A stretch of 64,000 nucleotides of DNA, from positions 1 through 64,000 of the forward strand of contig JAJZGI010000005.1 of the NCBI GenBank assembly GCA_021798575.1. The letters are read 5' to 3'. The DNA is from Pseudomonadota bacterium (GTDB lineage Bacteria > Pseudomonadota > Alphaproteobacteria > Acetobacterales > Acetobacteraceae). Under the pieces are notes generated by a model. It was not told the origin of the DNA. It saw only the letters and a program-made list of their open reading frames with translations, and searched no databases. Shown in pieces: positions 1-64,000 of this stretch. Each line of letters begins with the position of its first letter. Position 1 is the first letter of the stretch. Position numbers and translations under genes: made by a program.

Positions 1-110
1 TCGCGTAGCGATCAAACCCAGCCGTCGAAAATGTCGTCTGCTTCAATGCTGCCCCCTGCCCATGCAGGAGTAGTGTACAAAATTCAAAACGAACAGGGAA
101 TCATAATGTT

Positions 111-2441
111 ATGCAGAGGTTCCCTAACGGTGCGAACCCGAACCCCGGCTTCACCGGCGCCATAACCAATAACGGTTTCATCAGCGGCCTCGTGGGCGTC
201 AACATCGCGCCGGGTACCGTGGCTTCAAAACCAGGAGGGATCGTCGGTGCGCTAACCAACACGGGAGTCATCAAGGGTACTGACGTCGGTGTGACCAATC
301 GGGGTACGATAACTGCCCTGACCAACAGCGGCACGATCAGCGGTGGTTCGTCGGGCGTCTATAACGCTGGCCTGATAAATTCCTTGAGCAACAACGGCGA
401 CATCAATGGCGTAGGCAGTACGGGCATCCATAATATAGGGTCGATCGGCGCGCTCACCAACAACGGCGTGATCAGCGGAACTGACGGAGTTGATAATTCC
501 GGCACGATCGGCGCGCTGACCAATAGCGGCACGATCAACGGCGTAGCCCATACGGGCGTCTATAACGTGGGCCTGATAAATTCTTTGACCAACAGCGGCA
601 CCATCACCGGCAAAGACGGCGCCCTCAAGAACAACTCGACGATCACCACGCTGGACAATCTGGGCTCCCTTGTTTCCGCTGGAAACTCGGCGATCTACAA
701 CAGCGGCTCGATCGGCGCGCTGACCAATGGCGGCGTCATCAGCGGCGTCTATGGCATTGATAATATCGGCACGATCGGCGCATTGACCAACAGCGGCACG
801 ATCAGCGGCAGCCGCGCCGCCATCAGTGTCAGCGGTGCCAACTTTGGCGCGATCAACAACAGCGGTCTCATCTCGGGTAACATCACCTTCGCGGGCCAAG
901 CCCCCATCGCCCTGACCATCACCGGCGGCACCGGCTCGGTCTTCGGCAGGCTCAGCGGCGGCACCATCGCGCTCTCGCCAAACAGCGAGCTCACCTTCGC
1001 AGGCGGCAACCAGATACTCACCGACAACGTGAATCTCGGCACTACGGGGACGATGATCAACAACGACCCGCTGCAAATCGGCACGCCCGGGTCGCCCGCC
1101 ATAGTCAACCTCATCGGCAATTTCGTGCAGGGCGCAAATGGCACGCTCATCATCCCCGTCACGCCGACCATAAGCTCGGTGCTGAACGTGACCGGCAACG
1201 CCAGCCTCAACGGCAACGTAACGTACGACTTCGCGCCGGGCACCTACACCATCAAAACCTACAAATACCTCAACGCGGGCAGCGTCACCGGCACCTTCTC
1301 CTCCGTGAGCACGGAGAATTTCCCAACAGGCGCTGCCACGCTCACGCTATATCCCACGGCGCCGGGCGCCGAGCTCACCTTCACGCGCGGGGGGGCCATT
1401 ATCGTCACCCCGGCGAACAGCTCGCTCTTCGGCGCGCAGACCGAGGCGCTGGCCACCACCACGCAGACGGACATGGGCCTGCTGATGGGCGCCGCCGCGC
1501 AGGGCGGGAGCAACAGCGCCGCCGCCTGTGCCGCCGCGGCCCAAACCGCACCCGCCGCCACATCGCCGGGCGGCGTGCAGAGCGCCGCGCAGGTCGCGGG
1601 CACGCTGGGCAACGCCTTCTGCGGCGCGGGCGGGTGGATCGAGGCGACAGGCAGCCTGATGGACGCCAGCCACTCCAACGGCTCGCCCGGCTACCACGCC
1701 GATGGCAGCGGTTTTTTAGCGGGCATCGACCGCGTGTTCGGCGCGCTCGATACACGGCTCGGCTTCGCCCTGGGGTACGACCAGACCCGCGTGACCACCG
1801 GCGGCGGCTCCGGCTCCGCGAGCGTGGTGCGGGTCGCCCTCTACGGCGCGCAGCCGCTCGGCCCCGTCACGCTGTCGGGCGTCATCAGCTACGGCAACGC
1901 CAGCAACAGCACCTCCCGCGCGTCCGGCTTCGGCAGCATGAGCGAGCACTATAATGACAACATCTTCGCAGGCGGCGCGCAGGGGAGCACGAATGTCGCG
2001 CTCGGGCCGCTCGCACTCACCCCGGCGGCGGGCATGCGGGTCGCGGATATCGAGGGCGCGCATTTTGCCGAGCAGGCATCAGGCCTGGCGGCTTCCTTCG
2101 CCGTCTCGGGCGCCACGGCCAGCTATACGAGCGTGCAGCCCTTCGCGACCGTCTCGCTCAGCCACCAGTTCCTGGCCAATTCGCAGATGATCATCTCGAC
2201 CGACGCGCTGGTCGGCTATGAATATCAGGCGGAGGACCAGAACGCGGTGACGGTGCTGAGCGCGGCGGACGGCACGCGCTTCCATGTCGGCGCCAACAAG
2301 CTGGACCGGGGCGACGCGCTGCTGGCGCTGGATATCTCGGCGAACAAGGACAATTGGTCGATGTACGCCAACTACGGCGCGCGCGTGGCAGGCAACTGGA
2401 CAGCCCAAACGGCGGAGGTCGGGATCAGGATCAGCTTCTGA
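111..2441 (+). CDS. Autotransporter domain-containing protein (repetitive beta-helix passenger plus C-terminal outer-membrane beta-barrel)
   Basis: Degenerate GALTNSGTISG-type repeats in the passenger; C-terminal barrel-like region ending ...AEVGIRISF* with terminal Phe. N-terminus lacks a visible signal peptide; in-frame TAG at 6-8. Confidence 0.8.
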   Translation: MQRFPNGANPNPGFTGAITNNGFISGLVGVNIAPGTVASKPGGIVGALTNTGVIKGTDVGVTNRGTITALTNSGTISGGSSGVYNAGLINSLSNNGDINGVGSTGIHNIGSIGALTNNGVISGTDGVDNSGTIGALTNSGTINGVAHTGVYNVGLINSLTNSGTITGKDGALKNNSTITTLDNLGSLVSAGNSAIYNSGSIGALTNGGVISGVYGIDNIGTIGALTNSGTISGSRAAISVSGANFGAINNSGLISGNITFAGQAPIALTITGGTGSVFGRLSGGTIALSPNSELTFAGGNQILTDNVNLGTTGTMINNDPLQIGTPGSPAIVNLIGNFVQGANGTLIIPVTPTISSVLNVTGNASLNGNVTYDFAPGTYTIKTYKYLNAGSVTGTFSSVSTENFPTGAATLTLYPTAPGAELTFTRGGAIIVTPANSSLFGAQTEALATTTQTDMGLLMGAAAQGGSNSAAACAAAAQTAPAATSPGGVQSAAQVAGTLGNAFCGAGGWIEATGSLMDASHSNGSPGYHADGSGFLAGIDRVFGALDTRLGFALGYDQTRVTTGGGSGSASVVRVALYGAQPLGPVTLSGVISYGNASNSTSRASGFGSMSEHYNDNIFAGGAQGSTNVALGPLALTPAAGMRVADIEGAHFAEQASGLAASFAVSGATASYTSVQPFATVSLSHQFLANSQMIISTDALVGYEYQAEDQNAVTVLSAADGTRFHVGANKLDRGDALLALDISANKDNWSMYANYGARVAGNWTAQTAEVGIRISF
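230..860 (+). repeat. Tandem degenerate repeats (about 20-23 codons; motif GxYNxGxIxxLTNxGxIxG) inside the autotransporter passenger
   Basis: Repeated units visible in protein (GVYNAGLINSLSNNGDING, GIHNIGSIGALTNNGVISG, GVDNSGTIGALTNSGTING, GVYNVGLINSLTNSGTITG, AIYNSGSIGALTNGGVISG, GIDNIGTIGALTNSGTISG) and in DNA (e.g. tcgatcggcgcgctgacc). Confidence 0.85.
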
Positions 2442-2509
2442 CAAGCTAATCCGGTTGCGTAAAACCCTGGGAAATTCTAGGGCTAGCGGGACACTCAACG
2501 GGAAGAATC

Positions 2510-4591
2510 ATGAGTAATTTCGCCCCGCCGCTCGAGCAGAATCTCTCCATCCCTGAGGCGCTCGCCCGCGCCAACGCCCATTGGAACGCGGGTCAGGCGG
2601 ACCAGGCGGAGATGCTGTGCCAGCGTATTCTCGCGGTCTGGCCGGGCCACTCGGATGCATCACATCTGCTGGGGCTCATGGCCCATGCCTATGGCAATCT
2701 GGACCTCGCGATCACGCATCTGCGCCAGGCTTGCCAGTCCCCCCGCGCCCCGGCGCTCTATGCCAGCAACCTGGCCGAGATGTGCCGGCAGAATGGCCTG
2801 CTGGCCGAAGGCGAAGCCGCCGGCCGCCGCGCCGTGGCGCAGGACCCATCGCTGCCCGGCGCCTGGAATAACCTCGGCATCATCCTGCAGGAGAGCGGAA
2901 AATATGAGGAAAGCCGGCGCTGCCTCGAGCGCGTCCTGGCCCTGCAACCGGACAACGCCGAGGCGTATAATAATTTCGGCAACACGGCCAAGCGCCTCGG
3001 GCGGATCGCAGAGGCTGAGCGTGCCTGGGCTCGCGCGCTGGAGCTGAAGCCGAACTACGCCGAGCCGCACAGCAACCTCGCCAATCTGCTCTCGGAACAG
3101 GCCGAATATGTAAAGGCCGCACAACACGCCCACCGCGCGATCGAGCTGAACCCGCGGCTGGCGGACGCCTACATCAATCTCTCCGGCATCGAGTCCACGC
3201 GCGGCAACGAGGCGGAGGCCCTGCACTGGTTAAACGCGCTGCTCGCCTTCGCGCCAACCCATGCCACCGCGCTGGCCTCCCGCGCGCTGGCGCTCAAAAA
3301 ACTGGACCGGCTGGAAGAAGCGTTGGATTCCGCCAACAGCGCGCTCGCCGCCGCCCCGGAGAACGCCGAGGCGCATAACGCCCAGGGCCAGGTCTTGCAG
3401 GCGCTGGGAAGGTTCGACGCCGCGTTGGCGGCATACGACCGCGCCGCCGAACTGCCGGGCACCGCCGCTGAACAGGCCCTGGTCAACCGCGCCGTGCAAT
3501 TCATGGAGCATGGCAGGCAGGCGGAGGCCGAGGCGGCATTCGCCCTGGCCGCCATCGCGTTCCCACGGTCGGCCTCGGCCCGCTTCAACCACGCGGACCT
3601 CAAAAAATTCGCAAGCGGCGATCCGGAGGTCGCGTCGATGGAGGCGATGCTGGGCGCGGAGCCATCGCACGCCGACCAGATCCTGCTGCATTTCGCGCTC
3701 GGCAAAGCGTATCTGGACATCGGCGATTCCGCCCGCGCCTTCCAGCATCTAAACCAGGGCAACGCGATGAAGCGGTCGATCATCGAATACGACCCGGACG
3801 CCTCGACGCGTTGGATACAGCAGATCACTGAAATCTACACGCCCGAACTGCTGGAAAAACTCGGCAACCAGGGTGCACGCTCGCCATCGCCGATCTTCGT
3901 CGTCGGCATGCCGCGCTCCGGCACCACGCTGCTGGAGCAGATCCTTGGCTCCCATCCCGCCATCCACAGCGCGGGGGAGCTCCCGGACATCCAAAACATC
4001 GCCGCTGAATACGGTGCTTTTTCTGAATCGATGGTTGATTCAACGCCGGAGAGGCTGCGTGAAGCCGGCCAGAAATATCTGCACAAGATCACGCCGCTCG
4101 CCGCCGGTCGGCCGCACATCGTGGATAAAATGCCGCTCAATTTCGCGCTGGCGGGCTTCATCCGGCTCATCCTGCCAGCGGCACGCATCATCCATTCGCG
4201 GCGCGATGCGGCGGACACCTGTCTCTCCTGCTACAGCAAATTATTCGCATCAGGCCAGGCGTTCACCTACAATCAGGCGGAGCTCGCCCGCTTCCATCGC
4301 GGCTACCAGAACCTCATGTCGCATTGGCGCGAAATCCTGCCGCCCTCGCATTTCCTGGAGGTCGGCTACGAATCCGTGACCGAAAACCCCGAGGCCGAGG
4401 CGCGGCGGATCTTAGCGTTTCTCGAACTCGAATGGGACGCTTCCTGCCTGGATTTTCACAAAGCCGGGCGCGCGGTCAAAACCGCCAGCGTCAACCAGAT
4501 CCGCCAGCCGGTCTATAAAACATCCGCCGGGCGCTGGAAAAAACACGAGCAGCATCTGGGCCCGCTACTGGAGGCCCTGAACGCGCCATGA
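2510..4591 (+). CDS. TPR-repeat protein with C-terminal sulfotransferase domain
   Basis: Multiple TPRs; sulfotransferase PAPS-binding P-loop-like motif PIFVVGMPRSGTTLLEQILGSHP. Confidence 0.85.
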   Translation: MSNFAPPLEQNLSIPEALARANAHWNAGQADQAEMLCQRILAVWPGHSDASHLLGLMAHAYGNLDLAITHLRQACQSPRAPALYASNLAEMCRQNGLLAEGEAAGRRAVAQDPSLPGAWNNLGIILQESGKYEESRRCLERVLALQPDNAEAYNNFGNTAKRLGRIAEAERAWARALELKPNYAEPHSNLANLLSEQAEYVKAAQHAHRAIELNPRLADAYINLSGIESTRGNEAEALHWLNALLAFAPTHATALASRALALKKLDRLEEALDSANSALAAAPENAEAHNAQGQVLQALGRFDAALAAYDRAAELPGTAAEQALVNRAVQFMEHGRQAEAEAAFALAAIAFPRSASARFNHADLKKFASGDPEVASMEAMLGAEPSHADQILLHFALGKAYLDIGDSARAFQHLNQGNAMKRSIIEYDPDASTRWIQQITEIYTPELLEKLGNQGARSPSPIFVVGMPRSGTTLLEQILGSHPAIHSAGELPDIQNIAAEYGAFSESMVDSTPERLREAGQKYLHKITPLAAGRPHIVDKMPLNFALAGFIRLILPAARIIHSRRDAADTCLSCYSKLFASGQAFTYNQAELARFHRGYQNLMSHWREILPPSHFLEVGYESVTENPEAEARRILAFLELEWDASCLDFHKAGRAVKTASVNQIRQPVYKTSAGRWKKHEQHLGPLLEALNAP

Positions 4592-5763
4592 ATGTCGCGG
4601 CCTTGGCCGAGCGGGCGCAGGCGCTCCTGGCGGCGGACGAGCCGGAACAGGCCGAGGCGCTGCTGGTGCCCCATCTCGCGTCGGGCAGCGGCCCCATCCC
4701 GCTCTGGCGTGCCCTGGCGCAGGCGTTGCGGCGCCAGGGGCGGATGCAGGAGGTCCAGCAGATCCAGATCATGCTGGTCGACATGTTCCCAGGCGACCTC
4801 ACAACCCGGTTCGACCTCGCGGAGACCCTGCTCACCCTCGGCGCGTTCGACCGCGGCTGGCGCGAATACCGGCACCGCTACAGCCTCGCCCATACCACCA
4901 AAATCGAGCGAAAAGTTCAGCGGCCGCGATGGGAGGGGGAGGCGATTCCAGGCCGCACGCTGCTCATCCACGACGAGCAGGGCTTCGGCGACACGTTTCA
5001 GTTCATCCGGCTCGTCCATTGGGCGAAGGAGCGAAGCCAGGCCAGCGTCATCATCGAGGTCAACCCGGAATCCTACGGATTAATCCGGCGGAGCTTTCCC
5101 GGCTTCGAGATCGTGCGGCAAGGCGAATTGCCGCCGATATTCGATACGCACTGCGAGCTGATGAGCCTGCCGATGGCGCTCGGCCTGCAACTCGCACAGC
5201 TGCCGGGCCGGATGCCCTACCTGATGGCCGACCCCCCGCGGCTGGAGCATTGGCGGGCGCGCCTGCAACTGCTGGCGCGGCCGCTCGTAGCACTCGCCTG
5301 GGCGGGCCGGCCCAACCATCCCAACGATGCCAATCGCTCGATCACCCTCGATACGCTGGCCCCCCTTGCGGCGTCCGGCGCGCAGTTCGTCGCGGTCCAG
5401 AAAGGCCCCGCCGCCGCGCAGGCGGCGCCCATGGGCCTGAAGCTCTTCCCGCTGAGCGATGAGATTGAAAGCTTCGAGGATACGGCGGCGATTCTTTGCA
5501 TCGCCGATCTCCTCATTTCGGTCGACTCCTCGCCCGTGCATCTGGCGGGCGCGCTGGGCCGTCCCGCCTGGGTCATGCTGCCGTTCGTGGCGGAGTGGCG
5601 CTGGCTCCAGAGCGTGGACACAACCCCATGGTATCCGCAACACCGGCTCTTCCGCCAGCCGCGCCGGGGGGATTGGGCATCGGTCGTGGCCGGCATGACG
5701 GAGGCACTACGCGCGTTGGGCATTCAGACATCACCGGCTGATTCCACCTCCCCACAAAAATAA
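4588..5763 (+). CDS. TPR-associated glycosyltransferase (GT9/heptosyltransferase-like)
   Basis: N-terminal TPR-like helices; HDEQGFGDTFQFIRL and ISVDSSPVHLAGALGRPAWVMLP motifs typical of GT9-like TPR glycosyltransferases; ATGA overlap with upstream gene. Confidence 0.75.
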   Translation: MNVAALAERAQALLAADEPEQAEALLVPHLASGSGPIPLWRALAQALRRQGRMQEVQQIQIMLVDMFPGDLTTRFDLAETLLTLGAFDRGWREYRHRYSLAHTTKIERKVQRPRWEGEAIPGRTLLIHDEQGFGDTFQFIRLVHWAKERSQASVIIEVNPESYGLIRRSFPGFEIVRQGELPPIFDTHCELMSLPMALGLQLAQLPGRMPYLMADPPRLEHWRARLQLLARPLVALAWAGRPNHPNDANRSITLDTLAPLAASGAQFVAVQKGPAAAQAAPMGLKLFPLSDEIESFEDTAAILCIADLLISVDSSPVHLAGALGRPAWVMLPFVAEWRWLQSVDTTPWYPQHRLFRQPRRGDWASVVAGMTEALRALGIQTSPADSTSPQK

Positions 5764-5985
5764 ACGAACTGAAATGCATTGTTATGGTGAATCCTGAACC
5801 GCGGCTTCCACATCGTGTTGCGACAGAATTTTGCGCCCAAGGAAACACCCATGACGAGCCCGCCGCGACATGCGCTCTCCCATAAGCGGCCGTGATCGGC
5901 GCAGGGCATGCTCAGCGCCGCCGGCCCGGCCAACGCGAGCCCGGAGTTCGTCGGCCTGCCGCACACCCTCTATGAGCTCTCACAG

Positions 5986-6050
5986 GGAATTTTAACTAAC
6001 ACTAAGTTGTTCAAAACAAACTGTCATCGCGAGCACAGCAGAGCAGTCCA
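5986..6050 (+). repeat. Copy 1 of a tandem imperfect ~65-bp intergenic repeat (ggaattttaactaacactaagttgttcaaaacaaac...cagagcagtcca)
   Basis: Direct alignment by eye with 6069-6132. Confidence 0.75.
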
Positions 6051-6068
6051 TATGGCGTCATGCGCACC

Positions 6069-6132
6069 GCAATTTTAACTGACATTAAGTTTTCAAAACA
6101 AACTTTTATTACGAGCGAAGCGAAGCAATCCA
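6069..6132 (+). repeat. Copy 2 of the ~65-bp repeat; contains ACGAGCGAAGCGAAGCAATCC, translating as ...TSEAKQSI
   Basis: Resembles the widespread bacterial GCGAGCGAAGCGAAGCAATCC intergenic repeat often mis-annotated as coding. Confidence 0.75.
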
Positions 6133-6236
6133 TCTTAAAAAAACCCATCACTTTCCCCTTGACTCCCAAGTCAAATGTCATTATAACTAACAGCATATCC
6201 GGTGAGCCTATTAACACGCGCCTCTACCATATCGTC

Positions 6237-6806
6237 ATGTACCTGGTGCAGTCGCTGGGCACCCACGCCCAGCGGGTCAACATGCCGCACTCGCTCTGCC
6301 AACTCCTCACAAACCGCCTGGTCCGCCTCACCCACCGGCTGCGCATCCTCATCGAGCGCGGCCCACTCCCACCCCGTCCAAAACGCACCACGCCGCGCGC
6401 AACATCGGCAAACCCAAAACCGGATCAAAAAATCGAATACTACCCGCCCACCAGCTTCGCCTGGCTGCTCCGCCTGTTCCCCAACTCCGGGGTCGCCGTC
6501 GCCCACTTCCAGCTCAAAACATTGCTGGAAGAGCCCGCCACCCAATCCCTCATCGCCGCCCACCCGACTCTCGCCCGCAGCCTGCGGCCCTTGTGCCGCA
6601 TGGTCGGGCTCAAAACCCCCGCCTGCCTCAAGCTGCCGAGAAAACCCCGCACCAAGCGCGTGCCACCTCCCACGCCAGCGCCCGAAAAACCGCCAAAACC
6701 AGCTCGAAAAATCTGGCACCCGGCCCCACCGCCCAGGCCGATGACCCCCGCCGAGGCCCAACTCGCCGCCCGCCAGTTCTTCAACCCGCGCGATTTTTAT
6801 CTCTAA
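6237..6806 (+). CDS. Conserved-looking hypothetical protein (Pro-rich C-terminal half); longer ORF from 6060 includes repeat-derived sequence
   Basis: ORF 6060-6806; residues before MYLVQSL are partly repeat-encoded, so a later start (e.g. 6237 or nearby) is more likely. Confidence 0.55.
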   Translation: MYLVQSLGTHAQRVNMPHSLCQLLTNRLVRLTHRLRILIERGPLPPRPKRTTPRATSANPKPDQKIEYYPPTSFAWLLRLFPNSGVAVAHFQLKTLLEEPATQSLIAAHPTLARSLRPLCRMVGLKTPACLKLPRKPRTKRVPPPTPAPEKPPKPARKIWHPAPPPRPMTPAEAQLAARQFFNPRDFYL

Positions 6807-6837
6807 ATACCACCCGCGCCCTGCCACGTCTAAATTG

Positions 6838-6851
6838 TTACGTTAACGTAA
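6838..6851. promoter_or_regulatory. Perfect 14-bp palindrome TTACGTTAACGTAA
   Basis: Self-complementary; lies between convergent genes (6806 end and putA end). Confidence 0.3.
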
Positions 6852-6871
6852 TAAAATGCGCCGATACAGGC

Positions 6872-9800
6872 TCAGCCGATGCTCATCAGGCTGGCGTTGC
6901 CGCCCGCCGCGGTGGTGTTCACGCTCACACACTGCTCTTCCATCAGAAACTCCAGCGGATAGTCGCCATTCGCCAGCCTGGGGTAGACGCTAACGAGCAT
7001 ATGCGGCTGCTCCGCCAATTTGCGCATCAGCTCGCGCAAACGCTCCGGATCGCCGTCGAACAACGCCGCCTGGGCGCGGCTCTCCGCCGTCGCGCGGCGC
7101 ACATGCGCGCCAAATTCCTCAGGCAACGCCTGCAAGGCCGCAAAACCCTCAAAATTTTCCACCAGCGCAACATTGCCGGTCGCCAGGCAGGCGGTAATCT
7201 GGCGCAGCACGCCCGCTTGGGCGTACGCCTGGCAGAGAACTCCCCCACGCGGGTGAACATGATAATGGTTCTGCTCACCCACCGGGCCCGGCAGCGCCAT
7301 GGGCGTCCGCGCGGGTGCCTGGCTCGCCATCTCCGCCAACCCGTCTGTTGCAATGCTCTGCGTCCCCGCCCAGGCGATAAACGCCGCGCATATGTCGGGC
7401 GGCTCGCCCACCGGCAGGCCGTGCGCGGCGGGCCGCATCGCCAGCAGGCGGCGCAGATACAGCGGCCCGCCGGCCTTCGGCCCGGTGCCGGAGAGCCCAT
7501 GCCCGCCAAATGGCTGCACGCCTACCACCGCGCCGATAATGTTGCGGTTCACGTAGATATTCCCCGCCCGGATGCGCCCGCTCACCCGCGCGATACGCTC
7601 ATCAATCCGGCTATGGACGCCAAAAGTCAGGCCGTAGCCCAGCGCGTTCACTTCGTTCATCACCCCGTCCAGCGTCGCGACCCTGTAGCGCAGAACGTGC
7701 AGCACGGGCCCAAAAACCTCGCGGCCCAGCACACCAATCTCAGGGATCTCCACAACCGTGGGCGCGATGAAATGCCCATGCTCCGTACCCATCGGCAGCG
7801 CCAGGCTGAACACCGGGAATCCCCGCTCGCGCAGCCTCATAACATGCGCGCTTATCCGCTCACTGGCCTGCGCGTCGATCACCGGGCCGATGTCACACTC
7901 CAGCCGGTCAGGCCGCCCCACGCGCAGCTCCGCCATCGCGCCGCGCAGCATCTCCAGCAGCCGGTCGGCGATATCCTCCTGCACCAACAGAATCCGCAGC
8001 GCCGAGCAGCGCTGGCCTGCGGAGTCAAATGAGGATGCCAGAATATCGGCCACCGCCTGCTCGGGCAGCGCGGAGGAATCCACCACCATGGCGTTCTGCC
8101 CCCCCGTCTCGGCAACCAGCGGGATAGGCATGCCGTGGGGGTCCAGCCGCCCGGCCAGCTGCGCCTGGATGGCGCGGGCAACCTCGGTGGAGCCGGTAAA
8201 CAGCACGCCGCGCAGGGCAGGGTGCGCAATCATCGCCGCGCCGATCTCACCGCCCCCCGGCAGCAGCTGCACGGCACCCGCCGGAACCCCTGCCTCCAGC
8301 AGCAGCCGCACGGCGGCCGCCGCAATCAACGGTGTCTGCGCCGCCGGTTTGGCCAGCACGACATTCCCCGCCGCCAGCGCCGCACTCACCTGGCCCATAA
8401 AAATCGCCAGCGGAAAGTTCCACGGGCTGATCGCGACCACCGGGCCCAGCGGTCGGTGCGTTGCATTGTCGAATCCGCCGATCTCGCTCGCATAATAGCG
8501 CAGAAAATCCACCGCCTCCCGCACCTCGCCGATAGCGGCAGGCAGGCTCTTGCCCGCCTCGCGGACAATCAGCCCAACCAGGCCGGGCAGCCGTTCCTCC
8601 AGCAGCATTGCCGCCCGCAGCAGGGTCGCGGCGCGGCCCGCCGGCGGGGTGGACTGCCAGATCGGCGCCGCATCCTGCGCCAGGCTGAAGGCGAGGGCCA
8701 CCTGCCCGGGCAGCGCGTGCGCCACCCGCCCCACCTCGTCCCGCCGGTCCGCCGGGTTCAAAACCGGCTGAAACGCCGCGCCCTCCACCTCGCCACCGCC
8801 CACAATCGGGCTGGCCTGCCACTGCGTCGCCAGCCCGGCCAGCATGGCAGCGGCCAGCGAGCCCAGCCGCTGCTCGTTGGTCAGGTCAAACCCCGCGGAA
8901 TTGTCCCGCACGGGGGCAAATATCGCGCGCGGCAGCGGGATCTTCTCATGCGGTGCGCCCAGCGGGCTGATCTCGCGCGCGGCCTCCACCGGGTCGGCGA
9001 TCAACGACTCAACGCTCACCTTCGGGTCGGCGATCTGGTTCACGAACGAGCTGTTCGCGCCATTCTCCAAAAGCCGGCGCACCAGATACGCCAGCAGCGT
9101 CTCATGCGTGCCCACCGGCGCATAAATCCGGCATGGCCGGTTGAGCTGCTTGGCCCCGACGACCTCGTCATACAGAGGCTCGCCCATGCCGTGCAGGCAC
9201 TGGAACTCATATTGCCCAGGGTAGAAATTCTCCCCCGCCATGGCGTGGATAGCGGCCAGCGTGTGCGCATTATGCGTGGCAAACTGCGGGAAGATGGCAT
9301 CCGGTGCAGTCAGCAGCTTGCGGGCACAGGCGAGGTAGGAGACATCGGTGTGGATTTTTCGGGTGAACACCGGGAAATCCTCCAGCCCGTCGACCTGCGC
9401 GCGCTTGATCTCCGAATCCCAATAGGCACCCTTCACCAACCGCACCATAATCCGGTGGCGGGAGCGCTGGGCGAGATCGATGAGATAGTCCAGCACGAAG
9501 GGTGCGCGCTTCTGATACGCCTGCACGACAAAACCGATCCCGTTCCAGCCCTCCAGCGCGAGCTCGGCACACAGGCACTCCAGCAGGTCGAACGAGAGCT
9601 CCAGCCGGTCGGCCTCCTCAGCGTCGATATTCAGGCCGATGTCATAGGAGCGCGCCAGCACCGCGAGGCGCGTGAGGATAGGCAACAACTCGGTCATCAC
9701 CCGCCCGCGCTGGGCCCGGCTATAGCGCGGGTGCAGGGCCGAAAGCTTCACGGAAATTCCAGGGCCTTCATAGATCCCCCGGCGCCCCGCCGCCTTGCCG

Positions 9801-10498
9801 ATCGCGTGGATCGCCTGCTCATAGTCGCGCAGGTAGCGCGCGGCGTCGGTCTGCGTCAGCGCGGCCTCGCCCAGCATGTCGTAGGAGTAGCGGAAACCCC
9901 TGGCCTCGCACTTGCGGCTGTTGGCGAGCGCCTCGGCGATATTCTGCCCCACCACAAACTGCTCCCCCATGAGCCGCATGGCGATATTCACCCCACCCCG
10001 CACCACCGGCTCACCGCCGCGCGCCAACAGCCGGGTGAGCGCGGAGGAGAGGCCAGACTCGCTGCTTGTCGCGGTCAACTTGCCGGTGAGCAGCAGGCCC
10101 CAGGTGGCGGCGTTGACAAACACGGACCTGCTGCCGCCCAGATGACGCTCCCAGTTGCCGCCGCCGATCTTGTCGCGGATCAGCGCATCCCGGGTTGCAC
10201 TATCGGGGATCCGCAGGAGCGCCTCGGCCAGGCACATCAGCGCAACCCCCTCCTGGCTGGAGAGCGCATATTCCTGCAACAGGGTCTCCACGATGCCCAG
10301 GCTGCGCTTGGCACGCAGTTTTACCACCAGGCTCCTCGCGGTATTCTGCGCCATGTGGTTGAGCTTCGGTGGCAGGCTCGCCTGCCCGATCAGCGGCGGG
10401 ATACAATCCACCTCCGGCCTGCGGTAGGCCGCGGTGATCGCCGCGCGCAGCGCGGTCTGCGGCTGATCATTCTGCGCCAGGTCCAAAAATGGTCGCAT
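6872..10498 (-). CDS. putA: Bifunctional proline dehydrogenase / L-glutamate gamma-semialdehyde dehydrogenase PutA
   Basis: 1208 aa; PRODH motifs (ISVKLSALHPRY, RLVKGAYWDSEIKRAQ) and ALDH motifs (VVAISPWNFPLAIFMGQ, ETGGQNAMVVDSSALPEQ, SAGQRCSALR). Confidence 0.95.
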   Translation of the reverse strand: MRPFLDLAQNDQPQTALRAAITAAYRRPEVDCIPPLIGQASLPPKLNHMAQNTARSLVVKLRAKRSLGIVETLLQEYALSSQEGVALMCLAEALLRIPDSATRDALIRDKIGGGNWERHLGGSRSVFVNAATWGLLLTGKLTATSSESGLSSALTRLLARGGEPVVRGGVNIAMRLMGEQFVVGQNIAEALANSRKCEARGFRYSYDMLGEAALTQTDAARYLRDYEQAIHAIGKAAGRRGIYEGPGISVKLSALHPRYSRAQRGRVMTELLPILTRLAVLARSYDIGLNIDAEEADRLELSFDLLECLCAELALEGWNGIGFVVQAYQKRAPFVLDYLIDLAQRSRHRIMVRLVKGAYWDSEIKRAQVDGLEDFPVFTRKIHTDVSYLACARKLLTAPDAIFPQFATHNAHTLAAIHAMAGENFYPGQYEFQCLHGMGEPLYDEVVGAKQLNRPCRIYAPVGTHETLLAYLVRRLLENGANSSFVNQIADPKVSVESLIADPVEAAREISPLGAPHEKIPLPRAIFAPVRDNSAGFDLTNEQRLGSLAAAMLAGLATQWQASPIVGGGEVEGAAFQPVLNPADRRDEVGRVAHALPGQVALAFSLAQDAAPIWQSTPPAGRAATLLRAAMLLEERLPGLVGLIVREAGKSLPAAIGEVREAVDFLRYYASEIGGFDNATHRPLGPVVAISPWNFPLAIFMGQVSAALAAGNVVLAKPAAQTPLIAAAAVRLLLEAGVPAGAVQLLPGGGEIGAAMIAHPALRGVLFTGSTEVARAIQAQLAGRLDPHGMPIPLVAETGGQNAMVVDSSALPEQAVADILASSFDSAGQRCSALRILLVQEDIADRLLEMLRGAMAELRVGRPDRLECDIGPVIDAQASERISAHVMRLRERGFPVFSLALPMGTEHGHFIAPTVVEIPEIGVLGREVFGPVLHVLRYRVATLDGVMNEVNALGYGLTFGVHSRIDERIARVSGRIRAGNIYVNRNIIGAVVGVQPFGGHGLSGTGPKAGGPLYLRRLLAMRPAAHGLPVGEPPDICAAFIAWAGTQSIATDGLAEMASQAPARTPMALPGPVGEQNHYHVHPRGGVLCQAYAQAGVLRQITACLATGNVALVENFEGFAALQALPEEFGAHVRRATAESRAQAALFDGDPERLRELMRKLAEQPHMLVSVYPRLANGDYPLEFLMEEQCVSVNTTAAGGNASLMSIG

Positions 10499-10499
10499 C

Positions 10500-10937
10500 C
10501 TACAGCCGTGCCTTGGTGGAGCGCGGCGTGGCCAGCAGCAGGTTGGTGTCGCTGCTCACCACGCCGGGCACCAGGCGGATACGGCGCAGCGCCGCGTCGA
10601 AATCGGAGAGCGTGCCGGTGCCGACCTCCACAACGAGGTCCCAGCGTCCGTTGGTGGTGTGGATGGCCGAAATCTCGGGAAAGCCCGAGAGGCTCCGGAT
10701 CACCCGGTCGGTCGTATGCCCCTCGATCCGGATCATCATGATGCCGCGCACCGGCAGGTCGATGGCGTCGGACTGCAAAATCACGGTATAACCCAGAATG
10801 ACGCCGGATTTCTCCAGCCGCTCCATGCGCGCCCGCACGGTGGCGCGGGAGAGCCCCAGCTCGGTTGCAAGATTAGAGACGCTCTGCCGACCGTTATGGC
10901 GCAGGCGCGTGGTGAGTTTCTGGTCGATTTCATCCAT
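10500..10937 (-). CDS. Lrp/AsnC family transcriptional regulator
   Basis: MDEIDQKLTTRLRHNGRQSVSNLATELGLSRATVRARMERLEKSGVILGYT; divergent from arginase, upstream of putA. Confidence 0.92.
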   Translation of the reverse strand: MDEIDQKLTTRLRHNGRQSVSNLATELGLSRATVRARMERLEKSGVILGYTVILQSDAIDLPVRGIMMIRIEGHTTDRVIRSLSGFPEISAIHTTNGRWDLVVEVGTGTLSDFDAALRRIRLVPGVVSSDTNLLLATPRSTKARL

Positions 10938-10969
10938 GGTTTATCATTTAGTCGATTTTTACCACCAAA

Positions 10970-10981
10970 ATGCTAGAGCAT
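10970..10981. promoter_or_regulatory. Operator-like palindrome ATGCTagAGCAT
   Basis: In the lrp-arginase divergent intergenic region; similar palindrome at 11032-11045. Confidence 0.5.
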
Positions 10982-11031
10982 AACACAAAATTGGCCAATA
11001 ATCTTTGTTCACTCTGCCATAAAAACCGGCT

Positions 11032-11045
11032 TATGCTGGAGCATA
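11032..11045. promoter_or_regulatory. Operator-like palindrome TATGCTggAGCATA
   Basis: Centre-to-centre distance to the first palindrome is 63 bp (about six helical turns); overlaps the arginase translation-initiation region. Confidence 0.5.
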
Positions 11046-11049
11046 GGGG

Positions 11050-11991
11050 ATGGATGACCAGATGACCGTGACACATTGTAAACTGATCGGCATACCCTTG
11101 CAGGACGGCGCCGGTCGCCCGGGCTGCGAGATGGGACCCAGCGCGCTGCGCACCGCCGGGCTCGCCGCCGCCATCACCGGGCTCGGCCACCGGCTCACGG
11201 ACCTCGGCAATCTGCAAGCACCCGCCGCCAACCCCGTCACGCACCCCAACTCGGCCCTGAAAAACCTGGCGCAGGTCGCCGCCTGGGTGGAGCTGGTGCG
11301 GGAATGCGCCTTCGCCGCCAGCGCCGAGGGCCTGCCGATTTTCATGGGCGGGGACCACAGCCTCTCGGCTGGCAGCGTCACCGGCATCGCCCGGCGCGCC
11401 GCAGGGCTCGGGCGGCCCTTGTTCCTACTCTGGCTGGACGCCCATCCGGATTTTCATAGTCTGGACTCCACCTCGAGCGGCAATATCCATGGCACCCCGG
11501 TGGCCTATCTCACCGGGCAGAGCGGCTTCGCCGACGCCTTCGCAGCGCCGGAGGATATCGTGCCCCCCGCGCGCGTGGCGATGCTGGGCATCCGCAGCGT
11601 GGACGACGCCGAGCGTCGTGCCCTGCGTGCCTCGGGCATCACCGTGTGCGACATGCGGATGATCGATGAGCACGGCATCGCGCCCCTGCTCTCAAAATTC
11701 CTGGAGCAGGTGGCGGTCGAGCATGGCCTGCTGCATGTCAGCTTCGATGTGGATTTTCTGGACCCCGGGATCGCGCCTGCCGTCGGCACCACCGTGCCGG
11801 GTGGCGCCACCTTCCGGGAGGCACATCTGGTGATGGAGATGCTGCATGACAGCGGCCTGGTCTCCAGCCTCGACATCGTGGAGCTCAACCCGTTCCTGGA
11901 TGAGCGTGGCCGTACCGCGACCCTGCTGGTCGATCTCGTGGCGAGCCTGCTCGGCCGGCGCGTGATGGACCGCCCAACCTGGAGCTTTTAA
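11050..11991 (+). CDS. rocF: Arginase
   Basis: Arginase/ureohydrolase motifs FMGGDHSLSAG, LWLDAHPDFHS, HVSFDVDFLDPGIAP. Confidence 0.92.
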   Translation: MDDQMTVTHCKLIGIPLQDGAGRPGCEMGPSALRTAGLAAAITGLGHRLTDLGNLQAPAANPVTHPNSALKNLAQVAAWVELVRECAFAASAEGLPIFMGGDHSLSAGSVTGIARRAAGLGRPLFLLWLDAHPDFHSLDSTSSGNIHGTPVAYLTGQSGFADAFAAPEDIVPPARVAMLGIRSVDDAERRALRASGITVCDMRMIDEHGIAPLLSKFLEQVAVEHGLLHVSFDVDFLDPGIAPAVGTTVPGGATFREAHLVMEMLHDSGLVSSLDIVELNPFLDERGRTATLLVDLVASLLGRRVMDRPTWSF

Positions 11992-13034
11992 TGACCCCGA
12001 TCGCCAACCTCAACATCGTGCCGTTCGTCAGCGTCGACCATATGATGAAGCTGATCCTGAAGATCGGCGTCGAGCCCTTCCTGCTGGAGCTTGGCGCCTA
12101 TATCGAGGAGGATTTCCTGCGCTGGGAGCAGTTTGACAAAACCGCGCGGGTCGCCGCGCACTCCATCGATGGCGTGATCGAGCTGATGCCCGCCAGCGAT
12201 GACGCGCTCTACGCCTTCAAATATGTCAACGGCCACCCCAAGAACACGCGCGCCGGTCGGCAGACCGTCACCGCCTTCGGCCTGCTGGCGGATGTCAGCA
12301 CGGGCTACCCCATATTGCTCTCCGAGATGACGATCCTGACCGCGCTGCGCACCGCCGCCACCTCCGCCGTGGCCGCGAAATATCTGGCGCCCAGACATGC
12401 CCAGAGCATGGCGCTCATCGGCAATGGCGCGCAGTCCGAGTTCCAGGCCATGGCCTTCAAGGCGATGCTGGGGGTGAACCGCCTGCGGCTTTATGATACC
12501 GACCCTTCGGCCACCAAAAAATGCGCGGCGAATCTCCGCCCGTTCGGGTTCGAGATCACCGCCTGCGCCAGCGTGGCGGAGGCCGTGCAGGGTGTGCAGA
12601 TCGTCACCACTGCCACGGCGGACAAGCAGAACGCGACAATCCTGAGCGATAACCTGGTGGGTGCCGGAATGCACATCAACGCCATCGGCGGGGATTGCCC
12701 CGGCAAGACCGAACTGCACCGGGACATCCTGCTGCGCTCGGATATTTTCGTGGAATACCCACCACAGACGCGCATCGAGGGCGAAATCCAGCAGCTCTCG
12801 TCCGACCACCCGGTACAGGAACTATGGCAGGTGATCGCAGGGCGCGCACCGGGGCGCAAAACCGTCGGGCAGATCACCTTGTTCGACTCCGTCGGCTTCG
12901 CGGTCGAGGATTTCTCCGCCCTGCGCTACGTGCGCGACAAAGTGCTGCAAACCCCGTTCTTCGAGCGGCTGGACATGCTGGCGGACCCGGATGATCCGCG
13001 TGATCTGTTCGGCATGGTTCTGCGCGCCGCGTGA
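11991..13034 (+). CDS. Ornithine cyclodeaminase
   Basis: OCD/mu-crystallin family (TRAGRQTVTAFGLLADVSTGYPILLSEMTILTALRTAATSAVAAKYLAP; INAIGGDCPGKTELH); TAATG junction with arginase. Confidence 0.92.
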   Translation: MTPIANLNIVPFVSVDHMMKLILKIGVEPFLLELGAYIEEDFLRWEQFDKTARVAAHSIDGVIELMPASDDALYAFKYVNGHPKNTRAGRQTVTAFGLLADVSTGYPILLSEMTILTALRTAATSAVAAKYLAPRHAQSMALIGNGAQSEFQAMAFKAMLGVNRLRLYDTDPSATKKCAANLRPFGFEITACASVAEAVQGVQIVTTATADKQNATILSDNLVGAGMHINAIGGDCPGKTELHRDILLRSDIFVEYPPQTRIEGEIQQLSSDHPVQELWQVIAGRAPGRKTVGQITLFDSVGFAVEDFSALRYVRDKVLQTPFFERLDMLADPDDPRDLFGMVLRAA

Positions 13035-13044
13035 GCAGAGTGAT

Positions 13045-16000
13045 ATGACCGAAAAGAAATCCCCTATCCAACCTGCCCGCGAGGAGCTGCTGCGCCAAGT
13101 TGAACAAACCATGGCGCGCTATCTGCACGGCGATGCCCAAACAGCAGTGCTGGAGTTTCTGCCGCACTATGCGGCGGGCATCCCGACCCAGGAGCTGGCA
13201 GCGCGCACCGCCGAGGAGCTGGCCGGCGCCGTCATGTCGGTCTGGTCCTTCATGCAGCATCGCCCGGCGGGTGGTGCCTGTGTGCGCGTATTCAATCCGC
13301 GCGGTGGCGAGCAGGGTTGGGGCAGCGAATTCGCGGTGGTGGAGGTCGTGAACGATGACATGGGCTTCCTCGTCGAATCCGTGCTCGGCGTGCTGCAAAG
13401 CTTTGCCCAGCCGGTGCAGGCGCTGGTGCATCCCCGGCTTTCCGTGCGTCGCAACGCGGATGGAGCCCTGCATGCGCTGGGCGGGGATTCGGTGGAGTCG
13501 GTCATCCAGGTGAGTTTCGGCCCGCAGGTGGACGCGCAGCTTCTGCAACAAATTGCCCATTCCATCACCGCGGCGATGCGAGACACGCGCGCGGCGGTGC
13601 AGGATTTCGCGCCGATGCGCGCGCTGCTGGCCAGCACGGCGGAGGCGCTGCCCGCCGGGGCGGAGCGGCGTTTTCTCGGCTGGCTGGGCGAGCAGAATTT
13701 CATCCTGCTTGGCGCCCAGCAGATCACGCTCAACTCCGCGCTCCAGATCATCCCCGATGACAAGCCGCAGCCGCTCGGCGTGTTGCGCACGCCGGATAAC
13801 ACACTGTTTGAGGCCATAGAAATGCCGCAAATCTGGCAGGGCATCGCCCGGGACGCGCTGGCGCACTTCACCAACGTGGCGATCGCCAAGGCGGACCGGA
13901 ACTCCCGTGTCCATCGCCCGCAACTCTACGACGTCGTGGTGGTCAAACGCTTTGATGAAACGGGCGCGCTGTGCGGGCTGGTGCTGTTCGCCGGGCTGTT
14001 CGTGGCGGACGCCTACAATCGCAATCCGCGCAGCATCCCGCTGCTGGATGAAAAGGTGGAGGCGGTTCTGCAGGCGGCGCAGGTCGAGCCGCTGGGGCAC
14101 GATGGCAGGGCGCTGCGGCACATTCTGGACACCTGGCCGCGCGATGATCTGTTCCAGGCCAGCGTCGCGGATATTCTGGCGGCGGCGCAGCGGGTCATGC
14201 AGTTGCAGATCCGCCCGGCGCTGGCGCTGTTCGTCCGGCCGGATCTATTCGGCAGGCATCTCTCCGCCATCATCTTCGCCCCGCGTGACCGGCTGGACAG
14301 CACGCTGCGCGGCAAGCTGGCGGCGATGCTGGAGCGTGTGACCACGGGCAAAATCGTCGGCTATGCCCTGGCCATGGGCGATGGCCCGCTGGCGCGGGTG
14401 AACTATACCATCGCGGCGGACCCGGCGCAGGCCCGCGCGCTAGATGCCGCGACACTGGAAGCGGCGATGAAGGACGTTGGCCGCAGCTTTGCCGAGCGGC
14501 TGCACGAGGCGCTGGCTGGCGCGCACGGCCAGGCGCGCGCCAGCCAGTTGATGCGCGAATGGGGCAATGCCTTCCCCGATATCTACACCGAGAAGAACCA
14601 AGCCATGAGCGCGGTCGAGGATACCGCAGCGGCGGAGGCGGCGCGTCGCGGCGGCGGGTTCGAGAGCACGCTGGGCCGTGCCTTCGGCCAGGCCGAGCAT
14701 GTCGTGGTGCTTAAACTGTTCCATGCGGGCGAGCCGATCGCGCTGTCTGATATCGTGCCGCTGATCGAGAGCCTGGGCCTGCGCGTGATCGAGGAAGTGC
14801 CCTATCCGCTAACGCCCGAGGGCGGTGGCGTGGTGCTGCATGAGCTGCTGCTGGAAACCGCGGATGGCGCGGCGCTGGACCTCACGGCGCGCGCGCAACC
14901 CATCCGCGAGGCGATGGCAGCGATATGGCAGGGGCGCTGCGAGGCCGATGGCTTCAACCGGCTGATCCTGCGCGGGCTGAACTGGCGCGAGGCTTCATTG
15001 CTGCGCGCGATGTTCAAATGGTGCCGCCAGGTGCGCGCGCCCTTCAGCCAGAATGCGGTGGAAAACGCGCTGGCCGCGCACCCCCTGGTGGCGGGCGCGC
15101 TGCTCGCATGGTTTCACAGCCGGTTCGATCCGATGCGGGCGCGCGACAGTGCGGCGGAGGCAGGCTTCGAGGCGGAATTTCTGGCGCAGTTGGAGCAGGT
15201 GAGCAGCGCCGATGAAGACCGTATCCTGCGCCGCCTGCATCAGGCGATGGACGCCGTGCTGCGTACTAATTTTTATGATACAGGCAGCCCGGTCATCGCG
15301 CTGAAGTTCGACAGCGCGCGCGCCGGCGCCATGCCGCTGCCCCGCCCGATGGTGGAAATTTTCGTGCATGGCGCGCGCATGGAGGGCTGTCATCTGCGCG
15401 GCGGCAGGGTGGCGCGCGGCGGCATCCGCTGGTCAGATCGGCGCGATGACTTCCGCACCGAGATTCTGGGGCTTTTGAAGGCGCAGACGGTGAAAAACGT
15501 GGTCATCGTGCCGGTCGGCGCCAAAGGCGGCTTCGTGCTCAAACGCCCGCCCGCGCCCTCGGGCGATGTGGCGGTGGACCGCGAGGCGCTCCTGGCCGAG
15601 GGGATCGCCTGCTATAAGCTGCTCATCAACGCGATGCTGGACATCACGGATAATCTGCGCGCCGGGCAGGTCATTCCGCCACCACAGGTGGTGCGCCGCG
15701 ATGGCGATGACCCGTATCTCGTGGTCGCGGCGGACAAAGGCACAGCCAGCTTCAGCGATATCGCCAACGAGATCGCTCTGGCGCGCGGCTTCTGGCTGGG
15801 GGATGGTTTCGCCTCGGGCGGCGGGGTGGGCTATGACCATAAGGCGATGGGCATCACCGCGCGCGGCGCCTGGGTGAATATCGCGCATCATTTCCGCGAG
15901 CTGGATATCGACATCCAGAGCACCGAATTCACCTGTGCTGGCGTAGGGGATATGTCGGGCGACGTGTTCGGCAACGGGCTGCTGGTGAGCCGCTGCACGC

Positions 16001-17769
16001 TGCTGCGCGCCGCCTTCGACCATCGGCATATCTTCCTCGACCCCGAGCCGGTTGCTGCGGCGAGTCACGCCGAGCGGGCGCGCCTGTTCGCGCTCAAACG
16101 CTCCTCCTGGGATGATTACGACCGTAAAATACTCAGCGCGGGCGGCGGGGTATATTCGCGGCAGATGAAGACCCTGCCGCTCTCAGCCGCCGCACTGGCG
16201 ATGCTGGGCCTGCCCGCCGGGCCGCACGAGCCCGAGGCCGTGGTGCGTGCCATCCTCACCATGCAGGTGGACCTGCTCTATTTCGGCGGAATCGGCACCT
16301 ACGTGAAGGCGAGCGCCGAGAGCCAGGCCGAGGCCGACGACCGCGCGAACGACAGCGTGCGGGTGAATGGCCGCGAGCTGCGCGCGCGCGTGGTGGGTGA
16401 GGGGGCAAACCTCGCCGTCACCCAGGCCGGGCGCGTGGAGGCGGCGCTGGCGGGCGTGCGGATGAACACCGATGCGCTGGATAATTCCGCCGGCGTCTCG
16501 ACCTCCGACCACGAGGTGAATATCAAAATTCTGCTGGCGGACCCTGTGCATTCCGGCAAGCTCAACGCCCGCCAGCGGGTCGAGCTGTTGGAGGCGATGA
16601 CCGATGAGGTCGCCGCCCTGGTGCTGCGGGATAACCACCAGCAGTCGCTCGCCATCTCGCTCGACCAGATGGGCGGCGTGAGCGACATGCCGGCGCAGAA
16701 TGCACTGATGCATCTGCTGGAGACCCAGGGCGTGCTGGACCGCGCGGTGGCCGGCCTGCCCGAGGCGACACTGATGAACACGCGCGCGGCAGCGGGGCAG
16801 GCGCTCACCCGCCCGGAGCTGTGCACGCTCATGGCGACCATGAAGCTGCATCTGGCTGCGGTGCTGGATGCCTCCACGCTGCCCGATGACCCGGCGCTGG
16901 CGGCGCTGGTGGTGCGGTATTTTCCACAAGCCCTGCGGGAGCGGTTCAAAACCGAGATCAACCGCCACCAGCTTCGCCGGGAACTCATCGGCACCAGCGT
17001 CGCCAATGAACTCGTCAACCGGCTGGGCGTGGCCGGGTTTGGCCGCCTGGCGGGAGAAGGTGGTGCCGGCCTGGTGGAGGTGGCGCACGCCGCGCTGCTG
17101 GCGGAGGACGCCTACGGCCTTCAGGAAATCTATGCCCAGGTGGAAAACCTGCCGCAGGCTCCGGCGGGCGCGCGCTATGCCGTGCTGCTGGCCGCGAGCC
17201 GCTTGCAGGAGGAAGCCGCGCGCGTGCTGCTGGGCGCAGCCGGGCCGTTGCCAAGCCTGGGTGAGGGTGCGGCGGAGCTGCGTGCCCCGCTGGCGGCGCT
17301 CACGCAGGCGGCCTGCGCGCGTGTGGCGGGCAGCGCGGCGGTGGCAGAGCTGGCGCGCCAGGGGATTCCCGAGCCATTGGCGGCCTTTGCCGCCGCCGTG
17401 CCGGAGCTGGTCGCCGGGCCATTGATCGTGCGCCTCGCGCAGGCGCATGATGTGCCGATGGCGAGCGCGCAGGAGGCATGGTTGCAGGCCGGGCGCTGGA
17501 GCGCGATCGATACGCTGCGCGCCGCCGCCGCAACGCTGAAACCCCACGGCGTGTGGGAGGGCCGCGCGGTGACGATGATCAATGATGACCTCACCTCGTT
17601 GCAGGCCAATCTGGTGGGCGAGGCGCTGGCAACAAACACTGGCGCGGAGCCGTCCTCCGCCACCCTCGCCGCGGTGGAGCGCGCGCGCGAGGCCGCATTG
17701 CTGCCGGAAATCGTTTCATTGAGTGTCGCCGTGCGCCAGTTGTGCAAAAGCCTCGGGTTCACGTCATGA
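13045..17769 (+). CDS. NAD-specific glutamate dehydrogenase, large (~1570 aa) type
   Basis: Large NAD-GDH motifs (RGGIRWSDRRDDFRTEILGLLKAQTVKNVVIVPVGAKGGFV; ALARGFWLGDGFASGGGVGYDHKAMGITARGAW). ORF opens at 12991 but MTEKKSP at 13045 is the likely start. Confidence 0.93.
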   Translation: MTEKKSPIQPAREELLRQVEQTMARYLHGDAQTAVLEFLPHYAAGIPTQELAARTAEELAGAVMSVWSFMQHRPAGGACVRVFNPRGGEQGWGSEFAVVEVVNDDMGFLVESVLGVLQSFAQPVQALVHPRLSVRRNADGALHALGGDSVESVIQVSFGPQVDAQLLQQIAHSITAAMRDTRAAVQDFAPMRALLASTAEALPAGAERRFLGWLGEQNFILLGAQQITLNSALQIIPDDKPQPLGVLRTPDNTLFEAIEMPQIWQGIARDALAHFTNVAIAKADRNSRVHRPQLYDVVVVKRFDETGALCGLVLFAGLFVADAYNRNPRSIPLLDEKVEAVLQAAQVEPLGHDGRALRHILDTWPRDDLFQASVADILAAAQRVMQLQIRPALALFVRPDLFGRHLSAIIFAPRDRLDSTLRGKLAAMLERVTTGKIVGYALAMGDGPLARVNYTIAADPAQARALDAATLEAAMKDVGRSFAERLHEALAGAHGQARASQLMREWGNAFPDIYTEKNQAMSAVEDTAAAEAARRGGGFESTLGRAFGQAEHVVVLKLFHAGEPIALSDIVPLIESLGLRVIEEVPYPLTPEGGGVVLHELLLETADGAALDLTARAQPIREAMAAIWQGRCEADGFNRLILRGLNWREASLLRAMFKWCRQVRAPFSQNAVENALAAHPLVAGALLAWFHSRFDPMRARDSAAEAGFEAEFLAQLEQVSSADEDRILRRLHQAMDAVLRTNFYDTGSPVIALKFDSARAGAMPLPRPMVEIFVHGARMEGCHLRGGRVARGGIRWSDRRDDFRTEILGLLKAQTVKNVVIVPVGAKGGFVLKRPPAPSGDVAVDREALLAEGIACYKLLINAMLDITDNLRAGQVIPPPQVVRRDGDDPYLVVAADKGTASFSDIANEIALARGFWLGDGFASGGGVGYDHKAMGITARGAWVNIAHHFRELDIDIQSTEFTCAGVGDMSGDVFGNGLLVSRCTLLRAAFDHRHIFLDPEPVAAASHAERARLFALKRSSWDDYDRKILSAGGGVYSRQMKTLPLSAAALAMLGLPAGPHEPEAVVRAILTMQVDLLYFGGIGTYVKASAESQAEADDRANDSVRVNGRELRARVVGEGANLAVTQAGRVEAALAGVRMNTDALDNSAGVSTSDHEVNIKILLADPVHSGKLNARQRVELLEAMTDEVAALVLRDNHQQSLAISLDQMGGVSDMPAQNALMHLLETQGVLDRAVAGLPEATLMNTRAAAGQALTRPELCTLMATMKLHLAAVLDASTLPDDPALAALVVRYFPQALRERFKTEINRHQLRRELIGTSVANELVNRLGVAGFGRLAGEGGAGLVEVAHAALLAEDAYGLQEIYAQVENLPQAPAGARYAVLLAASRLQEEAARVLLGAAGPLPSLGEGAAELRAPLAALTQAACARVAGSAAVAELARQGIPEPLAAFAAAVPELVAGPLIVRLAQAHDVPMASAQEAWLQAGRWSAIDTLRAAAATLKPHGVWEGRAVTMINDDLTSLQANLVGEALATNTGAEPSSATLAAVERAREAALLPEIVSLSVAVRQLCKSLGFTS

Positions 17770-19961
17770 GCGCATTGGATGACTATCCCATCGCCTTTGT
17801 GGATGATCACTTCGGTGCCGCCACGCCCGGCGCGCGGGTGGTGGGCGCGCTGGCGGAGGCGTTCGTGGCGCGCAACCACCGCGTCCTCACCGGCCTCAGC
17901 TTCAACGACGCCTGCGCCGGTCGCGTGCTCTACACGGGTCTCTCCGCCGTGCTCATCACCATCGATGGTTTCGCCAGCCGCGACGACCTCATCGCAGCCC
18001 TCAGCGCGGTGGTGAGCCTGGCGCTGGCGCGCGCGCCGGATCTGCCGATATTTTTATACGGCGAGCAGCGCCTGCAACAGGATTTGCCCACCGAGCTGAT
18101 GCGCCAAATCGATGGCTATCTCTTTTTGCACGAGGACACGCCAGGCTTCATCGCGGGCCATGTGTCCAGCGCCATCCACCGGTATCTCGACGGCATGCTG
18201 CCGCCGTTTTTCAAGGCGCTGGTGCGCTACACGGATGCCGCCAAATACTCCTGGCACACGCCGGGCCATGGCGGTGGCGTGGCTTTCATGCGCTCGCCGG
18301 TGGGGCAGGCGTTCCACCGGTTTTTCGGCGAGAATACCCTGCGGTCGGATCTCTCGGTCTCGGTGCCGGAGCTGGGCTCGCTGCTCGACCATAGCGGCCC
18401 GGTGCGCGAGGCCGAGCGTGAGGCGGCGCGCAGCTTCGGCGCGGATGTCACGTTTTTCGTCACCAATGGCACCTCAAGCTCCAACAAGATCGTCTGGTCC
18501 AGCCTGGTGGCACCGGGGGACTACGTGCTGGTGGACCGCAACTGCCATAAATCGCTGGTCCACGCGCTCATCATGACCGGCGCGCGGCCGATCTACCTGC
18601 GCCCCAGCCGCAACGCTTACGGCATCATCGGGCCGATCGCGCGGGCGCAGTTCAGTGCCGAGGCCATCGCGGCCCAGCTGCCGGCCGGTGCCCGGCTCAG
18701 CGTCGCCACCATCACCAACTCCACCTACGACGGGCTCTGCATCAACACCGGCGCGGTGCAGCGCGCGCTGGCCCCCGTGGCCCGGGCCGTGCATTTCGAC
18801 GAGGCCTGGCTGGCGCAGGCAAAATTCCATGAATTCTACGAGGGCTTCTACGCCATGAGCGAGCTGGCGGAGGGGCCGGTGGCGCCGCTCGTGTTCTCCA
18901 CCCAGTCCACCCACAAGGTGCTGGCGGCCTTCTCGCAGGCGTCCATGATCCACGTGCGCCACGGCGCGGAGCATCGGCTGGACGCCGACCGCTTCAACGA
19001 GGCCTTCATGATGCACTCCAGCACCTCGCCCTGGTATGGTTTCATCGCTTCGAACGATGTCGCGGCGCGGATGATGCGTGGCCCGGCGGGGCGCAACCTG
19101 GTCGATGAAACCCTGCGCGAGGCGGCGGATTTCAGGGCTGGCATCGCCCGGCTGGGGGCGGAGTTCGCGCAGGCGGGGCAATGGTGGTTCCGCCTGTGGG
19201 AGCCGGAGAATGCCGGGCTGAGCCAGGCGGGCTGGACCCTGAAGCCCGGCGATTCCTGGCATGGCTTCGCGGATATCAGCGAGAATTTCACGCTGCTGGA
19301 CCCGATGAAGGTCACCGTGCTCTGCCCCGGCCTGGCGGAGGGCGCGGCTGGTATCCCCGCCGCGATCGTCGCGAAATTTTTATGGTCGCGCGGTATCGTG
19401 GTCGAGAAAATCGGTACCTATCATTTCCTCATCCTGTTCACGCTCGGCGTCTCGCGCGGCAAGTGGAGCAACCTCATCACCGAGCTGCTGGCCTTCCGCG
19501 CGCATTACGACGCCAATTCAGCGCTGGCGGACGTGCTGCCCGAGCTGGTGGCCCTGGCACCGGAGACCTACGAGCGCATGGGGCTCGCGGAGCTATGCGC
19601 GGTACAGCACGCGGCCCTTCAGGCGGGCGGCGTGCTGGCCTTGCAGAATGCGATGTTCGCCGAACTGCCGGAACCCGCGATGACCCCGCAGATGGCGCAC
19701 GCCGCGCTGGTGGGTGGCCGGGTGGAGCAGGTGGGGCTGGGGCAGCTTGCGGGCCGGGTTCTGGCGCGCATGGTGGTGCCCTACCCGCCGGGTATTCCGC
19801 TCATCTTCCCCGGTGAGCGCGTGAGCCTGCCCGCCATCACGCAATATCTGGCCTTCGCGCAGGGCTGGGACCAACGGTTCCCAGGCTTCGAGACAGACAT
19901 CCACGGCGTGCGCAAAGCGGAGGACGGCAGCTACCTGCTGGATTGCGTGGCGGAACTATAA
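17766..19961 (+). CDS. Orn/Lys/Arg decarboxylase (inducible PLP type, with N-terminal wing domain)
   Basis: YSWHTPGHGGGVAF, FFVTNGTSSSNKIV, PLP-lysine region STQSTHKVLAAFSQASMIHV; ATGA overlap with GDH. Confidence 0.9.
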   Translation: MSALDDYPIAFVDDHFGAATPGARVVGALAEAFVARNHRVLTGLSFNDACAGRVLYTGLSAVLITIDGFASRDDLIAALSAVVSLALARAPDLPIFLYGEQRLQQDLPTELMRQIDGYLFLHEDTPGFIAGHVSSAIHRYLDGMLPPFFKALVRYTDAAKYSWHTPGHGGGVAFMRSPVGQAFHRFFGENTLRSDLSVSVPELGSLLDHSGPVREAEREAARSFGADVTFFVTNGTSSSNKIVWSSLVAPGDYVLVDRNCHKSLVHALIMTGARPIYLRPSRNAYGIIGPIARAQFSAEAIAAQLPAGARLSVATITNSTYDGLCINTGAVQRALAPVARAVHFDEAWLAQAKFHEFYEGFYAMSELAEGPVAPLVFSTQSTHKVLAAFSQASMIHVRHGAEHRLDADRFNEAFMMHSSTSPWYGFIASNDVAARMMRGPAGRNLVDETLREAADFRAGIARLGAEFAQAGQWWFRLWEPENAGLSQAGWTLKPGDSWHGFADISENFTLLDPMKVTVLCPGLAEGAAGIPAAIVAKFLWSRGIVVEKIGTYHFLILFTLGVSRGKWSNLITELLAFRAHYDANSALADVLPELVALAPETYERMGLAELCAVQHAALQAGGVLALQNAMFAELPEPAMTPQMAHAALVGGRVEQVGLGQLAGRVLARMVVPYPPGIPLIFPGERVSLPAITQYLAFAQGWDQRFPGFETDIHGVRKAEDGSYLLDCVAEL

Positions 19962-20633
19962 ATCGCCCGGAACCCCATAGGCGGGCGCCGAGGCGGGGTT
20001 GAGCGCGCGGGTGACATAATCACGCATCTGCGGCTGCCACAGCGTCCACAGACCGGCCAGTTCGGCCAGCGGCGTGTCATGCCAGTCCACCCGCAAATCC
20101 GCGATGTTCCAGGCTACATCCCCGGTGATGATCAGCCCGGCGGATCTGAGCGGCCCGGCCTCACCGCCCGCCGCCAACCCGGCCTGCAAGGCGGTCATCA
20201 CCCGCGTGCCCAGATCATCACCCGGCGATGTCGCCGTGAACGCCCGCACCACGGCGGCTGGAACACCCTCATTGGCCAGCAGATTCCCAGCCGAGATGAT
20301 ATCCACCCCCGTGGCGGCGGCGTGTAGCCCGAGCGTTTTTGCACCCGAATACTCAGCGCTGCGCCCGGCTGAATCGATGATCGTAAACTGCCGATAATCC
20401 GCGTGCGGGGCCAATGCCAGCGTGGCGGCGCGGGTCTGCTCGGCGCTCATCCCCTGGGCCAGAAAATCCAGCGCCAGCGGGCCCAGGCGCGGGTCGGTGA
20501 TGTTCTGTGTCGTCACCGCCCCCACCCCCGCACGGGCAAAGGCGCAGCGCGCCGCCACGGCGGGCGATGAGGAGGTGACCGCAACGGCGAACTGCCCGGT
20601 CCTGGCGCAGCGCGCGGCGATAGAGAAGGTCAT
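19956..20633 (-). CDS. DUF1028 domain-containing protein
   Basis: MTFSIAARCARTGQFAVAVTSSSPAVAARCAFARAGVGAVTTQNITDPRLG is characteristic of DUF1028. Confidence 0.88.
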   Translation of the reverse strand: MTFSIAARCARTGQFAVAVTSSSPAVAARCAFARAGVGAVTTQNITDPRLGPLALDFLAQGMSAEQTRAATLALAPHADYRQFTIIDSAGRSAEYSGAKTLGLHAAATGVDIISAGNLLANEGVPAAVVRAFTATSPGDDLGTRVMTALQAGLAAGGEAGPLRSAGLIITGDVAWNIADLRVDWHDTPLAELAGLWTLWQPQMRDYVTRALNPASAPAYGVPGDL

Positions 20634-20737
20634 TTCTAAGGGTTTCCCTTGTCAGTCCGTCGCATCTTCCAGCCCCCGGCTGGTTTTGTAAAATATTTTA
20701 TTTTGACGCATCGGCACAAAAACAGCTAAGCCATGGG

Positions 20738-21655
20738 ATGCGCTTCACGCTCAAACAGATCGCCTATTTCGTCGCCACGGCGGAGACCGGCAGCATCACC
20801 CTGGCGGCGGAGCGGGTGAATATCTCGCAGCCCTCGGTCTCGTCCGCCATCACCGGGCTGGAGGAGGTCTTCGGCATCCAGCTTTTCATCCGCCACCATG
20901 CGCAGGGCCTTTCCCTCACCGCCGAGGGCCAGCGTTTCCTGCTGGAGGCCAAGGGTCTGCTGATGCAGGCTGAGGAATTGCAAAAAGCCGCCTCCGAGAT
21001 CTCATCGCGTGTCTCCGGCCCGCTCGAGATCGGCTGCCTCTCGACCCTGTTTCCACTGGCCATCCCCGAGCTCCTATCGGTGTTCAAAAAACGTCACCCG
21101 GCGGCGCGAGTCAACGCCATCGCCGGGCACCAGACGGAGATGTTCGAGAGCCTGCGCAGCGGCCAGATATCATTGCTGCTCACCTACGACATGCATATGC
21201 CGGCGGATTTCGACTTTTTGCCACTCGCTCCCCTGCCGCCCTACGCCTTCGTGCAGGCCGGGCACGCGCTGGCGCGCCGCCGCTCGGTAAAACTCGAAGA
21301 GCTGGCAGGCGAGAACTTCATCCTGCTGGATATGCCCTTCAGCCGGGATTATTTTCTATCGTTGTTTCGCCAGGCCGGCGTGGCGCCGAACATCACCGGG
21401 CGTTTCCAGCATATCGATGTCATCCGCAGCCTGGTCGCGCGCGGTGAGGGCTATAGCCTTGCCAACGCGCGCCCGAAAAATCTCTCGACCCTGGATGGCC
21501 GCAAATTATCCTATCTCACGCTGGAGACCTCGCTCCAGCCGCTGGTGCATGGCATCGCGATGCTGCGCGGGCTGCGCCGCACCCCCACGGCTACCGCCTT
21601 CATGAAGCTCTGCGACGATTTGCTGCGCGACAAGCCTCTGCCCGGCACGGGCTAA
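20738..21655 (+). CDS. LysR family transcriptional regulator
   Basis: N-terminal wHTH FVATAETGSITLAAERVNISQPSVSSAITGLEEVFGIQLF. Confidence 0.93.
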   Translation: MRFTLKQIAYFVATAETGSITLAAERVNISQPSVSSAITGLEEVFGIQLFIRHHAQGLSLTAEGQRFLLEAKGLLMQAEELQKAASEISSRVSGPLEIGCLSTLFPLAIPELLSVFKKRHPAARVNAIAGHQTEMFESLRSGQISLLLTYDMHMPADFDFLPLAPLPPYAFVQAGHALARRRSVKLEELAGENFILLDMPFSRDYFLSLFRQAGVAPNITGRFQHIDVIRSLVARGEGYSLANARPKNLSTLDGRKLSYLTLETSLQPLVHGIAMLRGLRRTPTATAFMKLCDDLLRDKPLPGTG

Positions 21656-22788
21656 TCGTGGATGATGCGGCGCAAAAACATATCGCAGGCGTCCAGCTCG
21701 TCGCGCGTGATATATTCATTGGCCTTATGCGCCCGGTCGATCTCACCCGGGCCGCACACCACGCAGTCCAGCCCGAGGCGTTGCTCGAACAGCCCGGCCT
21801 CCGTGCCAAAACCAACCTTGACGCTCTGCGCGTCCCCCGCCGCCCGGGTGGCGCGCGCGGTGATCGGCGCACCCTGCCGGGTCCGCAAGCCGGGATACTC
21901 GTTCTTCACCGTGAGCTCGATGCTGGCCTGCCGCCCGGCGGCGATCACCTCCTGAGTCAACGCATCAGCCCGCGCGCGCAGCCGCTCGATTAACGCATGC
22001 GGGTCATCACCCGGCAGATAACGGATTTCAAAATCCATCTCGCAGCATTCCGGGATGATATTCAGCACCGTGCCACCCTTGATGGTGCCGACATGCACGC
22101 TGCTGTGCGGGAACCGATAAGCGTCATCGCGCGCGCCGTGCTCGCGCAGAAATTCCTGAAGCGCCTCGGTCTCGCGGATCATCGCGCTGGCGAGGTTGAT
22201 GGCGTTGCAGCCGAGCGCCGGGTTGGCGGAGTGCGCGGCCTCGCCCCGGCAGCAGATACAGCCGTCGATCTTGCCCTTATGCCCGGTCGCGACCCGCAGG
22301 CCGGTGGGCTCGCCGATGATACAGCCGGCCGCCTGGAACCCCTCCGCCACCAGGCGCTGGAGCATATGGCGCACGCCGACACAGCCGATCTCCTCATCGT
22401 AGGAGATCGCCAGATGCAGCGGGCGGGTGAGGGTGCTTTTGCTCTCCTCGGCCAGCGTCACCATGCTGGCGATGAAACCCTTCATGTCCGAGGCACCACG
22501 GCCAGATAACCTCCCGTCTCGCTCGGTGAGCACAAACGGGTCGGTCGCCCAGCCGGGCTCGCCCGCCGGCACCACGTCACTATGGCCGGATAGCACGACG
22601 CCCTGGCCGGTGGCGGGCCCAAAGCTCGCGAACAGGTTGCTCTTGCCCGGCGTGTCGCCCGGCATGGGCTGGACGCGCCCGCCTGCGGCGGTCAGCCGGG
22701 CGGCGAGATAGGCGATGAGCTCGGCATTGCCGTTCTGGCTGACGGTGGGGAAGGCGATGAGATCAGCCAGGGTGGCGAGCGTATTCAT
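21652..22788 (-). CDS. argE: Acetylornithine deacetylase (M20 family)
   Basis: GQGVVLSGHSDVVPAGEPGW, YDEEIGCVGVRHML, GFGTEAGLFEQ; start at MNTLATLADLIAFPTVS. Confidence 0.85.
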   Translation of the reverse strand: MNTLATLADLIAFPTVSQNGNAELIAYLAARLTAAGGRVQPMPGDTPGKSNLFASFGPATGQGVVLSGHSDVVPAGEPGWATDPFVLTERDGRLSGRGASDMKGFIASMVTLAEESKSTLTRPLHLAISYDEEIGCVGVRHMLQRLVAEGFQAAGCIIGEPTGLRVATGHKGKIDGCICCRGEAAHSANPALGCNAINLASAMIRETEALQEFLREHGARDDAYRFPHSSVHVGTIKGGTVLNIIPECCEMDFEIRYLPGDDPHALIERLRARADALTQEVIAAGRQASIELTVKNEYPGLRTRQGAPITARATRAAGDAQSVKVGFGTEAGLFEQRLGLDCVVCGPGEIDRAHKANEYITRDELDACDMFLRRIIHD

Positions 22789-23045
22789 CAGGCCAACATA
22801 CGCCCGCCCCGCCCCGGCTGCAAAGCCGGGCCCTTTGCATGATTCCTGGGCATAAAACCCACAGAAATGCTGCACCTGCGAGCAGGCATTAAAATAAATT
22901 TAGGCTACTGCTTCAATAAATTCGATGCAAAATCGCTGTGGCTTTGGTGTAGGTTAAAGTGAATAATGGTTGAGGATTGGAGACCTGCGGAATGCACGAT
23001 GCGGGTGGCTGCGGTAGCGCGATGTTTTAATCTGAAGGAAAAACA

Positions 23046-24443
23046 ATGGAAATCCTGAACGAAAACCCGACCAAGATAGAACAGCATACGATCTACCAGA
23101 TACCGCTGGACCAGCGCCATGGCCGCTCGATGGACCTGTTCACCATCTGGTTCGGCTCGAATATCATGATGCTGACCATCGTGACCGGCGCGCTCGCCAC
23201 CACCGTGTTCAAGCTCTCCTTCATGAGCGCCATCGCCTCCATCGCGGTGGGTAATCTGGTCGGCGCCATCTTCATGGCGCTGCACGCGGCGCAGGGGCCA
23301 CGGCTGGGCGTGCCGCAGATGGTTCAAACCCGCGGCCAGTTCGGCTCCATCGGCGCGGTGCTGGTCATAGGCATCGTCATCATCATGTATGTCGGCTTCC
23401 TGGCCTCCAACATCGTGCTGGGCGGCCAGTCGTTGAACACGATTATTCCCGGCGTCAGCCAGAACGTCTTTCTGGTGCTCATCGCCGTCATCAGCGTCAT
23501 CGCGACGATCTTCGGCCACGACCTCATCCATGCCTACGCGCGGGTGCTCACCTTTCTCTCCGGCTTCGCGCTCATGCTCTCTTTTGTCTGGATCGTGTTC
23601 GTCCACGGCCTGCCCGCCAACTTCATGACCATGAACAGCTACACCACGGCTGGGTTTTTCAGCATGGTCTCGGTCGGCGCGCTCTGGCAGATCGCCTACG
23701 CGCCCTATGTCTCTGACTATACGCGCTACATGCCGCACGACACCGGCGCGGTGCCAGCCTTCTGGTCGTCCTACTGGGGTTGTTCGCTGGGCTCGATCCT
23801 GCCGATGGTGCTGGGCGCCATGCTGGGCCTGCTGGCGAGCGACGGCAATGTGGTCGGCGGGCTCACCACCTTCACCGGCCCGGCCAGCTTTCTCATCGTC
23901 ATCATCTTCTCGGTCGGAATCGCGGGCACCAACGCGATGAACCTCTATTGCGGCGTGCTCTCCACCATCACGCTGGCGCAGACCTTCATGCCGGACTGGA
24001 AGGCAGGCCCTGCCGCCCGAATGGTGGTCGCCATCGCCATCACGGTCATCGGCCTCTTCATCGCGATCTTCGCCGCGGCCAACTTCCTCACCAACTACAC
24101 CAACTTCATCCTGCTGCTGCTCTATGTACTGGTGCCCTGGACGGCAGTGAACCTCGTGGATTTCTACCTCGTACGCCACGGGGACTACGACGTCTCCTCC
24201 TTCTTCACGCGCGACGGCGGAGTCTACGGCAAGTTCAATAAATCCGCGATCTTCTGCTATATTCTGGGCATCCTCATCCAGCTCCCATTCGTGAACACCA
24301 CTCTCTACACCGGGCCGATCGCGAATATGCTGGATGGCGTGGATATCTCCTGGATCGTCGGTCTGTGCGTGGTCAGCCCGGTGTACTACTTCATGGCGCG
24401 CCGCTCCGTCGCGTCAAATTTCATGCCAAGCGGCGCGGAATGA
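23046..24443 (+). CDS. NCS1-type cytosine/purine permease
   Basis: Multi-spanning; IEQHTIYQIPLDQRHGRSMDLFTIWFGSNIM and VPWTAVNLVDFYLVRHGDYDV are NCS1-like. Confidence 0.87.
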   Translation: MEILNENPTKIEQHTIYQIPLDQRHGRSMDLFTIWFGSNIMMLTIVTGALATTVFKLSFMSAIASIAVGNLVGAIFMALHAAQGPRLGVPQMVQTRGQFGSIGAVLVIGIVIIMYVGFLASNIVLGGQSLNTIIPGVSQNVFLVLIAVISVIATIFGHDLIHAYARVLTFLSGFALMLSFVWIVFVHGLPANFMTMNSYTTAGFFSMVSVGALWQIAYAPYVSDYTRYMPHDTGAVPAFWSSYWGCSLGSILPMVLGAMLGLLASDGNVVGGLTTFTGPASFLIVIIFSVGIAGTNAMNLYCGVLSTITLAQTFMPDWKAGPAARMVVAIAITVIGLFIAIFAAANFLTNYTNFILLLLYVLVPWTAVNLVDFYLVRHGDYDVSSFFTRDGGVYGKFNKSAIFCYILGILIQLPFVNTTLYTGPIANMLDGVDISWIVGLCVVSPVYYFMARRSVASNFMPSGAE

Positions 24444-25234
24444 AAATTGCGCTCTGGCAGACGGTCGGAAAGCCAGGGGAGAAGGCGGCGAATCTGGCGG
24501 CATTGGCGCAGCGCGCCCGTGCCGCCAGCGCAGCCGGCGCCAGGCTGCTGCTGTGCCCGGAGTGTTTTCTGGGTGGCTATAACGTGGCCCCGCAGATCAC
24601 TGCGCTGGCCGAGCCCGCCGACGGTCCGTCCGCCCGGCGGATCGCCGAGATCGCTCGGCAGGCGGGTCTCGCCATCGTCTATGGCTACGCCGAATACGAC
24701 CCGAAATCCGGCGATATCTTCAACGCCGTGCAGGCGATAGGCCCGGATGGCGCGGTGCTCGGCCACTACCGCAAGACGCATCTGTTCGGCGCGTTCGAGC
24801 AAAATATCTACAAGCCCGGTTCGGCCTTCGCCGCGCCATTCATGTTCGATGGCTGGAGCATCGGCCTGCTGATCTGTTACGATGTCGAGTTCCCGGAGGC
24901 CGTGCGCAGTGTCGCACTATCCGGCGCCGAGCTGGTTTTAATCCCGACGGCTTTGACCGAGGAATATACCACCGTGCCGGAGTTCATCGTGCCCGCCCGC
25001 GCGGTCGAGAACCAGATCTATGTCGCCTATTGCAACCATGTGGGCGACGAGAACGGCATGCGCTTTTTGGGGTATTCGCGCCTGGCCGGGCCAGATGGAA
25101 AAATTGACAGAGTGGTGGGTGAGGGGGATGTCCTGCTGATCGCCGAGGTCAGCCACGCTGCATTGCAGGCGAATGCCGCGACCTACCCCTACCGGCGGGA
25201 TCGCCGCGCGGAATTATACAAAGCCGTGGCCTAA
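24440..25234 (+). CDS. Carbon-nitrogen hydrolase (nitrilase/amidase superfamily)
   Basis: Apparent Glu-Lys-Cys triad: LLCPECFLGGY, YRKTHLFG, GLLICYDVEFPEAVR; ATGA overlap with permease. Confidence 0.9.
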   Translation: MKIALWQTVGKPGEKAANLAALAQRARAASAAGARLLLCPECFLGGYNVAPQITALAEPADGPSARRIAEIARQAGLAIVYGYAEYDPKSGDIFNAVQAIGPDGAVLGHYRKTHLFGAFEQNIYKPGSAFAAPFMFDGWSIGLLICYDVEFPEAVRSVALSGAELVLIPTALTEEYTTVPEFIVPARAVENQIYVAYCNHVGDENGMRFLGYSRLAGPDGKIDRVVGEGDVLLIAEVSHAALQANAATYPYRRDRRAELYKAVA

Positions 25235-25261
25235 AACTTCAACCATACCACAGGAGGCTTC

Positions 25262-26656
25262 ATGGCTAATAAATTGCAGGCCAACGCGCTTTCATTTTTC
25301 GAGTCCCTCGTGCTGGGCATCGCGGGCTCTGGCCCGGCCAATGCCATCTCCCTGGCCATGGGCTCGCTCATCGCCGCCGCCGGGCTGCTCAGCCCGCTCT
25401 ATGTGCTCATCTTCGCGGTGCCGATGCTGGGCATCGCGCTGGCCTACAAGGGGCTTAACCGCCGCCTCACCCATGCCGGCGCGGCCTATAACTGGGTCGG
25501 CCAGGCATTTGGCAAAATCCATGGTTTCATGGCGGGCTGGGCGCTCATCACCGCGCAGATGATCTTCATCATCTCCGGCGTGGTGCCGCTCTCCACCGCG
25601 ATACTGGACTTCATCAACCCGGCGCTGGTGAACAATGTCGTGCTCATCACCATGCTCTCGGCGCTGTGGTTTCTGTTCATCGTCGGCATCATCATGGTAG
25701 GTATCAAAATCACCAGCTACCTGCAGATCATCATGCTCTCCTTCGAGATGGTGGTGCTGATCGCGGTCGGCATCGCGGCCCTGGTCAAGGCCCACAGCAT
25801 TCCCTTCGCCAATGCATTTTCCTGGCATGTCTACAGCCCGAGCTATCTCATCCACCATTTTTCGGCGGCGAGTTTCTCGGCCTCCGCGCTCATCGTGGTG
25901 TTTCTGTACTGGGGCTGGGATGTCACCGCAAATCTGGGTGAGGAGACCAAGAACGGCGCGCACGCCGCGGGCAATGGCGGGCTCTCCGGCGTCATCGTCA
26001 CCATCTTCCTTTATTCGCTCTATGCCGGTGCCACCCTCGTGCTGTTCACCTTTGCCCAGACCGGCAATTTCAGCAGCAATCTGCTCTACGAGATCGCGAT
26101 TGCCGCCGGGCTTGGCAGAACTGGCGGGCTCGTCGCCTCCATCGCGGTGATCTTCTCCAGCGTGGCCACCGTGCAGACCGGCATGTTGCAGGTCACCCGC
26201 ACGCTCTTCGCCATGGGGCGCGATGGCGCATTGCCGCATTATCTGGGCAGCGTGAACGAGAAGACCAGAAACCCGATGCCCGCCACCTACTGGCTCATCG
26301 GCACCGGGCTGCTGGGCATTCTCCTCACCGGTTTCATGCCCTCGGTCAGTTCCATCCTGAATGATGGCGTCACTGCATCGGGCCTCCAGGTGGCGTATTA
26401 TTTCGGCATGGCCGGGCTGGTCTCGGCCTGGGTGTTCCGCAAGACCTACCAGCAATCCTGGTGGTACTGGCTCGGTTTTTCTGTGTTTCCTGGTGTCAGC
26501 GCGGTGTTTCTCATCGGGCTTGGCCTGTTCGCCATCACCACCTTCAACACCACCACCACGGTGGTGGGTGTGGGCACCCTGCTGGCAGGCGTGCTGCTGT
26601 TCCGCCCTGGTCGCTACCGTCTGGACCATGAGATGCCTTCAGCCAGCGCCCAATAG
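25262..26656 (+). CDS. APC family amino acid permease
   Basis: Multi-spanning protein with APC motifs (AGAAYNWVGQAFGKIHGFMAGWALI; FLYWGWDVTANLGEETKNG). Confidence 0.88.
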   Translation: MANKLQANALSFFESLVLGIAGSGPANAISLAMGSLIAAAGLLSPLYVLIFAVPMLGIALAYKGLNRRLTHAGAAYNWVGQAFGKIHGFMAGWALITAQMIFIISGVVPLSTAILDFINPALVNNVVLITMLSALWFLFIVGIIMVGIKITSYLQIIMLSFEMVVLIAVGIAALVKAHSIPFANAFSWHVYSPSYLIHHFSAASFSASALIVVFLYWGWDVTANLGEETKNGAHAAGNGGLSGVIVTIFLYSLYAGATLVLFTFAQTGNFSSNLLYEIAIAAGLGRTGGLVASIAVIFSSVATVQTGMLQVTRTLFAMGRDGALPHYLGSVNEKTRNPMPATYWLIGTGLLGILLTGFMPSVSSILNDGVTASGLQVAYYFGMAGLVSAWVFRKTYQQSWWYWLGFSVFPGVSAVFLIGLGLFAITTFNTTTTVVGVGTLLAGVLLFRPGRYRLDHEMPSASAQ

Positions 26657-26800
26657 GAAGTTTTATAGTAACGGGTCAGTCTGGTTTCAGATATGCGAGC
26701 TTGGGCAAAACGTGCTTTTATTTTTTTGAGGATAAACTTCAATAGTATCGATTTTATCTTGGCTTAAAATTCTGCCACAACTTCGGGCAGGAGAAAACCC

Positions 26801-27355
26801 ATGACACACCAAGCAACATTCGCCGAGCCTGGGCTTACCGAGCCATCCATCCGCGCCGCTTTTCTGGGTGCCATGCGCTGCGCCCCCACTTCGGTGAGCG
26901 TCGTCACCACCAACGGCCCGGCCGGACGCTTTGGCGTGACGGTGAGCGCGGTGGCCTCCGTCTCGGCGGACCCGCCGATGCTGCTCGCCTGCATCAATCG
27001 GCGCAGCCCCGTGGGTGCCGCGGTGGCTCGGAACGGCAAATTCACGGTCAATCTGCTCTCCGAGCAGCAGCGTGACGTGGCGGATTGTTTCGCGGGCCGG
27101 TTCGCCGCCAGCGGCGGCCCGGCGTTCGATTTCGGGCAGAGCGATTGGGCCGATGACGCGCAGGATTCAGCGCCCCGCTTACAGGGCGCGGCGGCGAGCT
27201 TCCATTGCGCGGTGGCGCAGATGCATGAGGCGGGAACGCACATCATCCTCATCGGCCAGGTGCTGGCGGCGCTGAGCGGGCAGACACCCCCGCTCGCTTA
27301 TCTCCAGCAGGACTACGCGCGCGTGTTGAATTTCGAGCCCGGAATCGCGGCTTGA
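26801..27355 (+). CDS. Flavin reductase family protein (HpaC-like)
   Basis: FLGAMRCAPTSVSVVTTNGPAGRFGVTVSAVASVSADPPMLLACINRRSPV...NGKFTVNLLSEQQRDVADCFAG. Confidence 0.92.
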   Translation: MTHQATFAEPGLTEPSIRAAFLGAMRCAPTSVSVVTTNGPAGRFGVTVSAVASVSADPPMLLACINRRSPVGAAVARNGKFTVNLLSEQQRDVADCFAGRFAASGGPAFDFGQSDWADDAQDSAPRLQGAAASFHCAVAQMHEAGTHIILIGQVLAALSGQTPPLAYLQQDYARVLNFEPGIAA

Positions 27356-27356
27356 G

Positions 27357-27433
27357 CTAGTGTGGTGGTTCTGAAGTTCCCATGTACTCGCGGCAGCACC
27401 GTCTGGGAACTTCAGAACCGAAAACCACACTAG
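27357..27433 (+). repeat. Tandem-hairpin element copy 1, hairpin 1
   Basis: CTAGTGTGGT-GGTTCTGAAGTTCCCA / 21-nt loop / TGGGAACTTCAGAACC-gaaa-ACCACACTAG. Confidence 0.93.
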
Positions 27434-27446
27434 AATCATAGGTTTG

Positions 27447-27521
27447 CTAGTGTCCTACTCGATAGGTAAGTTCGTGAGGTGCTAGTTTCAACGACGACGA
27501 ACTTACCTATCGGGACACTAG
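27447..27521 (+). repeat. Tandem-hairpin element copy 1, hairpin 2
   Basis: CTAGTGTCC-tact-CGATAGGTAAGTTCGT / 21-nt loop / ACGAACTTACCTATCG-GGACACTAG. Confidence 0.93.
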
Positions 27522-27544
27522 GATAAACTGAAAGGGCACTCCAG

Positions 27545-29023
27545 ATGATTCGTACAGGGCAGCAATACCGGGATTCCATCCGCGATGGCAGGCGTGTGTG
27601 GATAAATGGGGAGGTGGTGCGGGACGTCACGACGCATCCGATGTTCAAACCGCTCGTGGATATCCGCGCGCGCATCTACGACATGCAGCACGACCCGCGC
27701 ACCGCGCCGGTGATGTGCTACAAGGACGAACTGGGCAACAGCTCCGCCATCGGGCTGAAGCTGCCATTCAAGCAGGAGGACTGGCACGCCAAGCGCGCCT
27801 CGACCGATGCGGTACTGGACGATATCGGCGGCATCGTCACCCGCGTGGGGGATGAGACCATCGGCGAGATGTGGTCGCTCTACGACGGCCAGGACGTACT
27901 GAACGAGGTCAACCCGCAATTCTCCGAGAACATCCGCCGCCATATCGACAAAGCCATCCGCGAGGATCCGTTCCATGTCTCGGCCAACACTGACCCGAAG
28001 GGTGACCGCTCCAAGCGCCCGCAGGACCAGGACCCGGACATGCTGCTGCATGTGGTGCGCGAGACCGACGCCGGCATCATCGTGCGCGGCGCGAAATATG
28101 AGACCGCAGCGGCCTACTCCAACCAGGCCTTCACCAAGCCGACCATCGCCAACTGGGGCAGCGCTGAACTCTCGGACTATGCGGTGGGCTTCGTGTGCGA
28201 TCTCGGCTCGCCGAACCTGAAATTCATCTGCCGTACCGGCTTTGCCGGGCGCGCGCCCGCGGCGGACTATCCGCTCTCGAACAAGTTCGACGAGATCGAT
28301 ACGCTGCTGATTTTTGATAATGTGCTGATCCCGTGGGAGAATGTGCTGTTCTACCGGCACACCAAGGCGGCCACCTTCATCCGCTCCACCCTGCACCGCT
28401 ACAGCGCCTTCGCCTTCGTGCAGCGGAACCTGAAGCTGGCGGACATGATGATCGGCGCGGCGCTGTTCAATGCGCGCCAGACGGGGTTGGATAAGCAACA
28501 GGCGGTGCAGGAGAAGCTGGCGCAACTTGCCTGCTACCGTGAGGGCATCAACGCGCATCTCACCGCCGCCATCGCCACCGCGCAAAAGAGCCCGGGCGGG
28601 CTGATGATGCCGAACCAGTCCCTGCTCTACACCGGGCGCGTGCTGGCCTGCTCGCAGCTGCACCAGATGATGCACATCACGCGCGAGCTCTGCGGCGGGC
28701 AGATCTGCGTCACCCCGGACGCCGCCGCCTTCGCCCATCCGGAGAGCGGGCCATGGCTCGAAAAATTCTATACCATCAACGACGAATGGCAGGCCGACGA
28801 CCGGCGCCGGCTGCTCGCCTTCGCGCGGGACCTGCTGAACTCGGACTATGCAGGCCACAGGCTCACCTTCCAGCTTTTCGCACAGTCTCCGCCGTTCGCG
28901 CATCTCGCCTCGGTCTATAATAATTTCGACTGGAGCGACGCGCTGCGCGTGGTGCATAAATCCGCCGGCCTGTCCGCCAATGTGCCCGGCGGCGCCGAGC
29001 CCGTGCGCGAAGCGGCGGAATAG
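27545..29023 (+). CDS. 4-hydroxyphenylacetate 3-hydroxylase (HpaB)-family flavin-dependent monooxygenase
   Basis: MIRTGQQYRDSIRDGRRVWINGEVVRDVTTHPMFKP N-terminus and ...MMHITRELCGGQICVTPD are HpaB-family; HpaC-like reductase adjacent. Confidence 0.92.
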   Translation: MIRTGQQYRDSIRDGRRVWINGEVVRDVTTHPMFKPLVDIRARIYDMQHDPRTAPVMCYKDELGNSSAIGLKLPFKQEDWHAKRASTDAVLDDIGGIVTRVGDETIGEMWSLYDGQDVLNEVNPQFSENIRRHIDKAIREDPFHVSANTDPKGDRSKRPQDQDPDMLLHVVRETDAGIIVRGAKYETAAAYSNQAFTKPTIANWGSAELSDYAVGFVCDLGSPNLKFICRTGFAGRAPAADYPLSNKFDEIDTLLIFDNVLIPWENVLFYRHTKAATFIRSTLHRYSAFAFVQRNLKLADMMIGAALFNARQTGLDKQQAVQEKLAQLACYREGINAHLTAAIATAQKSPGGLMMPNQSLLYTGRVLACSQLHQMMHITRELCGGQICVTPDAAAFAHPESGPWLEKFYTINDEWQADDRRRLLAFARDLLNSDYAGHRLTFQLFAQSPPFAHLASVYNNFDWSDALRVVHKSAGLSANVPGGAEPVREAAE

Positions 29024-29032
29024 GACAGTAAC

Positions 29033-29440
29033 ATGATCCACCAGCGTATCCGGCCCTTCAACACGCGCGACACCTACCCGGAACAAAAACTGGATAACGA
29101 CCTGTGCCAGGCGGTGGTGGCGGGCAAAACCATCTATCTGCGCGGCCAGGTGCCGCAGGATCTGGATACGCGGCAGAATGTCGCCGTGGGGGACGCCACC
29201 GGCCAGGCCGAAAAAGTGATGCAGAATATCGATCTGCTGTTGCGCGAGGCCGGCGCCTCGCTCGAGCATATCTGCAAGGTCACGGTCTACCTCACGGATA
29301 TCCGCCACCGGGAGCCGGTCTACCGTGTCGCGGGGCGATGGCTGAAGGGCGTGTTTCCCGTCTTCACCGGGCTCGTCGTGGTGGCGCTCGCCCGGCCGGA
29401 ATGGCTGGTCGAGATCGATGTGATCGCCGAGCTGCCGTAA
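29033..29440 (+). CDS. Rid family (YjgF/YER057c/UK114) protein
   Basis: VVAGKTIYLRGQVPQD...QAEKVMQNIDLLLREAGASLEHICKVTVYLTDI. Confidence 0.92.
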   Translation: MIHQRIRPFNTRDTYPEQKLDNDLCQAVVAGKTIYLRGQVPQDLDTRQNVAVGDATGQAEKVMQNIDLLLREAGASLEHICKVTVYLTDIRHREPVYRVAGRWLKGVFPVFTGLVVVALARPEWLVEIDVIAELP

Positions 29441-30153
29441 TGGATGAGGCGCAACTACGCATCGATCTGGCGGCTTCGTTCCGCCTTGCGGCGCGGCTGG
29501 ATTGGCATGAGGCGGTGGCCAATCATTTCAGTGTCGCCACCTCGGCGGATGGCCGATATTTTCTGATGAACCCGATGTGGCGGCATTTCTCGACGCTCTG
29601 CGCCTCGGACATGGTGCTGTTGGACTCCCAGGCGCCGCCGAGCGCGGACATGGACCCCACCGCCTGGGCGATCCACGGCACCATGCACGCGCAGGTGCCG
29701 CACGCGCGCTGCATTCTGCATCTGCACCCGCCCTATGCCACGGCGCTGGCCTGCCTCGCGGACCCGGCGATGAAACCCATCGACCAGACCTCGGCCAGGT
29801 TCTTCAATCGTGTCGCGCTGGATACGCAGTTCAGCGGCATGGCGGATAATGCGGAGGAGGGTAGCCGCCTGGCCCGCGCGCTGGGCGACAAAAACATGCT
29901 CATGATGGGCAATCACGGCGTGCTGGTGGTCGGCAATAACGTTGCGGAGGCGTTTGACGCCATGTACCATATAGAGCGCGCCTGCCGCACGCTGATGCTG
30001 GCCTATGCCTCCGGGCAGCGGCTGAATATCCTCTCGGACGAGATCGCCGAGAAGACCGCCCGCGCCTGGGAGGATGGCGGCGCCTTCGCCCAGGCGCATT
30101 TCAATGCAATGAAGCACCTGCTGGACGCCGAAGATCCCGCCTACGCCTCATGA
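29440..30153 (+). CDS. Class II aldolase/adducin family protein
   Basis: LDWHEAVANHFSV...; HLHPPYATALACL; MMGNHGVLVVGNNVAEAF; TAATG junction with Rid gene. Confidence 0.9.
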   Translation: MDEAQLRIDLAASFRLAARLDWHEAVANHFSVATSADGRYFLMNPMWRHFSTLCASDMVLLDSQAPPSADMDPTAWAIHGTMHAQVPHARCILHLHPPYATALACLADPAMKPIDQTSARFFNRVALDTQFSGMADNAEEGSRLARALGDKNMLMMGNHGVLVVGNNVAEAFDAMYHIERACRTLMLAYASGQRLNILSDEIAEKTARAWEDGGAFAQAHFNAMKHLLDAEDPAYAS

Positions 30154-30172
30154 ATTTGTAACAGGAGCGGTG

Positions 30173-32269
30173 ATGACCGGTAATGCGCGCTATGATATTC
30201 TGTTCGAGCCGGTGCGGATCGGCCCGAAGATGGCGCGCAACCGCTTCTATCAGGTGCCGCACTGCAACGGCATGGGCTACCGGGACCCCACCGCGCTCGC
30301 CCACATGCGCGGCGTGAAGGCCGAGGGCGGCTGGGCGGTGGTCTGCACCGAGCAGGTGGAGTTTCATCACAGCTCGGACATCACACCCTTTATCGAGCTG
30401 CGCCTATGGGACGACCGGGACATCCCGGCACTCGCGCGCATGGTGGATAAAATCCATGAGCACGGCAGCCTGGCGGGGATCGAGCTCGCCTATAATGGCA
30501 TGAATGGCCCTAATCTTTATTCGCGCGAGGTGCCGATGGGCCCGGCGCACCTGCCGGTCGCCACCTTCACCTATGAGCCCGTGCAGGCGCGGCGGATGGA
30601 CCTGCAGGACATCCGCAATATCCGCAAATGGCATCTGGCGGCGGTGCACCGCGCGCGCCGCGCCGGGTTCGACCTCATCTATGTCTACGCCGCGCACGCG
30701 CTCGGGTTTTTGCATCATTTTCTCTCCCGCCGGTATAACGAGCGCACGGATGAGTACGGCGGCTCGCTGGAAAACCGCATCCGCCTGCTGCGCGAGATCA
30801 CGCAGGAGACGAAGGACGCGGTGGGGCATGATTGCGCGATCCCGTTGCGCATCTCGGTCGATGAGCTGCTGGGCGAGGGCGGGCTGTATCAGGCGGAGGT
30901 CGAGGACATGATCGGCCTGATGGCCGACGTGCCCGATTTATGGGATGTCACCCTGGCCGGATGGGAGAACGACAGCCGCACCTCGCGCTTCGCCGAGGAG
31001 GGCGCGCAGGAGCCGTTCATCTCGGGCATCAAACGCCTCACCAGCAAGCCGGTGGTGGGCGTGGGGCGTTACACCTCGCCAGACCGCATGGTCTCGCTGG
31101 TGAAAAAGGGGGTCATGGACCTGATCGGCGCGGCCCGGCCCTCCATCGCCGATCCGTTTCTGCCCAATAAAATCCGTGATGGCCGGCTGGAGGATATTCG
31201 CGAATGCATCGGCTGCAACATCTGCGTCTCGGGGGATTTCACGCAATCGCCCATCCGCTGCACGCAAAACCCGACCATGGGCGAGGAATGGCGTAAGGGC
31301 TGGCACCCTGAGCGCGTGCGCCCCAGGGGCTCGGACAAGTCCGTGCTGGTGGTCGGCGCCGGGCCGGCCGGGCTGGAGGCCGCGCACGCGCTGGGCAAGC
31401 GCGGCTATGCGGTCACCCTGGCGGAGGCTGGCACGCAGCTTGGCGGGCGCGTGCTGGCGGAGGCAAAACTGCCCGGCCTCGCCGCCTGGAGCCGTGTGGC
31501 GGACTACCGGCGGTTACAGTTGCAAAAACTCGCCAATGTGGAGATATTTTTCATGAGCCGCCTGGACGCCCCGAGCGTGCTGGAATTCGGCTTTCCGCGC
31601 GTCGTGCTGGCCACCGGCGCGCGCTGGCGGCGCGACGGTGTGGGGCATCTGCACACGCGGCCCATTCCCATCGCGCCGGGTGCCATCCTGATCTCGCCCT
31701 CCGAGATCATGGAAGGCCAGTTGCCCACGGGCAAAACCGTGCTGGTGTGGGATGACGACCATTATTACATGGGTGGTGTGATCGCTGAACTATTGGCCGA
31801 GAAAAACTATGATGTGGTCTATCTCACCCCCGCATCCGAGGCCTCAACCTGGACCCGTAACACCATGGAGCAGCATTTCATCCAGAAGCGAATGCTCGAG
31901 AAGGGCATTACCATCCATGGTTTCAAAACCGTGGAATCGGTCGCCCCCGGCGAGGTATTGAGCGCCTGTGTCTTCACCGGCCGAAAAACCCGCATCGCGG
32001 CGGATGCCGTGGTGCTGGTCACCGCGCGCCTGCCCAATGAGGAACTGGCGCTGGCCCTGCAAGCCTGCCGTGAGGATTGGGCGGATGCGGGCATCGAGGA
32101 CGTGACCAGCATCGGCGATGCGCTGGCCCCGGCCACCATCGCTCACGCCACCTATGCCGGGCGGCGCTATGCCGAGCTTTTGGACAATCCCCCTTTGCCG
32201 GAGGGCGTGATACCCTTCCGCCGTGAAATCGCCGGGCTTTTACCTCTGAGAGAGGGGAATCCAACATGA
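30173..32269 (+). CDS. FMN/FAD-dependent oxidoreductase of the trimethylamine/dimethylamine dehydrogenase (Old Yellow Enzyme + [4Fe-4S] + FAD) family
   Basis: Old Yellow Enzyme barrel, [4Fe-4S] motif CIGCNICVSGDFTQSPIRCTQNP, dinucleotide-binding VLVVGAGPAGLEAAHALGKRGYAVTLAEA. Confidence 0.92.
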   Translation: MTGNARYDILFEPVRIGPKMARNRFYQVPHCNGMGYRDPTALAHMRGVKAEGGWAVVCTEQVEFHHSSDITPFIELRLWDDRDIPALARMVDKIHEHGSLAGIELAYNGMNGPNLYSREVPMGPAHLPVATFTYEPVQARRMDLQDIRNIRKWHLAAVHRARRAGFDLIYVYAAHALGFLHHFLSRRYNERTDEYGGSLENRIRLLREITQETKDAVGHDCAIPLRISVDELLGEGGLYQAEVEDMIGLMADVPDLWDVTLAGWENDSRTSRFAEEGAQEPFISGIKRLTSKPVVGVGRYTSPDRMVSLVKKGVMDLIGAARPSIADPFLPNKIRDGRLEDIRECIGCNICVSGDFTQSPIRCTQNPTMGEEWRKGWHPERVRPRGSDKSVLVVGAGPAGLEAAHALGKRGYAVTLAEAGTQLGGRVLAEAKLPGLAAWSRVADYRRLQLQKLANVEIFFMSRLDAPSVLEFGFPRVVLATGARWRRDGVGHLHTRPIPIAPGAILISPSEIMEGQLPTGKTVLVWDDDHYYMGGVIAELLAEKNYDVVYLTPASEASTWTRNTMEQHFIQKRMLEKGITIHGFKTVESVAPGEVLSACVFTGRKTRIAADAVVLVTARLPNEELALALQACREDWADAGIEDVTSIGDALAPATIAHATYAGRRYAELLDNPPLPEGVIPFRREIAGLLPLREGNPT

Positions 32270-32637
32270 TGATCCCATTTACGCTGGCGGCCGCGCGCGC
32301 GCCGCTCGATGATTGGGGCCGCCCGGAGGATATCGGCGCGGTGACGGTGCAAGGGCCGATCGCGCTTTCCGGCAAAATTCTCATCGGCGGGCTGGATCAG
32401 CCACTGTTTGGTGGGCTGTACGCCGCCACGCGGGGCATCTACCGGGTGGTCTATGGCTTTCATGAACACGCCACGCTGCTGGAGGGCGAGTTGAAAATAA
32501 CCGAGGTGGGTTCCGGCCAGGATGTGGTCTACGGCCCCGGTGACTCCTGGATCATCAAAAAACACACCGCGGTGATCTGGGAAATCCGCTCCGAATCCAT
32601 CCTTAAAAGCTACATTGCCAGCACCGGCGAGCTATGA
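32266..32637 (+). CDS. Small cupin-like protein (123 aa), function unknown
   Basis: GFHEHATLLEGELKITEVGSGQDVVYGPGDSWIIKKHTAVIWEIRSES is cupin-like; translationally coupled on both sides. Confidence 0.7.
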   Translation: MMIPFTLAAARAPLDDWGRPEDIGAVTVQGPIALSGKILIGGLDQPLFGGLYAATRGIYRVVYGFHEHATLLEGELKITEVGSGQDVVYGPGDSWIIKKHTAVIWEIRSESILKSYIASTGEL

Positions 32638-33095
32638 ACCAGGTACAGGGAGGGCCAAAAATGTCAGTTGAATCGGAAGTCCTCAGGGCGGCGGCGGATC
32701 TCATCTCGGCTTTTGAAAATAACGACAGGGCGGTCTATTTCGCCTGTTTCACGCCGGATGCGCGCTTCATGTTCTACACGCTGGACCATGCGCTGGAGAG
32801 CCGCGCGGCCTATGAGGCGCAATGGGATTCCTGGGTTAAAAACCAGGGTTTTCATGTGCAGGCCTGCGCTTCCACCAACCAGCATGTGGCCATCTGCGGG
32901 CAGGCGGCGGTATTCACCCACAACACCGCCTCCAGGATCACCACGCATGACGGCACGCATCTCTACCATGAGCGCGAGACCATTGTTTTTCATAAAATCG
33001 CCGGGCGCTGGCTGGCCGTGCATGAGCATCTGTCCCTGGTGGCGGAGGAATCCACCCAGGCCCCAGCATTGACACAAGCCCCCACCCCGCTATAA
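32634..33095 (+). CDS. NTF2-like/SnoaL-like protein
   Basis: [28 protein letters not shown]...[19 protein letters not shown] is typical of the SnoaL-like fold. Confidence 0.8.
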
Positions 33096-33167
33096 CCCGG
33101 CTGTCTCGCGGCAGGGCACCACCCCGCCGCGTTCTGTCTTTTGATGTCACCCGATTGGATTAACCAG

Positions 33168-33482
33168 ATGTTCGCAGTCATCCGCACCGGCGGCAAACAG
33201 TACCGCGTCACGCCAGACGCCGTGCTGAAAATCGAGAAGCTGGAGGCGGAAGCCGGCAGCACCGTCACGTTCACCGATGTCCTGGCCGTCGGCGGGGAGG
33301 GTGGTCTGAAGCTCGGCGCCCCGACCCTGGCTGGCGCCTCCGTCACCGCCACCGTCATCGCGCAGGACCGCCTGGCGAAGGTCATCATTTTCAAAAAACG
33401 CTGCCGGCAGAACAGCCGCCGCAAGAACGGCCACCGCCAGTGCGTGACCGTGCTGCGCGTCTCCGCCATCAACGCGGCGTAA
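33168..33482 (+). CDS. rplU: 50S ribosomal protein L21
   Basis: [30 protein letters not shown]...[19 protein letters not shown]. Confidence 0.97.
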
Positions 33483-33494
33483 GGGAGCACTTCC

Positions 33495-33764
33495 ATGGCA
33501 CATAAAAAAGCTGGCGGTTCCTCACGCAATGGGCGGGACACCGCAGGGCGGCGTCTCGGCGTCAAAAAATCCGGCGGGCAGGAGGTGGTTGCGGGCAACA
33601 TCATCATCCGCCAGCGTGGCACCAAGGTGAAGCCAGGGCTGAACGTCGGCCTGGGCCGGGACCACACGATCTTCGCGCTCACCGACGGCAAGGTGCTGTT
33701 CGAGCGTAAATCGGACGATCGGGTGCATGTCTCGGTCACGCCCGTTAAACTCGCTGCCGAATAA
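33495..33764 (+). CDS. rpmA: 50S ribosomal protein L27
   Basis: [44 protein letters not shown]. Confidence 0.98.
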
Positions 33765-33787
33765 CCCGGTCGCACTCCTTAAAAAGA

Positions 33788-33810
33788 GGCCGGCATCGCC
33801 GGCCTTTTTT
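33788..33810 (+). terminator. Rho-independent terminator after rpmA
   Basis: GGCCGGC-ATC-GCCGGCC followed by TTTTTT. Confidence 0.9.
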
Positions 33811-33822
33811 ATTGGGGCATAA

Positions 33823-35966
<2,144 letters not shown>

Positions 35967-36823
35967 TAATCCCGGAGAAATCCATCCCCGCATGGCCCGC
36001 ATCGGCGTAGCTCTGGTACATCGCCGCCGCGTGCTGGCCCAGCGCCGTGCTGGCGCCCGCGCTGGCCGCCGCCGCCTGGCTGAGCAGCATGTCTTTTAGC
36101 ATCAGCGCGGTCGAGAATCCCGGCTTGTAGGCGTTATTGGCCGGGCTGCCCGCCACCGGGCCGGGCACCGGGCAATAGCTGGTGAGCGACCAGCACTGGC
36201 CGGAGGCGGTGGAGGCCACGTCATAGAGCGCCTGGTGCGAGAGGCCGAGCTTTTCTCCCAACACGAATGCCTCCGAGACGGCGATCATGGAAATACCCAG
36301 GATCATGTTATTGCAGATCTTGGCGGCCTGTCCGGCCCCGGCGTCACCGCAATGCACGATCTTGCGGCCCATTTTTTCCAGCACCGGCAGCGCGCGGGCG
36401 AAGGCGGCGCCCAAACCGCCCACCATGAAGGTGAGCGTGCCCGCGGCCGCCCCGCCAACCCCGCCCGAGACCGGCGCATCGATCGACGCCATGCCGGCCG
36501 CCCCTGCCAGCCCATGCGCCGCGCGGGCGCTGGCCACGTCGATGGTGGAGCTCTCGATGAACAGCGTGCCGAGCGCGGCGACGGCCAGAATACCCGGGTA
36601 CACCTCCAGCACCAGCCTGCCGCTGGGCAGCATGGTGATCACCATCTCCGCCTCGCGCGCGGCATCGGCGGCTGATGCCGCCATCCTCACCCCGGCGCTG
36701 GCGGCGGCCTGCCGGGCGGCGGGCACCACGTCGTAGCCGCAAACCTCATGCCCCGCCTTCAACAGGTTTTGCGCCATCGGCAGACCCATATTGCCCAGAC
36801 CAATAAACCCGATGATCGCCATG

Positions 36824-37972
36824 CTATTTTGCCTCCAATGTTCGCCTGGAAATAATCAGCCGCATGATCTCGTTCGTGCCCTCCAGGATCTGGTGCACAC
36901 GCAAATCCCGGACAATTTTCTCAATCCCATAATCCGCCAGATACCCATAGCCGCCGTGCATCTGCAGCGCCTCATTGGCGATGTTAAAACCCGCATCGGT
37001 GGCAAAACGTTTCGCCATCGCGCAATGCAGGGTCGCCTGCGCATCCCCCGCATCCAGCGCCATCGCGGCGCGCCACAGCAGCAGCCGCGCTGCCTCCAGC
37101 TCGGTCGCCATATCCGCCACACGGAACTGCAACGCCTGAAAACCGCCGAGGGGTTTGCCAAAAGCCTTGCGCTCGCCGAGGTATTTCACGGTTTTATCCA
37201 GCGCCGCCTGCGCCCCGCCGAGCGAGGCGGCACCGATATTCACCCGCCCACCATCCAGCCCACCCATGGCGATCTTGAAGCCGATCCCCTCAGGCCCAAG
37301 CCGGTTGGCAACGGGCACGCGCGCATCCTCGAATATCACCTGCGCGGTCGGCTGCGCGTTCCAGCCCATTTTATATTCATTCGGGCCGAAGGATACACCT
37401 GGCATCCCCCGCTCGACCACCAGCGTGGAGATGCCGCGCGCACCCGCCTCGCCGGTGCGCACCATCACCACATAAACATCCGCCACCCCGGCGCCGGAGA
37501 TGAATTGTTTGGTGCCGTTCACGACATAATGCTCGCCTTCCAGCACCGCGCGGGTCTTCAACGCCGCTGCGTCGGAGCCCGCCGCGGGCTCCGTCAGGCA
37601 GTAGCTGGAGAGCTGCGCCATGCTGCACAGGCCGGGCAGATATTTCGCCCGCTGCGCAGCGTCGCCATAACGGTCGATCATCCCCGCGCACATGTTATGG
37701 ATCGAGATATAGGCCGCGATACTGGGGCAGCCGGTCGCTAGCGCCTCGATGATCAGCGCCGCATCCAGCCGCGTGAGGCCGGAGCCGCCGTGCGCCTCGT
37801 CCACATAGATGCCGCCCATGCCGAGTGCTGCGGCCTCCCGTAGCACATCCAGGGGGAAATGCTTGGCCCGGTCCCATTCAACCGCGAACGGGGCGAGGCG
37901 CTCGGCGGCAAAACCACGCGCCATCTCGCGGATGGCGAGCGCCTCATCGCCGAGTGTGAAGCACAGGCTCAA
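36824..37972 (-). CDS. Acyl-CoA dehydrogenase (probable isobutyryl-CoA dehydrogenase)
   Basis: ACAD motifs YCLTEPAAGSDAAALKT and LQMHGGYGYLADYGIEKIVRDLRVHQILEGTNEIM; mmsAB context. Confidence 0.93.
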   Translation of the reverse strand: MSLCFTLGDEALAIREMARGFAAERLAPFAVEWDRAKHFPLDVLREAAALGMGGIYVDEAHGGSGLTRLDAALIIEALATGCPSIAAYISIHNMCAGMIDRYGDAAQRAKYLPGLCSMAQLSSYCLTEPAAGSDAAALKTRAVLEGEHYVVNGTKQFISGAGVADVYVVMVRTGEAGARGISTLVVERGMPGVSFGPNEYKMGWNAQPTAQVIFEDARVPVANRLGPEGIGFKIAMGGLDGGRVNIGAASLGGAQAALDKTVKYLGERKAFGKPLGGFQALQFRVADMATELEAARLLLWRAAMALDAGDAQATLHCAMAKRFATDAGFNIANEALQMHGGYGYLADYGIEKIVRDLRVHQILEGTNEIMRLIISRRTLEAK

Positions 37973-37979
37973 CGCCGCC

Positions 37980-39476
37980 TCAATCCATCGTCGGGATGAC
38001 GAACGAGGCGCCGTCTTTCACGCCGGACGGCCAGCGCGAGGTCACCGTCTTGGTCTTGGTGTAAAAGCGGATGGAATCCGGCCCGTGCTGGTTCAGGTCG
38101 CCAAAGCCCGAGCGTTTCCAGCCGCCAAAGGTATGGTAGGCGATCGGCACGGGGATCGGCACATTCACCCCCACCATGCCGACCTGCACGCGCGAGCAGA
38201 AATCACGCGCGGCATCGCCATCGCGCGTGAAAATCGCGGTGCCGTTGCCGTATTCATGCTCATTTGGCAGGCGCAGCGCGGCCTCATAATTCTCCGCCCG
38301 CACCACTGCCAGCACCGGGCCAAAAATCTCCTCCCGGTAGATCTTCATCTCCGGCGTAACATGGTCGAACAATGTCCCACCGATGAAATAGCCGTCCTCA
38401 TAGCCCTGCATCTTGAAACCCCGACCATCGACGACGAGCTTCGCACCCCCCGCCACCCCGGCGTCGATATAGGATTTCACGCGGTTCAGCGCGTCTTTGG
38501 TCACCAGCGGACCATAATCGGCCCCGGCGTCGGACGAGAGGCCGATCTTCAGCGCCTCGATCCGAGGGCTGAGTTTTTTCACCAGCGCATCGGCGGTCGC
38601 CTGGCCCACCGGCACCACGACCGAGAGCGCCATGCAGCGCTCACCGGCCGAGCCATAGGCCGCACCCATCAGCGCATCCACCGCCTGGTCCAGGTCGGCA
38701 TCGGGCATGATGATCGCGTGGTTCTTCGCGCCGCCGAAACACTGCGCGCGTTTGCCATTCTGCGCCGCCGTCGCGTAGATATAATTGGCGATGGGGGACG
38801 AGCCGACAAACCCGACCGCCGTGACGCGCGGGTCGTGCAAAATCGTGTCCACCGCCTCCTTGTCGCCATTCACCACGTTCAGGATACCAGGTGGCCCCCC
38901 GGCAGCGACAAACAATTCCGCCAGCCGCATCGGCACCGAGGGGTCGCGCTCGGAGGGTTTCAAAATAAACGCATTGCCACAGGCGATCGCCGGCGCGGCC
39001 TTCCATAGCGGGATCATGGCCGGGAAGTTGAACGGGGTGATCCCCGCGACCACGCCCATCGGCTGGCGCATGGAATACACGTCGATCCCGGTACCCGCGT
39101 CGGTGGTGTATTCGCCCTTCAACAGATGCGGAATGCCGATGGCGAACTCCAGCACCTCCACGCCGCGCTGGATATCGCCCTTGGAGTCCGGCACGGTCTT
39201 GCCATGCTCGGATGAGAGTAGTCTGGCGAGCGAGTCGATCTCGCCATTGATGAGGTCGAGGAACTTCATCAGCACGCGGGCCCGCCGCTGCGGGTTCAAC
39301 GCGGCCCAACCCGGCTGTGCCAGGGCAGCGTTGGCGATCACCGCCTCAACTTCAGCCTTGCTGGCGAGCGCCACCTGCGCCTGCACCGCGCCGGTATTGG
39401 GGTCGAACACGTCGGCGAAACGGCCGGATTTCCCCTCGACGATCTTGCCGCCGATAAAATGATTCACCACGCGCAT
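37980..39476 (-). CDS. mmsA: CoA-acylating methylmalonate-semialdehyde dehydrogenase
   Basis: NHFIGGKIVEGKSGRFADVFDPNTG; GITPFNFPAMIPLWKAAPAIACGNAFILKPSERDPS; GSAGERCMALSV. Confidence 0.95.
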   Translation of the reverse strand: MRVVNHFIGGKIVEGKSGRFADVFDPNTGAVQAQVALASKAEVEAVIANAALAQPGWAALNPQRRARVLMKFLDLINGEIDSLARLLSSEHGKTVPDSKGDIQRGVEVLEFAIGIPHLLKGEYTTDAGTGIDVYSMRQPMGVVAGITPFNFPAMIPLWKAAPAIACGNAFILKPSERDPSVPMRLAELFVAAGGPPGILNVVNGDKEAVDTILHDPRVTAVGFVGSSPIANYIYATAAQNGKRAQCFGGAKNHAIIMPDADLDQAVDALMGAAYGSAGERCMALSVVVPVGQATADALVKKLSPRIEALKIGLSSDAGADYGPLVTKDALNRVKSYIDAGVAGGAKLVVDGRGFKMQGYEDGYFIGGTLFDHVTPEMKIYREEIFGPVLAVVRAENYEAALRLPNEHEYGNGTAIFTRDGDAARDFCSRVQVGMVGVNVPIPVPIAYHTFGGWKRSGFGDLNQHGPDSIRFYTKTKTVTSRWPSGVKDGASFVIPTMD

Positions 39477-39583
39477 TGCTTCCTCCAGAATAACTTGTGA
39501 GGACCCCTTATACACTTTAACATGCCCGATGAAGGGTAAAATTATCCCAACCATTGTGCATAATTACATGAAAGCGCTCCCCA

Positions 39584-40486
39584 TTGGCCGGCCGTAAACG
39601 CACGCAGAACTGGGATGATCTGCGCCATTTCCTGGCCGTGGCGCGCACCGGCACGCTCACCGGCGCAGCGGAAACCCTGGGCACGGACCACACCACGGTG
39701 GCCCGGCATATCCAGCGGCTGGAGCAGCGGCTGGCCACCCGCGTGTTCTACCGCAGCAACCTCGGCTATGCGCTGACACCTGGCGGCGAGCGCCTGCGCC
39801 CCATCGCCGAGCGCATGGAGGCGGGCTTTATCGAGGCCGCAGGGCTGCTACGCGAGGACCCGGCGGTCTCGGGCATCGTGCGCATCGGCGCGCCGGATGG
39901 CTTTGGCACCGGCTTCCTGGCGCGGCGCATCCACAGGCTGGCGGCGCAGCATCCCGGGCTGGAGGTCGAGCTGCTGGCCACCGCGCGCGTCTTCAGCCTC
40001 TCCAAGCGCGAGGCGGATATCGTCATCAGCCTCACCTCGCCGGAGCACGCTCGCGTCGTCTCCCGCCGCCTCACGGACTACCGGCTGCTGCTCTACGCGG
40101 CGGAAAATTATCTCGCCGCGCATCCGCCCATCACCAGCCTGCAAGACCTCCCGGCGCATGGTTTCGTGGGCTATATCGAGGATATGCTGTTCACGCCGGA
40201 GCTGAACTACCTCAGCAGCATCGGCGCGGGCATCACCGCGCGCCTGCGCAGCACCAACCTCATCGCCCAGGCCCATGCAACGCTTGCGGGCGGCGGGCTC
40301 TGCGTGCTGCCGATGTTCATCGCGGCGGCCTACCCAGGGCTGGTGCCGGTGCTGCCCGAGAGTATCTCACTCAAACGCGCCTTCTATATGCATATCCACG
40401 AGGACAATCAGAAATCCGTGCCGGTGCGCGCCGCCGCCGCCTTCATCTCACAGGAGATCGCCCAAAGCCCGGGGTATTTCGAATAA
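39584..40486 (+). CDS. LysR family transcriptional regulator (likely of the adjacent valine-catabolism genes)
   Basis: LRHFLAVARTGTLTGAAETLGTDHTTVARHIQRLEQRLATRVF; divergent from mmsA; probable TTG start. Confidence 0.9.
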   Translation: MAGRKRTQNWDDLRHFLAVARTGTLTGAAETLGTDHTTVARHIQRLEQRLATRVFYRSNLGYALTPGGERLRPIAERMEAGFIEAAGLLREDPAVSGIVRIGAPDGFGTGFLARRIHRLAAQHPGLEVELLATARVFSLSKREADIVISLTSPEHARVVSRRLTDYRLLLYAAENYLAAHPPITSLQDLPAHGFVGYIEDMLFTPELNYLSSIGAGITARLRSTNLIAQAHATLAGGGLCVLPMFIAAAYPGLVPVLPESISLKRAFYMHIHEDNQKSVPVRAAAAFISQEIAQSPGYFE

Positions 40487-40489
40487 GCG

Positions 40490-42364
40490 TCACTGGCAGG
40501 CCAGGCACTCCTCATAGTTTGTGCTGCCCGGCGCCTGGATCGTGGGCAGGTTCGCTGCACTGAGGCCGGTGAACTCCTCGGGCCGCACGGCCTTCTCCGA
40601 TACATTATCCGCCCGGGCGATGGAGAGCGAGCGGCAATAATAGAGCGACTTCACGCCCTTTTTCCACGCCTGATAATGATACTGGTGCAGATCGCGTTTG
40701 TTCACATTCGCGGGCACGAAGATATTGATCGACTGGCTCTGGCAGATGAACGGCGTGCGGTCCGCCGCGTGCTCGATGATCCAGCGCTGGTCCAGCTCAA
40801 AAGCGGTTTTATACACATCCTTTTCGTGCTGGGTGAGGAAATCCAGATGCTGCACGCTGCCCTTGGTGAGCGTGATGGACGACCAGGTCTCATCATCGTC
40901 GCGGCCATATTTCGCCAGCAGCTTCTGCAGTGGCCGGTTGCGCACGGTAAAGCTGCCGGAGAGCGTCTTCTGCAAAAACACATTGGCGGCGATCGGTTCG
41001 ATCCCCGGTGACGTATTGCCGGTGATGATCGAGATGGAGGCGGTCGGCGCGATGGCGATCTTGTGCGAGAAACGCTCATCGATGCCATAATCCGCCGCAT
41101 CCGGGCAGGCGCCTCGCTCCGCCGCCAGTTTTCTGGACGCCGCATCCGCCCCGGCACGCACATGTTTGAACATTTTCACGTTCCACACCTTCGCCATCAC
41201 GCTCTCCCACGGGATATTCTGATCCTGCAGGAAGGAGTGGAAACCCATGACGCCGAGCCCGACCGAGCGCTCGCGCATCGCCGCATATTTCGCCTTTTCC
41301 ATCGAGGCCGGCGCCTTGTCGATGAAATCCTGCAACACATTATCCAGAAACCGCATTACATCCTCGATGAACCGCTCATCCTTGTGCCACTCGAACCAGG
41401 TCTCGAGGTTGAGCGAGGACAGGCAGCACACCGCGGTGCGCTGCTTGCCATGCTGGTCCAGCCCGGTCGGCAGCATGATCTCGGCGCACAGGTTGGAGGT
41501 CTTCACCTCCAGCCCGGCCAGCTTGTGTTGCTCGGGCCGCGCATTATTCACATGATCGGAGAATATGAGATACGGCTCGCCGGTCTCGATCCGCGCGGTG
41601 AGGATCCGCACCCAGAGCGCGCGGGCCGAGACGCTGCGTACGGGTGAGCGGTCCTTGGGCGAGTTCAGCATCCATTCGGTGTCATTCTCCACCGCGCGCA
41701 TGAAGGCGTCGGGGATCAGGATTCCATGGTGCAGATTAAGCGCCTTGCGGTTCGGGTCGCCGCCGGTCGGGCGTCGGATTTCGATGAATTCCTCAATCTC
41801 CGGGTGCCACACCGGCAAATACACCGCCGCCGAGCCGCGCCGCAGCGAGCCCTGGCTGATCGCGAGCGTCAGGCTGTCCATCACGCGGATGAAGGGTACG
41901 ACGCCGGAGGTCTTGCCGTTCTTGCCGACCTTCTCGCCGATCGAGCGCAGATTGCCCCAATAGGAGCCGATACCCCCACCCTTGGAGGCGAGCCAGACAT
42001 TCTCGTTCCACAGCCCGACGATACCCTCCAGCGTGTCATCCGCCTCGTTCAGAAAGCAGGAGATCGGCAGCCCCCGGTCGGTGCCGCCGTTGGAGAGCAC
42101 GGGGGTCGCGGGCATGAACCACATCTTGCTGATATAGTCATAGAGCCGCTGCGCATGGGCGGCGTTGTCGCCATAGTAGGAGGCCACGCGGGCAAACAGA
42201 TCCTGGTAGGTCTCACCGGGCAGCAGGTAGCGGTCGTCCAGCGTCGCCCGGCCGAAATCAGTCAGCAGCGCGTCGCGCGCGGGGTCGATATGCACCTGGT
42301 GGCGGCCGCGCATCTGGATGCCATCATCGAGCAGAACCGCTTCGGGTTTCGTCATCATATTCAT
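40490..42364 (-). CDS. nrdA: Ribonucleoside-diphosphate reductase, alpha (large) subunit
   Basis: MWFMPATPVLSNGGTDRGLPISCFLNEADDTLEGIVG; AVCCLSSLNLETW; C-terminal redox tail ...EECLACQ*. Confidence 0.93.
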   Translation of the reverse strand: MNMMTKPEAVLLDDGIQMRGRHQVHIDPARDALLTDFGRATLDDRYLLPGETYQDLFARVASYYGDNAAHAQRLYDYISKMWFMPATPVLSNGGTDRGLPISCFLNEADDTLEGIVGLWNENVWLASKGGGIGSYWGNLRSIGEKVGKNGKTSGVVPFIRVMDSLTLAISQGSLRRGSAAVYLPVWHPEIEEFIEIRRPTGGDPNRKALNLHHGILIPDAFMRAVENDTEWMLNSPKDRSPVRSVSARALWVRILTARIETGEPYLIFSDHVNNARPEQHKLAGLEVKTSNLCAEIMLPTGLDQHGKQRTAVCCLSSLNLETWFEWHKDERFIEDVMRFLDNVLQDFIDKAPASMEKAKYAAMRERSVGLGVMGFHSFLQDQNIPWESVMAKVWNVKMFKHVRAGADAASRKLAAERGACPDAADYGIDERFSHKIAIAPTASISIITGNTSPGIEPIAANVFLQKTLSGSFTVRNRPLQKLLAKYGRDDDETWSSITLTKGSVQHLDFLTQHEKDVYKTAFELDQRWIIEHAADRTPFICQSQSINIFVPANVNKRDLHQYHYQAWKKGVKSLYYCRSLSIARADNVSEKAVRPEEFTGLSAANLPTIQAPGSTNYEECLACQ

Positions 42365-42412
42365 ATCGCGAGACCTTTTATTCTTCCCCGTGGAACCTAC
42401 CACCGTGAAACA

Positions 42413-42428
42413 CCACACTACATCTTGC
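42413..42428 (-). promoter_or_regulatory. Candidate NrdR box upstream of nrdA
   Basis: ccACACTACATCTTGc resembles the NrdR consensus acaCwAtATaTwGtgt. Confidence 0.4.
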
Positions 42429-42616
42429 TCAAAATTTCGCAAATAAAACTAGCACTAGCTCCAACCTTTTTTCCCCGCCCCGGATTCGCGCCCGATTCAG
42501 CCTCACGCCGCCATCACCCATAAAAACCACGTTCTGCCTATGTTCTTCTCACCGCAGCCTATGTAGGCACTCGAATCGGATGGTGCATCGGCTTTGAGCG
42601 CGCTATCTGCCACGCC

Positions 42617-43987
42617 ATGGAAGCAACCCCACGCGCCTACACCCATCAGGAGGTTCTGCCGGTCGTCCGCGGCGTGGCGCTGTGCATCCTGCTGGCAGCG
42701 CTGGACCAAACAATCATCGTCCCCGCGGTGCCGCGGATGGCGCGGGATCTGGGCGGCGGCCACCATATCGCCTGGATCATCTCGGCCTATCTGCTCACCG
42801 GCACGGCGGCCACGCCGATCTTCGGCAAGCTGTCAGACCTCTACGGCCGCCGTCGGCTCCTGCAACCGGCGCTCATCGTCTTCGCCCTGGCCTCGCTCGG
42901 CTGCGCGGCGGCCACCGGCTTCTGGCAGATCGTGCTGTTCCGGGCGCTGCAAGGCATCGGCGGGGCAGGGCTCACCACCATCGCGCAGACCGCCATCGCC
43001 GATGTCGCCCCGCCGCGCGAGCGCGGGCGCTACCAGGTCTACATGAGCGGCATGTGGGGTATCGCCAGCATCGCCGGGCCGCTGCTCGGCGGCACTTTGA
43101 CCGACTCCCTCTCCTGGCGCGCCATCTTCTGGATCAACCTGCCGCTCTGCGCCGCCGCCTGGGTGATGAGCAACCGCGCCCTGCGCGCGCTTCCGGCGCA
43201 TGGCGGTAGCGGGCAGAAAATCGACTATCTCGGCGCCGCACTGCTGGTCTCCGCCATCACCGCCTGGCTCGTGCTCGCGGCCTCCGGCGGGCAGGATTTC
43301 GCCTGGGCGTCCAACACCACCCTGTTCCTGGTGCTGGCAGGCCTCGCCCTCACCGCGCTCACCGGCTGGGTGGAGCACCGCGCCGCCTCGCCGATGCTCC
43401 CCACCCGCCTGTTCACCAACCCCACGCTGCTGGGCGGCCTGCTGCTGGCGGCGGCGAACGCGCTTTCCACCTTCGGCGCCTCGCTGCTGCTGCCGCTGTA
43501 TTTCCAGTATATCCGGCACACCAGCGCGGCACTCTCCGGCCTGCTCACCACACCGTTCCTGCTGGGGTTCGTCGTCATGTCCTACGCCGGTGGCCACATC
43601 TCGCGTCGGCTGGGCCGCACCCGGCCCAGTATGCTGGCGGCGCTGGCTTTGTGCGTGGTCGGGCTCGGCCTGCTGGCCAGCATGGGTGCCGCCACCCCGC
43701 TCGGCCTGTGCGTATCCTACGGCGTCGTGTTGGGCGGCGGCATTGGCCTCGTGCAGCCCAACATCACGGTGGCGATCCAGAACGCCGCCCAGCGCCCGGA
43801 TGTCGGCATCGCGACCGGCTGCATGCTGCTGTTCCGCGCCATCGGCGGTGCCTTTGGCGCCACGCTGGCGGCGGTCATGCTGCTCGCGCACGGCTTCGGC
43901 GGCGCATTCGGCGCCTGTGCCGGTGTGGCCGCGCTGTCGCTGGCCGTGGCGGTGCTGATGCCGGATTCTGTGCTGCGCCGGGTGTGA
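42617..43987 (+). CDS. MFS transporter (DHA2/EmrB-QacA-like)
   Basis: AALDQTIIVPAVPRMARDLGG; ISAYLLTGTAATPIFGKLSDLYGRRRLLQ. Confidence 0.92.
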   Translation: MEATPRAYTHQEVLPVVRGVALCILLAALDQTIIVPAVPRMARDLGGGHHIAWIISAYLLTGTAATPIFGKLSDLYGRRRLLQPALIVFALASLGCAAATGFWQIVLFRALQGIGGAGLTTIAQTAIADVAPPRERGRYQVYMSGMWGIASIAGPLLGGTLTDSLSWRAIFWINLPLCAAAWVMSNRALRALPAHGGSGQKIDYLGAALLVSAITAWLVLAASGGQDFAWASNTTLFLVLAGLALTALTGWVEHRAASPMLPTRLFTNPTLLGGLLLAAANALSTFGASLLLPLYFQYIRHTSAALSGLLTTPFLLGFVVMSYAGGHISRRLGRTRPSMLAALALCVVGLGLLASMGAATPLGLCVSYGVVLGGGIGLVQPNITVAIQNAAQRPDVGIATGCMLLFRAIGGAFGATLAAVMLLAHGFGGAFGACAGVAALSLAVAVLMPDSVLRRV

Positions 43988-45253
43988 CTACCCGCCGTGT
44001 AACCCCAGCCCGGTCACCACCAGGCTGATCACCGCGCCCAGTAAAAACCCCACGATCGTGCCGTTCACGCGGATATATTGCAGGTCCTTCCCCACCCGCA
44101 GCTCCAGCCGGTCGGTGATCGTCGCCGTGTCCCACTGCCCCACCACCCGGCCGATGAACTTTGCCCCCTGCGCCTGCGCCTGTGGCAGCAGATTAAGCAC
44201 CAGCGTCTCCACCGCCTTGTTCACCCGTGCCTGCGCCAGCGCATCCTGCCCCAGCACCTCGCCCAGGTTGGCCAGCGCCGCCTCGATCACCGCAACCGTG
44301 CGCCCATGCGGCAGTTGCGCATCGCGCTCCAGCGCGCGGCGCAGCCTCGCCCATACATCCCAGGCCCAGGCCTTCACCGTGTCATGCGCCAGCACGCCCT
44401 GCATGGCCCGCCCAAGCTCGGCGGCGCGCGCCGGGTCGCTCTCCAGCCGGCCGATCTCATGGCGCACCCAATCATCGAACGCATCGCGCAGCTCGGAACT
44501 ATCCGGGCCGATCCGGTCCAGTTCGGCATTCACGGCGGTCAGCACCCGTTTGGCGACGGTGGCGCCGATCGCCCAGCCGACGAGCCGCCCGCCCTGCTCG
44601 CGCACACGCTCTTTAATCGCCGCCTGCAATACCTCTTCCCGCGCGTGCAGAGTCTCCCGCAACTGGCTTAAAATAAAGGATAACACCTCCTGATGGCGGC
44701 CACCCTCGACCAGCCCGCCGAGTGCGCGCGCTACCACCACGCCCGCCGCCTTGCCGCCGATGAGCCGTGGCAGCAGCCGCGCCAGCAACCGGCGCGCCCG
44801 CCCATCCTCGATGCTCGCCAGCAGCTTCGGCAGCATCCCCGCCAGCGCCTCGGCGGCGGGTGCCGTGGCCGCCGGGTCGCTCAAAAACCGGGCGAGAATC
44901 GCCGGAGAGTCCAGATTCACCAGCAATTTGCGGATATCGGCCTCGGTGAACACATGGTTCGCCACAAACCGTCCGAGCGCCAGGCCGAGCCGCTCCTTCT
45001 GCGCGGGCAGAATCGCGGTATGCGGGATCGGCAGCCCCAGCGGATGGCGGAACAGCGCCGTCACCGCGAACCAGTCCGCCACCCCGCCGATCAACCCGGC
45101 CCGTGCTGCGTCCCGCAGCAGGCCGCTCCACGGCCCATAGGGCAGCGCGTAGCCCAGCGCGGTCAGCGCCGCCATCAGCCCCAGCAGCGAGGATGCAAAC
45201 AGCCGGTGGCGCCGCAATGAGCGCCGCAGCCCGGCATCGGGGTCAATCGTCAT
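43988..45253 (-). CDS. DUF445 family membrane protein
   Basis: GGVADWFAVTALFRHPLGLPIPHTAILPAQKERLGLALGRFVANH is DUF445-like. Confidence 0.9.
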   Translation of the reverse strand: MTIDPDAGLRRSLRRHRLFASSLLGLMAALTALGYALPYGPWSGLLRDAARAGLIGGVADWFAVTALFRHPLGLPIPHTAILPAQKERLGLALGRFVANHVFTEADIRKLLVNLDSPAILARFLSDPAATAPAAEALAGMLPKLLASIEDGRARRLLARLLPRLIGGKAAGVVVARALGGLVEGGRHQEVLSFILSQLRETLHAREEVLQAAIKERVREQGGRLVGWAIGATVAKRVLTAVNAELDRIGPDSSELRDAFDDWVRHEIGRLESDPARAAELGRAMQGVLAHDTVKAWAWDVWARLRRALERDAQLPHGRTVAVIEAALANLGEVLGQDALAQARVNKAVETLVLNLLPQAQAQGAKFIGRVVGQWDTATITDRLELRVGKDLQYIRVNGTIVGFLLGAVISLVVTGLGLHGG

Positions 45254-45365
45254 CTGGTCAACCTACAAGCCAGCGCCGCCGCCACGCAATGCGCGAAAAC
45301 TTTCTATTGCGTTGCAAAATACTTTGGTGCGTGGTGTGTGGCAGGAGCAGAATCAGGGAGTCCGC

Positions 45366-48300
45366 ATGTCTGTCCATGCCGCCATCACGCACCGGACGTC
45401 CTATCGATACGACCGGCCCGTCAGCCTCGGCCCGCAGACCATCCGCCTGCGCCCGGCACCCTATGCCCGCACGCCCATCCTCTCCTACGCCCTGAAAATC
45501 TCACCCGAGCCGCATTTCCTCAACTGGCAGCAGGATCCGCAGGGCAACTTCCTCGCCCGCGTGGTGTTCCCCGAGCGGGTCACGCGCTTCGAGGTCACGG
45601 TCGATGTCGTGGCCGACATGGCGACGATCAACCCGTTCGACTTTTTCCTGGAACCGGACGCGGAGACCTATCCCTTTGCCTATGAGGACATCCTGGCCGA
45701 GGAGCTGGCCCCGTTCCGCCTGCTGCGCAACCCGGGCAAAAAGCTCCAGGCGCTCATCGGCGCGGTCCATCTGGCGCTCGGCGCGCAGGAATTGCGCATG
45801 GTGGACATGCTGGTGATGGTCAACCGGTTGATCGCCGAGCGCATCGCCTATGTGGTGCGCATGGAGCCGGGCGTCTGGAGTCCGGAGCGGACGCTCTGCG
45901 AGGGCAGGGGTTCCTGCCGGGATTCCGCCTGGCTGCTGGTCAATCTCCTGCGCCACCTGGGCTTCGCCGCGCGCTTCGTCTCGGGCTACCTCATCCAGCT
46001 CGTGGCAGACGTGAAGCCGGTGGATGGCGGTGCCGAGGGCCCGACCGAGGATTTCACCGATTTGCACGCCTGGGCGGAGGTCTATCTCCCCGGCGCCGGC
46101 TGGATCGGGCTGGATGCCACCTCCGGCCTGATGGCGGGCGAGGGCCATATTCCCCTGGCCGCGACACCCTCCCCCAGTTCGGCGGCGGCCATCTCGGGCG
46201 GCATCAACGGCGAGTGCGAGACCGAGTTCGCCTTCGAGATGAAGGTCACCCGCGTCGCGCAAACCCCGCGCGTCACCAAACCCTACAGCCCGCGCGTCTG
46301 GCAGGATATCCTGGCCCAGGGCGCGGCGGTGGACCGCGCTCTGGCCAACGGCGATGTGCGCCTCACCATGGGCGGCGAGCCGACCTTCGTCGCCGCGTCG
46401 GACTTCGAGGCAGCGGAATGGAATATCGACGCACTTGGCCCCACCAAGCGCCAATACGCCGGTCGGCTCATCCGCAGGCTCACCCCTTTATGGTCCAGGG
46501 GCGCCGTACTCACCCACACCATGGGCAAGCACTACCCGGGCGAGCAGCTCCCGCGCTGGGCCATCCACGCGCACTGGCGCGCCGATGGCGAGCCGGTCTG
46601 GCAAAACCCCGAACTGCTCGCCGCCGACTCCGACCACGACAGCGCCGCCGCAGCCGACGCCGCGAGCTTCGCGGGCGCGCTGGCGCAGCGCCTGCAACTG
46701 GACCCAAGCCTGGTCAACCAGGCCTATGAGGACGTGCACTACTATCTCTGGCGCGAGCAACGTCTGCCCGCCAACGTGGTGGCGATGCAGGCGCAACTGC
46801 GCGACCCGCTGGAGCGCGAGCGCCTGGCGCGAGTGTTCAGCCGTGGCCTGGGCGAGCCCGTCGGCAGCGTGCTGCCGCTGCGCCGTGGCGTGCAGGATGG
46901 CGAACGGCGCTGGCAGAGCGGCAAATGGTTCTTCCGGGACGATGTGATGTTCCTGGTGCCCGGCGACTCCCCGGTCGGCCTGCGCCTGCCGCTGGATAGC
47001 CTGCCCTGGGCCGACCCGGACCATATCGAAACCGATTTTGCCACGGACCCATTCGCCCCCCGCGCACCCCTGCCACCGCGCGGTTCCCTGCAACGCACGC
47101 GCGATGCCGCTCCCGCCGCCGCGCCGGCGCAGTTCGCCCCGGTCCCGCAGGATACGCCGGTTAAGGGCCGCGAGATGCCCGATCTCGTGCGCACCGCCCT
47201 GGCGGTGGAGGCGCGCGACGGTATCCTGCACGTCTTCTACCCGCCGCTCTACGATATCGTGGACTGGCTGGAACTCACCGCCCTGGTCGAGGAGACCGCG
47301 CAGGAGCTTGGTCGAAAAGTGGTGCTGGAGGGATATCTGCCGCCCGAGGACCCGCGCCTGCTCAATTTCTCGGTCACGCCAGACCCCGGCGTCATCGAGG
47401 CCAACATCCACCCGGCCACCGGCTGGGGCGAGATCGTGGCGCGCACCACGCAGCTCTATGATGTCGCGCGGGAGGCCGGGCTGGCGACCGAGAAATTCAT
47501 GCTGGATGGCCGCCATGTCGGCACCGGTGGCGGCAACCACGTGGTCATGGGCGGCGCCACGCCGCAGGACAGCCCGTTTCTGCGTCGGCCGGACCTGCTG
47601 AAATCCATGCTCGGCTTCTGGCACAACCACCCCTCGCTCAGCTTCCTGTTCAGCGGCCTGTTCATCGGCCCCTCCAGCCAGCATCCGCGCATCGACGAGG
47701 CGCGCGAGGACTCGCTGAACGAGCTGGACATCGCCTTCCAGCAGGTCTCGCGCGAGTCCGACACGCCACCCTGGATGGTCGACCGGCTGTTTCGCAACAT
47801 CCTCGCGGATATGACCGGCAACGGCCACCGCACGGAATTCTGCATCGACAAGATGTATGCGCCGGGCGGTGGCTCCGGTCGGCGCGGCCTGGTCGAGTTC
47901 CGCGCCTTCGAGATGCCGCCGCACGCTCAGATGTCCGCCGCCCAGGTGCTGCTGATGCGCTCGGCCATCGCCGCCTTCTGGGAGCAACCCTACGAGCGTC
48001 CACTCATCCGCTGGGGCACGCGCCTGCACGATGAATTTCTGCTGCCGCACTATGCGCAAGCGGATTTCCGGGATGCGCTGGCGCAGCTTGAAACCCTTGG
48101 TTTTGGCCTGAACCCGGAATGGTTCGCCCCGCACATGGAATTTCGCTTCCCCCAGGTGGGCGAGATCATGGCGCGGGACATGCGGGTGGAGCTGCGCCAC
48201 GCGCTCGAGCCCTGGCACGTGCTGGGCGAGGAACAGACCTCCGGCGGCACCGCGCGCTACGTAGACAGCTCCGCCGAGCGGCTCCAGGCAAAGGTCTCCG

Positions 48301-48689
48301 GCTGGGTAGATGAGCGCTACACGCTGGCCTGCAACGGTGCCGCTCTGCCGATGCAGCGTACCGAAGTGCCGGGCGAATATGTCGCGGGCGTGCGCTTCAA
48401 GGCGTGGGAGCCCTATTCCGCGCTGCACCCCACCATCCATGCCCAGGTGCCGCTGGTGTTCGACATCTACGACAGTTGGTCGGGCCGCAGCATCGCGGGC
48501 ATGACCCACCATGTCGTGCATCCCGGTGGCCGGGCCTATGACGACTTCCCCGTGAACGCGAATGCGGCCGAGGCGCGCCGCCGCTCGCGCTTCTACGGCC
48601 ATGGCCATACGCCAGGGCCGATGGCGCCGCCGCGCGAGGTGCAGGGGCCGGAGCATCCCCGCACGCTGGATCTGCGGCGCGATGCTTAA
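45366..48689 (+). CDS. Large transglutaminase-like protein with DUF2126 domain
   Basis: N-terminal transglutaminase (GRGSCRDSAWLLVNLLRHLGFAARFVSGYL; DLHAWAEVYLPGAGWIGLDATSGL); C-terminal DUF2126-like (GTGGGNHVVMGG; RGLVEFRAFEMPPHAQM). Confidence 0.92.
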   Translation: MSVHAAITHRTSYRYDRPVSLGPQTIRLRPAPYARTPILSYALKISPEPHFLNWQQDPQGNFLARVVFPERVTRFEVTVDVVADMATINPFDFFLEPDAETYPFAYEDILAEELAPFRLLRNPGKKLQALIGAVHLALGAQELRMVDMLVMVNRLIAERIAYVVRMEPGVWSPERTLCEGRGSCRDSAWLLVNLLRHLGFAARFVSGYLIQLVADVKPVDGGAEGPTEDFTDLHAWAEVYLPGAGWIGLDATSGLMAGEGHIPLAATPSPSSAAAISGGINGECETEFAFEMKVTRVAQTPRVTKPYSPRVWQDILAQGAAVDRALANGDVRLTMGGEPTFVAASDFEAAEWNIDALGPTKRQYAGRLIRRLTPLWSRGAVLTHTMGKHYPGEQLPRWAIHAHWRADGEPVWQNPELLAADSDHDSAAAADAASFAGALAQRLQLDPSLVNQAYEDVHYYLWREQRLPANVVAMQAQLRDPLERERLARVFSRGLGEPVGSVLPLRRGVQDGERRWQSGKWFFRDDVMFLVPGDSPVGLRLPLDSLPWADPDHIETDFATDPFAPRAPLPPRGSLQRTRDAAPAAAPAQFAPVPQDTPVKGREMPDLVRTALAVEARDGILHVFYPPLYDIVDWLELTALVEETAQELGRKVVLEGYLPPEDPRLLNFSVTPDPGVIEANIHPATGWGEIVARTTQLYDVAREAGLATEKFMLDGRHVGTGGGNHVVMGGATPQDSPFLRRPDLLKSMLGFWHNHPSLSFLFSGLFIGPSSQHPRIDEAREDSLNELDIAFQQVSRESDTPPWMVDRLFRNILADMTGNGHRTEFCIDKMYAPGGGSGRRGLVEFRAFEMPPHAQMSAAQVLLMRSAIAAFWEQPYERPLIRWGTRLHDEFLLPHYAQADFRDALAQLETLGFGLNPEWFAPHMEFRFPQVGEIMARDMRVELRHALEPWHVLGEEQTSGGTARYVDSSAERLQAKVSGWVDERYTLACNGAALPMQRTEVPGEYVAGVRFKAWEPYSALHPTIHAQVPLVFDIYDSWSGRSIAGMTHHVVHPGGRAYDDFPVNANAAEARRRSRFYGHGHTPGPMAPPREVQGPEHPRTLDLRRDA

Positions 48690-48843
48690 GGCGTTGCTGC
48701 GCCGGGTGCGCCGGTTCTTGCAGGCCGAGGTGATGGCCGAGCTTTCCGCACTGCGGGCCGATCTGGCGCAGCGGGACAAAGCGGCGGAGGCCGCACTGCT
48801 CGCCATCGCCTTGCACGCAACAGAGCCGCGCGACCCACCATAG
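48682..48843 (+). CDS. Small hypothetical protein (53 aa)
   Basis: MLKALLRRVRRFLQAEVMAELSALRADLAQRDKAAEAALLAIALHATEPRDPP, overlapping the DUF2126 stop. Confidence 0.4.
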   Translation: MLKALLRRVRRFLQAEVMAELSALRADLAQRDKAAEAALLAIALHATEPRDPP

Positions 48844-48845
48844 TT

Positions 48846-51485
48846 CTATTCCACAAGAATCCCCGCGCGGATCGCCGCCAGCGCCGCCATCGCCGCGCCA
48901 CCATCCGGGCCACCGGCCTGCGCCAGCTTGGGCGAGCCCCCGCCGCCCGAGCCACCCAGCGCCGCCGCACCGGTGCGCACCAGCGCCACCGCATTCTGCG
49001 GCAAATCGTCCGACACCGCGACGATCACCGCCGCCTTGCCCTCTTGCGTCGCTACCAGCGCCACGATCCCGCTGCCCAGTTCCTTCAAAATTCCATTGGC
49101 GATCGGTCGCAATTCCTTCGCCGCCACCTCCCCCACATGCCGCCCGGCGAATTTTACGCCGCCGACATCCTCCACCGCAGCGCTGCCACTCCCCATGGCG
49201 AGCTTTTTCTGCAAATCCGAAACCATCCGCTCCAGCCGCTTTTTCTCCTCCTGGAGTGCGGTAATGCGCGCGGGCAGCTCTGCCGCGGGTGCCCGGATGG
49301 CAGCGGCGGCCTCGGTGAGCAATCGGCGCTCGGCCTGCGCGGCCTCGGTCGCACCAGCCCCCACCACGGCCTCGATCCGCCGGATCCCGGCGGCCACCGC
49401 GCCCTCCGAGACGATCCTGAACCCCCCGATATCGCCGGTGCGCGCCACATGCGTGCCGCCGCACAGCTCGATGGAGTAGGCGGATTTCTCATCGCCCGGC
49501 GCGGCACCCATGGAGACGACGCGCACCTCATCGCCGTATTTCTCGCCGAACAGCGCCATCGCGCCGAGCCCCACTGCCTCCTGCGGGGTCATCAGCCGCG
49601 TCGTCACCTCGGAATTCTCATGGATACGCGCGTTCACTTCGCGCTCGACATGCTCAAGCTCGTCCGGCGTGATCGGCCTGGGCTGGGAGATATCAAACCG
49701 CAGCCGGTCCGGGGCGTTCAGGCTGCCCTTCTGCGCCACATGCGGCCCCAGCTTCAAACGCAGCGCCTCGTGCAGCAGATGCGTGGCGGAGTGGTGCGCG
49801 CGGATGCGCGAGCGCCGCACATGCTCCACTTTCGCCACCACCGTGACACCCACGCGCATTTTCCCGGATTCCACATGGCCCACATGCACGAACAACCCGC
49901 CCGGTTTTTTCTGCGTGTCGGTGATGCGGATGCGCAACCCATCCGGGCCGGTCAGCACGCCGGTATCCCCCACCTGGCCGCCGCTCTCGGCATAAAACGG
50001 CGTCTGGTTGAGCAGCACGGCGATATTCTGCCCGGCCTCGGCCTCATCCACCAGTTCCTCGTCCCGTATCAGCGCGATGATATTCGCCTCCGCGCTCTCG
50101 GTGCTGTAGCCCAAAAATTCCGTGGCACCCAGCCGCTCCTTCAGCTCGAACCATAGTCGCTCCGTCGCCGCCTCGCCGGAGCCCGCCCAGGCGGCCCGCG
50201 CCCGCGCGCGCTGCTCGGCCATCGCCGCGTTGAACCCTTCCAGATCGACTGATTTCTGCTCCTCGCGCAGCGCGTCCTGCGTCAGGTCGAGCGGGAAGCC
50301 GAACGTGTCGTACAGCTTGAACGCAACGGCGCCCGGCAGCGCCGCACCTGGGGCGATTCGGCCGGCTTCCTCGCTGAGCAATGAGAGCCCGCGCTCCAGC
50401 ATGGCGCGGAACCGGTTTTCCTCCAGCCGCAGCGTCTCCATGATCAGCGCCTCGGCCTGGTTCAGCTCCGGGTAAGCCTGGCCCATCTGGCGCACCAGTG
50501 CTGGCACCAGCCGGTACATCAATGGCTCCTTAGTCCCCATCAGATGCGCATGGCGCATCGCCCGGCGCATGATCCGGCGCAGCACATAGCCGCGCCCCTC
50601 GTTGGAGGGCAGCACGCCATCGGCCATCAAAAAGCTGGTGGAGCGCAGATGGTCCGCCACCACCCGGTGGCTGGTCCTGAACTTGCCGTCCGGCGCCTGG
50701 CCCGTCGCCTCGGCGGAGGCCAAAATGAGCGCGCGCAGCGTATCCGTATCGTAATTATCGTGCTTGCCCTGCAATATCGCGGCAAACCGCTCCAGTCCCA
50801 TGCCGGTGTCGATGCTCGGGCGGGGCAGCGCCGTGCGCGTGCCGGGCGGGCCCTCCTCATACTGCATGAACACGAGGTTCCAGATCTCGATGAACCGGTC
50901 GCCATCCTCATCCGGGCTGCCCGGCATCCCACCCGGGATCGCCACGCCATGGTCATAAAAAATCTCGGAGCACGGTCCGCACGGTCCCGTATCGCCCATC
51001 TTCCAGAAATTATCATCGGTTTTTATCCTGATGATCCTCTCCTCGGCCAGCCCGGCGATGCTACGCCACAGCGCCGCCGCCTCGGTGTCCGTGTGGTAGA
51101 CGGTAACGATCAGTTTTTCCCGGTCGAGGCCGAAATCCCGGGTCAGCAGCCGCCAGGCGTGCCCGATCGCCTGTTCCTTGAAATAATCGCCGAACGAGAA
51201 ATTCCCCAGCATCTCGAAAAACGTATGGTGGCGCGCGGTATAGCCCACATTGTCGAGGTCATTATGCTTGCCCCCGGCGCGCACGCATTTCTGCGCCGTG
51301 GTGGCGCGCGCATAGGGCCGCTTCTCCTGGCCGGTGAAAATATTCTTGAACTGCACCATCCCGGAATTGGCGAACATCAGGGATGGGTCGTTGCGCGGCA
51401 CGAGCGAGGAGCTGGGCACCACCTCGTGCCCATGCTGGGCAAAATAGTTCAGGAACGTCGCGCGGATATCGTTGCTGGTAACCAT
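48846..51485 (-). CDS. alaS: Alanyl-tRNA synthetase
   Basis: 879 aa; [71 protein letters not shown]. Confidence 0.98.
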
Positions 51486-51529
51486 CAGCCGGGATTACAG
51501 CCAGTCCAGCCTTTCGCCAAGTATCCCGG

Positions 51530-52570
51530 CTACTCCGCCGCGTCGCTCTCGCCCTCGCCGGTGTCCGCCACCATCAGCGCCTCGGCGATCACGGCGGACT
51601 GCTCGCGGATCTTCTTCTCGATCGCATCCGCCGTCTTCGGGTTCTCGCGCAGATACTGCTTGGCATTCTCCCGCCCCTGGCCGATCCGCGTCGAATCATA
51701 GCTGAACCAGGCGCCGGATTTCTCGACCACCCCGGCCTTTACGCCAAGGTCCACCAGCTCGCCCATCTTGCTGATCCCTTCGCCGAACATGATATCGAAC
51801 TCCACCTGGCGGAACGGCGGCGCCAGCTTGTTCTTCACCACCTTCACCCTGGTATGGTTGCCGGTCACCTCTTCCCGGTCCTTGATCGAGCCGGTGCGGC
51901 GGATCTCCATGCGGATCGAGGCGTAGAATTTCAGCGCATTACCACCCGTGGTTGTCTCCGGATTGCCGAACATCACCCCGATCTTCAGGCGGATCTGGTT
52001 GAGGAATATCAGCATGGTGTTGCTGCGCGAGACCGAGCCGGTGATCTTGCGCAGCGCCTGGCTCATCAGCCTGGCGTGCAGGCCGACATGGGTGTCGCCC
52101 ATCTCGCCCTCCAGCTCGGCGCGCGGCACCAATGCCGCCACCGAGTCGATCACCAGCACGTCGATCGAGCCCGAGCGCACGAGCGTGTCCGCGATCTCCA
52201 GCCCCTGCTCGCCGGTATCCGGCTGCGAGATCAGCAGATTATCCACATCCACCCCCAGCTTGCGCGCATAGGTGGGGTCGAGCGCGTGCTCCGCGTCGAT
52301 AAAGGCGCAGGTGCCGCCACGCTTCTGGGCCTCCGCGATGGCGTGCAGCGCCAGCGTGGTCTTGCCGGAGCTCTCCGGCCCGTAGATCTCGATCACCCGG
52401 CCGCGTGGCAGCCCGCCGATCCCCAGCGCGAGGTCGAGCCCGAGCGAGCCCGAGGAAATCACATCGATCGCCTCGCCGGTGCCCTTGGCACCCATTCGCA
52501 TGATCGAGCCCTTGCCGAACGCCCGTTCGATCTGCGCCATCGCGGCGTCCAACGCCTTGTTTTTTTCCAT
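51530..52570 (-). CDS. recA: Recombinase RecA
   Basis: [75 protein letters not shown]. Confidence 0.98.
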
Positions 52571-52751
52571 ATCCGGCTTGCCTCTGGTTGGGGTTTCCTC
52601 AGCGTCCGATATCGACTCGACCGCCGTCAAACGCCGTTTTTGTCCTGCCACAGATACAACCATAACGTGTTTTTCCCCAAATGCCAGAGTGTTTTACTAA
52701 AAACCACGCTGCCAGAGGAAGAACAAAATAGCAACAGTTAATTAACTATTT

Positions 52752-52766
52752 GTTCGAATTTTGTTC
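52752..52766. promoter_or_regulatory. SOS (LexA) box GTTC-N7-GTTC
   Basis: Exact GTTCGAATTTTGTTC about 180 bp upstream of the recA start; matches the alphaproteobacterial LexA consensus. Confidence 0.88.
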
Positions 52767-52817
52767 TGGTCCATAAAACCTATATTCGGGCTGAACGGTT
52801 AAAGTTTTCCAAAAAAC

Positions 52818-54044
<1,227 letters not shown>

Positions 54045-54102
54045 GTTGCGGGCTTTAATGCAGGGGCTTTATTCCTTGCAAGCCCGCCCGCGCCGGTTTC
54101 GG

Positions 54103-54239
54103 AGGACATTTCAAAACGGGGAGGTATAACGGCTGGCGAGGGATTTTTTGTGCCGGAAAGAAAGATTTGAAGCCGCGATGTGGTTCATCGGGGCGAAAAT
54201 CTGACGAATCCGGCGCGGAAAAGACCCGCCAGCCAGCCT
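54103..54239 (+). mobile_element. Degenerate/partial copy of a MITE-like element (inverted relative to 55535-55692)
   Basis: 102-bp core 54131-54232 matches the reverse complement of 55564-55665 with 5 mismatches by eye; left end partly homologous to the TIR, right end divergent. Confidence 0.82.
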
Positions 54240-54529
54240 CAGCCCTTGCGGCGATGAAAGCGATGCACACTCACATCGCCCCAAACCTTGGCCTGGCTGA
54301 ACGGGTCCGCCTGCACGAAGGCCTCAACCGCGGCGCGGCTACCCGCCTCGATGATGAACAGCGAGCCGATCATCGTCTCCCCATCATCGGACTGCAACGG
54401 GCCAGAGAGCACCACCTTCACCCCCTGGTCGCCGCCGGTCTCAATAAAGGCGCGGTGCGCGTCATATTGTTCGAGCCGGGCGGGTAGGGAGCCCGGCCGG
54501 TCTATCGCCTGGAGCACAAATAGCGTCAT
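54239..54529 (-). CDS. YciI family protein
   Basis: MTLFVLQAIDRPGSLPARLEQYDAHRAFIE...VVLSGPLQSDDGETMIGSLFIIEAGSRAAVEAFVQADPF. Confidence 0.88.
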   Translation of the reverse strand: MTLFVLQAIDRPGSLPARLEQYDAHRAFIETGGDQGVKVVLSGPLQSDDGETMIGSLFIIEAGSRAAVEAFVQADPFSQAKVWGDVSVHRFHRRKG

Positions 54530-54677
54530 CGCCTGCGGATATCTCCCCGGTGTTATTTACGTGCGGCTGCACCATCTCGACCATAGGGGTTTAGAGTGAA
54601 ATAAGGGCTTTGACATGGCCATTGTTCGCCACCCTGCTTTGAGCTTTCTGCTCATCACCATTGCCTGGAGGATAAAC

Positions 54678-55517
54678 ATGAAACTTGTGCGCTACGGTGA
54701 GCCGAACACCGAAAAATGGGGCATGCTGGACGCCAACCTACAGGTCCGCACGCTGGATGACGCGCTGCCCGCGATCACGCACGACGCCTTCAGCCCGCAA
54801 TGGGTCGCCCAGCTCCAGGCGCTGGGGCCTGAAAAACTGCCGCTGCTGAAGGCCGAGCGCCGCCTCGGCCCGCCCATCCCGCGCCCGCTCAATTTCGTCT
54901 GCATCGGGCTGAACTATGTGGATCACGCGGCCGAGACGGGCGGCAAAATGCCCAAGGAGCCGATCATCTTCCTCAAATCGCTCTCCGCCTTCAGCGGCCC
55001 GTTCGACGATATCCTCATCCCTCCGGGTGCCGAAAAAACCGACTGGGAGGTCGAGCTCGGCGTCGTCATCGGCACGCTCGCCTCGCATGTGGCGGAGCGT
55101 GACGCTCTGGACCATATCGCGGGCTATTGCACCGTAAACGACGTGAGCGAGCGCGCCTACCAGAAGGAGCGCTCCGGCACGTGGGACAAGGGCAAGGGCT
55201 GCGACAGTTTCGGCCCCACAGGTCCCTGGTTCGTCACCAAGGATGAGGTGCCGGACCCGCAGAACCTGGCATTATGGGCGGAGGTGGACGGCGTGCGGAT
55301 GCAGAACGGCACGACAAGGGACATGTTTTTCGGCGTGGAGTTTCTGGTGCACTATGTCAGCCAGTTCATCACGCTCCACCCGGGGGATATCATCGCGACA
55401 GGCACCCCGGCGGGCGTGGGGCTTGGCAAAAAGCCCGAGCCGATCTTCCTGCGTCCCGGCCAGCAGGTAAAAATCGGCGTCGAGGGCCTGGGCGAGCAGG
55501 TCTGCACCACGCGCTAG
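54678..55517 (+). CDS. Fumarylacetoacetate hydrolase family protein
   Basis: FVCIGLNYVDHAAETGGKMPKEPIIFLKSLSAFSGP; DWEVELGVVIGT; GDIIATGTPAGVGLG; GGAGG RBS before ATG 54678. Confidence 0.94.
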   Translation: MKLVRYGEPNTEKWGMLDANLQVRTLDDALPAITHDAFSPQWVAQLQALGPEKLPLLKAERRLGPPIPRPLNFVCIGLNYVDHAAETGGKMPKEPIIFLKSLSAFSGPFDDILIPPGAEKTDWEVELGVVIGTLASHVAERDALDHIAGYCTVNDVSERAYQKERSGTWDKGKGCDSFGPTGPWFVTKDEVPDPQNLALWAEVDGVRMQNGTTRDMFFGVEFLVHYVSQFITLHPGDIIATGTPAGVGLGKKPEPIFLRPGQQVKIGVEGLGEQVCTTR

Positions 55518-55534
55518 AGCGCGATCGTTTTAAG

Positions 55535-55692
55535 AGGCTGTTTCAGAAGTGGATCGGGTCGGTCTGGCGGGTTTTTTTCGCGCCGGATTCGTCAGATTTT
55601 CGCCCCGATGAACCACATCGCGGCTTCAAATCTTCCTTTCCAGCACAAAAAATCCCTCCCCAGCCCTCAACCGCCCACTTTTGAAACAGCCT
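55535..55692. mobile_element. MITE-like element, 158 bp, 18-bp TIRs, 5-bp TSD TTAAG
   Basis: TIRs AGGCTGTTTCAGAAGTGG / CCACTTTTGAAACAGCCT; TTAAG at 55530-55534 and 55693-55697; excising element plus one TSD restores a perfect palindrome. Confidence 0.88.
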
Positions 55693-55723
55693 TTAAGATG
55701 ACGCATTCTCGCGTCATCTTAAA
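55692..55723. repeat. Perfect hairpin TTTAAGATGACGC-ATTCTC-GCGTCATCTTAAA (remaining part of the palindrome split by the MITE)
   Basis: 13-bp perfect stem; extends to 16 bp (CGTTTTAAGATGACGC / GCGTCATCTTAAAACG) when joined to 55526-55534. Confidence 0.85.
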
Positions 55724-55739
55724 ACGTGAATCGCCTTCT

Positions 55740-55780
55740 AAAAAAACTGGAGTGCGTGGTGACAAAGCAAAGCACTCCAA
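55740..55780 (-). terminator. Hairpin followed by T7 on the minus strand
   Basis: Minus strand: TTGGAGTGC...GCACTCCAG-TTTTTTT; no obvious minus-strand gene immediately upstream. Confidence 0.4.
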
Positions 55781-55921
55781 GCCTGATTTCCCTGCGCGGC
55801 CATCGAATCCCCCCGCCGATCTTTGCCTAAATATATAAAAATAACATTTCCCCCTCATTAACCTCTCCCGGCCAGGGTCATCCCCATGACCCGCCTCGCT
55901 CCCACCCACCGGCCATAGCCC

Positions 55922-56797
55922 ATGGCCCAGCCATTCGTGGAACACGAACTCATCCCAACCGAGTCGCACGCGCATGGTTCGCTCCTGCCCTCGGCGCGGG
56001 AGCTGCGCCAGCGCACCGCGCGGCGCGAGATCACCGAGCGCCGCAGGCTCATCCAGAGGCTGCGCCAGGCGCTCGCCACCGGTGGATTTATTATCCAATA
56101 TCAACCACTTGCCTCGTTAAACTCCGGGCTCGTGCGCGGCGCCGAGGCCCTCATCCGCCTGCGCCACAACCGCCGCGGGCTCGTCGCCGCTGGCCACTTC
56201 ATGCCGGTCGCGGAGCGCTCGGAGCTGATGCCCGAGATCGGCGCCTGGATGCTGCGCCAGGCCTGCGCGGAGGCCGCCAACTGGCCCGCCTGCGTGTCGG
56301 TGGCGCTCAGCCTCTCGCCGGCACACCTGCATAGCGGGCATCTGGTGCGCCAGTTGCTGGAGGCGCTCAACCGTTCCGGCATGGCGGCGGAGCGGCTGGA
56401 GCTGGAGCTGAGCGAGTCGATGCTGATCGACGACGACCAGGAGACCGTGTTCTGCCTGCGCGCGCTGCAAGGCCTCGGCGTGCGCCTCGCGCTGAATAAT
56501 TTCGGCCTGGGCTACGCCAGCCTCAGCGCGCTCAAGCGCCTGCCCATCACCACCCTGCGGCTGGATCGCTCCCTCATCCAGAATCTCGGAGAGGGTGGCC
56601 CTTCCACTGCCATCCTGCGCGCCGCGATCGACGCCGGGCACGCGCTGGGCTGCACCGTGCTGGCCGACGGTGTGGAGCACGAGGCGCAGTTTCGCCAACT
56701 GGGGGAGTTCGGCTGCGATGAAGGGCAGGGCGCCTATTTCGGCCCCGTGATGGATGCCGCCCTGATCACCACGATGCTGGCGCAGCCTGTTCCATAA
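55922..56797 (+). CDS. EAL-domain protein with degenerate active-site motifs
   Basis: GAEALIRLRH and CDEGQGAYFGPVM match the EAL fold; DDFG motif is NNFG. Confidence 0.9.
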   Translation: MAQPFVEHELIPTESHAHGSLLPSARELRQRTARREITERRRLIQRLRQALATGGFIIQYQPLASLNSGLVRGAEALIRLRHNRRGLVAAGHFMPVAERSELMPEIGAWMLRQACAEAANWPACVSVALSLSPAHLHSGHLVRQLLEALNRSGMAAERLELELSESMLIDDDQETVFCLRALQGLGVRLALNNFGLGYASLSALKRLPITTLRLDRSLIQNLGEGGPSTAILRAAIDAGHALGCTVLADGVEHEAQFRQLGEFGCDEGQGAYFGPVMDAALITTMLAQPVP

Positions 56798-56827
56798 CTC
56801 GGCGCTTGCGGGCATAAGCCTCGCACC

Positions 56828-57088
56828 ATGAGCCATGACCCCGCCGAAGCCACCATCCTCCACCTGCTCGCTGCTTGCGGGCCGGGCAAATCCATCGCGC
56901 CCACGGATGCCGCGCGCGCCCTGGCAGGCAACCCGCCGGGTGACAAATGGCGCGCCAGCCTCTCACCCATCCGCCTGGCGATGCTGCGCCTGGCCCGGGC
57001 CGGGCAAATCGAGCTGCTGCGCAAGGGCAAAATCATCGCGCCGGCGGATGCGCGCGGCGTCCTACGCCTGCGCCTGCCCGCCGCGTAG
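56828..57088 (+). CDS. DUF3253-like small protein
   Basis: ILHLLAACGPGKSIAPTDAARALAG...RLAMLRLARAGQIELLRKGKII, compact wHTH-like sequence typical of DUF3253. Confidence 0.7.
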   Translation: MSHDPAEATILHLLAACGPGKSIAPTDAARALAGNPPGDKWRASLSPIRLAMLRLARAGQIELLRKGKIIAPADARGVLRLRLPAA

Positions 57089-57117
57089 ACCAACCTCAAT
57101 CCCCGACGAATACAGGT

Positions 57118-57193
57118 CTAGTGTGGTGGTTCTGAAGTTCCCATGCATTCGCGGCATCACCTTCTGGGAACTTCAGAACCAGAAACCACATTA
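57118..57193 (+). repeat. Tandem-hairpin element copy 2, hairpin 1
   Basis: CTAGTGTGGTGGTTCTGAAGTTCCCA / loop / TGGGAACTTCAGAACCagaaACCACATTAG. Confidence 0.93.
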
Positions 57194-57207
57194 GAATCAT
57201 AGGTTTG

Positions 57208-57282
57208 CTAGTGTCCTTATTGATGGGTAAGTTCGTAAGGTGCTGGTTTAAACGATGACGAACTTACCCATCAGGACACTAG
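57208..57282 (+). repeat. Tandem-hairpin element copy 2, hairpin 2
   Basis: CTAGTGTCCttatTGATGGGTAAGTTCGT / loop / ACGAACTTACCCATCAGGACACTAG; ends 3 bp before ATG 57286. Confidence 0.93.
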
Positions 57283-57285
57283 AAC

Positions 57286-59046
57286 ATGAAATCCTTCAGC
57301 CAGTTCATCATCGGCGCGCGCCAGGCCTGGGCCTTGACGAAGCCCTATTTCGTCTCGGAGGAGCGCTGGAGTGCGGGCCTGCTGCTCGGCACCATCATCG
57401 CGATGAACCTCTTCACCGTCTTCATCGGCGTGGTCGCGAACTACTGGAACCGGGATTTCTTCAACGCCATCCAGGCCTTCAACCGCAAGAGCATCTTCAC
57501 CCTGCTGCTCACCTACCAGCCGGGGCCGCTGTTCAACGGCTTCATGCCGGGGCTCATCTCCATCGTCATCGTGGCGGTGCTGATCTTTGTCTATTCCACC
57601 TATCTCCAGCAGATGCTGCAAATCCGCTGGCGGCGCTGGATGACGCAGCACTATGTCGGCAACTGGCTGGCGGACCGCGCCTACTACAACATCAGCCTGA
57701 GCCAGACGCACGGGTTGGGTGTGGACAACCCGGACCAGCGCATCGCCGATGACCTGCGTCTGTTCACCATGAACATGCTCAACACCGGCATTGGTTTCAT
57801 CAGCAACCTCGTCAATCTGTTCAGCTTCGTCTTCGTGCTCTACGCTGTCTCTGGCTCCATCCGGCTGTTCGGCATCACCATCCCCGGCTACATGCTCTGG
57901 GTCGCGGTGCTCTATTCCGCCTTCGGCACCTATTTCACCTATAAAATCGGTCGCAAGCTGATCCTGCTCTCCTACAACCAGCAGCGGTTTGAGGCGGATT
58001 TCCGCTATAATCTGGTGCGCGTGCGGGACAATCCGGAGGCCATCGCGCTCTACGCCGGGGAGGATGACGAAAAACTCGGCCTAACCGACCGTTTCGAAGC
58101 CATCTTCAACAATTTCTGGGCGATCATGCGGCGCACCAAGGCGCTGAATTTCTTCACCACCAGCTTCGGGCAGATCGCGGGCTATTTTCCGCTCATCGTC
58201 GCCCTGCCGCGCTATCTCTCGCGCGCCATCGGCCTGGGTGGCCTCACCCAGATCCAGGACGCCTTCAGCCAAGTGCAGGGCTCGCTCTCCTGGTTCGTTG
58301 GCGCGTTTTCGGACTCTTCCACCAACCAGGATCTGGTGAACCTGCGCGCCACCATCGTGCGGTTGCACGGCTTCACCGAGGCAGTGTCAGCCGCCCGCGC
58401 GGCCTCGGCCAACGGGCCGCAGCTTGGCGCGGGCGGTGACGCGCTGCGCTTCAACAACCTTACGCTCAGCCTGCCCGATGGCCGCAAACTGCTGGAGAAC
58501 GCCAGCCTCACCCTCCCGGCCGGGCAGAATGTGGTGCTCACCGGCGCGTCTGGCATGGGTAAATCCACGCTCTTCCGCGCCATCGCGGGCATCTGGCCGT
58601 TTGGCGAGGGTGCGGTGAGCCGACCGACCGGCAGCGCCATGTTCCTGCCGCAGCGGCCCTATTTCCCGCTCGGCACGCTGCGCCGCACCATCACCTATCC
58701 GGGCAACGACGCGGATATCCCCGAGGCGGCGATCATCAGCGCCCTGGATGAGGTCGGGCTGCAAGCCCTCATCCCCCGGATGAACGATGTCGAGAACTGG
58801 GGCCTCATCCTCTCCGGCGGCGAGCAGCAGCGCCTGGCGATCACCCGCGCGCTGATCACCCGGCCGGACTGGCTCTTCCTGGACGAAGCCACCTCCGCGC
58901 TGGATACGCCGATGGCGGCCCAGATGCAGGAGATGCTCACCCGGCAACTGCCCAACACGACGATGGTGTCGATCAGCCATCGCGACCTCACAAACCCGGC
59001 AGAGCGCCACCTGGCGCTGGCGGGCGGCGCGCTGGCAGACGTTTAA
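57286..59046 (+). CDS. ABC transporter ATP-binding/permease protein, SbmA/BacA-like
   Basis: N-terminal TM domain (YWNRDFFNAIQAFNRKSIFTLLL; RWRRWMTQHYVGNWLADRAYYNI), Walker A GASGMGKST, signature LSGGEQQRLAITRAL. Confidence 0.92.
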   Translation: MKSFSQFIIGARQAWALTKPYFVSEERWSAGLLLGTIIAMNLFTVFIGVVANYWNRDFFNAIQAFNRKSIFTLLLTYQPGPLFNGFMPGLISIVIVAVLIFVYSTYLQQMLQIRWRRWMTQHYVGNWLADRAYYNISLSQTHGLGVDNPDQRIADDLRLFTMNMLNTGIGFISNLVNLFSFVFVLYAVSGSIRLFGITIPGYMLWVAVLYSAFGTYFTYKIGRKLILLSYNQQRFEADFRYNLVRVRDNPEAIALYAGEDDEKLGLTDRFEAIFNNFWAIMRRTKALNFFTTSFGQIAGYFPLIVALPRYLSRAIGLGGLTQIQDAFSQVQGSLSWFVGAFSDSSTNQDLVNLRATIVRLHGFTEAVSAARAASANGPQLGAGGDALRFNNLTLSLPDGRKLLENASLTLPAGQNVVLTGASGMGKSTLFRAIAGIWPFGEGAVSRPTGSAMFLPQRPYFPLGTLRRTITYPGNDADIPEAAIISALDEVGLQALIPRMNDVENWGLILSGGEQQRLAITRALITRPDWLFLDEATSALDTPMAAQMQEMLTRQLPNTTMVSISHRDLTNPAERHLALAGGALADV

Positions 59047-59047
59047 G

Positions 59048-60247
59048 CTATCCCAGCTTGATACCAACCTGCTTTGCTGCCAGCCGCTGGCGGATCGCGG
59101 CGAGCCTGGGGCCCTCCAGGCACAAAGGCGCGCAGCTCTCGGCCTCCCGCCTGCGCTGCATCAGCGCCGGATGCGCCACGACCTCCGCGCCGCCATTATC
59201 AAAAATACCGCGATGCCCGGTGTCCAGATAGCTCTCGGCGGGCGTACCCTCGGCCAGCACAACATCATGCCGCTCAAGCTCGACATGCAGATAGGTCACC
59301 CCGCGCGCCGTGATATCCTGGCGGATGCTGGTCCAGTTCAGCAGCGCCTTGGCGGGCACCAGCACGCCATCCAGCAGCAGCGCATGATCCGGTGAGAGCA
59401 CGAGCCGCCGCACCGGCATATGCTCCCCCAGCGCGCCGGGCTCGATGACCACCGGGCGCACAGTCTCCGGGCGCGGATGCGCGCTGATCTCCACCTCCCG
59501 CCGGCCGATCCATTGCACCGCCTGTTCCTCCCCCGCATGGGTGATCAGCACATCGCCGATCTTCAGCGCCTCCACCGCCACCTCGCCTCGCGTGGTGAGC
59601 AGCCGCGTCCCCGCCGCGAAGCACGGGTTGACGGTGACATCGGTGGTGATAAGCGCATCGATGAATGGCACGTCGCTCTTCGGGTTGGTGCGCAGGCCAA
59701 AGGCCAGGTCCAGCGTCGCCCCATCCGCCGCCGCCGCCGTACCAAACAACGCCGCTCCCACCTCCGCAATCACCTGTTTCTGCGCGGCATCGAGCGTGAA
59801 ATGCGTACCCGGCGTCAGCGCGATGCTCCCATCGGGCAGAATGAGGAACTGGTCACCGCTCCGCGCGGCGGTGTTCACGTCATCGACGAGCGAGATATAA
59901 TCCGGGTTCGCGGTGCCGGCGGGGAACAGCTCCGCGAACAAATCCGTCACCGCCTGGATGGTGATCTGATCGCCACCGACCCCAAACGCGACCGGCTGAA
60001 AATTGGTGATGCTCCCGCCGAGGCTGGCGCTATAGCTGTTCACCCCGCCCGCCAGGCTGGTGGTGGTGATGGTAAAGGCGCTGCCCTGGGCATTGTCCGT
60101 GAGGATCAGCACCCCGGCATTCGTGCCGTTATTATTCAGAAAATCAACGCCTTGCAGAACGATATTCGAAGCGTTGGTCAACGGCAGCGGCTGCGAGAGC
60201 GTGTAGCTGCTGGCGGTCCCGCTCGAGGTGATCGTAATGTCCGACAT
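59048..60247 (-). CDS. Hint (hedgehog/intein) domain-containing protein
   Basis: CFAAGTRLLTTRGEVAVEALKIGDVLITHAGEEQAVQWIGRREV...LVLSPDHALLLDGVLVPAKALLN. Confidence 0.9.
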   Translation of the reverse strand: MSDITITSSGTASSYTLSQPLPLTNASNIVLQGVDFLNNNGTNAGVLILTDNAQGSAFTITTTSLAGGVNSYSASLGGSITNFQPVAFGVGGDQITIQAVTDLFAELFPAGTANPDYISLVDDVNTAARSGDQFLILPDGSIALTPGTHFTLDAAQKQVIAEVGAALFGTAAAADGATLDLAFGLRTNPKSDVPFIDALITTDVTVNPCFAAGTRLLTTRGEVAVEALKIGDVLITHAGEEQAVQWIGRREVEISAHPRPETVRPVVIEPGALGEHMPVRRLVLSPDHALLLDGVLVPAKALLNWTSIRQDITARGVTYLHVELERHDVVLAEGTPAESYLDTGHRGIFDNGGAEVVAHPALMQRRREAESCAPLCLEGPRLAAIRQRLAAKQVGIKLG

Positions 60248-60341
60248 TCAGAGCCCCATCATTTCAGCGCAATATCCGCCAAGCCGATCCGATGTACAAT
60301 GAAAAGTTTAAGACCACGTTAAGCAAATCGCGTCTAAGTTG

Positions 60342-61394
60342 TCAGACGATAAACCCACCACCCAAAATCCGCGAGCCCTGGTAGAACACCGCCGCCTGGC
60401 CGGGCGCCGCCAGCGCGGGCTCATCCAGAACAACCCGCCCATCGGAATGGATGCTGGCCGGGCGCATGGCATCCCGTGCCCGCAGCCGGGCATTGGCGCG
60501 CAATCCTCCCGCACCCGGCGGCTCGATCAGCCAGTTCATGTCCCGTACCCTGATCTCATTGCCCATCGCGCCGCGCGGCCCAATGGTAATCCGCCGGGTC
60601 GTGGGGTCGATCCGCGTCACCACCTGGCCCGGCCCGCCCTGCTGCGCGGCGTTGCCCAGTCTTCTGGCCTGCCCCACCGTGTAGCGGCCGATCCCCTGGT
60701 GCGTGCCCAGCACCGCGCCCGCCGCATCCACGATCTCGCCCGGCGCCAGCGCATCCGGCCGGAATTTCCCGATAATATCCGCATACCCACCGCTGGGGAC
60801 GAAGCAGATATCTTGGCTGTCGGGCTTGTCCGCCACATTCAGCCCCATCTCGGCGGCCAGCGCCCGCACCTGCGCCTTGCTCGCATACTCCCCCAGCGGA
60901 AAACGGCAGAACTCCAGTTGCGCCCGCGTGGTGGCGAACAGAAACCAGCTCTGGTCGCGCGCCGCATCTACCGCCTGGTGCAGCTCCGCGCCATCCGCCC
61001 CCGCCACCCTGCGCACATAATGCCCCGTCGCCAGCGCCTCGGCGCCCAGGTCGCGCGCCATCTCCAGCAGGTCGCCAAATTTCAGATGCTGGTTGCAGGC
61101 GATACACGGCACCGGCGTCTGCCCCGCGGCGTAGCCATCGGCAAAGGTGGAAATCACGCTCTTCTTAAATCTTTCTTCAGAATCAATCACGTAATGCGAT
61201 ATCTTCAGCGCATCCGCAACCCGCCTCGCGTCATGAATATCCGCCCCGGCGCAGCACGCGCCTTTGCGGCCCGCAGCATGCCCATGGTCATAGAGTTGCA
61301 GCGTCAGGCCGATCACCTCATGCCCGGCGCGCGCCATCAGCCCGGCCACCACCGAGCTGTCCACCCCGCCCGACATCGCGACGACGATGCGCAT
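60342..61394 (-). CDS. mnmA: tRNA 2-thiouridine(34) synthase MnmA
   Basis: [65 protein letters not shown]. Confidence 0.97.
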   Translation of the reverse strand: MRIVVAMSGGVDSSVVAGLMARAGHEVIGLTLQLYDHGHAAGRKGACCAGADIHDARRVADALKISHYVIDSEERFKKSVISTFADGYAAGQTPVPCIACNQHLKFGDLLEMARDLGAEALATGHYVRRVAGADGAELHQAVDAARDQSWFLFATTRAQLEFCRFPLGEYASKAQVRALAAEMGLNVADKPDSQDICFVPSGGYADIIGKFRPDALAPGEIVDAAGAVLGTHQGIGRYTVGQARRLGNAAQQGGPGQVVTRIDPTTRRITIGPRGAMGNEIRVRDMNWLIEPPGAGGLRANARLRARDAMRPASIHSDGRVVLDEPALAAPGQAAVFYQGSRILGGGFIV

Positions 61395-61723
61395 TATTTA
61401 GCCGCGTTGCGTGTGGCGCTGGGCAGCCGCACGACCAGCCCGTCCAGCATCTCCGAGATCACGATCTGGCAGCCGAGCCTGGAGGTCTTCTCCAGCCCAA
61501 ACGCCAGGTCCAGCATATCTTCCTCATCCTCGGTCGGTTTGGCCAGTTTGGGAAACCAGGCGGCATCCACGATCACATGGCAGGTCGAGCAGGCGAGCGA
61601 GCCCTCGCACGCACCCTCGATATCCACGCCATGCTTATGCGCCACCTCCAGCACGGAGAGGCCGAGCGGGGCCTCCACCTCGCGCGGGTTGCCGTTACGT
61701 TCGATGAAAGTGATCTTCGGCAT
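61394..61723 (-). CDS. [2Fe-2S] ferredoxin
   Basis: [53 protein letters not shown]; 1-bp overlap with mnmA. Confidence 0.95.
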
Positions 61724-61753
61724 CGCTCAAACCTTTGGCAGACTATGCGCCCT

Positions 61754-62854
61754 TCAAGCGCAATGGCGCTGGCCGTGCAAGGCGCGCTGCGCCATGGCTT
61801 GGTATGCGCGGCAAAAACCGGCAATCGCGGCGGCATCAAAATTCCACGGCAGCGAAACCCGGATGGAATGCCCGGCGAGCGGCCCGGCGCCCATCGCCGT
61901 CAGCACGTGGCTCGCTGCCGCCTTGCCCGACGAACACGCCGCCCCGGCGGACACCGCATAGCCAGCCAGGTCGAGCGCGATGAGCTGGGTCTCGGCCTTC
62001 ACGCCCGGCAACGCCAGGCACAGCGTGTTGGCCAGACGGGGCGCGCCGCCGCCCAGCGAAACTGCGCCAACTCCCACACAAAAAGCCTCAATTTCATCAC
62101 GATACGAGCCGATCCTACCATCGTCGTAGGGCTCGGCGAGTGCTGCGGCCATCCCGGCGATGGCGGGCAGCGCCGGCGTACCACCGCGTCGCCCGCGCTC
62201 CTGCCCGCCGCCGCGCAATACAGGCGTAATCACATGCCCGGGTGCGGTGATCAGCGCGCCAGCGCCCATCGGCCCGCCGATCTTATGCCCCGAGATCGCG
62301 ATGCTGGCCGCCCCCAAACCCAGCCAGTCTTCCAGCGCGCGGGTCGCGGCCTGCACCGCATCCACATGCAGCGCCGCGCCATGCGCCGCGCACAGCGCCC
62401 CTACCTCGCCAATCGGGTGCAGCACGCCGGTCTCATTGTTCGCCGCCATCAGGCACACCAGCGCGCCCGGGTTGCGTGCGAGCAACGCCTCCAGCGCGCT
62501 CAAATCCACCACGCCGCTGCCCAGCACCGGGATCACCTCGGCCTTTGGTGCTGCGGCGCGGATGGCGTCATGCTCGGTGGCGCCCACCAGCAGCGCCCGG
62601 CCAGCCCCCAGCGCCGTAATGGCCAGCGCGTTCGCCTCGGTCGCGCCGGAGGTGAACACCACATCCGCCGGATCCGCCGCAAAATACCGCGCCACCGCCT
62701 CCCGCGAATCCTCCAGGCAGGCCCGCGCCATCCGCCCAGCCTGGTGGATCGAGGACGGGTTGGCCAGTGCCATGGCCTCCAGCGCCGCGCCGCGCGCCGC
62801 CGGGCGCAATGGCTCGGTGGCGTTGGCATCCATATATATCAGCTCAGATGACAT
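61754..62854 (-). CDS. Cysteine desulfurase (NifS/IscS-like, class V aminotransferase)
   Basis: [23 protein letters not shown] Lys in [11 protein letters not shown]; catalytic Cys loop [18 protein letters not shown]. Confidence 0.92.
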
Positions 62855-63503
62855 AATCCTGCGGCTGGCTTGCATAGCGGTTCTCCAGCGCGTTCAGCTC
62901 CCGGCGCAACTGGCTCAGCTCCTGCAACAGCGGGTCCAGGCAGGGCTCGGCCGGCGTCCCATAGGCGTCGAAGCCCGCATGCGCCGCCCCGCGTTGCAAT
63001 TCGCGCGCCGGAATGCCGACCACGGTCGTATCCGCCGCCACCGGCGCGATGACGACGGCATTGGCGCCGACTCGCGCATTATCGCCGATGAGGATCGCCC
63101 CCAGCACCTTGGCCCCAGCCCCGATGATCACATTATTGCCGATGGTGGGGTGGCGCTTGGTCTGCTCCGAGCTGGTGCCGCCCAGCGTAACGCCATGATA
63201 AATATACACATCATCGCCAATCTCGGCGGTCTCCCCGATCACGACCCCCATGCCGTGGTCGATGATCAGCCGCCGCCCGAGTTGCGCCCCGGGGTGGATC
63301 TCGATGCCCGTGAAAAACCGCCCCAGATGCGAGATGAACCGCCCCAGCGTATAAAAACGGCGCCGCCAGAAAAAATGCGAGACCGCATGAAACCCGATCG
63401 CGTGCAGTCCGGGATAGCAGAGCAGAACCTCAAGGTTGGAGCGCGCCGCCGGGTCCCGGTTCCGGTAGGCCAGCATCGTCTCCGTTAAAAACATAAGGGC
63501 CAT
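62844..63503 (-). CDS. cysE: Serine O-acetyltransferase
   Basis: Hexapeptide-repeat [48 protein letters not shown]; overlaps the cysteine desulfurase start. Confidence 0.95.
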
Positions 63504-63602
63504 GCGACATTTCCGTAGATAATTTCAATAAAACAGGTCTATAGAGGCAGCCCTGAGAAAACCCCAACCCCACGATTCCCTTCAGGTGCCTTAGAGTAAC
63601 CG

Positions 63603-63615
63603 GACCAATATGGTC
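63603..63615. promoter_or_regulatory. Dyad GACC-AATAT-GGTC in the cysE / alpha-beta hydrolase divergent region
   Basis: 4+4 bp inverted repeat with 5-bp spacer. Confidence 0.3.
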
Positions 63616-63673
63616 AACTTGAGCGAAGTTGGCGGTTCAGGGTTCCTGGTTTTGATGAAAGACGAGTTACAGA

Positions 63674-64000
63674 ATGCCTGAAGTAATGTTTGCCGGGCCG
63701 GAAGGCCGACTGGAGGGACGCTACCACCACGCCAAGGAGCGCGGCGCGCCGCTGGCCCTGGTGCTGCACCCACACCCGCTGCACGGCGGGACCATGAACA
63801 ACCGTATCACCTACGCCATGTACCAGGTGTACCAACGCCTCGGCTTCTCGGTCATGCGCTTCAATTTCCGCGGCGTCGGCCGCAGCCAGAGCAAGTTCGA
63901 TGGCGGCATGGGCGAGATCAACGACGCCGCTGCGGCGCTGGACTGGATGCAGGCGCTCAACCCCGGCCATGGCGGGCTGTGGATCTCGGGCTATTCCTTC
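63674..64000 (+). CDS. Alpha/beta hydrolase (partial; runs off window end)
   Basis: Manual translation MPEVMFAGPEGRLEGRYHHAKERGAPLALVLHPHPLHGGTMNNRITYAMYQVYQRLGFSVMRFNFRGVGRSQSKFDGG...; absent from the ORF track because it is truncated. Confidence 0.85.
   Translation, partial: MPEVMFAGPEGRLEGRYHHAKERGAPLALVLHPHPLHGGTMNNRITYAMYQVYQRLGFSVMRFNFRGVGRSQSKFDGGMGEINDAAAALDWMQALNPGHGGLWISGYSF

What the first reader, a model, noticed from the sequence alone, without database searches (positions are those of the whole stretch)
27357..27521. 165-bp double-hairpin element, copy 1, upstream of the HpaB-type monooxygenase
Two adjacent hairpins share one unusual architecture: 9-10 bp outer stem beginning CTAGTG, a 4-nt one-sided bulge, a 16-bp inner stem and a 21-nt loop. 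The bulge is on the 3' side in hairpin 1 and the 5' side in hairpin 2, so hairpin 2 looks like a diverged, inverted relative of hairpin 1 (shared AAGTTC/GAACTT and AGCACC-like loop sequence). A second 165-bp copy lies about 30 kb away at 57118 (roughly 17 differences by eye). I do not recognise it as a named element. Candidate explanations: a pair of TA-flanked, IS630/Tc1-like TIR-only MITEs, a REPIN/BIME-like inverted pair, or a structured 5' leader.
Basis: partly seen in the sequence, partly recalled or inferred. Interest (0 to 1): 0.8.

Follow-up and report, generated by a model that had tools for sequence, protein, structure and literature searches.

The report
Mobile double hairpin around IHF site
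A 165-bp non-coding mobile DNA element, built as two mirror-image hairpins on either side of what looks like a binding site for the DNA-bending protein IHF, is scattered through many alphaproteobacterial genomes and inserts at the sequence CTAG, but the enzyme that moves it has not been found.

Summary
The element belongs to a large family not found in Rfam or in the papers searched: 134 distinct double hairpins were collected, nearly all in Alphaproteobacteria. Their sequences diverge with compensating stem changes, but the plan is nearly fixed: hairpin (about 76 bp), linker (13 nt), inverted hairpin. In 127 of 134, both bulges lie on the linker-side arms.

It is a mobile element. Two near-identical loci differ by exactly one 161-bp copy inserted at a CTAG; nested copies recur at CTAG; and a same-genus relative has the window's two flanking genes adjacent without it. 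The target is CTAG, not the bare TA of IS630.

The linker matches the IHF consensus WATCAANNNNTTR far above chance, and the bulge is an A-tract on the side an IHF site requires. So it works like E. coli BIME-1 (REP-IHF-REP), with larger hairpins and no RAYT. Stem mismatches show no G·U excess, so the palindromes are kept as DNA rather than RNA.

No transposase-bearing version was found, and no Y1, rve_3 or DDE_5 transposase is shared by the carriers. The mobiliser is the open question.

The parts
27357..27521 (.). complete element, copy 1: hairpin 1 + linker + hairpin 2, CTAG at both outer ends
   Evidence: sequence; BLAST copies in own genome; covariance model hit 178.9 bits
27357..27433 (.). 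hairpin 1: outer stem 27357-27366 with 27424-27433; inner stem 27367-27382 with 27404-27419; loop 27383-27403; A-rich bulge GAAA 27420-27423 on the linker side
27434..27446 (+). 13-nt linker AATCATAGGTTTG, 8 of 9 specified positions of the IHF consensus WATCAANNNNTTR; with the bulge A-tract 9-10 nt upstream
   Evidence: consensus itself from general knowledge
27447..27521 (.). hairpin 2 (inverted relative of hairpin 1): outer stem 27447-27455 with 27513-27521; bulge TACT 27456-27459 on the linker side; inner stem 27460-27475 with 27497-27512; loop 27476-27496
27357..27360 (.). left CTAG foot (target/duplication)
27518..27521 (.). right CTAG foot (target/duplication)
57118..57282 (.). complete element, copy 2 (hairpin 1 57118-57194, linker 57195-57207, hairpin 2 57208-57282), 90% identical to copy 1
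26801..27355 (+). flavin reductase gene (PF01613); its stop codon ends 1 nt before the element
27545..29023 (+). HpaB-type 4-hydroxyphenylacetate 3-hydroxylase gene (PF11794, PF03241); starts 23 nt after the element; the pair is adjacent without the element in same-genus genome G270

Best explanation
It is a non-autonomous mobile DNA element, a MITE/REPIN-like 'hairpin - IHF site - inverted hairpin' unit of about 165 bp, that inserts at CTAG and leaves CTAG on both sides. Proposed working: IHF binds the 13-bp linker and the A-tract formed by the linker-side bulge, folds the DNA back on itself and brings the two inverted hairpin units side by side, so that an enzyme supplied in trans recognises the two outer arms (CTAGTGTSSYGATTYNGAAGTTCG) or the hairpins extruded as single-stranded or cruciform DNA, and moves the whole unit into another CTAG. 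The extra A-tract also breaks the spacing of the inner arms, which may keep single hairpins from moving alone. Shown: architecture, mobility, CTAG target, copies across genera, IHF-like linker with polar A-tract, DNA-level palindromes. Inferred: IHF binding itself, the synapsis role, the identity and class of the enzyme.
For: MOBILITY. L048 and L049 (flanks 93% identical) differ by a 161-bp insertion of one complete element at a CTAG inside another copy. Nested or tandem copies sharing one CTAG also occur in L031, L166, L104, L259, L282, L197 and L244. In the same-genus genome G270 the flavin reductase and hpaB genes align through the site without the element (72% identity). Copies 92-98% identical sit at unrelated loci of one genome. 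Distribution is patchy: 2 of 299 same-family genomes by linker pattern, 21 of 385 in the class by covariance model. TARGET. At the free outer end the foot is CTAG in 60 of 77, and the base outside is random. ARCHITECTURE. 127 of 134 distinct copies have both bulges on the linker-side arms; the linker is 13 nt in 103; 85 of 89 in a set found only by an outer-arm pattern. COVARIATION. 23 of 51 pairs changed on both sides, against 7.2 in shuffles. IHF. Of 47 distinct 13-nt linkers in the unbiased set, 23 score at least 8 of 9, against 0.33% of shuffled linkers; a run of 3 A in the upstream bulge in 37 of 47, but the mirror T-run downstream in only 9 of 47. The IHF alpha model hits all six carriers tested, over its cut-off in four and 1 bit below in G000 and G169. 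DNA RATHER THAN RNA. Mismatches G.T 43 versus A.C 37 (P = 0.58); 16 versus 20 on the mRNA strand.
Against: No transposase-bearing version was seen in 124 loci or at unpaired arms. Y1, rve_3/IS481 and DDE_5/IS701 transposases are each missing from several carriers. The sixth position of the IHF core (A in the consensus) is T in 70% of linkers, so the alphaproteobacterial sites deviate in a constant way from the E. coli consensus. IHF binding is not measured. Alphaproteobacteria were over-sampled because the queries came from them. The stem statistics come from copies that a palindrome finder selected.
Confidence: 0.72

Rival explanations
1. A member of the REP/BIME class moved by a RAYT (Y1 HUH transposase) that recognises the hairpins as single-stranded DNA.
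For: Inverted hairpin pair with an irregular stem and an IHF site between, as in BIME-1 (PMC2817692); tetranucleotide foot; TIR-flanked tyrosine transposases with repeated TIR families are described (PMC3733652).
Against: PF01797 is absent from 10 of 15 carriers, including G000 and G169; the six matches found are not flanked by these hairpins; hairpins of about 76 bp instead of 20-40 bp; CTAG at both feet of each hairpin, and no GTAG or CGTC tag.
Confidence: 0.15
2. A MITE of a DDE insertion sequence with 4-bp CTAG target duplication (IS481-like TGT...ACA ends, or IS701/IS427 YTAR targets); the outer arms are ordinary double-stranded TIRs and the hairpins are a by-product.
For: Duplicated CTAG; the element body begins TGT and ends ACA; outer arms form a 24-bp TIR-like sequence; 75-bp 'mini' copies with only the two outer arms exist at four loci of G437.
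Against: No IS with these ends was found; rve_3 is missing from G000, G312 and G629; DDE_5 from 11 of 12 carriers; the one clear IS481-like TIR seen (G307, L129) is different. It does not explain the conserved loops, inner arms and linker.
Confidence: 0.3
3. A structured RNA (operon-internal leader, processing or termination element).
For: Strong hairpins; in the window the element lies between the co-directional flavin reductase and hpaB genes and would be transcribed if they share a transcript.
Against: No G.U excess on either strand or on the mRNA strand; orientation random to genes (16 versus 14); divergent gaps occupied as often as convergent ones (30 versus 17); no Rfam match.
Confidence: 0.05
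4. IS630/Tc1 TA-flanked MITEs, each hairpin moving alone.
For: CTAG contains TA; solo hairpins exist (G000 C4:24818-24893).
Against: Outer C and G are conserved at the free end and the base beyond is random; the unit that inserted in L049 is the whole pair with its linker.
Confidence: 0.04

Closest known systems
E. coli BIME-1 (RIB/RIP, REP-IHF-REP)
   Same: two oppositely oriented hairpins flanking an IHF-binding inter-hairpin sequence; repeated, mostly intergenic
   Different: hairpins of about 76 bp with 16-bp inner stems and 21-nt loops; CTAG target duplicated; found in Alphaproteobacteria; no RAYT in most carriers; IHF site inferred, not measured
CIR elements of Caulobacter and Brucella (Chen and Shapiro 2003, via PMC2229807)
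   Same: two inverted-repeat arms joined by a linker, TA at the termini, GANTC (CcrM) sites, intergenic, Alphaproteobacteria
   Different: CIR about 110 bp with GANTC at a loop; here about 165 bp with GANTC at the CTAG/linker junction (33 of 47 distinct linkers). CIR sequences could not be obtained, so a distant relationship is open
REPINs and RAYTs; GTAG/CGTC REPs; TIRtrons (PMC3733652)
   Same: non-autonomous inverted hairpin pairs, patchy, up to tens of copies here
   Different: no GTAG/CGTC tag, no associated Y1 gene, much longer hairpins
Correia/NEMIS elements
   Same: MITE with an IHF motif (PMC2229807)
   Different: single long stem with TA duplication; here two separate hairpins and CTAG
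Br-REP1/Br-REP2 of Bradyrhizobium (PMC5082802)
   Same: palindromic intergenic repeats in overlapping genera
   Different: published consensus sequences are unrelated and about 20-40 nt

Membership tests
BIME-1 / RIP-RIB | two REP units in inverted orientation | tested here: not met
   inverted hairpin pair met, but the units are not REPs (about 76 bp, no GTAG tag)
BIME-1 / RIP-RIB | IHF site between the units | tested here: met
   by sequence only: 23 of 47 distinct linkers at least 8 of 9, shuffles 0.33%, polar A-tract; binding not testable here
REPIN / RAYT system | cognate RAYT (PF01797) in the genome, flanked by the same hairpins | tested here: not met
   absent from 10 of 15 carriers; the matches found are not flanked by such hairpins
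IS630/Tc1 MITE | TA target duplication with otherwise free flanks | tested here: not met
   CTAG kept at the free end; C 72/77, G 77/77; next base random
IS481-derived MITE | autonomous IS481 copy with the same TIRs | tested here: not met
   rve_3 missing from 3 of 11 carriers; none of the IS481-type loci inspected shows these ends
IS481-derived MITE | TGT...ACA ends and CTAG target | tested here: met
   (that IS481 targets CTAG is recalled from general knowledge)
IS701-derived MITE | IS701 transposase (DDE_5) in carriers | tested here: not met
   absent from 11 of 12 carriers
MITE (generic) | short, non-coding, multi-copy, target duplication, mobile in trans | tested here: met
   the trans-acting enzyme itself was not found
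CIR | homology to CIR1-CIR4 sequences | not testable with these tools
   Chen and Shapiro 2003 is not held
Rfam RNA families | match to a curated covariance model | tested here: not met

The most novel reading that the evidence does not exclude
The double hairpins are moved by a recombinase of an as yet unrecognised kind that reads hairpin-shaped (cruciform or single-stranded) ends at CTAG and uses IHF to synapse them, possibly gated by CcrM methylation of the GAATC that overlaps the CTAG/IHF-core junction.
Probability: 0.2. Interest if true: 0.85.

Novelty: new variant of a known kind. Interest (0 to 1): 0.66.

Why it matters
It is a widespread family of structured mobile DNA in Alphaproteobacteria, including genera such as Bradyrhizobium, Afipia, Nitrobacter and Caulobacter. 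Its hairpin - IHF - hairpin plan matches that of E. coli BIME-1 while size, sequence, target and enzyme differ, which suggests independent or very deep convergence on one design. The family gives a clean system for asking how hairpin pairs move, what IHF does in them, and whether cell-cycle DNA methylation controls them. The copies also scatter IHF-like sites and strong palindromes through promoters and operons of many genomes.

Tried and rejected
Terminase/endonuclease VII cassette as the autonomous element: the three IMG/VR contigs first found carry the element near solitary terminases, but a relative of that terminase occurs in only 2 of 21 carriers and not in G000 or G169, so this is ascertainment (contigs called viral because of the terminase). 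RAYT, IS481 and IS701 as resident mobilisers. Unpaired outer arms as ends of an autonomous element: they are truncated or 'mini' copies. Plasmids: only one Roseibium/Labrenzia megaplasmid locus. The linker statistics from loci found by the linker pattern are circular; only the arm-pattern set is used for the IHF claim.

Full report
OBSERVATION. The own genome (G000, 2.37 Mb, 95 contigs) holds five full copies, one solo hairpin 2 and fragments. Copy 1 lies between a flavin reductase gene (stop codon 1 nt before it) and an hpaB-type gene (start 23 nt after it). Copy 2 ends 3 nt before the ATG of an SbmA/BacA-like ABC transporter gene.

A LARGE FAMILY. The linker pattern found copies in one other genome of 299 in the same family, G169, with 16 matches and none in the read-backwards control. 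A covariance model built from 18 copies found the element in 21 of 385 genomes of the class; with lighter filtering G169 gave 99 matches counting both strands and fragments, about 40 full copies. In a phylum sample all ten other carriers were of the same class. From all loci 134 distinct double hairpins were extracted.

WHAT IS CONSERVED. Stem sequences change freely but in step: 23 of 51 pairs show changes on both sides against 7.2 in shuffles, and sliding the partners destroys pairing (97% to 27-44%). The Roseibium plasmid copy has largely different stems but the same plan. Total length is 160-171 bp; the linker is 13 nt in 103 of 134; both bulges are on the linker-side arms in 127 of 134. 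In the set found only by an outer-arm pattern this holds for 85 of 89. The loops carry a directional motif reading from outer to inner arm in both hairpins (GCGAGT 19 versus 0, CGAGTC 20 versus 0), so hairpin 2 is an inverted relative of hairpin 1. A few copies have lost the bulge or flipped a hairpin (L005, L040).

IT MOVES, AND THE TARGET IS CTAG. L048 and L049 have flanks 93% identical; L049 has one more complete element, a 161-bp insertion at a CTAG of the resident copy, with CTAG on both sides. Tandem or nested copies sharing one CTAG occur in at least seven other loci. For the window locus, same-genus genome G270 has the two flanking genes adjacent with no element. Copies 92-98% identical lie at unrelated loci of the same genome. 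At the end not fixed by the search pattern the foot is CTAG in 60 of 77; the base beyond is random. That excludes a bare TA target.

THE LINKER IS AN IHF-LIKE SITE. The linker consensus AATCATANNNTTG matches WATCAANNNNTTR (consensus from general knowledge) in register. In the unbiased set 23 of 47 distinct linkers match at least 8 of 9 specified positions, against 0.33% of shuffled linkers; all 13-nt linkers together give 60 of 103. The bulge on the WATCAA side is A-rich (75% A; a run of three A in 37 of 47), while the mirror T-run on the other side is present in only 9 of 47. IHF sites such as lambda H' have an A-tract about 8 nt upstream (general knowledge); here it is 9-10 nt upstream. The odd 4-nt bulge is therefore best read as an A-tract inserted into the linker-side arm. 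The IHF alpha model hits all six carriers examined, over its curated cut-off in four and just below it in G000 and G169. A GANTC (CcrM) site overlaps the CTAG/linker junction in 33 of 47 distinct linkers.

DNA, NOT RNA. Stem mismatches are G.T 43 versus A.C 37 on the IHF-oriented strand, and 16 versus 20 on the mRNA strand of elements between co-directional ORFs. RNA selection would favour G.U. Orientation to genes is 16 versus 14, and tandem, divergent and convergent gaps are all used (46, 30, 17; 8 inside ORFs; crude ORF calling). No Rfam family matches.

THE MISSING ENZYME. No locus shows these arms flanking a transposase gene. Y1/RAYT is absent from 10 of 15 carriers, rve_3 from 3 of 11, DDE_5 from 11 of 12. 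A terminase cassette seen next to three copies is ascertainment. 'Mini' elements with only the two outer arms, four in G437 and a few elsewhere, arise naturally by deletion between direct-repeat arms and hint that the outer arms matter most; whether they moved as such is unknown.

VERDICT. A new variant of a known kind: it works like BIME-1 (REP-IHF-REP, PMC2817692) and like a CTAG-targeting MITE, but fails the defining tests of REP/RAYT, IS630, IS481 and IS701 families as far as they could be run. The closest described alphaproteobacterial repeat is CIR (PMC2229807), whose sequences could not be compared.

Noticed in passing
L045, L048, L049: Solitary phage-type terminase cassettes (Sf6-like TerS or DUF5681-like small ORF, TerL-like ORF, one or two endonuclease VII genes) in bacterial-type contexts, next to or bracketed by double-hairpin elements.
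   Followed up: partly
G437: L111, L112, L162, L163; also L225, L240, L252: 75-bp mini elements made of the left outer arm and the right outer arm only, each ending in CTAG or a near variant at both sides.
   Followed up: partly
L065, L066, L067 (G622, G353, G569): Shorter (about 132 bp) double hairpins with tiny loops, matched weakly by the same covariance model; possibly a second subfamily.
   Followed up: no
L188 3231-3651 (Afipia massiliensis): A speF leader and an ar45 sRNA lie within 1 kb of an element copy.
   Followed up: no
L236 (Conexibacter MAG): An outer-arm match forming a hairpin in an actinobacterial MAG; either transfer outside Alphaproteobacteria or a mis-binned contig.
   Followed up: no
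window 55535-55552 and 55675-55692: 18-nt inverted repeat (94% complementary, 122 nt apart) not related to the double hairpins.
   Followed up: no
window 57271-57288: Copy 2 ends 3 nt before the ATG of the SbmA/BacA-like ABC transporter gene, so the end of the hairpin (AGGACACTAG) would have to supply any ribosome-binding site.
   Followed up: no
L025 2946-2949, L045 4346-4349, L204 (joined flanks): The TAG of the outer CTAG serves as the stop codon of the neighbouring gene in several copies (18 of about 100 element edges by crude ORF calling).
   Followed up: partly
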